From contig NZ_CP091430.1 in the NCBI RefSeq assembly GCF_024734895.1, positions 6,714,501-6,778,500 of the forward strand: a stretch of DNA of 64,000 bases. The letters run 5' to 3'. Position numbers and translations under genes: made by a program. This document shows positions 1-64,000 of this stretch, in pieces. The notes beneath the pieces were generated by a model that was not told where the DNA came from, did no database searches, and saw only the letters and a program-made list of their open reading frames with translations. This DNA comes from Paenibacillus spongiae (GTDB lineage Bacteria > Bacillota > Bacilli > Paenibacillales > Paenibacillaceae). Every line of letters starts with the position of its first letter. Positions within the stretch are counted from its first letter, which is position 1.

Positions 1-33
1 GTATGGACATCTGTAATATCACAGTATCCATAC
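1..33. repeat. imperfect palindrome at the window edge
   Basis: Arms GTATGGA and TCCATAC enclose a second pair, CTGT and ACAG, giving a 33-bp near-palindrome. It lies about 60 bp after the bmrD-like stop codon (minus strand). There is no T-run on either side, so it is not a clear terminator. It could be a 3' mRNA stem or an operator of a gene outside the window. Confidence 0.45.
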
Positions 34-91
34 GCTTCCTATAACGAATAAATAAGTTTCATAAGTCCGTCAACGTTAACTTAGAGCGAGC

Positions 92-2254
92 TTATACCGA
101 ATATGCGCCGGTCGGCGCGGCCATCGGCTTGTCGGACGCATCGGAAGGAGCAGCCGCCGATTCGCCCTGCTGCAGCTGATACATCTGATAATACTTGCCG
201 CCCTTCGCGATCAGCGTATCATGGTTGCCGCGTTCCACGACTTCGCCGCGGTCGAGCACCAGAATCAGGTCCGCGTTCTTGATCGTCGACAGCCGGTGGG
301 CGATCACGAACGTCGTCCTGCCTTTCTTCACGATCTCAAGCGCGTTCTGAATCATCGCCTCGGTCTCGGTATCGATATTGGAGGTCGCCTCATCCAGAAT
401 AAGAATGGCCGGATCGAAGGCGAGCGCCCGGGCGAAGGAGATCAGCTGACGCTGTCCGGCCGACAGCGTACTGCCCTTCTCGATGACCGGTTCGTCGATC
501 CCCTTCGGCAGATTCTTCAGCACCCTGTCGGCTCCGACATCCTGGAGCGCCTTCTCCACGCGCTCGCGGGTGATCGCCGGATCGTCCATCGATATGTTGG
601 AAGCGATCGTTCCCGTGAACAGGAACGGGTCCTGCAGCACGATCCCCATATGCTCCCGCATCGTTTGGCGCGGCATCGTGCGAATGTCTACGCCATCGAT
701 GGTCACGCGTCCGCTGTCTACGTCATAGAACCGGAATAACAGATTGATGATGGAGCTTTTTCCCGAGCCCGTATGACCGATCAGCGCAACGGTCTGACCT
801 TGCTTGGCCTCGAACGAAATGCCTTTGAGTACATTCTCGCCTTCCTTATAAGCAAACCAGACATCCTCGAATGCCACGTTGCCCTTATACCGCTCCATAT
901 GCTCATCGGATACGTCCTCGCCCTGCTCATCCAGCAGAACGAATACCCGCTCCGCCGATACGAGCGCCGTTTCCAGATTCGGCAGCTGGTTCACGATATT
1001 AACGATCGGTTGGAACAACCGGTTCAAGTAATCGACGAAAGCATACAGCACGCCGAGCGACACGACCGCCTCCGGACCGGCCAGCGATCCGCCGCCGAAG
1101 TAGTAGATCAGCGCGACATAGGCCACGTTCCGGATCACGTTGACCAGATTGTGCCCGGTCCAGGCATTCAGACTGAGCAGCTTATTCTTATATTTGAAGT
1201 TCTCGTCATTATAGTTCTCGAACTCCTGCTCCATCTTCTTTTCTTTGCGGAATGCGCGGATGACCGCCATCCCTTGAATCGTCTCATTAATGCGGCCGTT
1301 AATTTCACTTAACGTCGAACGGATAATCCGGTTATACCGCTTGGCGACTTTGCCGTACAGGATAACCCAGAGAACCATTGCCGGGATAATGAACAGACAT
1401 ATTGCAGCGAGCTTCACATCGAGAATGAACAGCGCCGTAAAGATACCCGCCATATAGATCGTACCTGTAAAAAAGTTGGCCAGCACGGTCACATACAGCT
1501 CGCGGATCGACTCGGTATCGTTCGTAATGCGTGACACGATCTTGCCGGCAGGCAGGTTGTCGAAGTAACGTACCGGCAACCGGTTGATATGCCCGAATAC
1601 CTCGTTGCGCATGTTCCGGATAATCCGGTTGGCCGATGCTTGCAAATAATAACGCTGCCCATATGAGAAGATAGCCGACAGCACGACTAGGCCAAAATAG
1701 AACCAGCAGAGCTGCAGCAGTCCGCCAATCTCCGGCCGGAAGAAGTTATACAGCTCGCCCTTGCTCAGCTTGGCGGCTTCATAGGAGGCGGATTCCGTCC
1801 CCTTCGTAATCGTAAGCACGCCATTGCCGTCAACCGTCCGCACCCCGTCGAACGCAATCGAGGACGGGATGAAATAATAATCCTTGCTCACCTGAATCAC
1901 CCTGGCTTCTTGGCCGCGGGCTTCGCCTTCTTCGAAATGGTCAGCCCGCTTGTAGGAGCTGCCCTGATAATCCGCCGCATACCGGTCCCCGGCATCCGTG
2001 CCGTACCAAGGCTGCTCAATGCCCGTGATGTGCACGTCGATCAGACGCTTCGCCACCAGCGGCCCCGCCAAATCTGTCGCAACGGCGACTGTCAGCATTA
2101 ATAATGCAATCAACAGCGGTCCTTTAACCCGCATCGCATACCGGATAAGCCGCTTAACGGTCCGCTTCGTATCCGCCGGCGGCAGATCCTGATCCGGATC
2201 CCCCTGCGCCAGCTCTAGTTCCAATTCCAAATCCTTTTCTTTGTCCTTGCTCAC
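92..2254 (-). CDS. bmrD: BmrD/YheH-like heterodimeric multidrug ABC exporter subunit
   Basis: A 720-residue fused permease-ATPase of the type IV ABC exporter family. The transmembrane domain (about residues 45-430) carries a large extracytoplasmic insert after the first helix (about residues 75-170), a hallmark of YheH/BmrD; the length is somewhat above the roughly 670 usual for that protein because of an acidic N-terminal tail rich in Glu-Leu repeats. The nucleotide-binding domain has Walker A GHTGSGKSS near 492, signature LSAGQRQL near 598, Walker B ILILDEATS near 618 with an intact catalytic Glu, and the switch AHRLST near 650. It lies 12 bp after the bmrC-like gene, so the two are one operon and should pair as a heterodimer exporting drugs across the membrane. 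Homology is clear; the substrates are inferred from the Bacillus pair. Confidence 0.93.
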   Translation of the reverse strand: MSKDKEKDLELELELAQGDPDQDLPPADTKRTVKRLIRYAMRVKGPLLIALLMLTVAVATDLAGPLVAKRLIDVHITGIEQPWYGTDAGDRYAADYQGSSYKRADHFEEGEARGQEARVIQVSKDYYFIPSSIAFDGVRTVDGNGVLTITKGTESASYEAAKLSKGELYNFFRPEIGGLLQLCWFYFGLVVLSAIFSYGQRYYLQASANRIIRNMRNEVFGHINRLPVRYFDNLPAGKIVSRITNDTESIRELYVTVLANFFTGTIYMAGIFTALFILDVKLAAICLFIIPAMVLWVILYGKVAKRYNRIIRSTLSEINGRINETIQGMAVIRAFRKEKKMEQEFENYNDENFKYKNKLLSLNAWTGHNLVNVIRNVAYVALIYYFGGGSLAGPEAVVSLGVLYAFVDYLNRLFQPIVNIVNQLPNLETALVSAERVFVLLDEQGEDVSDEHMERYKGNVAFEDVWFAYKEGENVLKGISFEAKQGQTVALIGHTGSGKSSIINLLFRFYDVDSGRVTIDGVDIRTMPRQTMREHMGIVLQDPFLFTGTIASNISMDDPAITRERVEKALQDVGADRVLKNLPKGIDEPVIEKGSTLSAGQRQLISFARALAFDPAILILDEATSNIDTETEAMIQNALEIVKKGRTTFVIAHRLSTIKNADLILVLDRGEVVERGNHDTLIAKGGKYYQMYQLQQGESAAAPSDASDKPMAAPTGAYSV

Positions 2255-2266
2255 GTGCCTTCACCT

Positions 2267-4009
2267 CTATTCGTTCGCCGCTTCAATCTGCTGTCTTACA
2301 TATTGCTCGCTATACCAGCCGCCTTGCCGCATTAGCGCTTCATGCGTCCCTTGCTCGATTACTTTTCCTTCATCTAATACGAGAATCCAGTCGGCATGCT
2401 GGACGGCGGACAGACGATGTGTCGTAATCAATGTCGTCTTGCCGGCGCGTTCGCTCCGGATGTTCGCGATGATCTCCGCTTCCGTCCGCGCATCGACGGC
2501 GGACATCGCATCGTCAAGCAGCAGTATATCGGGATCCGCGATGAGCGCCCTTGCGATGGACACCCGCTGCTTCTGACCGCCCGACAACGCAACGCCTTTC
2601 TCTCCGACCAGGGTCGACATCCCGCTCGGCAGGAAGGTTAAGTCTTTCTTGAACGCCGATGCCGATATCGCGCGTTCCAATTCGGCTTCGTCCGCTCCAT
2701 CGCGGCCGAATAGAATATTGTTCTTCACCGTCCGCGAGAAGAGGAACTGCTCCTGCGGCACATAGCCGTACCAGGATTTCAACCGATCCATATCGATCCG
2801 GTCAATCGGCGTGCTTGCAATGGCAATCTGGCCTTGGCCCAGCGGATATTCCCGAAGCAGCTGCTTGATCAGCGTCGTCTTGCCGCTGCCGGTCCGTCCA
2901 ACGATGCCCAGTGTCTGGCCTTGCTGCAATGTGAAGGTGACGCCGGATAAATTATCGACCGTTGAAGACGGATAACGGAACGTTACGTTGCGAAACTCGA
3001 TCTGTCCTGCAGCCGAGACAGGTTTCGTATCCACCGGATCCGGAACATCGGATTTCGCCCCGAGCGTTTCGATGACGCGGTCCAACGAAGCATTGCCCCG
3101 CTGCATAATATTGATCATCTCGCCGATGGCGAACATCGGCCAGATCAGCATGCCGAGATAGACGTTGAAGGCGACAAGGCCACCGATCGTCAGCTCGTTG
3201 TGATAAACCAGATTGGCCCCATAGCCCAAACCGATCAGATAGCTTGCGCCGACAAAGATTTTGACCGTCGGCTCGAACAAAGCATCGATCCGGACGACGG
3301 CAATATTTTTGCGCAGCACATCGTCGGTCACTTCCGCGAAGCGCTTCTCCGAAGCCCTCTCCTGCACATAGGCCCGGGTTACCCTCGTACCGGAAATCGT
3401 CTCAAGAACGCCGTCGTTCATCGCACCGAACGCATCCTGCGCATCGGAGAACCGGCTATGGATCTTGGTACCGAAGATGGAAACCAGAATGGCCATGAAC
3501 GGAAGCGGCAGAATCGCGACAAGCGTAAGCTTCCAGGAAACGAAGACCGACATGGTCACAAGGAGCGTGGCCATCCAGAGCGTTGAATCGATGAAGGTCA
3601 GCAGCCCGAAGCCGGCTGTCATGGAGAGCGCCTGCAGGTCATTCGTTGCCCGCGCCATCAGGTCTCCCGTCCGGTTCCGCTCATAGAAGGTCGGCGTCAT
3701 GCGCAGAAACTGCCGCATGAGCTTTGAACGCATCATTTTCTCGACGACGAATGCCGCCCCGAACAATTTATACTGCCAAATATATGATATCGCGTAGGTC
3801 AATATGGTTAGAATGACTAACATCACAAGCGTGGTGGTCATACTCTCCCAAGTCAAGGTTCCCAATTGAATGGAATCGATCGCGCTTCCCACCATCATGG
3901 GCGGGAACACCTCAAGGATCCCGCAGATGATCAGCAATGCGATCGCTGTAATATATCTCTTTTTCTCCAGCTTGAAAAACCAACCCAGTTTATGCAATAC
4001 AGCAATCAT
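2267..4009 (-). CDS. bmrC: BmrC/YheI-like heterodimeric multidrug ABC exporter subunit
   Basis: A 580-residue permease-ATPase, the usual length for YheI/BmrC. Six membrane helices occupy about residues 20-310. The ATPase domain has Walker A GRTGSGKTT near 371, signature LSGGQKQR near 476 and Walker B DILLLDDAMSAVD near 494. The residue after the Walker B Asp is Asp instead of the catalytic Glu, so this subunit contributes the degenerate ATP site, as expected in asymmetric heterodimers of this family; the BmrD-like partner supplies the competent site. The ATG has AGAGGAGAG upstream. A leader peptide gene and two terminators (4143-4376) precede it, so readthrough of that leader probably controls the whole operon. 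Confidence 0.93.
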   Translation of the reverse strand: MIAVLHKLGWFFKLEKKRYITAIALLIICGILEVFPPMMVGSAIDSIQLGTLTWESMTTTLVMLVILTILTYAISYIWQYKLFGAAFVVEKMMRSKLMRQFLRMTPTFYERNRTGDLMARATNDLQALSMTAGFGLLTFIDSTLWMATLLVTMSVFVSWKLTLVAILPLPFMAILVSIFGTKIHSRFSDAQDAFGAMNDGVLETISGTRVTRAYVQERASEKRFAEVTDDVLRKNIAVVRIDALFEPTVKIFVGASYLIGLGYGANLVYHNELTIGGLVAFNVYLGMLIWPMFAIGEMINIMQRGNASLDRVIETLGAKSDVPDPVDTKPVSAAGQIEFRNVTFRYPSSTVDNLSGVTFTLQQGQTLGIVGRTGSGKTTLIKQLLREYPLGQGQIAIASTPIDRIDMDRLKSWYGYVPQEQFLFSRTVKNNILFGRDGADEAELERAISASAFKKDLTFLPSGMSTLVGEKGVALSGGQKQRVSIARALIADPDILLLDDAMSAVDARTEAEIIANIRSERAGKTTLITTHRLSAVQHADWILVLDEGKVIEQGTHEALMRQGGWYSEQYVRQQIEAANE

Positions 4010-4152
4010 ATGGTTTGATCTCTCCTCTCACTCCAAAATTTAGCAAGAAGAAACGGCTTCCTCCGTCCGCCGCGGCGAAGTAAGTTTCTCCCCTGAACAA
4101 GACCAGAACAATGTTGATATCATGCTTAACCTCCCTGATCTTGCAAAAAAAC

Positions 4153-4183
4153 AAAGCACACCGCGCTAGAGACGGTGTGCTTT
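4153..4183 (-). terminator. leader terminator T2 before bmrC
   Basis: The 11-bp arms AAAGCACACCG/CGGTGTGCTTT close a 9-nt loop. Read on the minus strand they are followed by GTTTTTTT. The structure lies inside the untranslated leader of the bmrC-like gene, not after a gene, so it must be read through for bmrCD expression. Confidence 0.8.
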
Positions 4184-4201
4184 GGCCCTGCTTTATATAT
4201 T

Positions 4202-4238
4202 AAAAAAAGCGCACGTCACGAGAGTCCGTGACCTGCGC
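4202..4238 (-). terminator. leader terminator T1 before bmrC
   Basis: The 12-bp arms (4209-4220 and 4227-4238, one C:C mismatch) close a 6-nt loop, followed on the minus strand by seven T residues. It starts about 25 bp after the leader-peptide stop codon, the normal geometry of a ribosome-controlled attenuator. Confidence 0.82.
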
Positions 4239-4262
4239 CCTGATTATAGCTGCGAATGATAC

Positions 4263-4376
4263 CTATACGACAAAAATATCGCCGGATCGATCGTCAAGGA
4301 GGCCACGACATGTATGCAGTTGTACGTTCAATTGACTATGGTTCACGGCAATCTGACGAATATTCGCATTAAACAT
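4263..4376 (-). CDS. putative attenuator leader peptide (BmrB-like), 37 residues
   Basis: An open frame of 37 codons starts at ATG 4376 with GGGAG ten bases upstream and begins MFNANIRQIAVNHSQ. It sits between a good promoter and two tandem Rho-independent terminators that precede bmrC. In Bacillus subtilis the orthologous exporter operon is preceded by the translated leader bmrB and is induced by translation-inhibiting antibiotics through ribosome-mediated attenuation. This frame has the same position and is therefore likely to act by its translation and not as a free protein. Its sequence similarity to BmrB was not tested; the claim rests on position, ribosome site and terminators. Confidence 0.7.
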   Translation of the reverse strand: MFNANIRQIAVNHSQLNVQLHTCRGLLDDRSGDIFVV

Positions 4377-4425
4377 GTCTGAGTCACTCCCTTTCCGTTC
4401 TGATTTGCAATATGATACTTCGTAA

Positions 4426-4453
4426 GTTATCACGCGGGACAAACCGTTGTCAA
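4426..4453 (-). promoter_or_regulatory. promoter of the leader-bmrC-bmrD operon
   Basis: On the minus strand the -35 box is TTGACA (4448-4453), the spacer 16 bp and the -10 box GATAAC (4426-4431). The predicted start lies about 45 bases before the leader-peptide ATG. Confidence 0.65.
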
Positions 4454-4518
4454 CCCTATATTTGGGTAAATGAAAAATCCAATCCTATCCTTATTTCGTC
4501 TGCGCAAGCGGCTGGAGA

Positions 4519-5736
4519 TCAGTTCTTGACCAAGCCGTGCGGGTCGATGACGAACTTCTTGGAGGCGCCTTTATCGAATGCCGTATAGGCGGCAGGGGCC
4601 TCTGCCAGCGAAATTTTCGTCGCGTTGACCGCTTTGGCGATTTGGGCTTTGCCGCTAAGAATGGCCTGCATCAGGTTGCGGTGATACTGCATGACCGGCG
4701 TTTGGCCCGTTACGAATGTGTGGGATTTCGCCCACCCGAGGCCGAAACGGATTTTGAGCGTGCCGATCTTGGCATCCTCGTCGACGGCCCCAGGGTCGCC
4801 CGTTACGTATAGACCGGGAATACCCAGGCGTCCGCCTGCCCGAGTGACCTGCATAATCGTATTCAAGACCGTAGCCGGCGCTTCGCCATGCGCATGACCG
4901 TGGCCGTGCGCTTCGAAACCGACGCAATCCACGGCGCAATCAACCTCAGGCTCGCCGATAATCTGTTCGATCTGCTCGCCCAGGTTCGGATGCTCCCGCA
5001 AATTGACGGTCTCGCAGCCGAAGCTGCGCGCCTGCATCAGCCGTTCGGCATTCAAGTCGCCTACGATGACGACGGATGCGCCCAATAGCTGAGCGGAATG
5101 CGCCGCCGCCAAGCCGACCGGGCCGGCGCCGGCGATATAGACGGTAGAGCCCGGCTTCACGCCTGCGCTGACTGCACCGTGATAACCGGTCGGGAAGATG
5201 TCCGAAAGCATCGTCAGATCGAGAATTTTCTCCATCGCCTGTTCTTTATCCGGAAACTTCAACAGCTGGAAATCCGCGTACGGCACCATGACATATTCCG
5301 ATTGACCGCCGACCCATCCGCCCATATCGACATAGCCATATGCCGAGCCGGGTCTGTCCGGGTTTACGTTATCGCACACATGCGTGTTGCGCTCCTTGCA
5401 ATTCCGGCAGCGCCCGCAGGCAATATTGAACGGAACCGAAACGAGGTCCCCCTTCTTAATGAACTCCACGTCCCGCCCGACTTCAATGACTTCGCCCGTG
5501 ATCTCATGCCCTAATACAAGTCCGCTCGGAGCGGTCGTGCGGCCTCTCACCATATGCTGGTCGCTGCCGCAGATGTTCGTCGTGACCACCTTCAGAATAA
5601 CGCCATGCTCGCACTTGCGGCCGACGTTCAACGGGTTAACCCCCGGTCCGTCCCGAAGCACCAAATCCGGATAGGAAATATCCCTTACTTCCACCTTGCC
5701 GGGTTCCACATAGACGACTGCACGATTATCCATCAT
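4519..5736 (-). CDS. fdhA: zinc-dependent formaldehyde dehydrogenase, glutathione-independent type
   Basis: A medium-chain zinc dehydrogenase of 405 residues that oxidises formaldehyde (and other aldehydes) with NAD+, like Pseudomonas FdhA, which keeps its cofactor bound. The catalytic zinc ligand region is CGSD at 56-59 and GHE at 76-78; the structural zinc cysteines are at 107, 110, 113 and 121. The Rossmann motif GAGPVGLAAA follows near 215. A His-rich stretch HGHGHAHGE near 300 is an unusual local insertion. The start at 5736 (ATGATG) is preferred because GAGGAG precedes it; an upstream ATG at 5778 lacks one. It appears monocistronic and probably detoxifies formaldehyde. Confidence 0.87.
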   Translation of the reverse strand: MMDNRAVVYVEPGKVEVRDISYPDLVLRDGPGVNPLNVGRKCEHGVILKVVTTNICGSDQHMVRGRTTAPSGLVLGHEITGEVIEVGRDVEFIKKGDLVSVPFNIACGRCRNCKERNTHVCDNVNPDRPGSAYGYVDMGGWVGGQSEYVMVPYADFQLLKFPDKEQAMEKILDLTMLSDIFPTGYHGAVSAGVKPGSTVYIAGAGPVGLAAAHSAQLLGASVVIVGDLNAERLMQARSFGCETVNLREHPNLGEQIEQIIGEPEVDCAVDCVGFEAHGHGHAHGEAPATVLNTIMQVTRAGGRLGIPGLYVTGDPGAVDEDAKIGTLKIRFGLGWAKSHTFVTGQTPVMQYHRNLMQAILSGKAQIAKAVNATKISLAEAPAAYTAFDKGASKKFVIDPHGLVKN

Positions 5737-5920
5737 TCCTTCACTCCTCGTTCTGGGATAGGTCAAGCGTAAGCGCATTCATGGATCGTAATAGCCCGTC
5801 TTCTCAAATAAAACCGATTTTGCCCATACTTCTAGTAACGCCACTATTATACAAGGGCTGTCTAGTTTTTTTCCAGTATTGATTTTGCTGAAAAGTCATG
5901 TAATCCTGCTGGTTCCGACA

Positions 5921-5949
5921 TTGATTTCGCACCCTTGATCGGCTATAAT
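5921..5949 (+). promoter_or_regulatory. sigma-A type promoter of the YneQ-like gene
   Basis: TTGATT (5921-5926), a 17-bp spacer and a perfect TATAAT (5944-5949), about 70 bases before the ATG at 6021. Confidence 0.65.
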
Positions 5950-6020
5950 TTGGTCCACTCGATATTCCCGCAAGCTCGATCTGCGTAAACTTGCGGGTGG
6001 AGAAAGGCGGTCGGGGCAAT

Positions 6021-6338
6021 ATGGCGCTCGGGATAACAAGACAGGAATTGAATGAATGGAAAGCCGCCGTCTCCCGCGGAGAGATCGCCTTCCTCACTCA
6101 TTATTGGCTGGACAACCGCTTCCCCCACATTCGTACCGTTACCAAGGTCGGCTGCTCCGATCTGAATCACTTGGCAGCCTGGTGCCGTGACAATGGGCTT
6201 AATCCGGCTTATATCCATCACCGCCAGGACTACCCGCACTTCGATCTGCTCGCTCCCAAGCAGCTGGAGATCCTGCGGCGCGAAGGGCTCTTGTCACATA
6301 TCGAACGGTTCAAATTGTTGGATGAATATACCGAATAG
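6021..6338 (+). CDS. conserved small protein, YneQ-like
   Basis: A 105-residue soluble protein beginning MALGITRQELNEWK, with the conserved-looking segments GEIAFLTHYWLDNRFPHI and TKVGCSDLNHLAAWC and an HHRQDYPHFDL stretch. It resembles the Bacillus YneQ family of unknown function. No membrane segment or signal is visible. The His/Cys/Asp-rich core could bind a metal, but this is speculation. The ATG at 6021 has AAAGGCGG upstream; a TTG at 5991 would add ten residues. A promoter lies at 5921-5949 and the stop codon is inside the left arm of a terminator. Confidence 0.72.
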   Translation: MALGITRQELNEWKAAVSRGEIAFLTHYWLDNRFPHIRTVTKVGCSDLNHLAAWCRDNGLNPAYIHHRQDYPHFDLLAPKQLEILRREGLLSHIERFKLLDEYTE

Positions 6339-6380
6339 GGTACCGCAAACAGGAATTCAAACTTCTCTCGGTACCCTATT
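6334..6380. terminator. bidirectional terminator
   Basis: The 12-bp perfect arms AATAGGGTACCG/CGGTACCCTATT lie between the convergent YneQ-like and antiporter genes and can serve both. Confidence 0.7.
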
Positions 6381-6404
6381 TAACTTAGCTCTGCGCTTTC
6401 GTTA

Positions 6405-8456
6405 TCATCCTTCCTCCAAAATAGCGGTCTCCAGCTCATTGACGAACCGACGCAGCTTAGCGGCTAGCTTCCGGTTGATTTCGCCCTTCTCGTAGAGCTC
6501 CTCCACATAGTCGCGCTGTCCCTGCAACGCATGGATCTGGAGATCGAGCTCGCGATCATCCGGCAAAGCTTGTTCATCGGACGGTTCCTTCTGCGCCTCG
6601 TCTTGCCCGATACCTGACTTATGCAGCTGCTGAGCATCCCGCTTACGCTCCTTGCAGTCCTCGCCGGTGCTGTTCACCCTTGCCTTCAGCAGCCCGTAAT
6701 GAGCAAGAACGACGTCGGCAGCTGCATGATTCTGCTCGTTGCGGGACGCCTGAACAGCTCTAATCGCAGCTTCGGCCATCATTGCTTTGGCTTCCAGGAC
6801 GCTCAGACCGTCGGTACATGCCGAGTCATCGCCGCCGTTCACGGATACCGCAAACAAGCTGGATACCAGGCGGCGCACTTCTGCCCAAGAGCTTATAAAT
6901 TTGTCGTCCAGTCGCTCAACAAGAAGCGATTCGGTCCGGTCGACGATATCGCCCAGCTGATCGGCAAGCTCCGGCGACAATCGCGCCGCCTTCTCCAGAC
7001 GAGCCAATTCCTCTCGCTCGGCCCGGAGTCCCACAATGCGGAGCTCCGCCTCTAACCGGCGCATGACGCCGTTCTCACGCTTCCCGTCATCCGCGCGCTG
7101 CAAACGACGGGTGCGCTCTTGAAACCTGTTGATCATCGCAGTGGCATGAGCCGAATGTTCGCCTTTCATCGCCCGCCTCAGCACCTCCACGCCTGCCCCG
7201 ACCATGCCATCGAAAGCCGCTTTCTCAGCATCTTCGGGCTCTTCCGATCCTTTCATCAGAATCGGAAGAACGATGCTCGCGATAAGAAGCGACAGCAGGA
7301 TGACGCCGCCGGCCAGAAACAGAATCAAATCCCGCTGCGGAAACGGCTGTCCGTTATCGAGAAAGAACGGGATCGACAAGGCGCCGACCAGCGTCACCGC
7401 GCCGCGTACGCCGGACAGGGACGTAACGACGGCAGCCTTCAAGGTCGACCCGCGCGAGATCAGCAGCAGCCATACAAACCGGATGAGGATTAATAGTGCT
7501 GTAATGGCCACCACGTATCCGATAACCTTCAAATTGTCGAATGCGGCGCTTCGAAAGACCGTATGGAATAAGCCCGGTATAACCGCGCCCAGAATAACGA
7601 AGACCAGGCCGTTCAGAACGAAAATAACGATCGTCCATGTGCTGGCCGACACCACTTGCAGCTTGAAATGCGGCGAAGCGGTACGGTCTCTTTCAATCGC
7701 ATGGATGACGCCGCCGGCAACCACGGCAAGGATACCGGACAGTCCGAGCTCTTCGCTAACGATATAAATAAAAAACGGCGTTAATAGCTGCAGCAGCATG
7801 TGCGTCGTTACGTCTTCCATGCCGAGCCGCCTTAGAAACAAGCTCAAGCGAATAATCAGAAAGGCAAGCACCGCACCTACAAGCAGACCGCCGACGGCGA
7901 TCAGAACAAAGCTGCCCGCCGCCTTGGACAGCGAGAACGATCCCGTCATAGCCGCGCCAAGAGCAAACTTGAACGCCACCAGGCCGGAGGCGTCATTCAT
8001 GAGCGCCTCGCCTTCCAACAGACGCAGCACGCGCTTGGGGAGATGAATCCGCTTGGCCATCGCGCCTACGGCGACTGCATCGGTCGGAGACAGAATCGCC
8101 GCAAGCGCGAAGGAAGCAGGCAGCGATAGGGACGGAATCATCCAGTGGATCGCATAGCCGGCCACCAGCACCGTCGCAAAGACAAGCCCCAATGCCATCA
8201 GCAAAATAGGCGCCCGCAGATTCCATAGATCTTCCCGGGGCGTCCGCTTGCCGTCATGGAACAGAAGCGGCGCGATAAACAGAATGAAGAAAACTTCAGG
8301 CTCCAGCTCCAGATGTATGCCCGGGGGAATGATGGCGACAAGGGCGCCAAGGGCCATCTGAATGAGCGGAACCGGGATAAAGGGGAGGAATCGATACAAT
8401 ACGTTGGACAATCCAATGAGTGCGATAAAAATAAGTACGGTCAGCAGCAGTTCCAT
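6405..8456 (-). CDS. CPA1-family Na+/H+ antiporter (NhaK/YvgP type)
   Basis: A 683-residue protein with about 12 membrane segments in the first 410 residues and a long charged cytoplasmic C-terminus (about 410-683). The motifs LFIAPLLFHDG near 60, ILSPTDAVAVGAM near 125 and EGEALMNDASGLVAF near 150 are those of bacterial CPA1 exchangers; the ND pair in the last one supplies the ion-binding Asp. The length fits the NhaK/YvgP group (about 670 residues). It exchanges cytoplasmic Na+ or K+ for protons in pH and salt homeostasis. The tail is rich in Glu, Arg and Lys and probably folds as helices with a regulatory role. Confidence 0.9.
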   Translation of the reverse strand: MELLLTVLIFIALIGLSNVLYRFLPFIPVPLIQMALGALVAIIPPGIHLELEPEVFFILFIAPLLFHDGKRTPREDLWNLRAPILLMALGLVFATVLVAGYAIHWMIPSLSLPASFALAAILSPTDAVAVGAMAKRIHLPKRVLRLLEGEALMNDASGLVAFKFALGAAMTGSFSLSKAAGSFVLIAVGGLLVGAVLAFLIIRLSLFLRRLGMEDVTTHMLLQLLTPFFIYIVSEELGLSGILAVVAGGVIHAIERDRTASPHFKLQVVSASTWTIVIFVLNGLVFVILGAVIPGLFHTVFRSAAFDNLKVIGYVVAITALLILIRFVWLLLISRGSTLKAAVVTSLSGVRGAVTLVGALSIPFFLDNGQPFPQRDLILFLAGGVILLSLLIASIVLPILMKGSEEPEDAEKAAFDGMVGAGVEVLRRAMKGEHSAHATAMINRFQERTRRLQRADDGKRENGVMRRLEAELRIVGLRAEREELARLEKAARLSPELADQLGDIVDRTESLLVERLDDKFISSWAEVRRLVSSLFAVSVNGGDDSACTDGLSVLEAKAMMAEAAIRAVQASRNEQNHAAADVVLAHYGLLKARVNSTGEDCKERKRDAQQLHKSGIGQDEAQKEPSDEQALPDDRELDLQIHALQGQRDYVEELYEKGEINRKLAAKLRRFVNELETAILEEG

Positions 8457-8684
8457 TCGTCCGAATCTTCCCTTCTTACCAGAACCTCTGTTACCTTTTT
8501 ACCCGTTCCCCATCGATATGATACGGCTGAGCTAATGAATTATATCAACGACGATGCCGCCGGCATTTCCGGTCTTTTGATGCCTCCAGCCGGCCATGCT
8601 CTTTACGGCTGGCAGCCGCAATTCCGCCAGGCAGCCGCTAGGAGCCGCCTTATAAAAAGGGAGAAACAAACCTTATACAAAACA

Positions 8685-8713
8685 TTGACAACCATTTTCC
8701 GCAGGTGTATGTT
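8685..8713 (+). promoter_or_regulatory. promoter of the tetR-MMPL unit
   Basis: A perfect TTGACA (8685-8690), 17-bp spacer and TATGTT (8708-8713). The palindromic operator at 8714-8729 abuts the -10 box. Confidence 0.72.
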
Positions 8714-8729
8714 CTTATCAAGCGATAAG
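8714..8729. promoter_or_regulatory. operator 1 of the TetR regulator
   Basis: CTTATC-AAGC-GATAAG is a perfect 6-bp inverted repeat directly after the -10 box of the tetR promoter. The same motif returns before the MMPL gene at 9471-9488, which makes both likely binding sites of the TetR protein encoded between them. Confidence 0.7.
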
Positions 8730-8797
8730 TATTAACAACGACAGACGCCGTCAATGCGGCGAAATGAATTCCGGATAAGGAGGGAAATGCGATTCCT

Positions 8798-9451
8798 ATG
8801 GCGGGTAACAAGAACGCATCTCAAGAGACACGCGCCAGCATCATCAAGACCGCCAAGAAGCTGTTTATGGAGCTGGGCTATCGGGCTGTTTCCACCCGGC
8901 AGATTGCCGATGCCTGCGGGTTGACTCAGCCTGCCCTGTATCATCATTTCTCCGATAAGGAGTCGCTCTATGTGGAGGTTCTTCAAACCGTCTGCAGCGA
9001 GACGCGAAGGGCGCTGGAGCGGATCATCAAGCGGGAGCAGCACATTCGGAACCGGCTCGTCCAAATCGTCCACTACATGATGGCCAGCCATCCCGATGAT
9101 CTAAACACCATGTTCCACGATATTCGGCATGAGCTGAGCGCCCCCTCGCAAGCCGCCATTCTGCAATGCTGGCAGGAAGCCTATCTGCTTCCCATCGTCG
9201 GCGTATTCGAAGCCGGGCAGCAGGAGGGCAGGCTGCGCGATCCGCGGCAATTCGGCATGGATGCAGACATGTCCGCCCGATTATTAATGGGGCTGATCAA
9301 CCAATCGCTGCAGCGCCCGCCGGTACCCGATCACGTGCGGGGCACAAGGGCTGCCCGGGGATTGGAGCAGCAGGCGCAGACGCTTGTCGATATCATCCTG
9401 TATGGCCTGGCCTCGCCTGACGAGCGCCCGGATCCGCGATCTGCGGATTAA
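8798..9451 (+). CDS. TetR/AcrR-family transcriptional regulator
   Basis: A 217-residue repressor. Residues 10-60 form the TetR helix-turn-helix (RASIIKTAKKLFMELGYRAV, then TRQIADACGLTQPALYHHF); the rest is a helical ligand-binding domain. AAGGAGGG precedes the ATG. The gene is 77 bp upstream of an MMPL exporter in the same direction, and matching palindromes lie in front of both genes. The simple model is that it represses its own promoter and the exporter until a substrate binds. Confidence 0.9.
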   Translation: MAGNKNASQETRASIIKTAKKLFMELGYRAVSTRQIADACGLTQPALYHHFSDKESLYVEVLQTVCSETRRALERIIKREQHIRNRLVQIVHYMMASHPDDLNTMFHDIRHELSAPSQAAILQCWQEAYLLPIVGVFEAGQQEGRLRDPRQFGMDADMSARLLMGLINQSLQRPPVPDHVRGTRAARGLEQQAQTLVDIILYGLASPDERPDPRSAD

Positions 9452-9470
9452 TCGTATCCGTCTGTTCTCA

Positions 9471-9488
9471 GCTTATCACTTGATAAGC
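9471..9488. promoter_or_regulatory. operator 2 of the TetR regulator, before the MMPL gene
   Basis: GCTTATCACTTGATAAGC is an 18-bp near-perfect palindrome (8-bp arms, 2-bp centre) sharing the CTTATC/GATAAG core with 8714-8729. It lies about 40 bases before the MMPL start codon. Confidence 0.7.
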
Positions 9489-9528
9489 AACTTCTTGCCT
9501 TATACATCATCAAGGAAGGTGACTCTAT

Positions 9529-11763
9529 ATGTCCGTAGGACCATTCGAGAGATTCGCCCAGGCGGTAGGCGGAAACAAAGGAAAGTGGGTTACGCTTGCC
9601 GTCTGGATCGTGCTTGCGGCTCTTCTGAATATACTGCTGCCGCAGGCGAACTCGCAGAAGGACAACACCTTGAGCAATTTTGACGCCAGCAAGCCCTCTG
9701 TCCAGGCCGAGATGCTCGCAGAGGAGCAATTCCCTTCCGGCTCCGGCATCCCCGCCCTGCTGACCTGGTACCGGCAGAACGGCATTACCGACGAGGATCT
9801 CGCCCATATTCAGAAGCTGTCGAAGGAGCTTGGCGCAAGCCCCGTCCCCCACCAGCAGTTCGTCGTACCGCTGGATCAGATGCCTCTTCCCGCACTCAAG
9901 CAGCAGCTGTCGGAGGACGGCACCACATTCGTTCAGACGGTGCTGTTTGACAAGACGGTCGAATCCTCCGAGCTGAAGCTCGGTCTGGAAGCGATTGTCT
10001 CCAAATCCGAAGCGATCTTCGGAATCAATCCAACGGAGGTCAAGCTGGGGGATGCAAATAACATCGCGCTCCGGTTAACCGGCCCGGTCGGCATTGCCGT
10101 CGATGCAAGCGGATTGTTCAGCAGCGCGGATGTTTCGCTGCTTATCGCTACCGTGCTGCTCGTCCTCATTTTTCTCTTGCTCATCTACCGTTCGCCGATT
10201 CTGGCTTTGATTCCGCTTATCGCCGTCGGCTTTGCCTACGGAGCGACGACGCCGCTGCTGGGCTGGATGGCGGAGCAAGGCTGGATCGCCTATGATTCAC
10301 AGGGTCTCTCCATCATGACCGTCTTATTGTTCGGCGCCGGTACCGACTACTGCCTGTTCCTCATCGCCCGCTTCCGGAGCGAATTGAAGGAGGAAGGCAG
10401 CAAGCTGACCGCCCTCAAGCTGGCGTTCAGCGGCTCATCCGGAGCCATCGCGATGAGCGGGCTGACCGTCGTCTTCTCGCTGCTCGTCCTGCTGTTGGCC
10501 CAATACGGCACCATTCGGCGGTTCTCCGTTCCGTTCAGCTTGTCGATTCTCATTATGATGGTGGCCAGCTTAACGCTTGTGCCCGCCCTGCTCGGTATAT
10601 TCGGCCGGATGTCGTTCTACCCGTTCGTTCCGAGAACGAAGGCGATGCAGGCCGAAAGGGCGAAGAAGAAAGGCAAGCCCGCTCCCGTATTCACATCGAA
10701 ACCAGCCTTCGGCGACCGTCTGGGCGGCAGTGTCGTGCGGAAGCCGTGGACGATAACGATCACTGCCCTGATCGTTCTTGTCATCGGGGCCGGGTTCGCC
10801 ACGCAGGTGAAATATACCTTCGATACCCTCTCGTCCTTCCCGGCCGACACGCAATCCCGAGAAGGCTTCTCCTTGATCGCGGACCACTTTAACCCGGGCG
10901 AGCTGGCGCCGGTTCAGGTGCTGGTGCAGACCGAGGGCAAGAACGCCGATGTGAAGGAGAAGCTGGCCGCGCTGCCATTCGTGAAGGTCGTATCCGACGC
11001 GCGAGAAGGGGAGACGGATGCCGCGCTGCTCAGCTACGAGGTGCAGCTGGCGGATAATCCTTACTCCGTGGCCGCCATGGACCGGCTGCCGGAAATCCGC
11101 AGCGCCGCTGAGCAGTCCCTTGAAGAGGCCGGCGTTTCCGGAGCGGCGGATAAGGTTTGGATTGCCGGCCAGACGGCCGAGCAATACGATACCCGCGAGA
11201 CGACAAACCGGGATGCGCGGGTCATCATTCCCGTCATTATCGTTATGATTGCCCTGCTGCTGCTCGTCTATCTGCGTTCGGTCACGGCCATGGCCTATTT
11301 GATCATAACCGTCCTGTTGTCGTACTTCAGCGCGCTAGGCTTAGGCTGGGTTCTGCTCCACTACGGCTTCGGAGTGGATGCGATTCAAGGACTTATACCG
11401 CTCTATTCCTTCGTCTTTATCGTTGCGCTTGGCGAGGACTACAACATCTTCATGGTGTCCAGCATCTGGAAGAAGAGCCGTGCGATGCCGCTTGCCCAAG
11501 CGATCAAAGAGGGCGTATCGGAGACCAGCTCGGTCATCACATCCGCCGGGCTCATTCTGGCCGGTACTTTCTCCGTACTGGCGACGCTCCCTATTCAAGT
11601 GCTCGTCCAGTTCGGCACCGTAACCGCAATCGGCGTTCTGCTCGATACGTTCATCGTGAGGCCGTTCCTCGTCCCTGCCTTGACAGCGATCTTCGGCAAA
11701 CGGGCCTTCTGGCCATCCAAAGCCGGTTACGAAGAACGCGTCTCGCAGCCCGATCAAGCTTAG
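9529..11763 (+). CDS. MMPL-family RND-type exporter
   Basis: A 744-residue membrane protein made of two similar halves, each with one N-terminal helix, a large extracytoplasmic loop and a cluster of five or six helices. The proton-relay type motif GAGTDYCLFLIARFR lies near 265-280 in the first half and ALGEDYNIFMVSSIW near 640 in the second, both typical of MMPL/YdfJ proteins. It probably exports lipids or hydrophobic drugs by proton exchange. AAGGTG precedes the ATG. It follows a TetR gene and carries an operator-like palindrome upstream, suggesting inducible efflux. Confidence 0.88.
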   Translation: MSVGPFERFAQAVGGNKGKWVTLAVWIVLAALLNILLPQANSQKDNTLSNFDASKPSVQAEMLAEEQFPSGSGIPALLTWYRQNGITDEDLAHIQKLSKELGASPVPHQQFVVPLDQMPLPALKQQLSEDGTTFVQTVLFDKTVESSELKLGLEAIVSKSEAIFGINPTEVKLGDANNIALRLTGPVGIAVDASGLFSSADVSLLIATVLLVLIFLLLIYRSPILALIPLIAVGFAYGATTPLLGWMAEQGWIAYDSQGLSIMTVLLFGAGTDYCLFLIARFRSELKEEGSKLTALKLAFSGSSGAIAMSGLTVVFSLLVLLLAQYGTIRRFSVPFSLSILIMMVASLTLVPALLGIFGRMSFYPFVPRTKAMQAERAKKKGKPAPVFTSKPAFGDRLGGSVVRKPWTITITALIVLVIGAGFATQVKYTFDTLSSFPADTQSREGFSLIADHFNPGELAPVQVLVQTEGKNADVKEKLAALPFVKVVSDAREGETDAALLSYEVQLADNPYSVAAMDRLPEIRSAAEQSLEEAGVSGAADKVWIAGQTAEQYDTRETTNRDARVIIPVIIVMIALLLLVYLRSVTAMAYLIITVLLSYFSALGLGWVLLHYGFGVDAIQGLIPLYSFVFIVALGEDYNIFMVSSIWKKSRAMPLAQAIKEGVSETSSVITSAGLILAGTFSVLATLPIQVLVQFGTVTAIGVLLDTFIVRPFLVPALTAIFGKRAFWPSKAGYEERVSQPDQA

Positions 11764-11773
11764 TGAAAATAGG

Positions 11774-11817
11774 AAAGAGACCCGGGATCCTGAATGACAG
11801 GTTCTTCGGGTCTCTTT
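11774..11817. terminator. bidirectional terminator
   Basis: The 11-bp arms AAAGAGACCCG/CGGGTCTCTTT lie between the convergent MMPL and amidohydrolase genes. Confidence 0.7.
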
Positions 11818-11848
11818 CTTCGTTATTTATGGTGTAGCAGGTGTGCCG

Positions 11849-12682
11849 CTAGACGTTCAAACGATAAAACCGGGCTGCATTGCCGCCGTACGCATCGGCC
11901 CGTTCCTCTTCGCTCCATTCTCCCGTCAGGCATGCCTCGAACAAGCTTACGGTCTGGTCGTACGAAGCGGACAGCAGGCATACCGGCCAATCCGATCCGA
12001 ACATGACCCGCTTCCGGCCGAAAGCTTCGATCGCGCGTTCCGCAAAAGGCCGTATCCCTTCGTTCGTCCACGGCTCGTCCAATGTGCCGGGAACCATGCC
12101 GGACAGCTTGCACATGACATTCGGGAACGAAGCGATCTGCTCCATCTGCGTGCCCCAAGGCTCCAGCATACCGGCCGGAATGTCCGGCTTAGCCAGATGA
12201 TCCACGACGGCGCGCAGATGCGGTATCTGTTCCAGCAGCTGCACGAGATAAGGCAGGTGCCGCAGGTTGGCCTGCAGATCGAGAGGAAACTGCTCGTCCG
12301 CCAAAATACGCAGACGCTCCACGACGATATCCTGCAGAATCCACTCGGAAGGCAAATCTTGAATCATCGGCCGGATTCCGACAAAATACGGCTCCTCCCG
12401 AAGACGCTGCCAGTCCTGCTCGAAATCGGGGGCGGTCAGATCCACCCAGCCTACGACTCCCGCAACGGTCTCTTCCTCCCGCGCGATGCCGAGCATAAAC
12501 TCGGTTTCGGCAACGGTCGGCGCGGCTTGAACGATGATCGTCTTGTCGATTCCGTTGGCATTGAGGAGCCGCCTCAGGTCATCGGGCATATAATCGGCAT
12601 ACAGCCGCTTCACGGAAGGCTGCAGCCAGCCGTAGTCGGTGCGCGAGGTCAGCCAATAATGCTGGTGAGAATCAATCTTCAT
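11849..12682 (-). CDS. amidohydrolase-2 family metal-dependent hydrolase (L-fuconolactonase-like)
   Basis: A 277-residue TIM-barrel hydrolase. DSHQHYW at residues 4-10 gives the HxH metal ligands; VVDHLAKPDI near 162 carries the next His, and MFGSDWPVC near 238 supplies the catalytic Asp. This set and the length fit the L-fuconolactonase/2-pyrone-4,6-dicarboxylate lactonase branch, which opens lactones from dehydrogenated sugars. Its neighbours are sugar- or polyol-type dehydrogenases, so opening of a sugar lactone is plausible; the exact substrate cannot be read from sequence. Confidence 0.85.
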   Translation of the reverse strand: MKIDSHQHYWLTSRTDYGWLQPSVKRLYADYMPDDLRRLLNANGIDKTIIVQAAPTVAETEFMLGIAREEETVAGVVGWVDLTAPDFEQDWQRLREEPYFVGIRPMIQDLPSEWILQDIVVERLRILADEQFPLDLQANLRHLPYLVQLLEQIPHLRAVVDHLAKPDIPAGMLEPWGTQMEQIASFPNVMCKLSGMVPGTLDEPWTNEGIRPFAERAIEAFGRKRVMFGSDWPVCLLSASYDQTVSLFEACLTGEWSEEERADAYGGNAARFYRLNV

Positions 12683-12822
12683 CCTGTTCCCTCCCCAGGG
12701 TTGGTTATCGCTTTCATGCAGTTACATCCTACCAGATCCTGTAAGCCTTGAGAATCCTCTTTCGCTCTCGCAGGAAAGCGAACAGGAACCCGCTCATTGC
12801 CGCAGGTTCCCGGATTCGATAT

Positions 12823-13842
12823 CTATTGTTCAGCGGGCTGGCTTGCGAGCATCTCCGCAAACGCCAAGTAATACAAATAATGGCCATAATCATTCGGGTG
12901 ATTAATATTGTTAAGCAGCAGGCTCTCCGGCGTCTTGCCCGCAGCCAGCTCCCGCTCCCATACCATATACACGTCCGCAACGCCTAGTCCGTATTCTGCG
13001 CCGAGCCGCCGGATTACGGCCGCATAGTCGCGGGTTTGTCCGCTCGTATGGCGCCATAACGGGTTCGGCGAGCAGGGGGTCACGAGTACGATATCGCTGC
13101 CGGCGTGATCGCGGATGGCTTCAATCATGCGGCGCAAATAACGCTCGAAGTCCATCAGCGAAGTGCCATTGCCATGCTCATACTTGTTCTGGTCGTTCAT
13201 CCCGTAACCGATTGTGATTAAGTCGGGCTTAAGCGGCAGGACATCCTCCTCTACCCGGCCTGCCCCGCCGCCAGTTGCCTCGCCGCCGATGGACTTATTG
13301 ACGATTCGGATGCTCCCGCCCGGATACAGCCGCTTCAGATGTTCGGCGAAGCGATGGAAGTAGGTGAACTTGTCCGCGCTTGCTTCTCCTCCCGTGCTGA
13401 TGCTGTCCCCGTATACGACATAGAGCGCTTCTTCGCCGGCCTGAAGCTTGCTTGCCGTTCGTTTCAGGATGTCAGGACCGCCGCTGCCGGCTGCCTGCGC
13501 AGCCTCTCCCGCTTCTTGCCCGCTCACGTAGGAATACTCGGCATATACCGTATAATTACGGTTGCTGTAGTCTTCGTATAACGTATGATTGAAATCCGAG
13601 ACACCGTACAAGGCATGCTTCGACCAATCCGGAATCCGGCTTCCGGCTATCCGGCCGATCCACCCGTTCTCGTAGTCGACGGTATAATCCGCGCCTTCCG
13701 TATACACAACCCGGTCAGGATGCAGCGCATCCGCATGGCTGCTTACTTGAAAGGCATCGCTCCGCTGGGGCAAATACCGCAGCTTCAGCAATTCCTCCTT
13801 CACGAATATGAACGATTCTGCCGTCTGCCTCCTTGTTGTCAT
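12823..13842 (-). CDS. SGNH/GDSL-type esterase or acyl hydrolase
   Basis: A 339-residue protein from ATG 13842, which follows AGAGGTG; longer upstream frames lack a ribosome site. An N-terminal beta-rich region (about 1-110) precedes an SGNH domain: YGDSIS with the nucleophilic Ser at 147, IGYGMNDQ with the oxyanion Asn, and the C-terminal HPNDYGH with the catalytic Asp-x-x-His equivalent. The two-part layout resembles carbohydrate esterases with an N-terminal jelly-roll. There is no signal peptide, so it is probably cytoplasmic. It may deacylate sugar substrates handled by the surrounding dehydrogenases. Confidence 0.82.
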   Translation of the reverse strand: MTTRRQTAESFIFVKEELLKLRYLPQRSDAFQVSSHADALHPDRVVYTEGADYTVDYENGWIGRIAGSRIPDWSKHALYGVSDFNHTLYEDYSNRNYTVYAEYSYVSGQEAGEAAQAAGSGGPDILKRTASKLQAGEEALYVVYGDSISTGGEASADKFTYFHRFAEHLKRLYPGGSIRIVNKSIGGEATGGGAGRVEEDVLPLKPDLITIGYGMNDQNKYEHGNGTSLMDFERYLRRMIEAIRDHAGSDIVLVTPCSPNPLWRHTSGQTRDYAAVIRRLGAEYGLGVADVYMVWERELAAGKTPESLLLNNINHPNDYGHYLYYLAFAEMLASQPAEQ

Positions 13843-14005
13843 CGATGAATATTCACCTCTTTCTGCAGCATGTAGGAACATCCTTTGCATGAATGATGCG
13901 TTACTTAACCTTGCTTGCATCATCAGACGCATCGCCAAGCAACCTCTCGCGTATCTGCCAGGCTGCTCGGTTCGAGTGCTGGATGACCGGCGGTTCGTCT
14001 TCCGG

Positions 14006-15001
14006 CTAGCTCTCGCTTCTCCAATCCAGCACAATCCCTAAGAAAAATTCCGATTTCTCCAAAATCAACCGCCAAGCTTCTGCGCCCTGACTGGCCGGGA
14101 GAATATGCGTGATCAGCGGCGCCGTTTGCAGCCAGCCGTCCCGAATCCCCGCCAGCGTGCCGTCCATGCGCTCTGGCGACCAGCCGGACGGGCAATGAAG
14201 CGTGATTTCCTGCGGCCGCAGCTCCTGAATATCGACCATGCCCGTCGTCCCGAGGAACCCGGCCGATACGAGATGGCTGTTATGCTTCATGGAAGGCATC
14301 AATTGGCGGAACGTATCCATGGCGCCGATCGAATCCACGACGACGGCGATGTCGCGCCGGGCGCCGATCGCTTCCTGCAGCGGCTGCTTCCGGACGTTGA
14401 ACCCGCGGATTCCTTCGGGAAGCAGCGCCAGCCTGCGGTCATGGCGGCCAAGCACCAGCACCTCCGCGCCGCGATGTGCCAGCGTCTGGGCTGCCCATTG
14501 GCCGACCATCCCGTCGCCGATCACAACGGCGAAATCGCCTTCGTCGACCGACGGACGCATGCCGCAATTATAGCCTACCTGCGTCAGAACGAGCCCGCTG
14601 TAGGCGATCGGGTCGGCGCCTTCGGGGAGCTTCCATACTTGACTCCGGTGCGTAACGGCCGGATTCACGTGACCGCCGTGGTCGAAGGCCATCCCGTCCA
14701 CTCTGCTGACCGATGCGAATACCCGGTCGCCCGGCTTCAGGTCCCGCACCTGAGCGCCGACGCTGCGCACGATGCCGACCTTCTGATAGCCGGCCACCTG
14801 CGGGAACGGCAGGATATCCTCAGGGCGGGTCACCTGCTCGCCCGTTATGCGCTCCCCCTTCAGGAAGGAGGATTCGGTGCCGTTGCTGATCCATGAATAT
14901 TCCAGCTCGACCGTGACCTCCTCGGGTCCTTGCTCGGGCACCTCGACTTCTTCATAACTCACTTGCCTTACGTCCGTAAACACGACGGCTTTCGCTTTCA
15001 T
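14006..15001 (-). CDS. MDR-family dehydrogenase, zinc-binding type, substrate unknown
   Basis: A 331-residue medium-chain dehydrogenase/reductase. The N-terminal GroES-like fold (about 1-140) contains SWISNGTESSFLKGE in place of the usual zinc-ligand CGTD segment, so the catalytic zinc ligand may be missing. VIGDGMVGQWAAQ near 171 is the nucleotide-binding motif. Proteins of this type are often annotated as alcohol or inositol-like dehydrogenases. It is the middle of three related dehydrogenases in this cluster. The ATG has GGAGG upstream. It starts 30 bp after the next upstream dehydrogenase (15032), consistent with one operon. Confidence 0.82.
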   Translation of the reverse strand: MKAKAVVFTDVRQVSYEEVEVPEQGPEEVTVELEYSWISNGTESSFLKGERITGEQVTRPEDILPFPQVAGYQKVGIVRSVGAQVRDLKPGDRVFASVSRVDGMAFDHGGHVNPAVTHRSQVWKLPEGADPIAYSGLVLTQVGYNCGMRPSVDEGDFAVVIGDGMVGQWAAQTLAHRGAEVLVLGRHDRRLALLPEGIRGFNVRKQPLQEAIGARRDIAVVVDSIGAMDTFRQLMPSMKHNSHLVSAGFLGTTGMVDIQELRPQEITLHCPSGWSPERMDGTLAGIRDGWLQTAPLITHILPASQGAEAWRLILEKSEFFLGIVLDWRSES

Positions 15002-15031
15002 AGAGAACCTCCTGATTCATGAAGGGATGAG

Positions 15032-15976
15032 TTAAAAATCGGCCGGAGGAAACGCGTACACTTTAATCGCTTCTTGTCTCCGGAGAAGGGCGACGGTCTC
15101 TGCGTAATTGCGAAGAGGAACGTGATGCGTCTGCAGACATTCCGTGTTCAGCCCGCGATTCGCCACGAGGTCGAGCAGAAGCGCCTGATCCTCTTGGCCG
15201 AATTTGCGGTAGCGGTACGATTCGAGCCTTGTGCCCAGGAACCATAGATGCTCCCCGTAACGAACCTCGCCCTTCAGTACCCCGAATACGATCAGATGCT
15301 TATCCACGCGATCGAGCAGCGACTGGACGGAAGCCGACGCACCCACGCAATCATAGCCCAGTTCAAAGCGTTGATCGCCCAGCTCTTCGGCATGTACCGC
15401 ATTGCCGATGCCCAGCTTATTCACATAGGCGATGCGGTCCTTGTTAATATCGACGGCCGTCACATTCGCTCCAAGCAGCCTGGCCGCCTGTATCGCCAAC
15501 AAGCCGGCCGGCCCGAGACCGGATACGAGCATCGACTTGCCCTTCAGGTCGTCGAACTGAAGCAGTCCGATCATGACGCATTTGAGCAGCTCGAACGAAA
15601 CGGCTTGCTTCCATGACACGTTGTCCGGCAGCTTGATCAGCTCATCCTCGCGATAGTTCAGGTATTCTGCGTAAGATCCGTTGCCGGCCAGATGCTCCAG
15701 TGCTGCGACGCGGTCGCCGACCTTAAGGGAACGGACATTGGCGCCGACAGCCGTTACGGTTCCGGCCATTTCATGGCCCGGGAATCCGGGCGGGAGCGGA
15801 TATTCCACTTCGCGGTTCGCAACGAACATGTCCTTGCCCGCCATCATGCTCATATCCCAGCGGGGACAGGTGGATACAATTTCGATCCGGACCGTTACCT
15901 GATCATCCTGCGGTACCGGCTGTGGAACGTCGATAATTTCGAAGGTTTCTTTCCCAACAATTTGCAGCGCTTTCAT
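15032..15976 (-). CDS. MDR-family zinc-type alcohol/sorbitol-like dehydrogenase
   Basis: A 314-residue dehydrogenase from ATG 15976, with GAGAGGAAG upstream. IEIVSTCPRWDMSMMAGKD near 30-48 replaces the usual CGTD loop, PGFPGHEMAGTV near 68 is the conserved GHE segment, and SGLGPAGLLAIQAARLLGA near 152 is the nucleotide-binding motif followed by VDINKDR, which suggests NAD preference (acidic residue after the second strand). It is divergent from an AraC gene at 16171 that may control it. Confidence 0.83.
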   Translation of the reverse strand: MKALQIVGKETFEIIDVPQPVPQDDQVTVRIEIVSTCPRWDMSMMAGKDMFVANREVEYPLPPGFPGHEMAGTVTAVGANVRSLKVGDRVAALEHLAGNGSYAEYLNYREDELIKLPDNVSWKQAVSFELLKCVMIGLLQFDDLKGKSMLVSGLGPAGLLAIQAARLLGANVTAVDINKDRIAYVNKLGIGNAVHAEELGDQRFELGYDCVGASASVQSLLDRVDKHLIVFGVLKGEVRYGEHLWFLGTRLESYRYRKFGQEDQALLLDLVANRGLNTECLQTHHVPLRNYAETVALLRRQEAIKVYAFPPADF

Positions 15977-16057
15977 ACCGTCATCTTCCTCTCGTTTTTG
16001 GAATGATATTCTTTCCGCTGCATTCAGTGTACAATAAGGATGACCGGTCGTCTTTGC

Positions 16058-16072
16058 ACTGGATGTTCCAGT
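16058..16072. promoter_or_regulatory. palindrome between divergent dehydrogenase and araC genes
   Basis: ACTGGA-TGT-TCCAGT is a perfect 6-bp inverted repeat in the middle of the 194-bp divergent interval. It is a plausible operator for either promoter; no second copy was seen. Confidence 0.35.
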
Positions 16073-16170
16073 ATGGCGCCATAAGGTCTTTATTTTCCAG
16101 GCTATTCTAACGGATTCCATTCATAATGATTGAACAATATTGACTTCATGGCCGCAAGGGGGAGACGCTG

Positions 16171-17010
16171 TTGAAAATTCGGGTATGCGGTTCCGGCACC
16201 CTGGTTCGTTCGGACGACCTATGGGCCGGGGGTGTCCATGCCGCCAACTATGAAATGCTCTATATCGTCTCGGGCAAAGCAAGATTCAATTGGAACGGCC
16301 GTGTTTGCATCGCGGAAGCGCCGGCCATGTTCCTGATGCCCCCTCTGACGCCGCATCAGCTGCAAAGCATCTCGCCAGAGATCAAGTTTCGATTCCTCGA
16401 AATCACGGATATCGACGAAAGCCCGCTCGACCGGGAGAAGATGGACAAATGGAATGAACTCCAGGCCCATAACGATATTTTTTCCAGAACCGTACTAGCC
16501 GCGGCTTTATTGGAATCCTTCGACTGGATCTACCGCCTGCATCTTACCGGTGAAGCCCGCCAGCATCCCGACCTGGAGCAGGTATGTCTGCTGGAAGTGA
16601 GCAAGATTTACCGGCTGATTGCATACTGCCTGGACAGCACGCCCCTGCCGGCCGGCAATCCGGATCAATCTCCGGGACGTGACGTCGAACAGACCGTCGA
16701 CCAGCTTGTCGATTTTATGGAATGGCGCTACAAGGAAGAAATAACGCTGGCGGCGCTCGCGGATCTGGTCCATCTCAATCCTTCCTATCTCATCCGCATG
16801 TTTAAGAAGCAAAAGAAGGTCACGCCATTCGAGTTTTTGCGGGATTTGCGCCTGAAAGCGGCGGTTAGCCTGCTGTCGGGCAGCACCATGCCCGTGCAGG
16901 AAATCGCGCACGAAACCGGCTTCGGGAGCGTCCATTACTTCTGCCGTTTGTTCAAGCAAACCTACGGCCAGAGCCCTGCCGAATGGCGCAAGCAGCTGCG
17001 GAGAGGTTAG
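16171..17010 (+). CDS. AraC-family regulator with cupin sensor
   Basis: A 279-residue regulator. The first 110 residues form a cupin-like arm with MLYIVSGKARFNWNGR and FLMPPLTPHQ; the last 100 hold the double AraC helix-turn-helix (LAALADLVHLNPSYLIRMFK, then EIAHETGFGSVHYFCRLFKQ). The start is TTG with AAGGGGGAG upstream. It is divergent from a dehydrogenase at 15976 and convergent with another at 17100, so it is probably the local sugar-responsive activator. Confidence 0.88.
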   Translation: MKIRVCGSGTLVRSDDLWAGGVHAANYEMLYIVSGKARFNWNGRVCIAEAPAMFLMPPLTPHQLQSISPEIKFRFLEITDIDESPLDREKMDKWNELQAHNDIFSRTVLAAALLESFDWIYRLHLTGEARQHPDLEQVCLLEVSKIYRLIAYCLDSTPLPAGNPDQSPGRDVEQTVDQLVDFMEWRYKEEITLAALADLVHLNPSYLIRMFKKQKKVTPFEFLRDLRLKAAVSLLSGSTMPVQEIAHETGFGSVHYFCRLFKQTYGQSPAEWRKQLRRG

Positions 17011-17043
17011 TTTCGGCGGGATAGAGCAGCGGGGGACAATAAA

Positions 17044-17078
17044 GAACAATGGCTGAACGGATTGTTCAGCCATTGTTC
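17044..17078. terminator. bidirectional terminator
   Basis: Perfect 15-bp arms GAACAATGGCTGAAC/GTTCAGCCATTGTTC with a 5-nt loop lie between the convergent araC and dehydrogenase genes. Confidence 0.75.
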
Positions 17079-17099
17079 CGTTTACTGCTGCATAGCCTC

Positions 17100-18086
17100 T
17101 TACTCCGTATCTGCGATGCCCTGCCAATCGAACAGGATGAACAGCTCCGGGTATTTGCCGTCGGCGATATCGTTATATACCTGATTGGCATCGCGCGGCG
17201 AAACTTTCCGGGTCAAGACGGATAGGTCCGTCAGTCCTTCGGACAGCCACCTTACCCCTTTATGTAGGTCGGTAAAGATGCTGTGCGGCTGAAAATGGCC
17301 CGGGTGAAGCGGAATTTCCCATTCCCATCCGCTGCGGACAACGACATACTGGAAAAAAATAACCGACAGGAGCTCCTGCGCGAAGAGCTCTGTCCGGCGC
17401 TTCCAAGGAACGCCGATCAGCACGACCTCGCCTTTGAGGCGGGCGAACTTGGCCCCGGACAGCACCGCCGCTTCATGGCCCGAGCATTCGAGAACGAGCG
17501 CCGCGCGGCGCTCACTCCACTCCGGATCGTCGAGAGGGGGCTCCGCATACACATGCTCGATCCCGGATGCCCGGGCCGCTTCCCGGCGCCTTGCGTCCGG
17601 ATCGCAGATCATCACTTCATAGCCGCAGCGCTTGAACAGATGCGCGGCAAGAAAGCCGACCGGTCCGGCGCCGGTCACGAGCACCAGCTCGCCCGGTCTG
17701 GCTGCCGTCGTCATGAGCGTGGTCATGCTCACATTCAACAGCCGGGCCAGCACCCCCAGATCGGGACTCAAGCCGTCCGGCAGCTTCACGACATCTCCCG
17801 CCTGGACATGCTGGCTGCTCTGATGCGGTCCCATGCAGAGAACGTGATCCCCAATCTCCAGTCCGGTTACGCCTTCGCCCATCTCGTCGATGCGGAATAC
17901 CGTCGCGTATCCGGTACGGCTGGGCTTCTGCAGCTCGATCATGAAGCCCGACATCAGCTCCGTGCCGGGACTGATTAAGGAATATACCGATTGGCCGCGT
18001 ACATGCCCGGCCTCGCACCGCTGCGGCCCCGCTTCACTCACGAGCTCCGCCCTACGATTGCCATTGATTTGGACCGCGTAGTTCAT
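17100..18086 (-). CDS. MDR-family dehydrogenase, third of the cluster
   Basis: A 328-residue dehydrogenase. YSLISPGTELMSGF near 37 corresponds to the zinc-loop region without the usual Cys, and VTGAGPVGFLAAHLFKRCG near 140 is the nucleotide-binding motif followed by CDPDARR. It is divergent in sequence from the two dehydrogenases at 14006 and 15032, but of the same SPGTE/NGTE subtype as 14006. The ATG at 18086 is chosen because GGTGGGG lies just upstream; a GTG five codons earlier is possible. It follows the ThuA gene by about 22 bp and is probably co-transcribed with it. Confidence 0.8.
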   Translation of the reverse strand: MNYAVQINGNRRAELVSEAGPQRCEAGHVRGQSVYSLISPGTELMSGFMIELQKPSRTGYATVFRIDEMGEGVTGLEIGDHVLCMGPHQSSQHVQAGDVVKLPDGLSPDLGVLARLLNVSMTTLMTTAARPGELVLVTGAGPVGFLAAHLFKRCGYEVMICDPDARRREAARASGIEHVYAEPPLDDPEWSERRAALVLECSGHEAAVLSGAKFARLKGEVVLIGVPWKRRTELFAQELLSVIFFQYVVVRSGWEWEIPLHPGHFQPHSIFTDLHKGVRWLSEGLTDLSVLTRKVSPRDANQVYNDIADGKYPELFILFDWQGIADTE

Positions 18087-18108
18087 TGTCAATGTCCCCA
18101 CCGCCTTC

Positions 18109-19674
18109 TTACAGTTTGTTGGCTGTCCATAATACGCTTCTTCGCAGCATTTCTCTTACTTCCAAGACCTCATAGGCCGCCCGGTCATGCCCCAGCAGCG
18201 TCTGCAGCACGCGGCCATTCCGGTAACGCGCCGTCCACGCCAGCGGTTCATGCTGCCCCGTGTTGACGGAATCCGCACCGTACAGTACATGAACGCTCCC
18301 GCTTCTTTCTTCACCGGCAGCAGGCCCGCTGGCCTCCTGCCGGTAGTAGAGCTCATCCCGGACATCGAAATCCGGCAAGCCGCGCATAATCGGATGCTCC
18401 CGGTCGGCAATCTTCACCCGGAACGAGCCGTAGTTGTCATGCCCGCTGTCTCCGTGATGGTTCCACACATGCGGGACCATCTTCCGGTATTCCGGCCAAT
18501 CGGAGCCGCCCGCTTCCGGCAGCGAGAAGTGAAAGGCGCCGTTGGAGAAGTGCAGCGCGACCAGCCCGCCTCCCCTCTCCATATGACCGATCAAGGCGGA
18601 CTTCGCCTGCTCGCTCAGACCTGCGGGGTCCTTCCAATTGCAATAGTTCAGCACAATCGTGTCAAATGCGGTCAAATCCCATTGTCCAAGCGCATCCGCA
18701 TCCAGTGTCAGGGCAGCGGTTATAGCGGGATTCTCGTGAAGCGCTTCCATAATAAGCGGGGTCGTCTCTTCCCAATTATGCCACTTGTGCTCGTCGTTGC
18801 CCGCCAATACCAGCGCCCTGACCGTTTGCCCGGTTACGACCGCCCGGCCATCGCCGCCCATCGCTGCGAACGCCCGATCGACGACCTCATCGGCATAGAA
18901 CCGGCTGTGGATTCCGCCGACTGGGATCGCGAAGCCTGCCGCCCACAGCAGCGCCTGAAGATTCAGCCTTCGGAAGCCTTCGTCCTCCCATATCGAATAC
19001 GAATGCCCGGCCGTCGTCACGAAGGAGCGTCCGCCATTCTCCCTCTCCAGCGCCCAGCCTACCAGGTTCGCTTCCGGATGATCGCCCGCAAGCTCCGGTA
19101 CCGTCCAGATCGGTATCCGCCTTGGATCGTCAGGAATCATCCGAAGGTGAAAATACACCTCATCCTGCAGAGAGATCGTGTCCGCTACTCCCGTACAGAT
19201 CGGATGCTCCCGGGAAGACAGATCGAGCCTGCTGCCCATATCAATCCTGGAATACCAGTTCCGCTCGCCCCGCTCGTCCTCCCATTCGAAATAGCCGCCA
19301 GCCCACGCTAAGACGGACTTGCCCTCCTCCCGCGTGAAGAACGTGGAGAAATGCAGCAGAATCAAGCCGCAGCCGCCGTCCATCAGCTTCTTCATAAGCG
19401 CTATCCGCTGTTCATTGGCCACGAATGGAACATCCCGATACAGCTCGCCGTCTCTGCCGTCCGTAACGAACAGCAGCAGATCCGCGTCCTCCAGCAGCTC
19501 ATCGTTGTCCGGCCATCCGCCGCTTACCGCGTGCACCTGCAGCCGGTCGCTATAAATCGACTGATCGAGCAGCACCTTGAGCAGCCGCACCGTCTTATCA
19601 TACTCGTGCGCGCCGGGTCCATGACTCGGTTCGCCGGCAATCAACACCACTTTTTTCACCTTGTTCGATTCCAC
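18109..19674 (-). CDS. double ThuA-domain protein (trehalose-utilisation-like)
   Basis: A 521-residue protein with two consecutive ThuA-like domains, flavodoxin/class-I amidotransferase-type folds. The first begins KKVVLIAGEPSHGPGAHEY near residue 6, the second VRALVLAGNDEHKWHNWEE near 270; both contain the GGGLVALHFSNGAF/GGCGLILLHFSTFF type strand and a HPI..G motif (EHPICTG, EHPIMRG). Single-domain ThuA proteins are about 220-250 residues, so this is a tandem duplication or fusion. ThuA proteins are linked to uptake or oxidation of disaccharides (3-keto sugars). The GTG start at 19674 has GAAAGGAA upstream; the longer frame lacks a site. It is divergent from an araC gene at 19838. Confidence 0.83.
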   Translation of the reverse strand: MESNKVKKVVLIAGEPSHGPGAHEYDKTVRLLKVLLDQSIYSDRLQVHAVSGGWPDNDELLEDADLLLFVTDGRDGELYRDVPFVANEQRIALMKKLMDGGCGLILLHFSTFFTREEGKSVLAWAGGYFEWEDERGERNWYSRIDMGSRLDLSSREHPICTGVADTISLQDEVYFHLRMIPDDPRRIPIWTVPELAGDHPEANLVGWALERENGGRSFVTTAGHSYSIWEDEGFRRLNLQALLWAAGFAIPVGGIHSRFYADEVVDRAFAAMGGDGRAVVTGQTVRALVLAGNDEHKWHNWEETTPLIMEALHENPAITAALTLDADALGQWDLTAFDTIVLNYCNWKDPAGLSEQAKSALIGHMERGGGLVALHFSNGAFHFSLPEAGGSDWPEYRKMVPHVWNHHGDSGHDNYGSFRVKIADREHPIMRGLPDFDVRDELYYRQEASGPAAGEERSGSVHVLYGADSVNTGQHEPLAWTARYRNGRVLQTLLGHDRAAYEVLEVREMLRRSVLWTANKL

Positions 19675-19837
19675 GCTACCGTTCCTTTCTTCATGAAATG
19701 GCTTCCTCTCCTTTGTACCAAAATTGCCGGGCAATGAACATGATTGCAGGTATGAATATCTATCTGAGAATCCAAATGCGATTTTTTGTAATGATGCGGG
19801 GACAGGACCATGGTAAAGTAATGACGGGGGTGTAATC

Positions 19838-20722
19838 ATGCAAAATTGGGGCGACCTGCTGGAGGTGCCGATAAGGCTGGAGCACTTGGACGTAGGGAAT
19901 GGGGACAGCGAGCACGAATGGGTACATAAGAAGACGGTTCCCTTCGGGATTATTGCCCAAGCCGTCGAAGGCTCCTATGTCGTCCATACGCCTGAAGGAA
20001 CCCGGACGGCGGCGGAAGGGGAGGCGTTTATCGCGCCGGCCAACCTGCCTTTGGAAATCATCCACAAAGCCCGACCCGGAACGGACACCATGAAATTTCG
20101 TTACGTCCACTTCCGCTTTACGTATATGGGGACGATCGATCTGTTCGATCTGTACGAGCTCCCCAAACAAACCGACCGGCCGACCGGTCTCCTATACGGC
20201 GACATCATTCGGCAGATGCAGCAGATCAAGGAGCAGGAGAACGGCCTCTCCATCGCCTATTGGGCGAAGAAGAACGAGCTGGCCTACCGGCTGCTTGTCA
20301 CGCTGCTCGAATCGTCCGCGCCGAAGGAGAAATATGCTTCCCGGCTTGCGCTGCTGAAGGAGCTGCAGCCGCTGCTGGACTATATTCATCAGCACCTGCA
20401 CGAGCCGCTCGACATCGGCCGGCTGCTGCTCGTCTTCCCGTATTCCCGCTCCTCGCTGTTCACGTTATTCCGCAATCTGTTCGGTCAGACGCCAATGGAA
20501 TATATTAAGGCCGTACGGCTAAATAAAGCGTTTCTCATGCTTTGCTCCACCTCGCTGCCCGTAGCGGAAATCGCGGAGACGACAGGCTTCTCGAATAGCT
20601 TTCATTTCAGCCGGGAGTTCAAGTCCCGTTATCACGTCCCTCCTACATGGGCCCGCAAGGAATACCGGCAATGGGAAGAAACAACGAATAGCCGCGAGCT
20701 TCCCGATCGGCGGCTGGATTAG
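19838..20722 (+). CDS. AraC-family regulator
   Basis: A 294-residue regulator with an N-terminal cupin-like sensor (about 10-110) and a C-terminal AraC DNA-binding domain (LLLVFPYSRSSLFTLFRNLF and EIAETTGFSNSFHFSREFKS). It reads away from the double-ThuA gene with a 163-bp gap and probably controls it. GGGGGTG precedes the ATG. Confidence 0.87.
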   Translation: MQNWGDLLEVPIRLEHLDVGNGDSEHEWVHKKTVPFGIIAQAVEGSYVVHTPEGTRTAAEGEAFIAPANLPLEIIHKARPGTDTMKFRYVHFRFTYMGTIDLFDLYELPKQTDRPTGLLYGDIIRQMQQIKEQENGLSIAYWAKKNELAYRLLVTLLESSAPKEKYASRLALLKELQPLLDYIHQHLHEPLDIGRLLLVFPYSRSSLFTLFRNLFGQTPMEYIKAVRLNKAFLMLCSTSLPVAEIAETTGFSNSFHFSREFKSRYHVPPTWARKEYRQWEETTNSRELPDRRLD

Positions 20723-20835
20723 ACCGCTTGCAGAATCGCCGTTCTTTTGCCCAATCGAACGGGTTAAACAGCGGGCTATGCTTAACGGACGGATCATGCG
20801 TGCAGTAAAGTCGAATGTCGATCCCGCATTCATAG

Positions 20836-20881
20836 AAAAAGCAGGCTAAGACCGTATAGTTTCAGTCTCAGCCTGCTTTTT
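20836..20881. terminator. bidirectional terminator
   Basis: Arms AAAAAGCAGGCT/AGCCTGCTTTTT, with an inner AGAC/GTCT pair, lie between the convergent araC and ankyrin genes. Confidence 0.72.
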
Positions 20882-20965
20882 GTTACTGCTCCGACGATGA
20901 CAATGTGCAGCCCCTTACTCGAAGGGTGTTTTACATTCTCGTTTATACAATGTCAACTTAGCTGG

Positions 20966-22294
20966 CTACCCCTGATTGGAGGAGCCGTCCGGTACTCCGT
21001 GCTTGGTCAGTACCTTCTTCACGTCGCCGCTGCCCACCGCTTGATCAGGCAATTTCACTCCGGCCTCGATGAGGCTTTCCGCTACCGCTGCGTAATCCCC
21101 GGAAGGATCCTGGATATACATCGACCCCCAGATACAGCTGCCCAATGGCGTTCCGCCAAACTCGTTTTTGGCATCTACGGATGCGCCTTGCGAAAGCAGA
21201 TATTTTACGATTTCATGATTCCCGCGGATGGCGGCAGCATGGAGCGCCGTAGGCGATCGATCGCTGCGTCGTGCATCGACATGGAATCCAACCTCCAGCA
21301 TGGCGCGGACCGCATCAAGGCGAATATCACCCGCCGCATCAACAATCAAACTTTCGTCAAGCGGCTGCAGGGAGGCAACAATATTCGGATGTCCCGATAA
21401 TATGGAATGAGCGGTTGCCGTATCCGCTTGTAAACAGGCAAGCAAAAATTTTTGTTCGGTCGAACTATATTTCAGCATCGTTTCCATTACTTTATGACGT
21501 TTCAATCTTTGAGCGAGAAATAACGGCCGCGCTGCTGTGCCGATCGTATACTCGTAAATATGTCCGCCGTCCGAATCGCCGGATGTAAAGTCTCCTTTGC
21601 CGACTTGAGCTTGAAGAGCATTCGGATCCGTCTCCAGAATACGATGCACCATGTCGTCATCGTCCAGCATGCATGCCATAAAGATATCCGTTTCTGCGCC
21701 CCGCTCGACGAGATACCTGCATTTCTCCGGACTATTCACAGCCCATTGAGCGGGTGTGCCGTTATGGTCAATATCGCGCATATCGATGTCCGCGCCGTGA
21801 GCAAGGAGAAAATCGATGATCTCGCGTTCTTTGGCAAAGTGCAGAGGAACTTGCCCATCAGGACCGCGTCGATTAACGACAGAAGGATCCTCTTCCACCA
21901 TCTTCGCCAGCAGCTCGATCATTCCTAATGCAGCGGCAGCATGGGGGTCGACATGAGCACCGCGGTCAATAAGATAACGCGAAAGATCGTGATGGTCATG
22001 ATGCAGCACTCCAAATCCTCCGGCCCACCACTGGCTTTTGGCATTAATGTCCGCACCATGCTCAAGCAATACATCGACCATCTCGCGATTTCCCCTTGAA
22101 GCTGCCGTAACAATAGCCGGACTGTCGAAAGCAAAGCATGGTACATCGATCAGAGATGCCAACCATGAATGAGTCTGAAACAGAAGCGTTGCAGTCTCCG
22201 CATCGTCATTGTTAATCGCTTGCGTTACTTGTTCGACGACTTCTTTGTCTTGTTCACTCATCGAATCGAGAAACTCCCTATTCTTTTCGTCCAT
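20966..22294 (-). CDS. ankyrin-repeat protein
   Basis: About 442 residues. At least eight ankyrin-type units are visible, for example GNREMVDVLLEHGADINA, REIIDFLLAHGADIDM, and the best-formed pair near the C-terminus, TALHAAAIRGNHEIVKYLLS with GASVDAKNEFGGTPL. There is no signal or membrane segment, so it is a cytoplasmic protein-binding scaffold of unknown partner. The ATG at 22294 is 9 bases after GGAGG; an ATG two codons upstream is almost as good. It stands alone between two terminators. Confidence 0.83.
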   Translation of the reverse strand: MDEKNREFLDSMSEQDKEVVEQVTQAINNDDAETATLLFQTHSWLASLIDVPCFAFDSPAIVTAASRGNREMVDVLLEHGADINAKSQWWAGGFGVLHHDHHDLSRYLIDRGAHVDPHAAAALGMIELLAKMVEEDPSVVNRRGPDGQVPLHFAKEREIIDFLLAHGADIDMRDIDHNGTPAQWAVNSPEKCRYLVERGAETDIFMACMLDDDDMVHRILETDPNALQAQVGKGDFTSGDSDGGHIYEYTIGTAARPLFLAQRLKRHKVMETMLKYSSTEQKFLLACLQADTATAHSILSGHPNIVASLQPLDESLIVDAAGDIRLDAVRAMLEVGFHVDARRSDRSPTALHAAAIRGNHEIVKYLLSQGASVDAKNEFGGTPLGSCIWGSMYIQDPSGDYAAVAESLIEAGVKLPDQAVGSGDVKKVLTKHGVPDGSSNQG

Positions 22295-22315
22295 AGTCAT
22301 TACCCTCCTCAACAA

Positions 22316-22643
22316 ACGGCATCAATCGCTGCCGAATCATTGCTTGAACTATTTCGTCAACGGATTCCGAACTCCTTTAAAGATCGAACTCTTTTGGCGA
22401 GCCTTCATAGAGGTTTTTGGAACCGCACCTCTCAGCCTTGCCAATACAATGGTTTGCTTATGCGGCCTACACGGTCATAGCAGCCGGAGCGAAAGCGTTT
22501 ATTGTCTCATGAATCATCACGTAATGATTCTCTGCGGCGGACTATTACCTGGAAAATGATTAATGAGGGAAATATTAGAGGTGATTAACCGGTTCAGCCT
22601 GCCCACCCTGCTTCCTATCGGAGAAATTTAGTTGTAAATATGC
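22316..22643. other. intergenic region without a recognised gene
   Basis: Short open frames exist on both strands, but none has a convincing ribosome site together with a recognisable family. I see no repeat or clear operator here. Confidence 0.4.
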
Positions 22644-22697
22644 AAAAAGAGGCTCAAGCAGGAACGGCAGCCGCCACTCCTTGCTTGAGCCTCTTTT
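22644..22697. terminator. strong terminator after the FMN reductase gene
   Basis: A 16-bp stem (AAAAGAGGCTCAAGCA and its complement) encloses a GC-rich loop that can fold further. Read on the minus strand it lies about 100 bases after the reductase stop codon and is followed by T residues. Confidence 0.7.
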
Positions 22698-22798
22698 ATC
22701 GCGGGATTGCGGACCCGATATCCGCTTCCTCCCCAAGTTGACTCCGGTATCCATATTTACGCATCTAAACTATCGAGCGCAAACCCATCGTCCGCTTG

Positions 22799-23353
22799 TT
22801 ACCGCTGGCCGACCTTAGCGGCAAGATTCTCGATCAGCTGCTGCAAAATCTTCAAGCGGTTCTCATCCGTCAGTGCGCCGGACTCATCGAATTTCAGATG
22901 AGCTTGGGACAACTGGAATTCCGGACGGTTGACCGGATCCATATTCATGGCGAACAGCAGATTGCGCAAATTGGTTTGAGCGCGTGCAGTACCGCCCATG
23001 CCCATCGTCGAGCCCATGATTGCAATAGGCTTCAGCACGAGCGGCGTTTGAACGGCCGGGCGGGACACCCAATCGAGCGCGTTCTTCAGTACGCCCGAGA
23101 TTTGGTGGTTATACTCCGGCGTGCTGATCAGAAAGCCGTCCGCAGAATGGCACAGCTCCGCGAACTGCTTGACCGCCTCCGGCAGATTGCTCTCGTCATC
23201 CTGATTGTACAGCGGAATTTGCGAGATATCGGCAAGCGTGAAACGATATTCCTCCGGAAGAAATTTCTGCGCTTGCTGAAGCAGCAGGGTGTTATGCGAG
23301 CCTTTGCGCAAGCTGCCCGAAATCCCGACGATGTGTTTCGATGTTTGTGACAT
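22799..23353 (-). CDS. NAD(P)H-dependent FMN/quinone reductase
   Basis: A 184-residue flavodoxin-fold reductase. GSLRKGSHN at 13-21 binds the FMN phosphate and STPEYNHQISGVLKNALDW near 78-96 is the conserved family segment. It reduces FMN, quinones or azo compounds using NAD(P)H in the cytoplasm. GGAGCG precedes the ATG. It is 44 bp after the DsbA-like gene in the same direction; the two together suggest a thiol/quinone stress response. Confidence 0.9.
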   Translation of the reverse strand: MSQTSKHIVGISGSLRKGSHNTLLLQQAQKFLPEEYRFTLADISQIPLYNQDDESNLPEAVKQFAELCHSADGFLISTPEYNHQISGVLKNALDWVSRPAVQTPLVLKPIAIMGSTMGMGGTARAQTNLRNLLFAMNMDPVNRPEFQLSQAHLKFDESGALTDENRLKILQQLIENLAAKVGQR

Positions 23354-23397
23354 GAATTGATTCGCTCCAATCTAATCCTGTTGAATTGTTAATGGTA

Positions 23398-24039
23398 TTA
23401 CTGATGATCTTCGTTCCACGCCTTCTGCAGTGCTTCCAGAAAAACCTCGCTCGGCTGTGCGCCGGACACGCCATACTTACGGTCAATGACGAAGAAAGGG
23501 ACGCCCTTGATGCCAAGCCGGCTGCCTTCCTGCTCATCGGCTCTTACTTCCTGCGCATACTGTCCGCTCTCCAGCATCGCGGCCGCTTCATTCCGGTCCA
23601 ATCCTATCTCCCCCGCCAGCCGTGCCAAGGTTTCCCGGTCGCCAATGTGCAGCGAATCGGTAAAGTAGGCTCGGAACAGACGCTCCAGCATCTCAGGCGC
23701 CTTCCCCTGCTGAGCCGCATAATGGGTCAGACGATGAGCGTCGAAGGAGTTCGTAGGAATCATCGTATCAAAGTGGTACGTCAAGCCCGCCGTTTGCGCT
23801 TGTGAAGCTACATTATCGTTAGCCGCTTTGGCTTGTTCGAGACTCATCCCATATTTTGACGCCAGAATTTGATCCATGGATACCCCAGGATCCTTTGGCG
23901 AATCAGGCCCCAGCTCGAAGCTGCGGTAGATAACCTCCACCTTGTCTTTGTGCGGGAACTGCGCTAACGCATTCTCGAACTTGCGTTTCCCGATATAACA
24001 GAAGGGGCATAAGTAATCAGACCAAACTTCTATTTTCAT
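23398..24039 (-). CDS. DsbA-family (FrnE-like) thiol oxidoreductase
   Basis: A 213-residue thioredoxin-fold protein with a helical insert. The active site is CPFC at 11-14 and the cis-Pro segment is GIKGVPFFV near 178. No signal peptide is present, so it acts in the cytoplasm, as expected for FrnE-type proteins. GGAGATG precedes the ATG. It is first in a two-gene unit with the FMN reductase. Confidence 0.9.
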   Translation of the reverse strand: MKIEVWSDYLCPFCYIGKRKFENALAQFPHKDKVEVIYRSFELGPDSPKDPGVSMDQILASKYGMSLEQAKAANDNVASQAQTAGLTYHFDTMIPTNSFDAHRLTHYAAQQGKAPEMLERLFRAYFTDSLHIGDRETLARLAGEIGLDRNEAAAMLESGQYAQEVRADEQEGSRLGIKGVPFFVIDRKYGVSGAQPSEVFLEALQKAWNEDHQ

Positions 24040-24389
24040 TCCATCATCTCCTTGAACCAGTCCTTCAGCCTAAAGCAGGCACAGATAAGTGTAACTCAAT
24101 TGGTTGCAGTTTAACAAGTCAAGCGGGATAAGAATCCCCTCTCTATACAGCATGTACGAAGCCCCACCGAAGAACGGCAGTCACCCTCAACACCTGATTG
24201 GGCTGCCGATTCCGATTACCACAGGCCCATTGCTGTTCAGCTCTCGATAAGCATCCGTCATTCCACAATTTGATTCATCAAATCATTCTCTTCGATAAGC
24301 AGGTCCAAATATAGCGATAATAAATAATTCATATCCTTCAAATGATGCCCGCTGGACGATATCTTCGGCCCGTACATTCAAACGCTGAT
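24040..24389. other. intergenic region upstream of the dsbA-like gene
   Basis: The first 80 bases should contain the minus-strand promoter of the DsbA-like gene; a TTGACT and a TACACT are visible there with imperfect spacing. The remainder shows no recognised gene. Confidence 0.35.
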
Positions 24390-24392
24390 AGC

Positions 24393-24572
24393 GGCGGCGT
24401 CGGTACCAATGCGGCGAAGATGGCGCTTGGCATGGGGGCAGAGGTTACGATCGTCGATCTGTCCGCCGACAGGCTGCGCATGTCCTCCGTCACCAATCTC
24501 GGCGCTTTTGTCCCCGGAATCAATATCGCTCCGATCAACAAATCCGCTTCCGATACGGCTTGGCGATATTAA
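24393..24572 (+). pseudogene. ald: remnant of alanine dehydrogenase
   Basis: The plus-strand reading SGGVGTNAAKMALGMGAEV followed by TIVDLSADRLR matches the NAD-binding segment of alanine dehydrogenase. It then jumps to a C-terminal-like piece (VTNLGAFVPGINIAPINKSA) and a stop. The catalytic N-terminus and most of the middle are absent and there is no start signal, so this is a decayed fragment with an internal deletion. Confidence 0.62.
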
Positions 24573-24639
24573 GGGATTCGAGCACCGGAGTTACACGCCT
24601 TGCGAACTTAGGCGTTCGGCGGCTGCCGGCGCAGGCACG

Positions 24640-24948
24640 CTGTAACGCCTTAAAACGGCGTTACAGTCCTCGGGCACCAGCGCGGGCACGCTGTAACGCC
24701 CTTTTTCGGCCTTACAGCGGCTGACAGCCGACTCCGCCTACAGGCTCCCTCTCTGTAACGCCTTAAAACGGCGTTACAGAACTCGGGCGGCCGGCGCGGG
24801 CACGCTGTAACGCCCTTTTTCGGCTTTACAGCGTCTTCCAGCCGACTCCGCCTACAGGCTCCCCTCTCTGTAACGCCTTAAAACGGCGTTACAGAACTCG
24901 GGCGGCCGGCGCGGGCACGCTGTAACGCCTTTTTTCGGTTTTACAGCG
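24640..24948. repeat. BIME-like array of alternating palindromes, three units
   Basis: Two palindromes alternate. Type A (CTGTAACGCC, TTAAAAC, GGCGTTACAG) starts at 24640, 24753 and 24868. Type B (CTGTAACGCC, T-rich loop, GG[CT]NTTACAG) starts at 24691, 24805 and 24920. The A-B unit repeats every 113-115 bp with a conserved GC-rich linker. It resembles bacterial interspersed mosaic elements built from REP sequences. Confidence 0.8.
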
Positions 24949-24964
24949 GCTTCGACGCAAAAAA

Positions 24965-24996
24965 AACCGCAATGCGAAGGCGCTCGCATTGCGGTT
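24965..24996 (-). terminator. terminator of the GDPD gene
   Basis: Perfect 13-bp arms AACCGCAATGCGA/TCGCATTGCGGTT, followed on the minus strand by a run of T. Confidence 0.82.
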
Positions 24997-25004
24997 ACCG
25001 TCTT

Positions 25005-25787
25005 TCAAATCGAGTGAATTCGGCGTCTTAATGCCATTGCCGGCACCGGGTCATTGCAGGTCATCACTGTGACACCGCACCCGAGCGCATAATGGACCTG
25101 CTGTTCATTGTCTGGACAATAGCACCATACCTGCAGCCCACGGCTGCGGAATTCCTCAACCGCTTTCGGCGTCATGCCGGCCATATGAAAAGCCACCGCC
25201 CACATTTTGGAGTAGGTTCCTTCGTCTCCGGGAATGAAGTTCGACATAACCTCCCCAGGGAAGCCCTGCGTTCGGACCTGATGAACATCGTGGAAATGCG
25301 CCAAAACATCGGCATCGAAGCAGGTAAATACGCAGCGGGGCAATAAGCCGTACTCGCTAAGCATGGCAACGGCCGCATCCGCGACCTCTTTGGCCTGGCT
25401 GCCGCTCTTGACTTCAACGTTCAGCAGCACTTCCGGATATGGTTGAAGCAGCTCGCAGAGTTCCTCGAAGGTAGGAATCCGCAGCCCTTCGAATGGTTTG
25501 CCGAACCACCCTCCAGCATCCAACTGCTTCAGCTCCGCGAGCGAATAATCGCTCACAAGGCCGGAACCGTTCGTTGTACGATCCACGGTTTCATCATGAA
25601 TCACCATAATAACGCGATCCTTGGAAAACCGAAGATCAAATTCGAGCATGTCCACTCCCAGCTCCAACGCCTCCTTGAAAGCAAGCAGCGTGTTTTCCGG
25701 ATAAGCGGATTTATATCCTCGATGGCCGCTGATGACGATGTCGCTCGTATCATGAATACGTTCTATCACATTCACCCACTCCTTCAA
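25005..25787 (-). CDS. glycerophosphodiester phosphodiesterase
   Basis: A 260-residue TIM-barrel enzyme that hydrolyses glycerophosphodiesters to glycerol-3-phosphate and an alcohol. GHRGYKSAYPENT at 21-33 gives the catalytic His22 and Arg23, LEFDLRFSKD at 48-57 the metal-binding Glu49 and Asp51, and IHDETVDRTT at 63-72 the second catalytic His64. There is no signal peptide, so it is cytoplasmic. Two starts are possible: TTG at 25787 with GGAGG close upstream, or GTG at 25769 with AAGGAG nine bases before it. Confidence 0.9.
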   Translation of the reverse strand: MKEWVNVIERIHDTSDIVISGHRGYKSAYPENTLLAFKEALELGVDMLEFDLRFSKDRVIMVIHDETVDRTTNGSGLVSDYSLAELKQLDAGGWFGKPFEGLRIPTFEELCELLQPYPEVLLNVEVKSGSQAKEVADAAVAMLSEYGLLPRCVFTCFDADVLAHFHDVHQVRTQGFPGEVMSNFIPGDEGTYSKMWAVAFHMAGMTPKAVEEFRSRGLQVWCYCPDNEQQVHYALGCGVTVMTCNDPVPAMALRRRIHSI

Positions 25788-26074
25788 GCAGCCTCCGCCA
25801 AGCGGTGCCGCATATTCGTCATGCCTCCCTACTTTATTTCCACTGAATGGGCCAGAATCCTCTCACCTTCTTTTTAAAATGTATCCATCGCCAATTTCAT
25901 ATCCTTGCTGTCGTACAGTATAGCACCGCCCAACGAGAAGCACCCGCACTTAACCTTCCGACCAAGCTACCGCTGTATTTGCGTCCGCCGCATATTAGAG
26001 CGTTCTTATGCTGCTAAGCATTCTTCCCCCTAACTTGAAGGCAATGTGAAAAAGATTCTGAAGCTGCATAAAAA

Positions 26075-26112
26075 ACACTGACAGACTGATGTCAGTGTTA
26101 GCTCTTTATAAT
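26075..26112 (+). promoter_or_regulatory. promoter region and operator of the DHA2 exporter
   Basis: A perfect 9-bp inverted repeat, ACACTGACA-N6-TGTCAGTGT (26075-26098), lies just upstream of TATAAT (26107-26112). It covers the expected -35 region, so a bound repressor would block RNA polymerase. The regulator is not obvious in the window. Confidence 0.6.
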
Positions 26113-26172
26113 CAAAACCATAAAGAAGACAACTACGATCTTCTGAATTCAAATAAGAGAGGAATCCCATTC

Positions 26173-27705
26173 ATGACCACACCGCAAAACAAAATCGGCG
26201 TCGTAATCGCCGGACTTCTTCTAGCCATCTTGATGGCCTCGATGGACAATACGATCATGGCTACGGCCATGGGAACCATCATCGGCGAGCTGGGCGGGCT
26301 CGACAAATTCATCTGGGTCACCTCCGCCTACATGGTCGCGGAAATGGCCGGCATGCCGATCTTCGGTAAATTGTCGGATATGTACGGACGGAAACGGTTC
26401 TTCATCTTCGGGATCATTGTGTTTATGATCGGTTCCGTTCTATGCGGGACGGCGGAATCCATCATTCAGCTCAGCGTCTTCCGCGCTATTCAAGGCATCG
26501 GTGCAGGCGCATTAATACCGATTACGTTCACCATCATGTTCGATGTCGTTCCGTTGGAACAGAGGGGAAAGCTCGGAGGATTGTTCGGGGCTGTATTCGG
26601 GATGTCTAGCATATTCGGCCCGCTGCTCGGCGCCTACATTACCGACCATATCGCCTGGCAGTGGATCTTCTATATCAACCTTCCGCTCGGAATGCTGTCT
26701 CTCCTCATGATTACGCTATTCTACAAGGAATCGCTCGAGCATTCGAAGCAGCGGATCGATTGGTGGGGAGCCGGCTCGCTCGTGGGCGCGATCGTCTGCT
26801 TCATCTTCGCGATGGAACTGGGAGGCAAGCAGTATGCGTGGAATTCGGCGCAGATATGGAGCCTGTTCGGAGGATTCGTTCTATTCACCGCGCTGTTTCT
26901 ATTCGCCGAGAAGCGTGCCGAGGAGCCGATTATCGACTTTTCCATGTTCCGCAGACGCCTCTTCGCGACAAGCAACGCGCTTGCGATGCTAAGCGGCGCG
27001 GCGTTCATTACGGCTTCAGTATACATCCCGATTTTCATCCAAGGCGTGCTCGGCGGCTCCGCGACCAACTCGGGACTCGTGCTGCTGCCGATGATGCTGG
27101 GCTCTGTTGTGACGGCAACCGGAGGCGGCGCCTTGATGAACAAGCTGCCATACCGGACCATTCTCATTCCGCCGCTGATTCTTCTGCTGGGAGGCCTTGC
27201 CCTTCTGACCACATTGTCTGCGGATTCGTCAAGATTAATCGTGACGGCCTATATGATTATGATCGGCCTTGGAATCGGCGCCTCCTTCTCGGTGCTCAGC
27301 AATGCGGCCATTCATGGCTTCCCGATCACACAGCGGGGAGCGGCGAGCTCGACGCTTACCTTCCTCCGCTCCTTCGGCATGACGCTCGGCATAACCATAT
27401 TCGGTATCATCCAGAGCCATTCCCTATCCAGGAACTTGAGTGAAGCCTTCACCGGCGGCGATCAGGCCGCCTTGCCCCAGGGCGTCGACTTCAGCGACCC
27501 GCATATGCTGATGGATCCGGCAGCCCGGACTCAAATTCCCGGAGAGGCGCTTGGCACCATTGCGGAAGGGCTCTCGTCCTCTATCGTCAATACGTTTGCC
27601 TGGGGGCTCATCCCTGCCGGATTAGCGCTGGCAGCGGCATTCCTCATGAGCAAGGAGAAGCTGGATCCCTCCGCCGAATCGGAACGTTACGCAGCATCTC
27701 ACTAA
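26173..27705 (+). CDS. MFS DHA2-family (EmrB/QacA-type) drug exporter
   Basis: A 510-residue proton-driven exporter with 14 predicted membrane helices. MASMDNTIMATAM near 20 is motif D1; FGKLSDMYGRKR near 65-76 is motif A; AIQGIGAGALIPI near 107 precedes motif C-like GMSSIFGPLLGAYI near 140. These are the DHA2 signatures of multidrug efflux. The ATG at 26173 has GAGAGG upstream; a GTG-free longer frame from 26089 overlaps the promoter and is not preferred. A palindromic operator lies at its promoter. Confidence 0.9.
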   Translation: MTTPQNKIGVVIAGLLLAILMASMDNTIMATAMGTIIGELGGLDKFIWVTSAYMVAEMAGMPIFGKLSDMYGRKRFFIFGIIVFMIGSVLCGTAESIIQLSVFRAIQGIGAGALIPITFTIMFDVVPLEQRGKLGGLFGAVFGMSSIFGPLLGAYITDHIAWQWIFYINLPLGMLSLLMITLFYKESLEHSKQRIDWWGAGSLVGAIVCFIFAMELGGKQYAWNSAQIWSLFGGFVLFTALFLFAEKRAEEPIIDFSMFRRRLFATSNALAMLSGAAFITASVYIPIFIQGVLGGSATNSGLVLLPMMLGSVVTATGGGALMNKLPYRTILIPPLILLLGGLALLTTLSADSSRLIVTAYMIMIGLGIGASFSVLSNAAIHGFPITQRGAASSTLTFLRSFGMTLGITIFGIIQSHSLSRNLSEAFTGGDQAALPQGVDFSDPHMLMDPAARTQIPGEALGTIAEGLSSSIVNTFAWGLIPAGLALAAAFLMSKEKLDPSAESERYAASH

Positions 27706-27740
27706 CAAGCAGCACGCTCCTTTTGTTTAACTTGAAACTG

Positions 27741-27840
27741 CATGTTCTTACGATCGCTGTTGTTTCCAGATTCCTTGGACCATTGCGGCAAGGTAATCTG
27801 GAAACAAAGGTGAGCGCTGACGTTTCTACAGAATCATTCA
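27741..27840 (+). repeat. dispersed palindromic element, copy 1
   Basis: The core is an imperfect hairpin from TTGTTTCCAGATTCCTTG to CAAGGTAATCTGGAAACAA (27760-27807), flanked by CGATCGC and AAAGGTGAGCGCTGACG. Similar sequence, in the same orientation relative to the adjacent gene, occurs at 46155-46262 and 58640-58720. It begins about 35 bases after the exporter stop codon. Confidence 0.72.
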
Positions 27841-27841
27841 A

Positions 27842-28180
27842 GCTGCCCCCGCTTTAGTTCATTTTTCTTATAAAAGCTTTCTTGTTGCAGAGCTGGAAGA
27901 ATGATGCCTGAGATGCGCTGGCAGCCGATCAGCTCCAGCAAAGGTACCCCTTTCAGGAACGGGTGCGACTAGGCTATTGATCACCTGAAAGCAAGGTCGT
28001 CGTCAGACCGAAGCTTCTGGTAATGAGCCGGAAGGATGTGAAGCTGTAGGTCATTCTATCTTCGTAATTGTGTATGTTATACAACTCTGGACGGGCATAA
28101 TCCCTGATTATACGGATATTGTTGTATATTCTACACGAATTCTTCCCAAAGATCGGCTAATTCGTGATTTCGCGTCCGTG
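27842..28180. other. intergenic region without a recognised gene
   Basis: AT-rich sequence with several partial copies of the TTGTATATTCTACA/TATGTTATACAA type that look like decayed members of the neighbouring palindrome family. No supported open frame. Confidence 0.35.
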
Positions 28181-28303
28181 TTGTTGTACAAAGTACAACA
28201 ATACGGCTAAATGGGGCTGTTATGATGATGTAATGTTGCACAAAGTACAACAATACAGCTTAAAGAGGCTGAATGATGATGTAATGTTGTAAGTTGTACA
28301 ACA
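28181..28303. repeat. tandem palindromic repeat (TTGTTGTACAAAGTACAACAA family)
   Basis: A palindrome (28181-28201) with a 32-bp tail ending GATGATGTAATG is followed by a near copy (palindrome 28235-28252 with the same tail) and a third, degraded palindrome (28286-28303). The period is about 52-54 bp. Confidence 0.65.
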
Positions 28304-28361
28304 CCCTCTGCATCTGCATCGATCACGATAGGAAACAACAGCATGCCAAGAAATCCGGTGA

Positions 28362-28523
28362 TAGCAGAGATCGGGAGCGAGATCTGGAGCGAGGTCGGGC
28401 GCGGGATCGGGAGCGAGGTCGCGCGCGGGAGCGGGAGCGAGATCTGGAGCGAGGTCGGGCGCGGTAGCGAGGTCGGGCGCGGGAGCGAGGTCGGGAGCGA
28501 GATCGGGAGCGGGGTCGGGATCT
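28362..28523. repeat. hexanucleotide minisatellite
   Basis: About 27 tandem 6-bp units follow the pattern GGGAGC / GAGGTC / GAGATC / GGGCGC. On the plus strand they read as alternating dipeptides of the GS-EV-GR type in an open frame (28343-28543) without a ribosome site. A block of about 34 bases containing GAGATCTGGAGCGAGGTC is itself duplicated 60 bp apart. Confidence 0.75.
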
Positions 28524-28543
28524 TTAGAACATTCTGTCTATGA

Positions 28544-28888
28544 AGCGTGCCTGTTAGTTAATTGTCTCGACTGATACAGCATAGAAGCACGACTAACAAC
28601 TATTCAATATTTGAATCGACTGATCTCTATTTCGATACCCTTCCCATTTCTCCCTCTACATCCTACATTCTGCATAAATATTTGGATGTAATGACGATGA
28701 ATCGCATCGCTGCTTATATCCGATACCGTGTACATCCCCTTCTCTTGTCCTCCTAGGCGCTCATGCGCAGAGAGGCCCCTCCGCATGAGGCATTCGCCGA
28801 TTGCGGAAGAAGCCTCACTACTCGCGCACATGCCCCGTCCAATCGACCGGCCATGAGGCGAACGCTTCTTAGTATATTGGCATCGCTT
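28544..28888. other. intergenic region without a recognised gene
   Basis: No supported open frame, repeat or clear regulatory site. A weak GC-rich hairpin near 28757-28790 could be the terminator of the PP2C gene, but it lacks a T-run. Confidence 0.35.
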
Positions 28889-29704
28889 CTAGAAACGCAG
28901 CAAAAGACCTGTCTTGTCATCCTGATAACGGCCTTCCCGAATTTCTTCTTCGAGTAATTGATCGATGTAGGCTTGCAACCCTTGCTCGCTTACCTGCCGA
29001 TAAACCTGCTCGGCCGTAACTCCCGGTCGATACAAGCCGTCCGAATGCAGCAGCAGACCTTGAAGCTCGGACCGGTCCACTTCGCCATATTGGATATAGT
29101 CGGCCGCCTCCTCCATTCCGTTCGCTACCGAATAGCCTTCGGGGGTGTTGGTCATGCTGCGTACGAACTGGGTTAGAAGCGGATCCTTGAGGAACTCTTC
29201 CTCCTCGGGCAGCTCGACTTGCTGACCGCGCAGCGTTTGACGGTAGCGCACCGCTCTCTCCTGGATGCCCTTCACGGAATCATGCGTCAGCGCCTCGATA
29301 CGTCCGTCCTTGTATTCAGCAACAATCATACTGTCGCCCAATTGGGCATATTGGATGATGTTCCCCTTGATCCAAACGGCGACGACGCAGGTGGCCCAGT
29401 ATTCATATCTGCGAGTCATATTAACGCCTGCTTCGACCATGAGGTCCCATAACCCTGCATTAGCAGCCAAGACCAGTTCCTTCAAATCATGTCCTTCATC
29501 GGGTGAATCGGCAGCCGCTTCGAAGCAAGCTTTGAAATGCTGTGCCGCTAAATAAGCGGCATTATGGCCTTCGCTGCTCCGATATTTACATACCGGCGTT
29601 ACGCCATCCATCACGCTGAAGAGCTTCATCTCCCGGTCAATGCTGTAAGCATCCTCGCATTCTCTTTTTCTCGGACTTTGTAATTGATAAGCTCCCACAA
29701 GCAT
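28889..29704 (-). CDS. PP2C-like serine/threonine protein phosphatase
   Basis: A 271-residue PP2C-fold protein. Metal-binding Asp residues are visible in ECEDAYSID (Asp18) and SVMDGVTP (Asp33), with the third conserved element YAQLGDSMIVAEY near 118, LLLHSDGLYRPG near 216 and the C-terminal QDDKTGLLL. The usual first motif DG[RHA]G is DGVTP, so it is a divergent member. AAGGAGGTG precedes the ATG. It stands alone; the substrate cannot be inferred. Confidence 0.82.
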   Translation of the reverse strand: MLVGAYQLQSPRKRECEDAYSIDREMKLFSVMDGVTPVCKYRSSEGHNAAYLAAQHFKACFEAAADSPDEGHDLKELVLAANAGLWDLMVEAGVNMTRRYEYWATCVVAVWIKGNIIQYAQLGDSMIVAEYKDGRIEALTHDSVKGIQERAVRYRQTLRGQQVELPEEEEFLKDPLLTQFVRSMTNTPEGYSVANGMEEAADYIQYGEVDRSELQGLLLHSDGLYRPGVTAEQVYRQVSEQGLQAYIDQLLEEEIREGRYQDDKTGLLLRF

Positions 29705-29864
29705 CGTGCGGCACCTCCTTCATGAATGTCTGACCCCTTCATAACGAAGCTTTTCCCTCTGCCCTGCTGTGAACAAACGTACCGCTATACCATATGATAG
29801 TTTCCCATGCCTGTCCAGCATGATCTGGTCAAAAAATAAAGAGGGCGCTTCAAACGTAAGCTTC

Positions 29865-30097
29865 TCAGTTATGGCGTTTATTGAACCCCAGCATAGGATT
29901 GTGCCCTTCCAGCGCTTCCTCATCAATATCGACGCCGAGCCCGGGCCTTTCGGCAGCTCGATATCTCCAACGTACAAATGAAAGCCTTTCGTACAGATAC
30001 AGCCTATGATTGGGATTTTGAATTTGCTTACCTTACGCGTCTGCGGAGGGGAAGAAACGAACCCCAGCTCTTCGGCCCGGCACATCAAAGATATCAC
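29865..30097 (-). pseudogene. frameshifted C-terminal remnant of an enolase-superfamily (mandelate racemase-like) gene
   Basis: The minus strand reads FHLYVGDIELPKGPG, then, after a one-base shift near 29942, LGVDIDEEALEGHNPMLGF and a stop at 29865. Together this is the typical tail of mandelate racemase/muconate lactonising and sugar-acid dehydratase proteins (PxGPGLGVDID). The catalytic barrel is missing. A hypothetical 125-residue frame continuing through the region is therefore not a real gene. Confidence 0.62.
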
Positions 30098-30168
30098 TTA
30101 GATAGGTTTGTTTCTAAAATTTGGTGTAATATTATATCTAAGCCGAGCTGATAAGGGAGAGAGCCTAC

Positions 30169-30591
30169 ATGTATTGTTTAGGTTGTAATTTAGCCAATCA
30201 AAGAGCACCGGTTCATGTCGTATTCGAAGATGATTATGTCTGCTGCTTCTTGGACCATAACCCCTATAATGAAGGACATGTCTTGATATTGCCTAAAAAC
30301 CATATGAGGTACTTTGACGAACTTGATGAAAATACGGCAAATTCATTAATTAAAGCAGCTATGATACTATCAAAAGCAGTAAAAAGAGCGTTTGATCCCG
30401 ATGGTATTACCGTTTGTCAAAACGGCGGGATTTTTGATGATCTCACTCATTTTCATATGCATATTGTTCCAAGATATGAGGGACAAAATTTTGCGGATTT
30501 CTACACAGAAGATGGAGAGGACCGCATAGAAGACGAAGCGAAGCTGGCAGAGACGAAAAGAAAAATTATCGAAGCTATAAGAGATCATTGA
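30169..30591 (+). CDS. HIT-family hydrolase
   Basis: A 140-residue histidine-triad protein with the catalytic HFHMHIV (His94, His96, His98) preceded by QNGG near 84. The family hydrolyses or transfers nucleotides from dinucleotides or AMP-lysine-type substrates. Its N-terminus CLGC and the acidic tail ending EAIRDH are typical of short bacterial HIT proteins. GGGAGAG precedes the ATG. The gene is clearly AT-richer than its neighbours, possibly a sign of transfer. Confidence 0.9.
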   Translation: MYCLGCNLANQRAPVHVVFEDDYVCCFLDHNPYNEGHVLILPKNHMRYFDELDENTANSLIKAAMILSKAVKRAFDPDGITVCQNGGIFDDLTHFHMHIVPRYEGQNFADFYTEDGEDRIEDEAKLAETKRKIIEAIRDH

Positions 30592-30623
30592 TTTGTATTC
30601 ATTTAGCTTAAATTTAAAAAAGT

Positions 30624-30653
30624 AAAGGTATTGGCTAAAAAGCCAATACCTTT
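30624..30653. terminator. bidirectional terminator
   Basis: Perfect 13-bp arms AAAGGTATTGGCT/AGCCAATACCTTT with a 4-nt loop, between the convergent HIT and yhgE genes. Confidence 0.8.
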
Positions 30654-30695
30654 ATTAATGAATCATTCAATTGCCAGCGCGCACTGCCACGAAAG

Positions 30696-32921
30696 TTATG
30701 CAGTGGCAGCTTCTGTTCGCTGCGATTTGGTCTTACGGTAATGCGATACGAAGTATGCGATCGTGATTGCCATAAACAGGACAGTGAACGCCCCTAATAT
30801 CGCGGCATTGGTCCACATGGATTGATAATCCCCGCTTGAAATGACATCCTTGAATCCCGCAACCGAGTAGGTCATCGGCAGCCAAGGCGTTACCTTCTGC
30901 AGCCAGTTCGGGATTAGCTCCAGCGGGAATGTGCCAGCCGAGCTGGTCAATTGGAAGATCAATATGACGATCGCAATGAATCGGCCCGGGTTCTGCAGCG
31001 TCGTCACGAGCAGCTGAACCAGCATCATGAACGTTATGCTTGTCATAATCGAGAATAGGATAAACAACGGTACGCTCGTCACATGCAGATCCAACAGCAT
31101 CAGAATGACCGCATCCGCAATGAGCGCTTGAATCGTACCGGCTGCAATCAGCGTTAACGCCTTGCTCCAGTACCAGCTCAGACCGCTTGTCGGGCGAATC
31201 GCCGGTTCCTTGACCGAATAGACGATGGTCAGGAGCAGCGCCCCGACATATAGGCCAAGTGACAAGAAATACGGTGTGAAGCCTGTTCCATAGTTCGGTA
31301 CCTCATTCACCCGCTCCACATCGGATTGTACTGGACCTGCAAACATATCGTACATGGAATCCGTTGCATGCAGCTCCGATGTCTTGGTGGAAGCGTCACT
31401 GAGCTTGCCGGACAGCTCATGCGAACCATCGTCGAGCTGGAGTAATCCTGTGCTTACCTGCTGGGCGCCGTCCTGCAATTTCTTCGAGCCGTCCACGAAA
31501 GGAGTCACATTATCCTTCAAGAGATTAAGCCCCTCGTGCAGCTCGACAGCACCGCCCGATAGCTGCTTCGCGCCAGCGGCCAGTTCGCTTCCGCCTTTCG
31601 CCGCTTCGGCAAGCTTGCCGCCAAATTGGTTCATGCCGCCCGTCAGCTGCTTGGCACCTGCGGCTACCTGCTGACCGCCGGCAGCTAGCTGATCTCCGCC
31701 GGCAGCAGCCTCCTTCAGCTTGCCATCGACGGATGTCATTCCGGCACTCAATTTGCCGAGACCCTCGTGCAGCTGTTTCGCGCCCGTGCTTAATTGCTCC
31801 TGCGCGGTCTTGGAGCCGGTCAGGCCCTCCGCCAGCTGCTTGCTCCCGGCCAGCAGCTTCTGAAAGCTCTCGTCCCCGGCAAGCTGCGCGTTCGATTGCG
31901 CCAGCTGCTCAAGCCCCTTGGCCAGCTGCGCGGCGCTCTGCTCCAGCTTCGCGGCTCCATCCTTCGATTGCTTAAGGCCGGCATCCAGCTTCTTGGCGGC
32001 TTCCTCCGCCGAATTCGAACTGCTTACCAGCGTCCCGCTTCCTGTGGACAGCTGCGACAAGCCGTCGCTTAACTTCTGAGAACCCGCGCGCAAGGATTCG
32101 GCGCCATCGCCGAGCGTCACCGCACCCGAGGCCAGCTTCTGCTGGGCGGCTTGCAGCTGGCTTAACCCGCTGGCCAGCTCGCTTGCGCCGCCGCTCAGCT
32201 TGGCCGTCGCCTGATCAAGCTTGGCACCGCCTGTCTCCAGCTTGACGACCCCTTCCTTCAACGACAGGGACCCGGCAACCATTTGTTTGAGGTTCTGCTC
32301 GATTAGAACAACGCCATCCTTCGCCTTGGTCGTGCCGTCGGCGAGCTTGCCTGCACCGTCGCTCGCCTGCCCGATGCCATCGGCCAGCTGCTCCATCTGT
32401 TCGAATACGGTTCTTGCGTAAACCTCCGTTATTTCTTTGTTCAGGGAGGCTTTCATCGTTTCCACGGCCGAATTCCCGATCTGGGAGGCCAGGAAGTTGA
32501 AGCCTTCGTTCGGAATAAACGTGAATTTGGCCGAGGACGGTGCATCGGATGTCAAGGTCGTCGTTTTCTCCGAGAAATCCTCAGGTATTTCGATTGTCAT
32601 ATAGTACGTATTGTCCGCCATCCCAGCCTTGGCTTCTTCCTTGGACACGAAGTTCCATTTGAACTGGGGATTTTCTTTTAACTCTTCCACAAAATCATTG
32701 CCGATATGCAAGGACGTTCCATTGAACTCGGTTCCTTTATCCGCATTCACGACGGCTACCGGCAGATCCTCCAGCCGATCGTACGGATCCCAGAACGCGG
32801 CTAGAAACATCGCCGAGTACAGAACCGGAATCAACAAGACGCCGATCACCGGGATCAGCACCTTGCGGTTGCTTACGATAGCCGATAGCTCGCTGCGGAA
32901 TTGCTTGACACTTTTTTTCAT
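30696..32921 (-). CDS. yhgE: YhgE/Pip-family membrane protein
   Basis: A 741-residue protein with one N-terminal membrane helix (about 22-44), a long extracytoplasmic part and about five C-terminal helices (about 560-725), the ABC-2-permease-like plan of the YhgE/phage infection protein family. Residues about 180-520 contain many short repeats of the LxxGxxxLxxG type (for example LADGTTKAKDG, LSGGASELASGLSQL) that should form a long helical rod. The family includes the Lactococcus Pip phage receptor and EsaA-like secretion proteins; the cellular role is unknown. It lies downstream of the yhgD-like TetR gene, and an operator matching that of yhgD covers its promoter. Confidence 0.9.
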   Translation of the reverse strand: MKKSVKQFRSELSAIVSNRKVLIPVIGVLLIPVLYSAMFLAAFWDPYDRLEDLPVAVVNADKGTEFNGTSLHIGNDFVEELKENPQFKWNFVSKEEAKAGMADNTYYMTIEIPEDFSEKTTTLTSDAPSSAKFTFIPNEGFNFLASQIGNSAVETMKASLNKEITEVYARTVFEQMEQLADGIGQASDGAGKLADGTTKAKDGVVLIEQNLKQMVAGSLSLKEGVVKLETGGAKLDQATAKLSGGASELASGLSQLQAAQQKLASGAVTLGDGAESLRAGSQKLSDGLSQLSTGSGTLVSSSNSAEEAAKKLDAGLKQSKDGAAKLEQSAAQLAKGLEQLAQSNAQLAGDESFQKLLAGSKQLAEGLTGSKTAQEQLSTGAKQLHEGLGKLSAGMTSVDGKLKEAAAGGDQLAAGGQQVAAGAKQLTGGMNQFGGKLAEAAKGGSELAAGAKQLSGGAVELHEGLNLLKDNVTPFVDGSKKLQDGAQQVSTGLLQLDDGSHELSGKLSDASTKTSELHATDSMYDMFAGPVQSDVERVNEVPNYGTGFTPYFLSLGLYVGALLLTIVYSVKEPAIRPTSGLSWYWSKALTLIAAGTIQALIADAVILMLLDLHVTSVPLFILFSIMTSITFMMLVQLLVTTLQNPGRFIAIVILIFQLTSSAGTFPLELIPNWLQKVTPWLPMTYSVAGFKDVISSGDYQSMWTNAAILGAFTVLFMAITIAYFVSHYRKTKSQRTEAATA

Positions 32922-32944
32922 TTGGTTACACCCACTCCTGTTTA

Positions 32945-32974
32945 CTTAATGACCATTCAGGTCATTTGGTCAAT
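32945..32974 (-). promoter_or_regulatory. TetR (YhgD) operator over the yhgE promoter
   Basis: On the minus strand TTGACCAAATGACCTGAATG followed by GTCATTAAG contains the dyad TGACCA-N11-TGGTCA. The same 30-bp block is found at 33595-33624 before yhgD (only the centre differs). TTGACC can act as the -35 box, so binding would block transcription. Confidence 0.7.
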
Positions 32975-33003
32975 CGAGATTGTAAAAAAATAGCTTCTTG
33001 TCT

Positions 33004-33576
33004 TTACGAAGCCAGTCCATCCTCTAAGTAGAGACGCAGCAGCTGGGCAACCTGACTTTTGTCCAGCGGTTCATGCGACTTCTTCCAATCTGCCGTTAAC
33101 GCCACGAACAGCTTCAGCATCACGAATGCGGTCAGCTCCGGATTGCAGGGTTTAATTTCGTCTTTCTCCATCGCCTGCTCGACCTGCCGCCGGATATAGC
33201 TCACAATCGCATTCTCGATTTGCTGGATGCCCTCATGCGCCATCTGCGTGCTGATTTCCCTTACCTCCTGGGAGAGCTTCATAGCCAGCTCGTGCTCTTC
33301 CTGGAAATCCATCAGCCGCTCCAGCACCAGACTCATATTGTCGAAGAACCGGCGTTTCGGATCGACGGCCGCATCCGCAATCACCTTCAATTCTTGAATG
33401 AGAAGGTTCATGATTTCCTGAAACAGCTCTTCCTTGTTCGCGAAAAAGGTATAGATCGTTCCTTTGCCCACATTGGCGATCTTCGCTACCTGCTCCATCG
33501 TGGTGGCCTTGTATCCGAATAAAGCGAATGATTTCGACGCCGCTTCTACAATAAGCTCACGCCGGTCAACTGCCAT
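33004..33576 (-). CDS. yhgD: TetR-family regulator, YhgD-like
   Basis: A 190-residue repressor with an N-terminal helix-turn-helix (ASKSFALFGYKATTMEQVAK, then GKGTIYTFFANKEELF at about 33-48) and a helical effector domain. It precedes yhgE by 82 bp, the same neighbour pair as in Bacillus. Matching dyads in front of both genes support repression of its own gene and of yhgE. Confidence 0.9.
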   Translation of the reverse strand: MAVDRRELIVEAASKSFALFGYKATTMEQVAKIANVGKGTIYTFFANKEELFQEIMNLLIQELKVIADAAVDPKRRFFDNMSLVLERLMDFQEEHELAMKLSQEVREISTQMAHEGIQQIENAIVSYIRRQVEQAMEKDEIKPCNPELTAFVMLKLFVALTADWKKSHEPLDKSQVAQLLRLYLEDGLAS

Positions 33577-33594
33577 TTCACCACTCCCTTAAAA

Positions 33595-33624
33595 CTTAAT
33601 GACCGTTTTGTTCATTTGGTCAAT
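33595..33624 (-). promoter_or_regulatory. TetR (YhgD) operator over the yhgD promoter
   Basis: TGACCA-N11-CGGTCA dyad inside a block nearly identical to 32945-32974, directly upstream of the yhgD ribosome site. Confidence 0.7.
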
Positions 33625-33724
33625 TCATGGAATGGACTTATTCTACCACGATCTTTTTCAGATCGCAATATTTCTCGAACCTGAATTTAATTTCCGCTGT
33701 CTTCATGGGGTACTATAACAAAAA

Positions 33725-33767
33725 GAAGCTCTTAACGGCATCATCCCAATACGCCGTTAAGAGCTTC
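33725..33767 (-). terminator. terminator of the isomerase gene
   Basis: Perfect 15-bp arms GAAGCTCTTAACGGC/GCCGTTAAGAGCTTC followed on the minus strand by TTTTTG. Confidence 0.82.
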
Positions 33768-33815
33768 TATATCTAACTTGCCGAGACTTTACGATCTCGA
33801 ATGAACGTATGAAAT

Positions 33816-34598
33816 TTAGAACAGAAACCTTGTCATATAATCGATCGTAAACTGTACGCCTTTATCGCCCAGCTCTCCGTGCCAATTGTGCGAATGCGGC
33901 TCGATGCTGAGTCCGCCGGAATAACCATGGCCGTACAGAACAGCCATGAACGTTCCCCAATCCGTCTGGTCCATTCCAGCCGGCGGATCGTCGAATCTCT
34001 GGCCGTCGATGATGACCGAGCCCTTGATGTGAATGTGACGGAAGCGGCTCCCCCAGTCACGCGCTTCCTTCAAGTAATCGCGGCCGGCATAGCGCGAGTG
34101 GGACGGATCGAATTTGATCCCAAGCTCCGGCAGATGACCATGGATGACCTTCCAGGCCAATTCATTGTCGACGAAGTTATTCCACGAACAGTTGTAAGCC
34201 GAAATTTGAACCCCTTTAGGCGCTCCGTATTCAATCAGCTTCCGAAAATAATCAATGGCGAACGAAGCGTTCGCATAAAAGGACAGCTCTTCGATATAAT
34301 TGACTCCGCATACGAAATTCGAGCATCCCAGCTCCGCCGCCGTGTCGATGAGACGATAAGAGGTCTGCAGCTCTTCTTCTACGATCCCCTCTGCGCTAAT
34401 CCGGTCCGAACCCCATCTTCCGATCGAGGCCACCTTCACGCCGGTCTCCTCGCTTGCTTGTTTCAACCCTGGTATGCTCGACAGGAACGCCTCCATGTCG
34501 CTGCCGACGTTAATGCAGAACTCCAAAAATTCCAGCCCTTTGGCTTGTGCCTGATGAAAGCTTGCCGCTTCGGGTGAAGCGATAATCCCCAGTTTCAT
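33816..34598 (-). CDS. sugar phosphate isomerase/epimerase-like TIM-barrel protein
   Basis: A 260-residue protein of the xylose-isomerase-like (AP-endonuclease-2) barrel family. The expected metal-ligand acids and histidines are visible in KFDPSHSRYAG near 163, HIHIKGS near 190 and SIEPHSHNWHGE near 232. Such proteins epimerise or isomerise sugars, inosose or hydroxypyruvate. The ATG at 34598 follows GAAGG closely. It lies 268 bp beyond the aldehyde dehydrogenase gene in the same direction. Confidence 0.82.
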   Translation of the reverse strand: MKLGIIASPEAASFHQAQAKGLEFLEFCINVGSDMEAFLSSIPGLKQASEETGVKVASIGRWGSDRISAEGIVEEELQTSYRLIDTAAELGCSNFVCGVNYIEELSFYANASFAIDYFRKLIEYGAPKGVQISAYNCSWNNFVDNELAWKVIHGHLPELGIKFDPSHSRYAGRDYLKEARDWGSRFRHIHIKGSVIIDGQRFDDPPAGMDQTDWGTFMAVLYGHGYSGGLSIEPHSHNWHGELGDKGVQFTIDYMTRFLF

Positions 34599-34865
34599 TC
34601 CTTCATCTTCCCCTTCCTGGTCCATTCGCGGCAGACTTACATGTCTGCCATTACACCCACTTTACTGGTACCTGACGGAGAAAGATAGGCAGAAACTAGC
34701 CGTCTTTTTATACCATCGTGGCATCATCGCCTGATACTTCCAATCCCGCCCACAATCCTCTTCATGAAGGCTCGGGCCGTGCCGCGATAAGAAGCCATGC
34801 TGCATCATTGCCGCGGTCGCTGTTCCGAGGGATTCTGGAATTGAATGGTTACTCTTGCAATCCGC

Positions 34866-36287
34866 TTACAGCTGGAAGGAAACGAATTTGATTTCGGACA
34901 TTTCCTCGGTCGAATACTTAATGCCTTCCTTGCCGATTCCGCTGTTCTTGACGCCGCCGTACGGCATTTGATCGACACGGAAGGAAGGAATGTCGTTGAT
35001 AATAACGCCGCCCACTTCAAGCCGCTCAATGGCGTCGAACGCCTTCTTGATAGAAGTCGTATAAACGCCAGCCTGCAAGCCGTAGTCGGAATCGTTGACG
35101 AGCTCGATCGCTTCGTCCCACGTGTCGTACGCATTCACGTTGACGATCGGGCCGAAGGCTTCGCTGCAGGAAACCGTCAGCTTAGGATCCCCACCCGCGA
35201 TAATGGTCGGATGGAAGAAGCCGCCCTCCCGCTTGCCGCCGCATGCGATCTCCGCTCCCGCTTGCGCCGCTTCCGTTACCCAACGCTCGATGCGCTCCGC
35301 TTCGCGCTCGTGAATCAGGGCCGAGATATCCGTCTCCTCGGAATGAGGATCGCCGGATACAAGCGCGGCAGCCTTCTCCTTCATGAGACGGAGGAATTCA
35401 TCGAACAATTGCCGCTGGACATAAACGCGTTGGACCGAGATGCAAACCTGGCCGGCAAAATTGAAGGAGCCTTCCACGCAGCGCGCGGCTACCGGCGCCA
35501 GTTCCTCGGCGCTGTCCACGATGACGGCCGAGTTCGAGCCCAGCTCAAGCGTAACGCGCTTCAAACCGGCTTTCTCCTTAATGCCGAGGCCGACTTCCGC
35601 GCTGCCGGTGAACGTAATCATTTTGACGCGGGAATCCTTGACCAGAAGATCGCCGATTACGCCGCCGCTGCCCGTAACCACGTTAAGCGCGCCTGCCGGC
35701 AAGCCCGCTTCTTCGAACAGCTTCGCGGTCATCATCGCGCTCAGAGGAGTCTGAGAAGCCGGCTTCAGCACGACCGCATTGCCTGCCGCGAAGGCCGGCC
35801 CCAATTTGTGGGCGGTCAGATTGAACGGGAAGTTGAATGGCGTAATTGCCGCGATCACCCCGAGCGGCTCCCGCTTCGTATAGCCGAATCGCCCCGCCCC
35901 GGACTTGGCCGCATCCAGCGGGACCGTCTCCCCGTGAATACGCTTGGCTTCCTCGGCAGCGAATTTATAGGTTTCAATCGTCCGCGCGATTTCCGCTCTG
36001 GCCGCCTTCAACGGCTTGGCAGCCTCATCGGCCAATATGCGCGCGCAATCTTCCAATCGCTCTTGAAAGAGCTGGGACACCTTCTCCAGAATGGTGGAAC
36101 GCTGCAGCGACGTAAGCCCCCGCATCGTGCGGGCTGCTTGCGCGGCGCTGGACAATGCCGCCTCCACGTCATCCTCGTCCGCCAGTGGAATTCTGGCAAT
36201 CGATACTCCGCTGTAAGGAGAGCGAAGCTCGTAATGCCGCTTGCCTTCTACCCACTGTCCGCCGATATACATCTGTTTCGTCGTCAT
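34866..36287 (-). CDS. aldehyde dehydrogenase superfamily enzyme
   Basis: A 473-residue NAD(P)-dependent aldehyde dehydrogenase with all catalytic elements: Asn152 in TPFNFPF, FTGSAEVG near 226, general-base Glu248 in LELGSNS and nucleophile Cys282 in FAGQVCIS. The sequence type is that of lactaldehyde and non-phosphorylating glyceraldehyde-phosphate dehydrogenases or phosphonoacetaldehyde-like enzymes; the substrate is not decidable. It follows an iron alcohol dehydrogenase gene with a 21-bp gap. The two would interconvert an alcohol, its aldehyde and the acid. Confidence 0.9.
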   Translation of the reverse strand: MTTKQMYIGGQWVEGKRHYELRSPYSGVSIARIPLADEDDVEAALSSAAQAARTMRGLTSLQRSTILEKVSQLFQERLEDCARILADEAAKPLKAARAEIARTIETYKFAAEEAKRIHGETVPLDAAKSGAGRFGYTKREPLGVIAAITPFNFPFNLTAHKLGPAFAAGNAVVLKPASQTPLSAMMTAKLFEEAGLPAGALNVVTGSGGVIGDLLVKDSRVKMITFTGSAEVGLGIKEKAGLKRVTLELGSNSAVIVDSAEELAPVAARCVEGSFNFAGQVCISVQRVYVQRQLFDEFLRLMKEKAAALVSGDPHSEETDISALIHEREAERIERWVTEAAQAGAEIACGGKREGGFFHPTIIAGGDPKLTVSCSEAFGPIVNVNAYDTWDEAIELVNDSDYGLQAGVYTTSIKKAFDAIERLEVGGVIINDIPSFRVDQMPYGGVKNSGIGKEGIKYSTEEMSEIKFVSFQL

Positions 36288-36308
36288 ATGAAAGATCTCC
36301 TTAACCGT

Positions 36309-37481
36309 TTATTGACCTGCGTATGCTTTTTTATAGATCGATAATATTTTATCATACGTTAGTTTATACGGCGTGTTGGACAGCAGCCGGTCAACCCTGG
36401 AAGCCTGCTCGGCCAGCACCGGCAGCGACGCTTCGTCGACGCCAAGCTGCTTCAGCGAGCTCGGCAGATCCAGCTCGCCCAGCAGACGGTACAAATACCG
36501 GACGACTGCGTCCAGCGCATCGTGAGGCTGCTCTTCGAAGTCGCCCAGCTGCAGAAATTTCGCCACGTGAACCATTTGCTCCGTGCACGTTCTTCCCGTT
36601 ACCTCGAATACGTAAGGCATCAGAAGAGCATTCGCCACACCGTGCTCGATATGATACTTGCCGCCCAGCGGATATGCCAATGCGTGAACGGCGCCTACGC
36701 CCGCATTCGCCAGCGATATCCCGGCCAGATTGCTGACCAGGCACATGCCGATCCGCGCTTCCAGATTGCTGCCATGGTGAACGGCGCGCGTAATGTGCTG
36801 CGGGAAGAGCTTCATGGCCTTCTCGGCATACATCCGGGTCATCGGAGTCGCGCGGACCGCAACATACGATTCAATCGCATGCGTGAACGCATCGACGCCG
36901 GAAGCCGCGGTAACCTTCGCCGGGCATGTGACCGTCAGCATCGGATCGATAATCGCCACATCCGGGAGAAGCATCTGGCTGACCAGTCCCCGCTTCAGCT
37001 CCTGTTCTTCATCGCCGAATATCGCGTTCATCGTGACTTCGGCCCCGGTACCCGACGTTGTCGGCAGCAGAATGCAAGGCACGGATCGGCTTTCAATAAC
37101 CGCCGAACCGCTCAGATAAGCGGCCAGATCCGATTTATCCAACAGCGCAGCCGTTGTCTTCGCGACGTCCATGGCGCTGCCTCCGCCGATTCCGACGACA
37201 AGATCGCATCCTTCCCGCTGCAGGTTCCGGACCGTGCTTTCCAGCAAAGCAAAGGTCGGCTCGCCCTTGATATCCGTGAATACCGTCATCGGAATCGACA
37301 GCGGCTGAAGCAGGTCGATCACCTTCTGGACGAGCCCTGCGCCTTCGACGCCTTTATCGCTGATGAGCGCAATTTTGGCCGCCTTTCTCTGCCTGATTTC
37401 ATCCGGCAAGGTTTGCAGGGCGTTGACGCCGAACCTTACTGCGCCCGGCATCCGAAAATCATAATAGCCAATAGTCGACAT
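36309..37481 (-). CDS. iron-containing alcohol dehydrogenase
   Basis: A 390-residue group III dehydrogenase. GGGSAMDVAK at 99-108 binds NAD; the metal ligands are Asp197 and His201 in GVDAFTHAIESY, His266 in GAVHALAYPLGG and His280 in YHIEHGVANA. AGGAGG precedes the ATG. It is first in a two-gene unit with the aldehyde dehydrogenase and probably makes its aldehyde. Confidence 0.92.
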   Translation of the reverse strand: MSTIGYYDFRMPGAVRFGVNALQTLPDEIRQRKAAKIALISDKGVEGAGLVQKVIDLLQPLSIPMTVFTDIKGEPTFALLESTVRNLQREGCDLVVGIGGGSAMDVAKTTAALLDKSDLAAYLSGSAVIESRSVPCILLPTTSGTGAEVTMNAIFGDEEQELKRGLVSQMLLPDVAIIDPMLTVTCPAKVTAASGVDAFTHAIESYVAVRATPMTRMYAEKAMKLFPQHITRAVHHGSNLEARIGMCLVSNLAGISLANAGVGAVHALAYPLGGKYHIEHGVANALLMPYVFEVTGRTCTEQMVHVAKFLQLGDFEEQPHDALDAVVRYLYRLLGELDLPSSLKQLGVDEASLPVLAEQASRVDRLLSNTPYKLTYDKILSIYKKAYAGQ

Positions 37482-37497
37482 GATCGATTACCTCCTA

Positions 37498-37815
37498 TTA
37501 GGTTATAAAAATCCAATCTTTATTGCTTCTCTGCACAATGCCCATTCGGCATCGGCAGGCATTGCCATACTCTCCAACGATATCGATGACGATCGTTTGG
37601 AAGAGGACGTGCATAAGAAGAGCAGCGCGCCGAACAGATCCTCCGCCTTCGCCGGGGCGTCCCGGCACGATCCAGGCGAATACGCGAGCATTAGGAAGCG
37701 CTTTCATTATATCGATCTCCGGCTGCGGGTTGGCCATCGTGAATACTATATTATTCTCTGCCATTTTATCATATCCTTTTCATAGTGAAGGCCCGCCTGT
37801 GAATACATCCGCCCC
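37498..37815 (-). pseudogene. remnant of NAD-dependent malic enzyme
   Basis: The minus strand reads RGADVFTGGPSL, an in-frame stop, then KGYDKMAENNIVFTMANPQP and EID. This matches the conserved GADVF.G.S ... MAENPIVFAMANPxPEI segment of malic enzymes. The downstream sequence is scrambled. An 88-residue open frame through the region should not be called a gene. Confidence 0.6.
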
Positions 37816-37830
37816 GCGGATCTCAGTTGC

Positions 37831-38196
37831 ACATTTCCGGTATTGATCTCAACTCTATCGCTCTAATTATCCTCTCGCGCTAATTAATAAGGTAGAACTT
37901 CAGGCTGCCTTGATCCGGCCTTATTCGGTCCCTTTTTTACCTTTTCGCAACCGATTTGACGCTCGTCATGCATAGCCTTATATATAGAAATCTTTGTATT
38001 TCTTATTGAGAGGAAGGCTTTCCCCCCGGCTAATAGGAGTAGATAGATCCAGTAATAATTACTATAATTAGACATTTATGGTCTCTATTTTATAATTCTA
38101 GACATTACATTTCCTTGTATTGTAAACTGTACTCAAGAATAGGAGAACGGAGGTTATAGCCGTTCTTCTTTATCCAAGGAAGGGAGGTTCAGCCGA
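37831..38196. other. AT-rich interval upstream of the iclR gene
   Basis: This must hold the plus-strand promoter of the IclR gene. TATAAT-like and TTGTAT elements are present near 38085-38125 but no single pair is convincing. No gene is supported. Confidence 0.35.
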
Positions 38197-38949
38197 ATGA
38201 AAGCGCAACCAACGAGGGTGAAATCGGCGGATCGTGTGATGGATATTCTAGAATTGTTTACAGGAGCGAAGGAGTCCTACAGCTTATCGGATATAGCCAG
38301 ACTGCTCGATATGCCCCCAAGCAGCACGCATCAGCTTTTGCAAAACATGCTTTCCCGCGGATATCTGGAAACGGACAGCTCGGGCAAGCAATTCAGCATC
38401 GGCTATAAAATTTTTGAAATCAGCAGCATGTGTGCGAAAAATACGAATTTGGCGACCCAATTCGAGACCATCGGCGGCAGGATCGCCGAGGAAGTGAACG
38501 AAGGAATCATGCTGGGCATTCGCGCCGGCGATCATCTCGTCTATGTCGCGCAGAAGAATCCGCCCGATCCGCGCCGGTTTGCCATCCAGTTCTCGCAATC
38601 GCTGCCGCTGTACGCCTCCGCCTCGGGAAAAATATTGTTGAGCGGCCTTACCGAAACCATGATACGCAGGTTATATCCGATTGAAGATCTTCAGCCTCTT
38701 ACGAATCTAACGATTACTACGGTAACCGGTTTGCTGACGGAGCTTGAAATGATCCGGAAGGAAGGTATTGCTTACAATCGCGGCGAGTCCGTGGAAGGCA
38801 TCAGCTGCATTTCGGCTCCAATCTATAATTCGACAGGCAGCATCATTGCAGCGGTCAGCGTCTCGATACCCGATTTCCGCAAGACGGAGGAGATTTGGAA
38901 TCGCGCGTTGAATAGTATACGAGAAGGGGGACGTTTGTTAAGCAGCTAG
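38197..38949 (+). CDS. IclR-family transcriptional regulator
   Basis: A 250-residue regulator. Residues 8-70 are the winged helix-turn-helix (ADRVMDILELF, then LSDIARLLDMPPSSTHQLLQ); residues about 75-250 are the IclR effector domain, with GIMLGIRAGDHLVYV and LPLYASASGKILLSG near 145 and the C-terminal GISCISAPIYNSTGSIIAAV. AGGGAGG precedes the ATG. It is followed by the ABC/SDR/creatininase/RidA operon in the same direction, 611 bp away, and is the natural candidate regulator. Confidence 0.92.
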   Translation: MKAQPTRVKSADRVMDILELFTGAKESYSLSDIARLLDMPPSSTHQLLQNMLSRGYLETDSSGKQFSIGYKIFEISSMCAKNTNLATQFETIGGRIAEEVNEGIMLGIRAGDHLVYVAQKNPPDPRRFAIQFSQSLPLYASASGKILLSGLTETMIRRLYPIEDLQPLTNLTITTVTGLLTELEMIRKEGIAYNRGESVEGISCISAPIYNSTGSIIAAVSVSIPDFRKTEEIWNRALNSIREGGRLLSS

Positions 38950-39390
38950 CTTCCTTCCGTCACAAACTTCGGTATGATAGATAACGTCATTCAAATTAAC
39001 CTTAAAGACATCGTTTTGGTTGCTGGTATCGGACAGGATTACGGCGCACAAGCCTGCCTGCCTTCCGGTACTGCTATGGGAAGAGCTTGATTACTCCTTT
39101 CAAGGACGGAACGACCGTTTCTTCTTAGGCAGCAAGATCAGCTTTCACTTTACCAGCGGAACGATGTCTTTCATTTTTCGATACCGTCTTTTTTGAGCAC
39201 CGCCCCTTTATTCCCCTTCTCACGACGATTACGTTAAAATGCAATGGCATCCCCGCCATACCGAGTCTTGCCGCCCGGTTCTCGCTGTCTGCCCGTTCCC
39301 CTTGTTACCTCTAAGCAAAGAGTCGCCCCCTTTTCCTACGTTCCATATGGAGCGGTCGTAAACACTCATGTAATTCACATATGCGAAATG
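38950..39390. other. interval between iclR and the ABC operon
   Basis: No supported gene. Short plus-strand frames such as LKDIVLVAGIGQDYGAQA look protein-like but have neither a ribosome site nor a family I recognise; they may be debris. Confidence 0.35.
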
Positions 39391-39442
39391 TTTTCTCATT
39401 TATGAAAAAATTATTGACTAACCACTGAATTCATTATAGTAT
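39391..39442 (+). promoter_or_regulatory. promoter and candidate IclR operator of the ABC-creatininase-ridA operon
   Basis: TTGACT (39414-39419), 17-bp spacer, TAGTAT (39437-39442). Just upstream is an imperfect dyad, TTTTCTCAT-TT-ATGAAAAAA (39391-39410), a fitting place and style for IclR binding. The transcribed leader before the first gene is about 110 bases. Confidence 0.6.
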
Positions 39443-39559
39443 TTCAATATCAACAGAAAATGAAAGCGCAACCTGTTACTTTTTCTAACATCAAGAGTTT
39501 TGTATTCTCACTTTTCGAGTAGTGTGCTTGTCAAAATCTCGATGCCAGGAGGAAGCAAA

Positions 39560-41035
39560 ATGAAGCATTCATCCAAGAAGTTGATGGTCGGCATGTTCGT
39601 AATCGTATTTCTCTTCACCGTAATTGTTGGCTGTAGCGGGGGCAACAACAATAAGCCTGCAGAGAACAAAGGCAACACTGGAAACACGGGTAACACCGGA
39701 AACAACGGCAGCGCTGCCGAAGGCGATGTTTATCCGGAGAACGGACTTTCCAAAACCGAGAAAGTCACCATCAAGTGGGGCTATTGGGAAAACGGCTACG
39801 GCCGTGCCTGGATGGACCATGCGGTTGAGAAATTTACAGAGAAATACCCGAACGTATCCTTCGATATTACCTCCTCCCCTGTCATCCGTGACTTAATCAG
39901 TACGAAAATGGCTGCCAAAAACGATGATGATATGTTTGACATCATCTCCCCGAGCTTCAACGGAGACGAAGGAACCATCGCCCAGAAAGCAGGACTGTTC
40001 GAAGATATGAGCGACCTGTGGGAGCGCGAAGTTCCGGATACGCCCGGCCTGAAGCTGAAAGACGCCGTTCTGGATAACACGATGGAATATGCGCAGAAGA
40101 TCGACGGCAAATTCTATCAGATCCCGATGGGCGCCTACGCTCTTGGATTATTCTTCGACAAAACCCTCTTCAACGAGAAAGGCTGGAACCAAAATCCAAA
40201 GAACTACGAAGAATTTCTGGACTTGATGGAGACGATCAAGAATGACGGCATCGCACCCATAACGTATCCAGGCGTCTACCCGACATACATTTACTTCCCT
40301 TTCTTAATCAAACAGTTTGAGCTGGCTGACAAAGCAGGCAATATCGAGCAGTACACGAAGGATTTCAGACAAGGAATCAACATGTATTCCGCGCCTGAAG
40401 TGAAGGAATTCTGGACGCGCATGTATGAGATGGGCAAGAAAGGCTATTTCGTTGAAGGCGCTGCGGCCCTTAATCATACGCAATCCCAGATGCAGCTGCT
40501 TCAACATAAAGCCGCATTGGCCGCCACAGGCGACTGGGTTGAGAATGAAATGAAGGATGCCATACCGGAAGGATTCGAATGGGGCTTCATGGCGATTCCG
40601 TTCGAAGACTCCACGCAAAACAAGGTTTGGGTAGAGAACGGCATCGGCGCCGGCAGCTTGATGATTTGGAAGAACAAGCCGGATAACGTGAAGAAGTGGG
40701 CCAAAGAATTTGCGCTCTTCTTAATGACCAACGAAGTTCAGGCCGTTAACGGCGAGAACGGAATTTCCCCGATCCGCAAGGACTTCGCGGAGAACGAAGC
40801 AAACCTCGCGAAGCTGCAGGCTGCGCCGAGAGCCGTTCTGGAATACGTCAAGAATAATAACGGACAATTCGCTACCGGCGTTCGCGACGTCGCATTCGCA
40901 AGCCCTGACGCTGCGAAAGCGACCAAGATGCTGGAGGAGCTCATCATCGACGTGACGGCGGGCAAGAAGGATCCGCTGCCGGTGCTCGAAGAGGCGGATA
41001 AGCTGATGAAGAAAGTTCTGGAGTCGGAAAAGTAA
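39560..41035 (+). CDS. extracellular solute-binding lipoprotein of a sugar-type ABC importer
   Basis: A 491-residue family-1 binding protein. The N-terminus is a lipoprotein signal with lipobox IVGC (Cys25), followed by an Asn/Gly-rich linker with NTGNTGNTG repeats, then the two-lobed binding domain (about 60-490). AGGAGG lies seven bases before the ATG; the frame is open for 20 more codons upstream but without a site. It is the first gene of a seven-gene operon and feeds the two permeases that follow. No ATPase gene is present, so a shared MsmK-type ATPase elsewhere is expected. Confidence 0.92.
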   Translation: MKHSSKKLMVGMFVIVFLFTVIVGCSGGNNNKPAENKGNTGNTGNTGNNGSAAEGDVYPENGLSKTEKVTIKWGYWENGYGRAWMDHAVEKFTEKYPNVSFDITSSPVIRDLISTKMAAKNDDDMFDIISPSFNGDEGTIAQKAGLFEDMSDLWEREVPDTPGLKLKDAVLDNTMEYAQKIDGKFYQIPMGAYALGLFFDKTLFNEKGWNQNPKNYEEFLDLMETIKNDGIAPITYPGVYPTYIYFPFLIKQFELADKAGNIEQYTKDFRQGINMYSAPEVKEFWTRMYEMGKKGYFVEGAAALNHTQSQMQLLQHKAALAATGDWVENEMKDAIPEGFEWGFMAIPFEDSTQNKVWVENGIGAGSLMIWKNKPDNVKKWAKEFALFLMTNEVQAVNGENGISPIRKDFAENEANLAKLQAAPRAVLEYVKNNNGQFATGVRDVAFASPDAAKATKMLEELIIDVTAGKKDPLPVLEEADKLMKKVLESEK

Positions 41036-41136
41036 CACTTAGTAATATTTAGAAACACCTGATGAATGCGGGAGGGAACAAGTCCCTCCCCTTTCGTTCC
41101 AACATGTGCAGCGAAATCGCGGAAGGAGGTCGGTGT

Positions 41137-42081
41137 ATGGCCCAAGTCGGAGCTAGTGTGCCCGCCGCACCCAAGAAGGTGTCATCGCTAAGCAAAAGAA
41201 AGGTTCAGATGACCCTCTTCGTTGTGCTGGCGTTAGGCCCCAGTTACTGTGGATATCTGCTATTCACCTTGTATCCGAACATCATGTCGGCTTATTACTC
41301 CCTTTTGGAATGGAATGGCATTACCGATCCGAAGTTTGTCTGGTTCGATAATTACGTGTATTTGTTTCAAGACCCTTACGTCTGGAGAGCGCTCGGCCAT
41401 AACCTGCTGCTCATGGCTACGGTTCCCCTGCTGACGATTATCCCATCGATCTTTCTTGCCTATCTGATCAATGTGAAAGGCTATGCGGAATCCAATTTCT
41501 ATAAAGTGATTTATTTCTTGCCGAATGTTCTGGCCGTTATCGTCATCGCGTTGATGTGGTCCTTTATATATGACGGCAGCAACGGGATGTTGAATGCCAT
41601 ATTGAATCTGCTGGGCATCGACAACAATGACTTCTACTGGCTGGGCTCCAAACGCACGGCGCTCTGGGCGCTTCTGCCGCCCTTGATTTGGGCGGGCGTC
41701 GGATTCTATGTCGTCATCTTCATGAATGCGATGAAGTCGATCCCGCATTCCCTTTACGAAGCTGCCATTCTCGACGGGGCCACCCACATGACCCGTTTGC
41801 GTAAAATAACGATTCCGTTGATCAGCCCGATCGTGCGGATCAGTACGCTGTTTCTCGTCCTCGGCGTATTCAAAGGGTTCGAAATCATGCTGATCATGAC
41901 CAATGGCGGACCGGCCGGCTCCACGGAAGTCATCGGCTTGTATATGTTTAACATGGCTTTCGGCAAGAGCTCCCACAACTACGGCTATGCATCGGCCATC
42001 GGCATGTTCCTGTTTGTAGTCCTGGTCGTCGCGAAGCTGCTGATCGACAGATTCAGCCCGAAAGATCACGCCGAATTCTAG
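41137..42081 (+). CDS. sugar-type ABC importer permease (MalF/UgpA-like)
   Basis: A 314-residue permease with six predicted membrane helices and the EAA loop SIPHSLYEAAILDGATHMTR near 195-215 followed by RKITIPLISP, the contact with the ATPase. GGAAGGAGG precedes the ATG at 41137. It is the second gene of the operon. Confidence 0.92.
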   Translation: MAQVGASVPAAPKKVSSLSKRKVQMTLFVVLALGPSYCGYLLFTLYPNIMSAYYSLLEWNGITDPKFVWFDNYVYLFQDPYVWRALGHNLLLMATVPLLTIIPSIFLAYLINVKGYAESNFYKVIYFLPNVLAVIVIALMWSFIYDGSNGMLNAILNLLGIDNNDFYWLGSKRTALWALLPPLIWAGVGFYVVIFMNAMKSIPHSLYEAAILDGATHMTRLRKITIPLISPIVRISTLFLVLGVFKGFEIMLIMTNGGPAGSTEVIGLYMFNMAFGKSSHNYGYASAIGMFLFVVLVVAKLLIDRFSPKDHAEF

Positions 42082-42108
42082 TCAACTCATTAAGGAAGGA
42101 GGCCAACC

Positions 42109-42948
42109 TTGGATACAAACAAACGCACCTTTATCGATATTGTTTGGCGGTTCATCATGTTACTGTGCGCGTTATCGGTTATCTTCCCGCTGCTGTGGAT
42201 CGTGCTGGAATCTTTGAAAACGAACAAGGAGTTTTTCGCCAATGTCTGGGCACTGCCGGAAAAGCCGATGTTCGAGAACTATAAGAAAGCATGGGAATCG
42301 TACCACTTGGGCTCGACGCTGCTTAATACGCTGTACTATGTCGGTACCAGCTTGGTCTTGGGGACGTTCCTCACGGCACTTAGCGCCTACACGCTGACGC
42401 GTCTTCAATTCCGCGGACGCAATTTCATCTGGGGTTCGATTATGCTCTCGCTCTTCCTGCCGGGCATCAACGCGCTCGTCCCGCAGTACGTATTGATGCG
42501 CGATCTGAACCTGACCAACAGCCTGACTGGCCTTATTATATTGGACAGCTTCGGCGAAAGCGTCTTCTTCCTCATGCTGCTTGGCGGGTTTATGCAGTCG
42601 CTTCCGAAGGAAATGGAAGAAAGCGCCTATATCGACGGCGCATCCTTGTTCCAGGTCTTCATGCGCATCATCCTCCCGCTGTCCACGCCAGGCATCGTGA
42701 CGGTGGCCATCTTTAAATTCCTCGGTTTGTATAATGCTTTCCTGGGGCCGTTCATTTATCTCAGCGACTCCTCGAAATATACGATTGGCGTCGCCATGTA
42801 CCACGCCAATCAAATCATGCAATACAAAGCCGACTGGGTGACGCTGTTCGCCGGCGTGACGATCGCGATGATTCCGACCGTCGTTATCTATGTCATCTTC
42901 CAGAGGCAAATTGCCGAAGGCGCAACACTAGGCGGTCTTAAAGGTTAA
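42109..42948 (+). CDS. sugar-type ABC importer permease (MalG/UgpE-like)
   Basis: A 279-residue permease with six predicted helices and the EAA loop SLPKEMEESAYIDGASLFQV near 163-182, then RIILPLSTPG. The start is TTG, with GGAAGGAGG upstream, 27 bp after the first permease gene. The C-terminal EGATLGGLKG is typical for the family. Confidence 0.92.
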   Translation: MDTNKRTFIDIVWRFIMLLCALSVIFPLLWIVLESLKTNKEFFANVWALPEKPMFENYKKAWESYHLGSTLLNTLYYVGTSLVLGTFLTALSAYTLTRLQFRGRNFIWGSIMLSLFLPGINALVPQYVLMRDLNLTNSLTGLIILDSFGESVFFLMLLGGFMQSLPKEMEESAYIDGASLFQVFMRIILPLSTPGIVTVAIFKFLGLYNAFLGPFIYLSDSSKYTIGVAMYHANQIMQYKADWVTLFAGVTIAMIPTVVIYVIFQRQIAEGATLGGLKG

Positions 42949-43052
42949 GGTGCAAGACGTGCAAGTTACCGGTCGGATATCCGTTCAACGAATAATTGGA
43001 GCACAAACCGCTGCGCTGTCCGTCCCTAATACGAATGTTGGGAGTGTACAAT

Positions 43053-43814
43053 ATGGGAGCATTACAACTGGATAATAAGGTCATCTTCATTACGGGTGCC
43101 TTAGGAGCTGCCGGAAGCGCGGCCGTAAAGCTGTTCTTGGAAAGAGGCGCGCTAATCGCAGCGTGCGATATCCGGCCTGCATCCGATTTTGCCGAGCTGG
43201 AATCATTGACGGAACAATACGGTGGCGACCGATTGATGTTCGTACAAAGCGATATGCGGGTTGAGGCCGATGTCCGCGAAGCCGTCGCTTCAGTTGAACG
43301 GGCCTTCGGAAGATTGAACGGCTCCTACCATAATGCCTATGTCAACAAAGTAGGCTTGATCGCCGATCAATCCCTGGAGGATTGGGAGGATTGCATCGCC
43401 GGGACACTCACCAGCACGTTTCTGGTCATGAAGTATGCCGCTGCGCTCATGATCCCATCCGGCGGCGGTTCGATCGTCAGTACCTCCTCCGTGCTGGGAG
43501 GCAGCATCCTCCGCTCGGGCAATGCGGGTTATGGCGCAGGGAAAGCCGGGCTCGAGCAGCTGACGCGGATCGCCGCCCTCGAGTATGCCCCGTACGGCAT
43601 TCGAGCCAACGCGGTTGTACCTGGCGATTTCAAGTCCGATGAATTATTAGCCCAGCTCTCTCAAGCCCATCTGGATTTTATGAGCAAGATCAGCATGATC
43701 GGCAGAAGCGGAACCCCCAATGAAATTAACGAAGTAGCGGCCTTCCTGCTGTCCGACGCCGCATCCTATGTAACCGGCTCGATGTATCCGGTAACCGGAG
43801 GGATCATGTCTTGA
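43053..43814 (+). CDS. short-chain dehydrogenase/reductase
   Basis: A 253-residue Rossmann-fold oxidoreductase. TGALGAAGSA at 14-23 replaces the classical TGxxxGxG with a shifted glycine pattern; Asp39 in CDIRP suggests NAD(H); the catalytic set is Ser145/146 in IVSTSSV, Tyr160 and Lys164 in NAGYGAGKAG. The NNAG strand motif appears as NAYVNK, which is unusual. The C-terminal YVTGSMYPVTGGIMS is standard. GGGAG precedes the ATG at 43053. It overlaps the next gene by 4 bp, which indicates coupled translation. Confidence 0.9.
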   Translation: MGALQLDNKVIFITGALGAAGSAAVKLFLERGALIAACDIRPASDFAELESLTEQYGGDRLMFVQSDMRVEADVREAVASVERAFGRLNGSYHNAYVNKVGLIADQSLEDWEDCIAGTLTSTFLVMKYAAALMIPSGGGSIVSTSSVLGGSILRSGNAGYGAGKAGLEQLTRIAALEYAPYGIRANAVVPGDFKSDELLAQLSQAHLDFMSKISMIGRSGTPNEINEVAAFLLSDAASYVTGSMYPVTGGIMS

Positions 43815-44587
43815 CACAAATACGGCTTCACTACCATACCCGAGATGAAATAACCGAGAAGGCGCGGAGCGGCTCCGCCGTTGTCGTCCCCTTGGCGGCC
43901 ACCGAGCAGCACGGCCCTCACCTGCCCGTCTTCACCGACAGCCTGATCTGCGAACATATTGCGGCTGAAGCCGTGCGCCAAGCGGCGGAGAGCGTTCCAG
44001 TCCTCGTATCTCCCGTACTCACGATCGGCTGCTCCCATCATCATCTGAATTTCGGGGGTACGCTCTCTTATACCTCTGCGACTTATTTGCAGATGCTGCG
44101 GGACATTGGCGAAAGTCTGATCACCGACGGCTTTCAGAAAATCATCTTTCTTAACGCGCATGGCGGCAATGACCCGATCATGATGCAGACTGCCAATGAC
44201 CTCGCCGTCCGGTACCCTGTTTGGACGGCAGCCGCCTCCTACTGGAGCATCTCCCGTTCCGCATTGACCGCGTGCAATGCGGCCGAGGTCGGCATGGTGC
44301 CAGGCCATGCGGGCGGGTTCGAAACGGCCGCTATCCTGGCTCTGCATCCAGAGCTTGTCCGCACCGAACGTTTCGCCGAATCGCACATCTCCCGTCCGTG
44401 GATCAATTCCGGACCGGCCGGAACCTTTATCGGGAAGCATAAGGAGTTGACCGGCTTCGATGGCTATACCGATGCGCCAAACAAAGCCACGGCGGAATTG
44501 GGCAGCCGATATTTGGGAGTCATTGCAGGCAGCGTATCGGCTTGGCTCGTCTCAACCATTCAAGCCATGACAGAAGGAGGCAATTAA
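43811..44587 (+). CDS. creatininase-family amidohydrolase
   Basis: A 258-residue protein with the metal-binding motifs of the creatininase family: TEQHGPHLPVFTD (Glu32, His34, Asp43), LNAHGGND (His117) and GHAGGFETA with its Glu near 168. Family members cleave cyclic amides (creatinine) or the formamide FAPy in riboflavin/F420 synthesis, and act in mycofactocin maturation. Here it sits in a catabolic operon with a sugar importer, so it probably hydrolyses an amide or lactam bond in the imported compound. The TTG start overlaps the SDR stop (TTGA). Confidence 0.88.
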   Translation: MTQIRLHYHTRDEITEKARSGSAVVVPLAATEQHGPHLPVFTDSLICEHIAAEAVRQAAESVPVLVSPVLTIGCSHHHLNFGGTLSYTSATYLQMLRDIGESLITDGFQKIIFLNAHGGNDPIMMQTANDLAVRYPVWTAAASYWSISRSALTACNAAEVGMVPGHAGGFETAAILALHPELVRTERFAESHISRPWINSGPAGTFIGKHKELTGFDGYTDAPNKATAELGSRYLGVIAGSVSAWLVSTIQAMTEGGN

Positions 44588-44589
44588 AG

Positions 44590-45711
44590 ATGTTCAACAT
44601 TAACCCCATGCCCAAAGGCAATGTGAAACGGGTCGCTGTCATCGTGACCCAGTATTTCTTCAATTCCCATGCGGACGTTATTCTGGGTCGGCTGTTCGGA
44701 GGGTTCGACTATCACCCTCAGGTGGAAGTCGTCTCCCTCTATACCGATCAGGTGCCGGATAATGATATGAGCCGGTCCGAAGCAGCCCGCTGCGACGTCC
44801 CCATCTATGCGACGATTGAAGAAACGATCAAGACGCCCTATCATAACGGCGGGGTAGACGGCATTATCATTATTGGCGAGCACGGCGATTATCCGGATGA
44901 TGAGAAGGGTCAGAAGATGTATCCGCGCCGGCGGCTGCTGGAGGACACGCTGCGAACGATGGACGAGTTGAATCTGGTCGTCCCGATCTTCTCTGACAAG
45001 CACTTATCTTATGATATTCAGGATTCGGTCTGGATGTATGAACAGCTCCGGCAGCGGGGCATTCCATTCATGGGGGGATCGTCGATTCCTCATATTCCGC
45101 CCGTCCCTTCCTTTGATCCGAAGCTTCTGGAGCAAGCCGGCGAGCTCCTGATCGTCAGCTTCTCCGATGCCATCGAGGCGTACGGCTACCATGGATTAGA
45201 GCTGATGCAGTCACTCGCCGAGAAACGGGCCGGCGGGGAATCGGGCGTGAAATCGGTCCGCGTTCTTCAAGGGTCCGCGGTCTGGGAGTCGATGGACCGC
45301 GGCGACTGGCCGGAGGATCTGATGCTGCAAACCCTATCCCTCTATGAAGACAGAGCGAATGTCCACCCGAGGGAGTCGGACGATCTTACGATCCTATTCG
45401 CGATTGAGTACAGAGACGGATTCAAAGGCTACGTCATTCAGCAGAGCACGATCGTCGATCAATGGGGATTTGCTTTCCGCGGCCAGGATAGCACGGTCAC
45501 GGCAGCGATCAGCGCAACCGATACGAATCGGCCCTGGAAGCACTTTGCCCGGCTGACCGGCATGATCGAAACCTTCATTATTTCAGGACAGGAGCCCTTT
45601 CCTGCCGAACGCATTCTGATGTCAAGCGGATTAACGAATTTGTCCATGGAAGCCTTGTTCCATAAGAACAAACGGGAAACCCCCGAGCTCGACTTCAGCT
45701 ATGGACAGTGA
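44590..45711 (+). CDS. conserved protein of unknown function in the ABC/creatininase operon
   Basis: A 373-residue soluble protein that I do not recognise with confidence. It begins MFNINPMPKGNVKRVAVIVT, has a Rossmann-like first strand (VKRVAVIVTQYF), a repeated alpha/beta pattern, the segments GVDGIIIIGEHGDYPDDEKG near 98-117 and VVPIFSDKHLSYD near 140, and an all-beta looking C-terminal half (LTILFAIEYRDGFKGYVI). Conserved His, Asp and Glu in IGEHGDYPD would suit a metal site. AAGGAGG precedes the ATG, 2 bp after the creatininase stop. Tight coupling to the creatininase and RidA genes implies a shared pathway. Confidence 0.8.
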   Translation: MFNINPMPKGNVKRVAVIVTQYFFNSHADVILGRLFGGFDYHPQVEVVSLYTDQVPDNDMSRSEAARCDVPIYATIEETIKTPYHNGGVDGIIIIGEHGDYPDDEKGQKMYPRRRLLEDTLRTMDELNLVVPIFSDKHLSYDIQDSVWMYEQLRQRGIPFMGGSSIPHIPPVPSFDPKLLEQAGELLIVSFSDAIEAYGYHGLELMQSLAEKRAGGESGVKSVRVLQGSAVWESMDRGDWPEDLMLQTLSLYEDRANVHPRESDDLTILFAIEYRDGFKGYVIQQSTIVDQWGFAFRGQDSTVTAAISATDTNRPWKHFARLTGMIETFIISGQEPFPAERILMSSGLTNLSMEALFHKNKRETPELDFSYGQ

Positions 45712-45747
45712 TTGTCTTGATCATCTATCAGTAGGAGGATAACACAC

Positions 45748-46125
45748 ATGCACAAGCCGAACACGTCGGAAGTACCCACTGGTTTGCCATTTTCTCCAGG
45801 AATCGAAACCGAGTCTGCCCTCTACGTTTCCGGACAAGGGGGAATAGACCCGGTAACGGGCCAAATCGTCGGTCCCGACATCGAATCGCAAACCGTAACG
45901 ACCATGGAGAACATCCGCAGCGTTCTGCTTTCATACAATATGGATTTGAAAGATGTAGTTAAAGTGAACGTCTATTTATCGGACCGGCATTTATACCAGG
46001 AATTCAACGAAATCTATGCCCGTTTCTTCCAAGCGCCTTACCCGGCAAGAACGACCATCTACTGCAATTTGAACTACGACCTGCTGGTCGAAATCGATGC
46101 GATTGCCGTGCCTGGGAGGAAATAG
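45748..46125 (+). CDS. ridA: RidA/YjgF-family enamine/imine deaminase
   Basis: A 125-residue chorismate-mutase-like fold protein. YVSGQGGIDPVTG near 26-38, VVKVNVYLSD near 70, Arg99 in YPARTTI and Glu114 in LLVEIDAIAV are the conserved family elements; the Arg anchors the substrate carboxylate. It hydrolyses reactive enamines or imines to keto compounds and ammonia. As the last gene of a catabolic operon it suggests that an amino or imino intermediate arises in the pathway. TAGGAGG precedes the ATG. Confidence 0.9.
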   Translation: MHKPNTSEVPTGLPFSPGIETESALYVSGQGGIDPVTGQIVGPDIESQTVTTMENIRSVLLSYNMDLKDVVKVNVYLSDRHLYQEFNEIYARFFQAPYPARTTIYCNLNYDLLVEIDAIAVPGRK

Positions 46126-46154
46126 GCGGATTCAATAAAAGAACTGCGCGGGGC

Positions 46155-46262
46155 GAATGTTCTTCCGATCGCGGTTGTTTCCGGATTCCTTGAACAATCT
46201 GGACAGGGTTGGAATCCGTAAAACAAAGGCGAACGCTGACGCTTCTTCAGAATCATTCGCCC
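46155..46262 (+). repeat. dispersed palindromic element, copy 2
   Basis: This is the best-preserved copy: outer inverted ends GGGCGAATGTTCT and GAATCATTCGCCC, with a hairpin core from TTGTTTCCGGATTCC (46175) to GGAATCCGTAAAACAA (46226). It begins about 28 bases after the ridA stop codon. Confidence 0.75.
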
Positions 46263-46369
46263 TGCTTCGTTTTTTTGTTTTTCACCGGGTGAAGAGGAAA
46301 AACAAAATATTCACCGATTTATATCGATAGAGAACGGCAGCCGATTTGATCGCTGCCGTTTCTTATGTT

Positions 46370-46507
46370 TCAGGGTCTGGCAATCTTGATTGCTACAATA
46401 TGCTGAGCGAAGCGGCTTGCGTGATTGAGATCATGTACGACCATGACGATCGTTCGGCCTTCTTCGCGTTTCAGCTTCTGCAGCAACCGCAATCGGCATT
46501 CGATCTC
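46370..46507 (-). pseudogene. C-terminal remnant of a siderophore ABC transporter ATPase
   Basis: The minus strand reads [20 protein letters not shown] followed by [14 protein letters not shown] and a stop. This is the D-loop-to-switch segment of FecE/FhuC-type ATPases, with the catalytic switch His in VHDLNHA. Everything upstream of about residue 190 of the normal protein is missing. Confidence 0.65.
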
Positions 46508-46666
46508 ACCATTGCGACCTTACTACTTGCGGATAGCGCTTCGTGCTGACATCGGGGTTCTATTGGAACAATGACGGAATCTCTTAGCGTCGCCCCCCGA
46601 CGTTTCTAGTTGCGCCCGAAGTTTGTTAAACTAGAAGGTGCGATCATACACGAAAGGGAGACGATC

Positions 46667-46834
46667 ATGGTCGTTGCCATCGATACGATTATAATCAAAT
46701 CTGGCCACGTCGGCGAAGTGAGCGAGCGGTTCAAAAACCCGAAGGACGTGCGGCAAGCGGCGGGATTTGTCCGCATGGAGCTGCTGGCCGTTACAAGTTC
46801 AGTCCCCCTTCATGTACACGGTATACGGACATAG
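46667..46834 (+). pseudogene. truncated antibiotic-biosynthesis-monooxygenase/HmoB-IsdG-type gene
   Basis: MVVAIDTIIIKSGHVGEVSE, then RFKNPKDVRQAAGFVRMELL, is the N-terminal half of a haem-degrading or ABM monooxygenase, with GGGAGACG upstream of the ATG. After residue 43 the frame runs into the 211-bp tandem repeat and stops. The catalytic C-terminal half is gone, apparently replaced by the repeat. Confidence 0.62.
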
Positions 46835-47688
46835 AATCCGTTATTTGTGACAAACATCTTATTGGACGCACCGTCCGGACATCAGGTCCGCTATTCGCAC
46901 CAAATGACCACATTCCTCCGATATTCGCATGAATAACGTCTCTGGTGCCCGTTACCTCTCCAATTCGGCTCCATATTCAACAATAGCGCATCTGATGTCC
47001 GTTACCAGTTCAGTCCCCCTTCATGTACACGGTATACGGACATAGAATCCGTTATTCGTGACAAACACCTTATTGGACGCACCGTCCGGACATCAGGTCC
47101 GCTATTCGCACCAAATGACCACATTCCTCCGATATTCGCATGAATAACGGCTCTGGTGTCCGTTACCTCTCCAATTCGGATCCATATTCAACAATAGCGT
47201 CTCTGGTGTCCGTTACAGGTTCAGTTCCCCTTCATGTACACGGTATGCGGACATAGAATCCGTTATTTGTACAAACATCTTATTGGACGCACCGTCCGGA
47301 CATCAGGTCCGCTATTCGCACCAAATAACTACATTCCTCCGATATTCGCATGAATAACGTCTCTGGTGTCCGTTACCTCTCCAATTCGGCTCCATATTCA
47401 ACAATAGCGCATCTGATGTCCGTTACCAGTTCAGTCCCCCTTCATGTACACGGTATACGGACATAGAATCCGTTATTTGTGACAAACACCTTATTGGACG
47501 CACTGTCCGGACATCAGGTCCGCTATTCGCACCAAATGACCACATCCCTCCGATATTCGCATGAATAACGTCTCTGGTGTCCGTTACCTCTCCAATTCGG
47601 CTCCATATTCAACAATAGCGCATCTGATGTCCGTTACCAGTTCAGTCCCCCTTCATGTACACGGTATGCGGACATAGAATCCGCTAGG
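46798..47688. repeat. 211-bp higher-order tandem repeat, four copies plus a partial fifth
   Basis: Copies start with TTCAGTCCCCCTTCATG-type sequence at 46798, 47009, 47220, 47430 and 47641 (periods 211, 211, 210, 211). Each unit contains four versions of a 25-30-bp motif like CGGACATCAGGTCCGYTATT; two read forward and two read in inverted orientation. The copies differ by only a few bases. Confidence 0.88.
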
Positions 47689-47765
47689 CCTAGTGCGATC
47701 GTTTGTCCACGAAAGAACCGTAAGCAGACTTCTTTAGATAAGCTTATCCAGCGTGAATCCAATGG

Positions 47766-48962
47766 TTAAGATGGGAACACCTTGTTTTTACTAAACCATG
47801 CTTTTCGGTCTAAACGACAACTGATAAAGGTTAGTATGGATGCAGCCATCGCAACGATCCCTCCGGACCAGGAAACATCGATTAGCTTCATATTCGTCGT
47901 GACAAATCCCCCCAGAGAAGATCCAAGCGCAATCCCTACATTGACAGATACCGGAGTTAATGACGAAGCCAAATCTTTAGCCGCCGGGTAATGCTTATGG
48001 GCTAAATCAATGAAATACAATTGCATGGTAGCGTTCATCGTATAAACGACAAGGGCAATGAGCGATATGCTGATCAATCCCGTAATCACCGAGTTGTGAG
48101 AAACATAAATCGATGCGAGAATGCCGGCTTGAATAAGAAATACATACCGGAGTTTCTGGATCCCGTTGCGAGCCGCTAATTTACCCCCAATAAGCGTACT
48201 AAAGACGGACATTATACCGAAAAGCAAAAATACTAGGCTAATATATGGATCCGGAACAGAGAGCGCTTCCTGCAGGAGAGGGGTTAAATAGGTATATACC
48301 GTATATGTCGCCCCAATGCTTAGCGCCGGAATAAAGAATGCTATTCCAATACGCGAATTGGTTAATAATCCAATTTGTTTTCTTAATGAACTCCGTGATC
48401 CCTTTATTCCTCTGGGGATTGCTGCCGAGCTTGCGATCAGAGAAACGATTCCCAATAAAGCGGTAAACCAAAAAGCCATATGCCAACCGCCCCATTGTCC
48501 AATATAGGTACCGAGAGGTACCCCGATTACACTTGCTATTGTAAAACCCGTAAAAATGATTGAAATGACCGTCCCCCTCTGATCGGCAGCTACTGTTTCA
48601 CTGGCAACAGCCATTGCCAGTGCGATTAAAACTCCGGTAACAACCGCAGTAATCATTCTGGAAACAAGAAGCAGTGCGTAAGATCCGGATAGTGCGGTCA
48701 TAATGTTGCCCGCAATAAACACGGCGATCAATGTAAGCATTAGAGGGTACTTGGAGAAACGACTGAAAATAGCCGTCAAGATTGGTGTAGCTAGTGCAAA
48801 AGTTATGGCAAAAGCAGACACCAGGGTTCCTGCCGTTGAAATGGCGATATTTAAGTCGGTTGACACTTCCGTTAACAGCCCAACAATGACAAATTCACTC
48901 GTCCCCAGAACGAAGGTTAGTACAAATAAGTTTATCGTCAGAAGCTTTTGATGTTTATTCAA
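47766..48962 (-). CDS. MFS DHA1-family exporter (PbuE/AraJ-like)
   Basis: A 398-residue transporter with 12 predicted membrane helices. LGTSEFVIVGLLTEV near 19 and GTVISIIFTGFTIASVIGVP near 134-153 with GTYIGQWGGWHMAFW are typical of the drug, purine and sugar efflux branch (PbuE, AraJ, CmlA-like). It lies 30 bp after a MerR regulator gene in the same direction and should be induced by it. It is AT-richer than the genes before 46 kb. Confidence 0.87.
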   Translation of the reverse strand: MNKHQKLLTINLFVLTFVLGTSEFVIVGLLTEVSTDLNIAISTAGTLVSAFAITFALATPILTAIFSRFSKYPLMLTLIAVFIAGNIMTALSGSYALLLVSRMITAVVTGVLIALAMAVASETVAADQRGTVISIIFTGFTIASVIGVPLGTYIGQWGGWHMAFWFTALLGIVSLIASSAAIPRGIKGSRSSLRKQIGLLTNSRIGIAFFIPALSIGATYTVYTYLTPLLQEALSVPDPYISLVFLLFGIMSVFSTLIGGKLAARNGIQKLRYVFLIQAGILASIYVSHNSVITGLISISLIALVVYTMNATMQLYFIDLAHKHYPAAKDLASSLTPVSVNVGIALGSSLGGFVTTNMKLIDVSWSGGIVAMAASILTFISCRLDRKAWFSKNKVFPS

Positions 48963-48992
48963 AGCTGAATCTCCTTTTTAATGCGATCATCA

Positions 48993-49808
48993 TCAAGCTC
49001 TTTCAACGGCAATCTGAATCTCGGCAACGTAAGAATTTGCGTCTCCCGACTTTTCATGAGGTATGCAGATTTCCCGTCGCGGCTCATTCTCTTTCATTCG
49101 ATATCCGTTTCGTTCGATCCATACGGCCAATTCCGCACTCGCGGTGCAGGGGCTCGTTGTATTGCAATGATGGATGAGCGTGGCCATCATCGGAACTTCC
49201 GGCAATCGTTTTAATGTAAAGGGGGACCGGCTTGGCATATCGCTAGTGACAATACGAGCCACTTCAATGTCGATATCATCATCGCATTCCTCGCAGCCAT
49301 GCCAAAGAACCATCTGGGACCTCGTAGACAGACCGGAGTTGCCTGCATGATCGTCAAGCGCTTGGAAAAGCTCGGGAATTTGGGTAAGCGCAGCCCGCTT
49401 GCGGTAAGACAGGACAAGTTGAGATTCAACCTTTTTCAAGACGACATCATGCGCCATCTGGCGTTTATCTTCGCTCTCGATGGTACACAGACGTTCCTTG
49501 ATTCGGTCAAGTTTAGCCTGTTCCATTTCCAACATGGCCTGGATCTCGGCTTGCTTAAGTCTAAACATCCCTTTGATTTGTTCCAGCGGGATTTGCTCGC
49601 CCATCATCTGACGAATCTGATCCAACGAGAAGCCCAATTCTTTATAGGCCAAAATACGATGAAGTTGAAACATTTGGTCAGCCGAATAATACCGATACCC
49701 CGTGAATTTATCGGTGTGGACGGGCTTGAGCAAGTTCAACTGGTCGTAGTAACGGAGTGTCTTGATGGACACTTGGCTGATCTTTGAAAACTCGCTGATT
49801 TTAAACAT
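48993..49808 (-). CDS. MerR-family regulator with GyrI-like effector domain
   Basis: A 271-residue activator. Residues 1-70 are the MerR helix-turn-helix (MFKISEFSKISQVSIKTLRY, then YDQLNLLKPVHTD), followed by a coiled dimerisation helix (about 75-115) and a BmrR/GyrI-type drug-binding domain (about 120-271). The ATG at 49808 has GGGAG upstream. The promoter has the stretched 19-bp spacer that MerR proteins need, so self-activation of the merR-MFS operon by a drug ligand is likely. Confidence 0.9.
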   Translation of the reverse strand: MFKISEFSKISQVSIKTLRYYDQLNLLKPVHTDKFTGYRYYSADQMFQLHRILAYKELGFSLDQIRQMMGEQIPLEQIKGMFRLKQAEIQAMLEMEQAKLDRIKERLCTIESEDKRQMAHDVVLKKVESQLVLSYRKRAALTQIPELFQALDDHAGNSGLSTRSQMVLWHGCEECDDDIDIEVARIVTSDMPSRSPFTLKRLPEVPMMATLIHHCNTTSPCTASAELAVWIERNGYRMKENEPRREICIPHEKSGDANSYVAEIQIAVERA

Positions 49809-49857
49809 TGGACACACTCCCTGCGTGAACATTTCAATTCTGCTCTTGTCTGTTCAG

Positions 49858-49888
49858 AGTATAACCTTCCCGTCAAGGGGAGAGTCAA
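49858..49888 (-). promoter_or_regulatory. MerR-type promoter with 19-bp spacer
   Basis: On the minus strand TTGACT (49883-49888) and TATACT (49858-49863) are separated by 19 bp containing the dyad CTCCCC-TTGA-CGGGAAG. Confidence 0.75.
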
Positions 49889-49987
49889 GCTCCCAAACTG
49901 GATGCCTTCCGTCCCAAGGAGTGTGAACGGCCGTAACAGTAATTAGCGATCATAGAGGGGAGGACTAACGCATCTTTACTAAAAAAA

Positions 49988-50004
49988 GCCGCGATTTACG
50001 CGGC
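49988..50004 (-). terminator. terminator of the second-island tetR gene
   Basis: Arms GCCGCG/CGCGGC, followed on the minus strand by seven T residues, about 30 bases after the tetR stop. Confidence 0.75.
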
Positions 50005-50036
50005 TTCAGCTGAGGGTATTATCAATAAAATCATCG

Positions 50037-50615
50037 TTATTCAAGCAATGAGAGTATGACCGTTACAGAGTTATCAATAAAGGATCGTTCCGGACGCGAT
50101 TTCATCAACACGGCAAGTCCGATTAACGATACGACTAATGTCTGCGCTAAAGCTTTTGCATTATTATTGGCTTTCAACTCACCCGATTGAATACCTCGTT
50201 CAATTCTTTCTTGGAAAATGACGGAAAGATACATTTGATGTTCTCTAGTAAGGATTTCAAATTTCTCATCATGAGGGGCAAGCTCCACCATCGTATTGAT
50301 GCAAAAGCACCCCCGATTAGAGCCTCCTTCATATTCCGCCTCCACCCAACCCTCAAAATAGGAGCGAAACGCTTCCTTTACAGATGGGTTTTGAAGTCTA
50401 GCCCGAACATAGGAAGCGTGGGATTGCGTATATTTACGCAGCGCCGCTTCGAATAGTTCTTTTTTGTCTCCAAAGGCAGCGTATATGCTTGGCCGCTGAA
50501 TGCCCATCTTAGATGTCAGATCGCTTAAAGATGTCGCTTCGAACCCCTTCTCCCAAAATAGTTGCATGGCAGCGTCCAATGCCTTGTCCACATCGAATTC
50601 ACGAAGACGAACCAT
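50037..50615 (-). CDS. TetR-family regulator
   Basis: A 192-residue repressor with the helix-turn-helix in residues 8-52 (ALDAAMQLFWEKGFEATSLS, then MGIQRPSIYAAFGDKKELF), the pattern of the NemR/YxaF-like branch, and a helical effector domain with a Cys pair in GGSNRGCFCIN near 100 that could sense reactive compounds. It is divergent from an MFS exporter gene with 260 bp between them and probably represses it. Confidence 0.9.
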   Translation of the reverse strand: MVRLREFDVDKALDAAMQLFWEKGFEATSLSDLTSKMGIQRPSIYAAFGDKKELFEAALRKYTQSHASYVRARLQNPSVKEAFRSYFEGWVEAEYEGGSNRGCFCINTMVELAPHDEKFEILTREHQMYLSVIFQERIERGIQSGELKANNNAKALAQTLVVSLIGLAVLMKSRPERSFIDNSVTVILSLLE

Positions 50616-50781
50616 AAATGACCTCCATTATTTCATAACGTTCAGTATAATATGATTGTATTATTTTGAATGGGATGTTGTCAATTTGATTGTTTATGGA
50701 GTTATAAACTCTAAACTCAACTAAGGTTAAAGTCATCCTCTTTCCTTGATAGCTCACCAAATTTCTACTATCGTGAATATC

Positions 50782-50862
50782 TTGACAACTCACATTTGCG
50801 TGAGGTATATTTTCTTAAAATCATTTTGTACTGATTGGTATATTATATTGATCGGTACAAAA
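50782..50862 (+). promoter_or_regulatory. promoter and operator dyads of the MFS gene
   Basis: TTGACA (50782-50787), 18-bp spacer, TATATT (50806-50811); the spacer contains CTCAC-N6-GTGAG. A second dyad, TTTTGTAC...GTACAAAA with matching GAT/ATC inner bases (50824-50862), lies between the promoter and the ribosome site and encloses AT-rich -10-like sequence. The two palindromes are different, so two regulators or two promoters are possible. Confidence 0.6.
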
Positions 50863-50875
50863 AGGGGTATGGAGC

Positions 50876-52150
50876 GTGAAAATTAAAACAAATGAAGCAA
50901 ATCCGTCAATCATCGCCAGCGCTTGTACGGAAGTCGAAGCCTCCCAAGGAGCGGCTGTTAGGGCTGAATCAGCCCCCGTCCCTTCCATGTCGCGCCATGC
51001 AGCTCTGTTCTTCGCAATCGCCTGCGGTCTTGCCGTTTCCAGTATCTACTATGCGCAGCCGCTACTCGACTCGCTTGCGAACGAGTTCGGCATCGAACAA
51101 TCGTCCGTTGGAATTGTCATTACCGTTACTCAGATTTGTTATGCGCTGGGATTATTTCTGTTAGTACCGCTCGGCGATCTGCTGAATCAACGTCGGCTTA
51201 TCATTAGTATGATGCTTTTATCCGTGTTAGCTCTTATTGTGGTTGGTACTGCTCCCACGATAACTATGCTTTTCATTGGTTTAGCTTTCGTAGGTATGCT
51301 TGCGGTCGTGACACAGTTGTTAGTATCGTTCGCTTCCACTTTGGCTGCCCAAGCCGAACGAGGAAGAATAGTTGGCTTTGTGACAAGCGGCGTAGTGATC
51401 GGAATTCTGCTCGCAAGAACATTTGCCGGTGTATTAACCGATCTCGCTGGCTGGCGTTCGGTCTATCTCGTCACTGCAGCTTTGATGCTCATTATGTCTG
51501 GCGCTTTATACCGGGTACTCCCCCATTATAAATATGAAAGAGAATCGCTATCCTATCCACAGCTGCTTCGTTCGGTGTTCAATTTGTTTGTTCAGGAAAA
51601 GGTCTTGCGCATCCGCGTCATTTTGGCTTTGCTGATATTTACTGCATTTAGTACGTTGTGGACTTCGTTGGTGCTTCCTCTTACTTCGCCTCCACTATCT
51701 CTTTCGCATACCGCTGTTGGTGCACTTGGTCTCGCCGGCGCTGCTGGAGCATTAGCGGCAGCTCGGGCAGGGCGGTACGCCGATCGTGGTTTGGGACAGC
51801 GAACAACGGGCATTGCGCTGACTCTGCTGTTGGCATCATGGTTACCCATCCGTTATACCGAATACTCGTTGTTCGTCTTGGTCATTGGCATTGTCCTTCT
51901 TGACGCGGCGGTACAAGCTATACATGTAACGAACCAGAGTTTGATCTTTAACGTGCGCCCTGAGGCACGAAGCCGGCTCACCGCCGGGTACATGATATTC
52001 TATTCCATTGGCAGCGCCACCGGATCAATCGCTTCGACCAATATCTACGCATACGCAGGTTGGAACGGAGTGAGCCTGTTTGGTGCCGCTGTCAGTGCTT
52101 TAGCCCTCCTATTTTGGGCATTAACTTGCCGCAAGCCGACAGTCAAATAA
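50876..52150 (+). CDS. MFS exporter, YgaY-like
   Basis: A 424-residue transporter with 12 predicted helices after a 40-residue soluble N-terminus. IYYAQPLLDSLANEFGI near 62 and VPLGDLLNQRRL near 100 (motif A variant) are typical of the branch of MFS efflux proteins next to YgaY/NepI. The start is GTG, with AAAGGGG and GGAG upstream. It is divergent from the TetR gene at 50615, its likely repressor. Confidence 0.87.
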   Translation: MKIKTNEANPSIIASACTEVEASQGAAVRAESAPVPSMSRHAALFFAIACGLAVSSIYYAQPLLDSLANEFGIEQSSVGIVITVTQICYALGLFLLVPLGDLLNQRRLIISMMLLSVLALIVVGTAPTITMLFIGLAFVGMLAVVTQLLVSFASTLAAQAERGRIVGFVTSGVVIGILLARTFAGVLTDLAGWRSVYLVTAALMLIMSGALYRVLPHYKYERESLSYPQLLRSVFNLFVQEKVLRIRVILALLIFTAFSTLWTSLVLPLTSPPLSLSHTAVGALGLAGAAGALAAARAGRYADRGLGQRTTGIALTLLLASWLPIRYTEYSLFVLVIGIVLLDAAVQAIHVTNQSLIFNVRPEARSRLTAGYMIFYSIGSATGSIASTNIYAYAGWNGVSLFGAAVSALALLFWALTCRKPTVK

Positions 52151-52310
52151 AAACAATAGCTACAATCATACTGGATTAGCTGCTATTGCTGCTGCCGCTG
52201 TTGTCCTTGTCGCTCATTGCTCATGATCGCCTTATCCCCTTAACCGTATTTTTTATTTAACGGAATCAAGATCGGCTGCATTCGGCAGCCATTTTATTGA
52301 AGCAACTACA

Positions 52311-52339
52311 TTGACTTAAGGTATGCCTTGTGATAATTT
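52311..52339 (+). promoter_or_regulatory. promoter of the leader/PEP-utiliser transcript
   Basis: TTGACT (52311-52316), 17-bp spacer, TAATTT (52334-52339), 35 bases before the leader ORF start codon. Confidence 0.6.
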
Positions 52340-52373
52340 TGAGTTACCAAAATACGGAAAGAGGTGAAGTGCG

Positions 52374-52466
52374 ATGAAAACCATTCAAACTATGATCAAT
52401 AAACGATTACGAAGTGTTTCATCTCGCTCATCTTTTCGGTATAGGCTTTTCATGAAGAATAGCTGA
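52374..52466 (+). CDS. putative regulatory leader peptide, 30 residues
   Basis: ATG at 52374 with AAAGAGGTGAAG upstream. The frame begins MKTIQTMINKRLRSVSSRSS and continues FRYRLFMKNS, with the Arg-x-Arg motifs RLR (11-13) and RYR (22-24). It is followed by an internal stem (GCTTTTCA 52445-52452 with TGAAAAGC 52503-52510) and a Rho-independent terminator at 52513-52547, all before the start of the PEP-utiliser gene at 52574. The arrangement is that of antibiotic-inducible attenuators; Arg/Lys-x-Arg/Lys motifs are known macrolide-dependent stall sites. The regulatory role is inferred from layout. Confidence 0.62.
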   Translation: MKTIQTMINKRLRSVSSRSSFRYRLFMKNS

Positions 52467-52512
52467 TAGACATGTTTTTTAACTTAAAGAACATGTTTTC
52501 AGTGAAAAGCTA

Positions 52513-52547
52513 AGACCATGGTCAGATGATGCCATGGTCTTTTTTTG
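52513..52547 (+). terminator. leader terminator before the PEP-utiliser gene
   Basis: Perfect 9-bp arms AGACCATGG/CCATGGTCT followed by seven T residues. It ends 27 bases before the gene start and so must be overcome for expression. Confidence 0.85.
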
Positions 52548-52573
52548 CGTTTCATAAACAATGAAAGGGGCAG

Positions 52574-53320
52574 ATGATTTTCAACAAGATCAGAATCGCT
52601 TACGGTGAGGTACTTGAACATTTCAAACCGATATTAAGGAATGCTTACCAGCGCATATACAGCTATCAGCTGGATCGTACAACTGAAAATGAATCACAAA
52701 TGCGCGAAGCCATTAATGCGACAAGGGAGATATTGGAGTTCTTCGCAAACCATTTGCCTTATTCAAAGGCCAAATATATATTTGCCCTGAGAAGACTGGA
52801 TGAAATGGCTCCGTTTGACCTCATTATGTGTTTCGATCAAGCGATCTTTGAAATGCATGTATGGGAAACGCTAAATGAACTGAGGATCAAGAAAGGAGAA
52901 TGGGCCAAAAACAACACTTGGAGCAAAGAGCTTCGCGATTTATTGAATGAACGGCAAGAAGTTCGCCATAATGATAACTTGAATGTTGAAGAGGAATTTT
53001 TAATAAGCGGCACCCCGGCATCTAGAGGAAGTGCCCAAGGACGGGCCTGTATCGCTTTGGATAAAGAACATTTTCATAAAATTGCTAAAGGGGATATTCT
53101 TGTTACAACGATGACAACCCCCGAATTTATTGAGGTAGCCCATCTGATTTCCGGCCTCATTACAGATCGTGGCGGTGTCGTCTGCCATGCGGCGATTTTA
53201 GCCAGAGAGTTCAATATTCCTTGCGTCGTAGGATGTCGAACTGCAACGACAACCATCAAGGATGGCGATCAAATTCGTATGGACGCGATCTCTGGAATTG
53301 TCGTGAGTGTGATTCAATGA
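52574..53320 (+). CDS. stand-alone PEP-utilising enzyme swivelling-domain protein
   Basis: A 248-residue protein. Residues 1-135 are helical and charged, without a family I recognise. Residues 145-248 form the phosphohistidine swivelling domain of PEP synthase, PPDK, enzyme I and rifampin phosphotransferase: ISGTPASRGSAQGRA, KGDILVTTMTTPEF, then TDRGGVVCHAAILAREF with the phospho-accepting His205 and NIPCVVGC. The ATP-grasp and PEP-binding domains are absent, so it cannot complete a PPDK or Rph reaction alone and would need a partner. GAAAGGGG precedes the ATG. It is AT-rich. Control by the leader peptide and terminator upstream suggests an antibiotic-related role. Confidence 0.8.
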   Translation: MIFNKIRIAYGEVLEHFKPILRNAYQRIYSYQLDRTTENESQMREAINATREILEFFANHLPYSKAKYIFALRRLDEMAPFDLIMCFDQAIFEMHVWETLNELRIKKGEWAKNNTWSKELRDLLNERQEVRHNDNLNVEEEFLISGTPASRGSAQGRACIALDKEHFHKIAKGDILVTTMTTPEFIEVAHLISGLITDRGGVVCHAAILAREFNIPCVVGCRTATTTIKDGDQIRMDAISGIVVSVIQ

Positions 53321-53357
53321 ATCGGAAGCACATTTGCAACGTTGGGTCGAATAAAAT

Positions 53358-53391
53358 AAAAGCCTCGTGACGATTACGTCACGAGGCTTTT
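53358..53391. terminator. bidirectional terminator
   Basis: Perfect 15-bp arms AAAAGCCTCGTGACG/CGTCACGAGGCTTTT with a 4-nt loop and T/A-rich flanks, between convergent genes. Confidence 0.85.
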
Positions 53392-53438
53392 ATTTTAACA
53401 CCAGCTAGAATGGCTGCGGAGAATAGAATACCGTCGAT

Positions 53439-53921
53439 TTAATATCCAAATAGATCTTCGTTAATTTTCACGGCTTCTTCGTAATTTCTAGCAGGTGCAG
53501 ATATATGCAGGTCCTTTCCCGTCCAACTGGTCTCACCAATCTTCTCCATTACCCATATGTTCAATTGGGCAAATTGATCCGAAATCACCAGAGAACCTAA
53601 AGGCCTTGATACAAGAGATCCGTTTACGTCAACATGATAATAATATAAGTTATCATCATAAAAATCGTTATTCCACTGACTGAAGTCTAAATCAATCAAG
53701 TTATACGTTTTGGTGAATTCATACTTATCAATGATGATTTTGCCGCGGAAGGTTTGCTTGCGGAACAGCGGTTTTGTTAGCATTCCTTTTACTTTGATTG
53801 TTATTGCTTCTGCACTTTCAGGCTTGCCTGCCCGATATTCCATAGCAGGATACGCAAGATCGATCTTTTGGGGGAATTGATATAAGTAAAGGAACAAAGA
53901 AACGGCTGCACCTAGTAACAC
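53439..53921 (-). CDS. single-pass membrane protein of unknown function
   Basis: 160 residues from GTG 53921: an N-terminal hydrophobic helix (LLGAAVSLFLYLYQF) followed by a 130-residue extracytoplasmic part rich in Tyr, Asp and Lys, with a beta-rich look (ITIKVKGMLTKPLFRKQTFR, then GKIIIDKYEF). I do not recognise the family. The frame is open 16 codons further upstream and would add WVKRRLKGIITCAV, a basic flank expected for a membrane anchor, but only ATT or ATA codons could start it, close after GGATGAGG. It is AT-rich like the rest of this block. Confidence 0.7.
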   Translation of the reverse strand: MLLGAAVSLFLYLYQFPQKIDLAYPAMEYRAGKPESAEAITIKVKGMLTKPLFRKQTFRGKIIIDKYEFTKTYNLIDLDFSQWNNDFYDDNLYYYHVDVNGSLVSRPLGSLVISDQFAQLNIWVMEKIGETSWTGKDLHISAPARNYEEAVKINEDLFGY

Positions 53922-54052
53922 GGCACAAGTTATAATTCCTTTCAGCCTTCTTTTTACCCATTCTATAATACCTCATCCCCTTTATCGGCCATGATTCTAA
54001 GTATCCTGCTCAATCATGTACTAGGACAGCTGGGCCGTGCTATTTCGAATCA

Positions 54053-55396
54053 TTAGCCGTGTGACGCTTCTTTCAGCTTGACCGCCGACCAATCGGTCCG
54101 GTAAAAGCGGATCATGATCGACAGCCCCATGAACATAAGGAACGTATATAATGCCAGCCATGCGCCCACGCTTCCCCACTCCAACACGTTGATGAAGATA
54201 TAGGCAAGCGGCACGAACAGCAGCCAGCTGGCGGCAAGCGATATTTTGAGCAAAAATGTCGTATCCCCGAGGCCTCGCAATCCGCCCGCGTAGAAATTCA
54301 GCAGTCCGTCGAAAATTTGCAGATAAGCCGAGATCATAATCAGAAACGCCGCCACTTCATAGACGGCCGGATCGGAGGAATATAACCGCGCAATCGGTTC
54401 GGCCAGGAATGTCTCTACCGTTCCGAGTATGATCAGAAAAATCGTTCCCAGGATCGCCGTATCCGTCCCTGCCCTCCTGCCCAGGTAGGCCTTGCCCTGC
54501 CCGACATATTGGCCGACCAGAATCGTGGCGGTCGCACCGAAGGCGAATGCCGGCATGAAGCCGAACGCCATGACGCTGAGCGCGACCTCGTTCGCCGCCA
54601 GCGCCGTATCGCCCAGCCGGGCTACAAAGGCGGTGAAGATGAACATCGATAAGCTGAGCGAGAACTCCTGCGCGCCCAGCTTACCGCTTTCCTGCAGCAG
54701 CAGCTTCATTTCCGGCCAGTTAAACTTCACAAGTTGGCGGGTGTTGAACCGCTTATGCAGGACGAAATAAAAGACGATCACACACACCAGCAGCTGAACC
54801 GCTTCACCGACCAGCACCGCTGCTCCTGCTCCGGTCAGACCAAGTTCAGGAAAACCCCAATGCCCGAAAGTAAGCGTGTATGTCAGAAAGATCATGATCA
54901 GATTGCTGATCAGTGCGATAACCATCGACAGCCGGGTCGCCCCGATCCCGCGCAGAAATCCGTGGAACACAAAGTTAATGATCCCGAAGGACATCGCAAA
55001 GAAACGGAGTTCAAGATAATAAGCGCCTTCCCTGACGAGATCCGCCGAGCCTCCGGTCAACCGCAGGATATCATCGGAGAGCGACAAGCCCACGACGGCG
55101 GTCAGCACCGCAAAGATCAGACATAAATAAAAGGCGAGATACGTCCGCTGGATCCCTTTCTGCATATCGTTCGAACCGAAATTCTGGGCAACCAGATAAT
55201 TCACTGTATGACCGATCCCGGAGAAGATTGCAAAAGCGTTGTACATAATAATGTTGGAGACGCCGACGATTGCGATAATCAGGAAGCCGAGATCGCCCAC
55301 CAGAATCAGATTGATCGTTCCCGTCACGGTAGCGGTGGCGAAGGACACCAGTGACGGAATGGCTAGAAGCAATATTTTTTTCCAATTTTGCAGCAT
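54053..55396 (-). CDS. MATE-family multidrug/organic cation exporter
   Basis: A 447-residue transporter with 12 predicted helices in two similar halves. Repeat elements GVSNIIMYNAFAIFSGIG near 44 and AANEVALSVMAFGFMPAFAFG near 255 are the matching first-helix segments of the halves, typical of NorM/DinF-type MATE proteins driven by Na+ or H+. The ATG at 55396 follows AAAAGAGG at a somewhat long distance; an upstream start at 55456 lacks a site. Confidence 0.87.
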   Translation of the reverse strand: MLQNWKKILLLAIPSLVSFATATVTGTINLILVGDLGFLIIAIVGVSNIIMYNAFAIFSGIGHTVNYLVAQNFGSNDMQKGIQRTYLAFYLCLIFAVLTAVVGLSLSDDILRLTGGSADLVREGAYYLELRFFAMSFGIINFVFHGFLRGIGATRLSMVIALISNLIMIFLTYTLTFGHWGFPELGLTGAGAAVLVGEAVQLLVCVIVFYFVLHKRFNTRQLVKFNWPEMKLLLQESGKLGAQEFSLSLSMFIFTAFVARLGDTALAANEVALSVMAFGFMPAFAFGATATILVGQYVGQGKAYLGRRAGTDTAILGTIFLIILGTVETFLAEPIARLYSSDPAVYEVAAFLIMISAYLQIFDGLLNFYAGGLRGLGDTTFLLKISLAASWLLFVPLAYIFINVLEWGSVGAWLALYTFLMFMGLSIMIRFYRTDWSAVKLKEASHG

Positions 55397-55533
55397 ACGT
55401 GTTGTTAGCCTCTTTTCAGCAGATGGTATACCCTTCTTTCGACATCGAAGGACCACTTCCTTTCTTTTGTAAGTTTAATCCGCGAACATAATTCTCCTGT
55501 ATAACGTTGGAGCCCGGCCTGTCAAGAAAAAAA

Positions 55534-55551
55534 GCCGCTCCCATTAGCGGC
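55534..55551 (-). terminator. terminator of the dioxygenase-dehydrogenase unit
   Basis: Arms GCCGCT/AGCGGC followed on the minus strand by a T7 run, about 155 bases after the dehydrogenase stop codon. Confidence 0.7.
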
Positions 55552-55707
55552 CTTACTGTCAATGATCCACATGCCTATTAGGATTTAGCATCATGCAACA
55601 TGGCCGCGGCGCACGGAGAGCACGAGGGTCATTGAAGCGTAATGAACTTGCCCTTTTATGGATAGCATGGCCAGCCATCGCCTAAAGATCGTGACCGACC
55701 GCAGTTA

Positions 55708-56595
55708 TCAAGAAAGCTCTCCGTTTAGAAGCTTAAATAAAGCTTGAGTGCCGCTGTCCGCTTCTCCTTTATCTGCAAGCTCATCATACAAAGATTTAGC
55801 CAAATCGAGACCGGGGGTGAGGATTCCCATTTCTTTGGCAGCATCAAGCGCAATCCTCATATCTTTAATAAAGTGTTTTACGTAGAATCCGGGCTCGAAA
55901 TCTCCGCTCATCATCCGCGGGGCCAGATTACTGAGCGACCAGCTTCCAGCCGCTCCCGTTTCAATGCTTTTCAACACGGTTTCCGGATGAAGTCCGGCTC
56001 TTTGGGCATATACCATCGCTTCGCAGACCCCAATCATATTCGATGCGATCGCAATTTGGTTGCACATCTTGGTATGCTGACCGGAACCTGCTCCTCCCTG
56101 TAAGATAATATTTTTGCCGATAACGGAAAACACAGGCAGCATCGCTTCGAATGCGTCTTCATCTCCGCCTGCCATAATGGCCAATCTAGCCTCTCTTGCC
56201 CCAATATCGCCTCCGGAAACCGGCGCGTCAAGCGCATAGATCCCTTTCTCTTTCGCTTCCGCATAAATTCTCCGGGCCAGCGACGGCGTAGATGTCGTCA
56301 TATCGATGACATAGGAACCAGCTTGCGCATGAGCCAGAACCCCATTTTGCCCCAAATAAACGTCTTCCACATCTTTCGGATAGCCAACCATCGTTATGAT
56401 TACATTGGCCCTGGACGCAATCTGGGCTGCAGTATCCATCCAAACGGCGCCAAGTGCCATCAGCTCTTCGGCCCGGCTTTTGGTCCGATTATAGACGATA
56501 ACGGAGTATCCCGCCTTCATTAAATGCTTCGCCATGCTGTTACCCATGACGCCTGTTCCGATAAACCCGATGATATATTCTCGATTCACCGTCAT
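55708..56595 (-). CDS. beta-hydroxyacid dehydrogenase (3-hydroxyisobutyrate dehydrogenase family, YkwC-like)
   Basis: A 295-residue NAD(P)-dependent oxidoreductase. GFIGTGVMGNSM at 10-21 is the cofactor motif, VYNRTKSRAEEL near 34-45 suggests NADP (Arg after the second strand), DAPVSGGDIGAREARL near 118 is the substrate-binding motif and GSGQHTKMCNQI near 172 carries the catalytic Lys. It is 18 bp after a PhyH-type dioxygenase gene, which probably supplies its hydroxy-acid substrate. Confidence 0.92.
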   Translation of the reverse strand: MTVNREYIIGFIGTGVMGNSMAKHLMKAGYSVIVYNRTKSRAEELMALGAVWMDTAAQIASRANVIITMVGYPKDVEDVYLGQNGVLAHAQAGSYVIDMTTSTPSLARRIYAEAKEKGIYALDAPVSGGDIGAREARLAIMAGGDEDAFEAMLPVFSVIGKNIILQGGAGSGQHTKMCNQIAIASNMIGVCEAMVYAQRAGLHPETVLKSIETGAAGSWSLSNLAPRMMSGDFEPGFYVKHFIKDMRIALDAAKEMGILTPGLDLAKSLYDELADKGEADSGTQALFKLLNGELS

Positions 56596-56613
56596 TTGTT
56601 CGCTCCTGTACGT

Positions 56614-57450
56614 TTATTTATCAACCATCTCCGGTTGATGCTCTTTCAGCCATGCTCGCAGAGGCACATCGGCGTCCGTCGGACTATAATGACCGTTGCA
56701 GTTCACACTGGCGCCGAGCATCTGCCGTCGAATCGGATCGCTGCTTTCCCAGAGATGCTGTACGGTCATATCGTCCTTCGTGCGAATCCACCGGTAGCCA
56801 TAGCCGTAAAACAAAACTTTACGCGTAATGTCCGACCAGTTCGGCGATGCTGCATGCCATAGACGCCTGTCAAAGAAAACCGCCGTACCAGGCTTGACGC
56901 AAACCGGGATTGCACCCTCAGGCTGGCCTTCGCGGTTCTTCGGTATTTCAAGGTTGTCTTTCAAGTGACTGCCAGGTACAATCCAAAAATTGCCCCGGTC
57001 CGGCTCCGAAATATCGGACAAGAAGTAAGCGACTTTTAGCGATAAGCGCGGACGCGGATGAGATTCCATTTCTATATTCACACGCCCGCTGTCCTGATGA
57101 AAGCCGAACGTTTTGTCGTTCTTCTCCTGCCCCGATGGCGGCGTCGCGATCATATGCGCATGGTACAAATATATATTCCAGCCGAGAATGCCCCAAACCT
57201 TCGGAAGAATCTTCTCATAATCGACAAGCTCAAGAAAAGAATGATGATCGGGAATGAAATTTGGATAAAACAAAGCCGTTTTCGAGTCATGTCCATTCTC
57301 AATCTTACTCTCGTAAATGCGATCGACTTGCGCTGTCAGTATCTCGACCTGCTCCGGCGACAATGCGTTTTCCATGATCAGATAGCCTTGCTCGTTGAAC
57401 GTCCTGCGCTCTTCTTCCGTCAAAGCGTACTGCAAGCATGATGGATTCAC
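56614..57450 (-). CDS. phytanoyl-CoA dioxygenase (PhyH) family enzyme
   Basis: A 278-residue Fe(II)/2-oxoglutarate-dependent oxygenase. The metal triad is visible as FHQDSG near 117 (His and Asp) and the distal His in RRLWHAASPNWSD near 203, with the 2-oxoglutarate Arg in SDITRKVLFYGY. Such enzymes hydroxylate small carboxylates, compatible solutes (ectoine) or phosphonates. AGGGGG precedes the ATG. It is between an AraC gene and a beta-hydroxyacid dehydrogenase, all on the minus strand. Confidence 0.88.
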   Translation of the reverse strand: MNPSCLQYALTEEERRTFNEQGYLIMENALSPEQVEILTAQVDRIYESKIENGHDSKTALFYPNFIPDHHSFLELVDYEKILPKVWGILGWNIYLYHAHMIATPPSGQEKNDKTFGFHQDSGRVNIEMESHPRPRLSLKVAYFLSDISEPDRGNFWIVPGSHLKDNLEIPKNREGQPEGAIPVCVKPGTAVFFDRRLWHAASPNWSDITRKVLFYGYGYRWIRTKDDMTVQHLWESSDPIRRQMLGASVNCNGHYSPTDADVPLRAWLKEHQPEMVDK

Positions 57451-57586
57451 CCAAAATCCCCCTCCAGATGATTGTTTTAAGAGCCTGACTTAATCATAAT
57501 GGGTCTTAGGGGACGCTTTCGAGTAACGATCTATTTTTCTTTTGTACGATTCAACGGTTATTGTGTTAGCGTTAACAAGATTAGGG

Positions 57587-58360
57587 TCAATCTGTCCTTC
57601 CCTTCAAAAAAGCGGTGGGGGAACAACCTGTAAGCTTCTTGAAAACCCGGTTGAAATAGGCCTGATCGCAAAACCCGGTTTCTTCCGCAACCTCCCTGAT
57701 CGGCATCATTTTATCCATCATCAGCTCTTTCGCCTTGGAAACCCGCACATGATGGAGATATTCGATCGGCGATAGTCCTGTAACGGACTTGAATAGATGA
57801 GAGATATGGTTTGGCGTCCTTCCTGTAAATTGGGTTAAGTCCTTCAACGAAACGGACTCCTTGTAATGATCCAAAATATATTTTTTAATATCTTCAGCCA
57901 TATCGATTTTTTTGGCAGGCAGTTTCCAATTGTCCCGTTCATAATTGATGATGCTCAGCAATTCCAGCAGAATGGCATAACAGGTTGTTTCCGTATAAGG
58001 CCCTCTCATGAGCCAGTGATGCTTTAGCAGCAAAAATCGCTGCTTGAAATATTCAAACCCGCTTATTGACGTCATGCAGTACTGATTCTCAGTAAGGAGT
58101 GGCAGCAGCGTCCGATCCATATCGTCGATAGTGAAATGCGTTGCATAACGCTGATGGCCTTCAATCGAATACCCACCACGGATGGAACCGGCCGGAACAA
58201 AGAGAACGTCGCCTTTTTGTAATAAGACCGTTTCATCGTTTATCCAATAGATGATTTTCCCTTTCGTTACGACGATCATAATGTTATATTGCGTTTTGAC
58301 CTTCGCCATTTCCCAATTCCCATTGAAATCCTTCACATAACAGGTATGCATCTTAATCAA
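57587..58360 (-). CDS. AraC-family regulator
   Basis: A 257-residue regulator from TTG 58360, nine bases after GGGAGG; a frame from 58516 has no site. The N-terminal cupin arm contains YNIMIVVTKGKIIYWINDET and LFVPAGSIRGGY; the C-terminus has the AraC domain with LKDLTQFTGRTPNHISHLFK and VAEETGFCDQAYFNRVFKKL. It precedes the PhyH gene by 136 bp in the same direction and probably regulates that unit. Confidence 0.87.
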   Translation of the reverse strand: MIKMHTCYVKDFNGNWEMAKVKTQYNIMIVVTKGKIIYWINDETVLLQKGDVLFVPAGSIRGGYSIEGHQRYATHFTIDDMDRTLLPLLTENQYCMTSISGFEYFKQRFLLLKHHWLMRGPYTETTCYAILLELLSIINYERDNWKLPAKKIDMAEDIKKYILDHYKESVSLKDLTQFTGRTPNHISHLFKSVTGLSPIEYLHHVRVSKAKELMMDKMMPIREVAEETGFCDQAYFNRVFKKLTGCSPTAFLKGRTD

Positions 58361-58573
58361 CGCGAATGACCTCCCGCATGATTGGCGCAAGTTCCCTCCG
58401 TGGAGCACTTTGTCAAAATCATCGAGCTGTTCGACGTTTCTCACGCCTGCTTCTTCCTCTCTATCATAATGCACAAACGGATTTCTTACACGATTACTTA
58501 CTGCCACCTTGAACAAACGCCCCTATTCGGCTGCAATTCCATTACGTTGCTCTTAGACGAGCCCAAACAAAAA

Positions 58574-58597
58574 AGCACCTCCTATTTCGAAAGTGCT
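58574..58597 (-). terminator. terminator of the ilvBH unit
   Basis: Arms AGCAC(CT)/(AG)GTGCT followed on the minus strand by TTTTTTG, about 130 bases after the last gene of the unit. Confidence 0.65.
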
Positions 58598-58639
58598 CAT
58601 TAGTCGCTCTTCTTTTTAGCTATTTTATCTTCACCGTAT

Positions 58640-58720
58640 ACCTTCCGCCTTTGTTTCCAGATTCCAACCGTCATCCCGTTGGTTTACAGGAATCCGGAAA
58701 CAACAGCGCTCGGAAGTAAC
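58640..58720 (-). repeat. dispersed palindromic element, copy 3
   Basis: Hairpin from TTGTTTCCAGATTCCAACC to GGAATCCGGAAACAA (58651-58704), flanked by CGCC and CAGCGCTCGG. On the minus strand it reads in the same order as copies 1 and 2, and it begins right after the stop codon of the minus-strand gene at 58729. Confidence 0.7.
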
Positions 58721-58728
58721 AGCCTTTA

Positions 58729-59106
58729 CTACTCCATACGCGCGATCCCTCGATAGGAATAGGCCAGCAGCGGCTTACCCGGATCGATGCCGATCCCGTT
58801 GTCCTCGCATTCTTCGCGGAAAGAAAGCATCTCATCGGGGTCATAGTTCATTAAGGCCTTCCCTTTGCCGACTCCCATACAGAGAATGTAGAGGTTACCG
58901 GACGGAGACTCGCATTCCATTACATAATGATCGGATTTGCTCCTGCCTTCGTCCGTAAAGATCGTGATGCTGGCTTCCTTCTTAATCTCGTCTCCGGGTT
59001 GGATAATCGAAGCGGCATTCTCCGCAACGAGCGCCTTGCTGACGATGCCCTCAATTCCTGTCTTGGCTAACAATTCCGCATCTGTAAACGTACTGCATGC
59101 ACTCAT
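58729..59106 (-). CDS. small protein of unknown function downstream of ilvH
   Basis: 125 residues, soluble, slightly acidic, beginning MSACSTFTDAELLAKTGIEG. No family is recognised. Central strands ITIFTDEGRSKSDHYVMECE and NLYILCMGVGKGKALMNYD suggest a small mixed alpha/beta or beta-barrel fold. GGAAGGAGC precedes the ATG. It follows ilvH by 17 bp and is probably co-transcribed, which would place it under valine-responsive control; a metabolic link is not evident from sequence. Confidence 0.75.
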   Translation of the reverse strand: MSACSTFTDAELLAKTGIEGIVSKALVAENAASIIQPGDEIKKEASITIFTDEGRSKSDHYVMECESPSGNLYILCMGVGKGKALMNYDPDEMLSFREECEDNGIGIDPGKPLLAYSYRGIARME

Positions 59107-59123
59107 GCGCTATGCTCCTTCCT

Positions 59124-59609
59124 TTAACGCTGCGTCCCCCGCGTCAACGCGGTCGTGCCTGTTCGAGACATCTCGACGATGCCGTATGCGCGCAGCAGAT
59201 CGATGATCGCATTGATTTTATCGAGATCTCCCACCGCTTGGATGATCATATTGGTTTCGCCAATGTCCACAATGGAAGCTCGGAATACATCGACTATACC
59301 GACAATTTCCGGCCTTTTCAACGACTCGGCCTTTACCTTGATTAAGGCAAGCTCCCTGGCTACCATCGCATGATCGCTAAGATGGCTTACCCGCACGACA
59401 TCGATCAGCTTATACAGCTGCTTCTCGATCTGCTCCAGCGTCCGCATGTCGCCTGTGGTGACGATGACCATTCGCGAAAGTCCGGACTCTTCGCAATTCC
59501 CTACCGTAACGCTGTCGATATTGAACCCGCGCCGGCCGAATAATCCGGCGACGCGCTGCAGAACGCCCGGCTGGTCATTCACTAAGACCGATAATGTATG
59601 CTTCTTCAT
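59124..59609 (-). CDS. ilvH: acetolactate synthase small regulatory subunit
   Basis: 161 residues, the usual length. The N-terminal ACT domain (HTLSVLVNDQPGVLQRVAGL, FGRRGFNIDSVTVG) binds valine; the C-terminal domain contains IVDIGETNMIIQAVGDLDKI. It activates the catalytic subunit and confers valine feedback inhibition. Its start overlaps the ilvB stop by 4 bp, indicating coupled translation. Confidence 0.96.
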   Translation of the reverse strand: MKKHTLSVLVNDQPGVLQRVAGLFGRRGFNIDSVTVGNCEESGLSRMVIVTTGDMRTLEQIEKQLYKLIDVVRVSHLSDHAMVARELALIKVKAESLKRPEIVGIVDVFRASIVDIGETNMIIQAVGDLDKINAIIDLLRAYGIVEMSRTGTTALTRGTQR

Positions 59610-61300
59610 TCCGCGTCCCCCATTTCCATTTGATCCAGCGTATCGCCGCTAAACACCATCGGATATACATTCTCTTCTGTCGGCACTTTGAACTCCACCA
59701 GAACGGGGCCCGGCGTTTGCAGCGCTTCCTGCCAGACCTGGCGCGCCTCGGCTTTCGTCTCTGCCCGCAGCCCTCTTACGCCATAGGCTTCGGCCAGCTT
59801 GACAAAGTCCGGGCTTCCCGCCAGTCCGATATGGCTTAACCGGTTGTCATGGATCAGCTCCTGCCACTGTTTGACCATCCCTAATACTTGATTGTTAATG
59901 ACGACGATCTTGACCGGAATATGATGGATGGCGCAAATCGCCAATTCCTGCGCGCACATCTGCATCCCCCCGTCGCCGTTGATGGAGACGACGATCCGGT
60001 CCGGATTGCCGACCTGCGCCCCGATGGCGGAAGGGAACCCGAATCCCATCGTGCCCAGCCCTCCGGAGGTGATTAACGAACGGGGACGATGGAATTTATA
60101 GAACTGTGCCGTCCACATCTGATGCTGGCCGACGTCGGTCGTCACGATCGCTTCACCCTTCGTCGTGTCGCTGATCATCTCCAATACATATTGGGGCTTC
60201 AGCTCCGTCTCCGAATCCTTGTAGCGCAGCGGATATTCCCTTCTATTGCTCTCGATCGCCTGGAGCCATCTGTCCGACCGCGCCGGCTCGGCCTTCGCGA
60301 CCGCATATTCGAGAATGGCTCGGATGTCGCCGATACAAGCCATGTCCGTGTGTACGTTCTTGCCAACCTCGGCCGGATCGATATCGATATGGGCAATCCG
60401 CTTCGCTTGCGGGGCGAAGCCGTCGAGCCTCATCGTCACCCGGTCATCGAACCGGGAGCCGATCGCCAGTAAAAGATCGGCATTCTGTATCGCTGTATTG
60501 GCCGCATAGGTTCCATGCATGCCGGGCATTCCGAGCCAAAGCTCATGAGCGCTCGGGAAACCGCCAAGCCCCATCAGCGTCGTCGCGACCGGAATCCTTG
60601 TTCGCTGGGCAAAGGCAATCAGCTCATCCGAAGCATTCGCGTGCACGACGCCCCCGCCGGCAATGATGACCGGACGCTCCGATTCCGCAATCGCTTGAAG
60701 GAGCTTATCGATCTCCGTTCGATCCGGCTCCGGAGCTCCCTGATAGCCGCGCAGCTCGATCGGGCGGGGCGGCTGAACCTCCAGCAGCTGATTGGAGACA
60801 TCCTTCGGGATGTCGATTAATACCGGCCCCTTCCTGCCGGTATTGGCAATATGGAACGCCTCCCGGATGATACGCGGCAGATCGCGGGCATCGCGTACCA
60901 GATAGCCGTGCTTGGTGATCGGCATCGTGATGCTTACGATATCCGCTTCCTGAAAGGCATCCGTCCCCATAACTGCGGTAGGGACATTCCCCGTAATAAT
61001 AACAATGGGCACCGAATCCATATGGGCCGTTGCAATGCCTGTGACCAGATTGGTTGCGCCGGGCCCGGAGGTCGCGATGCACACGCCTACTTTTCCCGTG
61101 GACCGGGCATAGCCGTCGGCCGCATGAATCGCCCCTTGCTCGTGACGGGTCAAAATATGCTTGAAATCCGGATTGCCGACCATTGCGTCATAGATGTACA
61201 GGACATTGCCTCCCGGATACCCGAATACACACTCGACGCCTTCTGCCAGCAGCCCGCGCAATAGAGCTTCAGATCCCGTGATCTGTTCCCGTTGTGTCAT
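59606..61300 (-). CDS. ilvB: acetolactate synthase large catalytic subunit
   Basis: A 564-residue thiamine-diphosphate enzyme, the first common step of valine and leucine synthesis (and the parallel isoleucine step). GYPGGNVLYIYD near 22 and RHEQGAIHAADGYAR near 44 contain the cofactor-activating Glu; the ThDP-Mg motif is NGDGGMQMCAQELA near 433 with NNQVLGMVKQWQ after it. GGGAGG precedes the ATG at 61300. Two T-box leaders upstream control it. The usual ilvC is not present downstream. Confidence 0.96.
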   Translation of the reverse strand: MTQREQITGSEALLRGLLAEGVECVFGYPGGNVLYIYDAMVGNPDFKHILTRHEQGAIHAADGYARSTGKVGVCIATSGPGATNLVTGIATAHMDSVPIVIITGNVPTAVMGTDAFQEADIVSITMPITKHGYLVRDARDLPRIIREAFHIANTGRKGPVLIDIPKDVSNQLLEVQPPRPIELRGYQGAPEPDRTEIDKLLQAIAESERPVIIAGGGVVHANASDELIAFAQRTRIPVATTLMGLGGFPSAHELWLGMPGMHGTYAANTAIQNADLLLAIGSRFDDRVTMRLDGFAPQAKRIAHIDIDPAEVGKNVHTDMACIGDIRAILEYAVAKAEPARSDRWLQAIESNRREYPLRYKDSETELKPQYVLEMISDTTKGEAIVTTDVGQHQMWTAQFYKFHRPRSLITSGGLGTMGFGFPSAIGAQVGNPDRIVVSINGDGGMQMCAQELAICAIHHIPVKIVVINNQVLGMVKQWQELIHDNRLSHIGLAGSPDFVKLAEAYGVRGLRAETKAEARQVWQEALQTPGPVLVEFKVPTEENVYPMVFSGDTLDQMEMGDAE

Positions 61301-61377
61301 GTTAAAGACCTCCCTCAACCTCGTTTTTTTCGTTTTTTATCATTACCTTCGCCAAATAGGAGAAGAACGCTATGCAT

Positions 61378-61695
61378 GCAGAAAACCCCTTCCATCCACA
61401 AACGGCAGCATGCTGCTTTCCGTTAAGGGACGAAAGGGGTTAATTTTCGCGGTACCACCCTGATTTGCCGAGGATCTCGCGATCTTCAGCCTCATGAGGC
61501 AAGGAAGCTTGTTCCTTACCTGCAGCACGATAACGTGTGCCGCTTCCGTCTGACCCTACTCGCCTTAACCGGTTCGGCTTTCGGATCAGCAGCTCCGAGA
61601 CGACTCCATACAAGGGGATTATGGCAAAGGTCTCAGCAATCCCTTCGCTCTCTGGACATAAGAGCCCCTGTACTTGATTCTCTTCATCGCTTGTT
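61378..61695 (-). promoter_or_regulatory. T-box riboswitch 2 (proximal) upstream of ilvB
   Basis: On the minus strand the T-box sequence AGGGTGGTACCGCG lies at 61448-61461, and the terminator stem AACCCCTTTCGTCC/GGATGGAAGGGGTT spans 61382-61441. Stem I contains AGAGAGCGAAGGGATTGCTG and, on its 3' side after GGA, a GTC codon (61602-61604), read as a valine specifier. Uncharged tRNA-Val would favour the antiterminator. Confidence 0.88.
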
Positions 61696-61716
61696 TGTAT
61701 ATGTTATAGAACGCAA

Positions 61717-62040
61717 CAAAACCCCTCTCATCCACGACCGGGCAGCATACTGCCGGGTCAAGGGACGAAAGGGGTTAATCTTCGCGGTACCACCCTGATT
61801 CGCCGAGGATCTTGCGATCTTCAGCCTCATGAGGTAAGGAAGCCTCCTTACCTGCAGCACGGTAACGTGTGCCACTCCGTCTGAAACTACTCGCCAATGA
61901 ACCGGTTCGGCTTTCGAATCAACTGCTCCGAAGGCGACATCGTACGAGGGGATTACGGCAAAGGTCTCAGCTTTCCCTCTGCTCTCTGGACGTAAGAGCC
62001 CTGTACATTTTCCTCATCAACGCAGTTCGTTGTATTAGTT
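61717..62040 (-). promoter_or_regulatory. T-box riboswitch 1 (distal) upstream of ilvB
   Basis: The same plan as the proximal copy: T-box sequence at 61783-61796, terminator stem at 61719-61776 with an added inner hairpin (CCGGCAG/CTGCCGG-type), Stem I with AGAGAGCAGAGGGAAAGCTG and a GTC codon at 61936-61938 in the specifier position. The two copies are clearly homologous over their full length, so they arose by duplication. Confidence 0.88.
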
Positions 62041-62047
62041 GGATCTT

Positions 62048-62075
62048 ATTATAGCACAACGCAAAAATGTTTCAA
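62048..62075 (-). promoter_or_regulatory. promoter of the ilvBH leader
   Basis: On the minus strand TTGAAA (62070-62075), 16-bp spacer and a perfect TATAAT (62048-62053), directly before the first T-box. No second promoter of similar quality is seen between the T-boxes. Confidence 0.75.
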
Positions 62076-62125
62076 TCGGCTTTTTAGTCAGGATGCGCCT
62101 CTTTACACAATCTTATCCGCCGGGA

Positions 62126-62262
62126 TCATTCCATATGCTCTTCGATTAGGGGCACGAGCTCCATATGTCCGAACTTCCTCTTGATCTTCTTAGCCAGCCT
62201 TCTCACGCCAAAGATCTCCGTAAAGGTATGGCTTCCGACGATTATACCCGGCGGTTCACCAA
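62126..62262 (-). pseudogene. C-terminal remnant of a Nif3-like metal-centre protein
   Basis: The minus strand reads GEPPGIIVGSHTFTEIFGVR followed by RLAKKIKRKFGHMEL and IEEHME with a stop at 62126. This resembles the tail of Nif3/GTP-cyclohydrolase-like proteins. Its 5' part overlaps the last codons of the EamA gene in another frame, so the rest of the gene is missing. Confidence 0.4.
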
Positions 62263-63111
62263 ATAAATGCTCGCAAGGATGCAGAGAAGTCCGGCCAGCA
62301 GCGAGAGCGTAACCGATTCGCGGAGGAAGAGCGCGCTCGACAGAATCGATACGAGCGGGATGAGGAAGGTGTAAGATGCGACCCTGCTCGCCTCGCCGGA
62401 ATCGATCAGCTTATAGAAGACCAGCCAGCCGAGCGCGATGACGAATACGGCAATGAAGAGCAAGCAGGCCACGAAGACCGGCTCCCAGTCGATATCGGAC
62501 CAACTCTCCACAGCGGAGCCTGCAGCGGTCATGAGCAGCCCGCCTATCATTAATTGAAGCGTGACGAGCCAGATGGGATCTACGCGCGGACCTGTCTTCT
62601 TAACATAGATCGTTCCCAGCGCCCAGCTGAGCGCCGTCCCTAATGCCAGCAAAATCCCCGCCGCGGATACATGTCCGGCCAACCCTCCGGTGCTGATGAT
62701 GCCGACCCCGGCGAAGCCGAGCAAGAGTCCGGTCATCTTGAGTCCGTTCATCGATTCGCCGAGCCACAGCCAAGAGAAGATGCCGACCAGCACCGGCTGC
62801 AGGAACACGATCGCCGAGAATAGCCCGGCCGGCAGATGATTCAGCCCGATTGTCTGCAGGCCGTAGTATAGAACCACGTTCACCATAGCTGAAACGAGAT
62901 AGATCGGCCATGTCTCCCTGAGGCGCAATCTTTCGAATTTCGATAGCGCAACCGGCAGCAGCAGCAATCCCCCGAGCAGCGTTCGAATGCCGGAGAACAG
63001 CACCGGCGGTACGTAATCCAGCGCAATCTTCGATAGCGGCCAGTTGATGCCCCATACAATTACCAAAAATAAGATCAGCAGCCCCGTCTGCATCTTCGAT
63101 CGTTGCATCAT
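62242..63111 (-). CDS. EamA-family (DMT superfamily) transporter
   Basis: A 289-residue protein with ten predicted helices in two EamA repeats (about 8-135 and 148-287). VWGINWPLSKIALDYVPP near 19 is the first-repeat motif and LGTALSWALGTIYVKKTG near 157 the second. These proteins export amino acids or metabolites, for example YvbV/RhtA types. AAGGAG precedes the ATG. Its stop codon lies inside a Nif3-like gene remnant. Confidence 0.9.
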   Translation of the reverse strand: MMQRSKMQTGLLILFLVIVWGINWPLSKIALDYVPPVLFSGIRTLLGGLLLLPVALSKFERLRLRETWPIYLVSAMVNVVLYYGLQTIGLNHLPAGLFSAIVFLQPVLVGIFSWLWLGESMNGLKMTGLLLGFAGVGIISTGGLAGHVSAAGILLALGTALSWALGTIYVKKTGPRVDPIWLVTLQLMIGGLLMTAAGSAVESWSDIDWEPVFVACLLFIAVFVIALGWLVFYKLIDSGEASRVASYTFLIPLVSILSSALFLRESVTLSLLAGLLCILASIYLVNRRV

Positions 63112-63398
63112 GTTGTATAATCTCCTTGTTGTCCCGATAGCCGCCTTGATTGCGAACTTTTACATTCGATTCTACGCCCCATTGTCTGCGTCCGCAACCT
63201 TTGAATTTGCGCATTGATGAACCGGCGGAAGACTCTTGGGCGGCGAATGAATTTCTCTCATCCGAATTAGAAAGAAGCGCCCATTCATTCATGGACGCTT
63301 GTTTCTCCCGGCTGTAAGCTGCCGCTATCTTCGGCACGCCGTCTCAGGCACTCATTAGACGAATCCTGCAGATACAGGAGGCGAATGCCGCTTGATCG

Positions 63399-64000
63399 TT
63401 ATTCGGACTCGGATACAAGGGTGAACCGCTCGTTGATATGCTTCGGCTGCTCGATTTCGTCGACGATTGCAATGGCGTAGTCAGCGTAGCTGACGTGGCT
63501 TTCCCCTTTGGCGTTGACGATCAGATTATCTTTACCCGTTTGGTAGGCGCCCGTGCGTTTCCCCTCCGGATTGAAGAAGGCGGCCGGACTTACGAACGTC
63601 CACTTGATGCCCGTCGAATTGCGCAGATCTTCCAGGTTCTTGCCTTGGTTGGTTGCCGTCGCCTTGTATAGATCGGGAAATTCCGGCGTGTCGACGAGAC
63701 GCGTCGTCTTCGCTTCATCCACGTACAGGCTGCCCGCGCCGCCAACTACAATCAGCCGGGTATTCGGCGCTTCCTGAAGAGCCGCGATTAGCGACCGTCC
63801 CGCTTCGACATGCAGATGCTCCTGACCGGGAGCCGCCCCGAACGCATTCACGATGACATCGAAGGCATCCAGATCCTGCGAGGTCAGATCGAAAATATCT
63901 TTCTCCACGACCGCTGCGCCCGATGCGTCCAGCTTCGCCGCATTCCGCACGATAGCCGTCAACTCATGGCCTCTGGCCGCCGCTTCCTTAAGAATAAGAG
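63399..64000 (-). CDS. NAD(P)-binding oxidoreductase (atypical SDR, YwnB-like), partial at window end
   Basis: The frame runs to the window edge: LILKEAAARGHELTAIVRN continues a Rossmann first helix and second strand whose GxxGxxG lies beyond the window. Further elements are FDVIVNAFGAAPGQ, RLIVVGGAGSLYVD near the third strand and IKWTFVSPAAFFNPEGKR, typical of the NmrA-like/YwnB group of NAD(P)H-binding proteins. At least 200 residues are present. Function and substrate are unknown; relatives are linked to redox stress. Confidence 0.87.
   Translation of the reverse strand, partial: LILKEAAARGHELTAIVRNAAKLDASGAAVVEKDIFDLTSQDLDAFDVIVNAFGAAPGQEHLHVEAGRSLIAALQEAPNTRLIVVGGAGSLYVDEAKTTRLVDTPEFPDLYKATATNQGKNLEDLRNSTGIKWTFVSPAAFFNPEGKRTGAYQTGKDNLIVNAKGESHVSYADYAIAIVDEIEQPKHINERFTLVSESE

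Follow-up and report, generated by a model that had tools for sequence, protein, structure and literature searches.

A conserved leader with two serial terminators upstream of bmrCD in Paenibacillus spongiae, a predicted ribosome-mediated transcription attenuator of the bmrB type

In leader-peptide attenuation, as in the trp operon of Escherichia coli, the position of the ribosome on the leader decides between mutually exclusive hairpins. The bmrBCD operon of Bacillus subtilis was likewise shown to be controlled by attenuation at a leader, bmrB (Reilman et al. 2014, PMC4191407). This control depends on translation of bmrB, a codon-optimised bmrB gives more termination while the response to lincomycin is retained, and drugs acting on the 50S subunit induce the operon, whereas kanamycin and gentamicin do not (PMC4191407). 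The bmrB frame is 162 bp long, 119 bp separate its end from bmrC, and mutations that relieve termination fall at its nucleotides 136 and 140 (PMC4191407). In another system, msrDL-msrD (ABC-F), the leader encodes a six-residue arrest peptide, and the stalled ribosome blocks the terminator directly (PMC10314930). Here we describe a leader located in a 64,000-nucleotide stretch of the Paenibacillus spongiae genome (the whole stretch analyzed is referred to as the window). Sequence comparison and folding models make it highly probable that this leader is a ribosome-mediated transcription attenuator of the bmrB type, controlling a bmrCD exporter via two serial terminators.

The genes found immediately 3' of the leader, on the minus strand like all the elements described below, are orthologues of bmrC (4009-2267, 580 aa, about 60% identity to BmrC of B. 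subtilis) and bmrD (2254-92, 720 aa), with YheI/BmrC and YheH/BmrD of B. subtilis as their respective top PDB matches. The initial annotation had described a promoter, a 37-codon open reading frame (ORF) with a ribosome-binding site, and two hairpin/U-tract terminators before bmrC, an arrangement that we confirmed on the minus strand with corrected coordinates. The promoter, recognized from its sequence as sigma-A type (4453-4424), is composed of TTGACA (4453-4448), an 18-nt spacer, and an extended -10 element, TGATAACTT, ending at 4424 (TGA-TAACTT, 4429-4424), and the motif TTGAC...TG-N-TAACTT is kept in aligned relatives. The SD sequence AAAGGGAGUGA (4394-4384) is placed 7 nt 5' of the ATG at 4376, where the 37-codon leader ORF begins (4376-4263, stop codon at 4265-4263; predicted peptide MFNANIRQIAVNHSQLNVQLHTCRGLLDDRSGDIFVV); with these signals, the leader is presumably translated. 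Within the ORF lies the putative antiterminator segment, arm 1 (UCGUGGCCUCCUUGAC, 4308-4293), for which covariation and ribosome-position folding point to pairing with arm 2, i.e., the 5' arm of the first terminator. This terminator, T1 (4239-4202), has a stem GGCGCAGGUCACG..CGUGACGUGCGCU (4239-4208, -22.0 kcal/mol) formed by arm 2 (4239-4227), a loop, and arm 3 (4220-4208), followed by a U-tract to 4202, with covariation on both sides of the stem. The second one, T2 (4184-4145), has a stem CAAAGCACACCG..CGGUGUGCUUUG (4184-4152, about -20 kcal/mol) formed by arm 4 (4184-4173), a loop, and arm 5 (4163-4152), and its U-tract extends to 4145. A generic terminator scan reported T2 and missed T1 because of an internal mismatch in the latter. 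Folding of the leader transcript (4415-4010, 406 nt) was better than that of any of 100 dinucleotide shuffles (z -4.1), and transcripts are predicted to end at both T1 and T2.

Between T2 and bmrC there is a dispersed imperfect-palindrome repeat (4117-4044) of roughly 50 to 75 nt and of the type GAAGAAAC..UCGCCG..CGGCGA..GUUUCUUC, of which at least ten other partial copies exist in the genome (10 were aligned). The repeat is missing in Paenibacillus mendelii (L031), and the window has about 100 extra bases 3' of T2 compared to this species. A second SD-led ORF of 27 codons (4123-4040), not listed in the initial annotation and made up mostly of the repeat, was considered as a second leader given its good SD and rejected, since it falls within the dispersed repeat and the nearest relative lacks it. 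It is probably not a functional leader, and the extra segment 3' of T2 is better explained by insertion of the repeat.

The conservation of the two terminators was analyzed in a set of 191 bmrC upstream regions, drawn from 80 named BmrC loci of a genome collection, from genomes related to that of the window, and from additional genomes of the same class. An automatic scan detected a T1-like hairpin with a second terminator 3' of it in 123 of them, and once the doubtful ones had been dropped, about 100 regions with both T1 and T2 were left, which gave a good alignment. For the choice of the first hairpin, the summed energy of hairpin and antiterminator was rejected as a guide, since the wrong hairpin was often picked, and a motif-anchored set was used instead. 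The combination of leader ORF, T1, and T2 was found across Paenibacillus, Cohnella, and Brevibacillus. Two terminators in series, regarded at the outset as unusual, are the rule in Cohnella, Brevibacillus, and the Paenibacillus of the window's group. When 24 sequences were aligned, 98.1% of the T1 and T2 cells were paired, changes on both sides were present in 8 of 24 pairs, and none of 500 shuffles was as good in either paired cells or covariation score. A covariance model of T1 plus T2 recovered a single site in the whole 7.6-Mb window genome, located at bmrC (E 3.5e-14; the next match had an E of 0.12), and its best matches in relatives adjoined BmrC loci wherever they were comparable. No Rfam family matched the leader at the gathering threshold, and the only match was at chance level (E 0.78). 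Elsewhere in the window, the Rfam search identified a T-box leader (RF00230, 103 bits, 61423-61696, minus strand).

Some lineages kept T2 together with a hairpin without a U-tract at the position of T1. These were two relatives of B. subtilis (L112 and L113, with BmrC identities of 81 to 82%) and a set of other Paenibacillaceae (L148 and L173-L200). Many members of this latter set (L148, L173, L174, L182, L184, L186, L187, L189, L190, L192, L194, and L196-L200) share, upstream of bmrC, a conserved segment of the leader (AAUACCGAAGCA.CCC or a similar sequence), and by eye this segment appears complementary to the hairpin without a U-tract that precedes their single terminator. This lineage apparently carries a one-terminator version of the bmrC leader switch. 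Many Bacillaceae also have a second tiny SD-led ORF, of about 17 to 25 codons and about 30 to 125 nt upstream of bmrC (L080, L084-L086, L091, L098-L100, L110, L112-L113, L116, L119-L121, and L130). Its conserved end, (E/D)GG or (E/D)SG followed by the stop codon, is found just 5' of bmrC (e.g., MVMVQLKKMMTAVETEGG and stop).

Arm 1 is complementary to the 5' arm of T1 (GGGCGCAGGUCACG). In other species, the corresponding segments of arm 1 and the T1 5' arm read GUAACC/GGUUAC or GUGACC/GGUCAC, and we also found a diverged pair, CCUUCC/GGAAGG. In a permutation test, in which each leader picked its best site against its own T1 5' arm or that of other species, native combinations reached -17.6 kcal/mol versus -14.8 kcal/mol for the permuted ones, with z values of -7.6 (50 clusters) and -4.0 (16 clusters). 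This covariation argues for an antiterminator encoded in the leader that would exclude T1. Taking covariation and the ribosome-position folding model together, an antiterminator excluding a terminator was found for T1 only.

The folding of the leader RNA with the ribosome set at each codon, proposed as a check in the initial annotation, was carried out on an RNA ending just 5' of the T1 3' arm and with a ribosome footprint of 30 nt. In this model, the probability of the antiterminator was about 0.5 to 0.86 with the ribosome on codons 1 to 7, 9, and 16 to 19, but only 0.27 to 0.43 on codons 8 and 10 to 15, and 0.27 with no ribosome. With the ribosome on codons 20 to 31, positions that cover or fence off arm 1, the probability dropped to ≤0.07. 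In this model, a ribosome stalled early favors the antiterminator and one on codons 20 to 31 forbids it. We had also folded the whole leader to equilibrium for each ribosome position, an approach that was uninformative and gave way to the truncated RNA described above. In the full-length RNA, both terminators prevailed at equilibrium wherever the ribosome was placed, and therefore the decision of the switch must be kinetic, as the model assumes.

In the mechanism that we propose, the 37-codon leader would be translated promptly when no drug is present, and the ribosome would be on codons 20 to 31 while the polymerase makes the 5' arm of T1. With arm 1 hidden, T1 would form and most polymerases would stop there, T2 catching those that leak through. 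A ribosome inhibitor would stall or slow the ribosome early in the leader, leaving arm 1 (4308-4293) exposed. The exposed segment would then capture the T1 5' arm ahead of synthesis of the 3' arm, T1 would be precluded, and transcription would proceed into bmrCD. Drugs would be expected to induce bmrCD of the window, and T2 would be relieved together with T1. It is plausible that having two terminators lowers leakage, and the other role suggested in the initial annotation, integrating two signals, found no support. The proposal of the initial annotation that a BmrB-type leader-peptide attenuator precedes bmrCD is thus supported by orthology, a conserved leader ORF, covarying terminators and antiterminator, and ribosome-position folding.

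An SD-led ORF covering arm 1 was present in 90 of 103 distinct loci, versus 37% in dinucleotide shuffles (it was undetected in 13 of the 103), with lengths of 14 to 53 codons and a median of 30. No common peptide motif appeared among about 90 leaders, and the frame in which arm 1 is read differs between species (..YLVTRLLA.. in L063 versus ..FIDGNPLA.. in L069). Judging from these comparisons, conservation extends to the RNA and to the existence of a frame that can be translated across arm 1, but not to the leader peptide. Given the unconserved peptides and the variable reading frame of arm 1, sensing looks like a matter of ribosome speed and not of a stalling peptide, and the idea that the leader sequence could define which antibiotics are sensed was not supported. 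Codon-specific effects in a single species may still be compatible with these data. Arrest-peptide control as in ErmCL or MsrDL, where a specific nascent peptide and a bound drug would stall the ribosome at a set codon and fix the drug spectrum, has in its favor that leaders of this kind are known (MsrDL, PMC10314930) and that the window has a leader ORF. However, the lack of a shared motif and the shift of frame of the conserved RNA segment between L063 and L069 make it improbable, and no conserved stalling motif of the ErmCL/MsrDL kind was found among the leaders. Even less credible, to the point that we give it hardly any weight, is that T1 and T2 are ordinary terminators of the upstream gene and unrelated to the control of bmrCD. 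This gene, fdhA-like according to a formaldehyde dehydrogenase model (5778-4519), is indeed on the same strand as T1 and T2 and ends 66 bases 5' of the promoter. However, the conserved promoter and the leader ORF stand between it and T1, the T1-T2 pair is seen again upstream of bmrC in about 100 regions, and in one of the regions compared (L033) the sequence 5' of the promoter is unlike that of the window.

Within the preferred reading, a ribosome-mediated attenuator of the bmrB type, different ways of dealing with T2 can be envisaged. T2 could be a second terminator free of regulation, with no other effect than to reduce leakage and cap induction, T1 alone being switched, a scheme that we take as possible without favoring it. 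In the window, T2 is more stable than its best competing pairing, and this competing pairing is without covariation. However, the regulated terminator of B. subtilis, as defined by the bmrB mutations at nucleotides 136 and 140, falls at the position of T2, not of T1, in the relatives L112 and L113. The T2 homologue thus probably corresponds in position to the bmrB terminator tested by experiment, which was placed via these relatives because none of the genomes was identified as that of B. subtilis. On this view, T2 would be the counterpart of the proven regulated terminator, and T1 of the window would be an added terminator, built on a hairpin that elsewhere has no U-tract. With similar probability, T2 could be switched by a five-arm relay (or "domino"), in which capture of arm 2 by arm 1 frees the T1 3' arm GUGCGCUUU to pair with the T2 5' arm AAAGCACAC, so that T2 is disabled too. 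This is an extra step on the best explanation and does not contradict it. In the same scenario, which we rate as possible, one stalled ribosome would switch two serial terminators as a single low-leak switch, T1 acting both as terminator and as anti-antiterminator. Most loci have the T1 3' arm and the T2 5' arm in register for this pairing (82% of cells paired, compared to ≤63% in slid registers; 81% for 99 loci). Native combinations also paired somewhat more strongly than the permuted combinations (z -2.8, p 0.003, 63 clusters; z -2.5 in another set-up), with no signal at the 63-cluster level for the control T1 5' × T2 3'. Besides, core Paenibacillus species and bacteria closely related to B. 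subtilis retain a hairpin without a U-tract at the T1 position before T2, which would be expected if the hairpin also serves T2. Against the relay, no pair of this helix changed on both sides and row shuffles were equally good, one central position was unpaired in 23 of 24 sequences, and the signal was absent in loci where the first hairpin has no U-tract. In the window, moreover, the helix reaches only -9.1 kcal/mol versus about -20 for T2. Although the permutation test was weakly positive, the pairing was kept only as a rival because covariation was absent. In two loci, L121 and L122, the stems of T1 and T2 have nearly the same sequence (GCCGCGGGAA-type), and the T1 3' × T2 5' pairing reaches -17 to -20 kcal/mol. 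Among natural leaders, these two would be the most suitable for a test of the relay.

The two-terminator bmrC leader is widely conserved and previously undescribed in the literature searched, in which, at partial coverage, we found neither tandem-terminator leader attenuators nor bmrCD in Paenibacillus. The bmrB switch, of which a single example had been studied experimentally, is thereby broadened to a conserved RNA element that precedes bmrC in many Bacillales, and what is conserved seems to be RNA pairing and ribosome speed rather than a peptide motif. These data suggest that soil Paenibacillus and Brevibacillus broadly sense ribosome inhibitors, and the relief of serial terminators by one leader becomes directly testable.

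Compared to the systems described above, the leader of the window resembles trp-type attenuation in that, according to the folding model, the position of the ribosome would decide between mutually exclusive hairpins. Unlike trp, it has no outstanding run of amino-acid codons, it has two serial terminators, and an early stall would expose the antiterminator segment. As in msrDL-msrD, a drug-resistance gene is preceded by a short leader ORF and by an intrinsic terminator that, by analogy, would be relieved by a stalled ribosome. However, the window has a 37-codon leader, a predicted RNA antiterminator, and no conserved peptide. By gene descent, the element groups with the B. subtilis bmrB attenuator, and it is predicted to work alike, with the orthologous exporter downstream, its own promoter, a short leader ORF, and a choice between terminator and antiterminator that would be coupled to translation of the leader. 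In B. subtilis the hairpins are inside bmrB (nucleotides 60 to 162), whereas in the window the leader ends before T1 and the hairpins are outside the ORF. Both terminators of the window have U-tracts, in contrast to the T1-position hairpin of the near relatives of B. subtilis (L112 and L113), and its leader peptide is unrelated to theirs. Thus, what appears to be new with respect to bmrB is a leader that ends before the hairpins, a second U-tract terminator, and a leader antiterminator supported by covariation.
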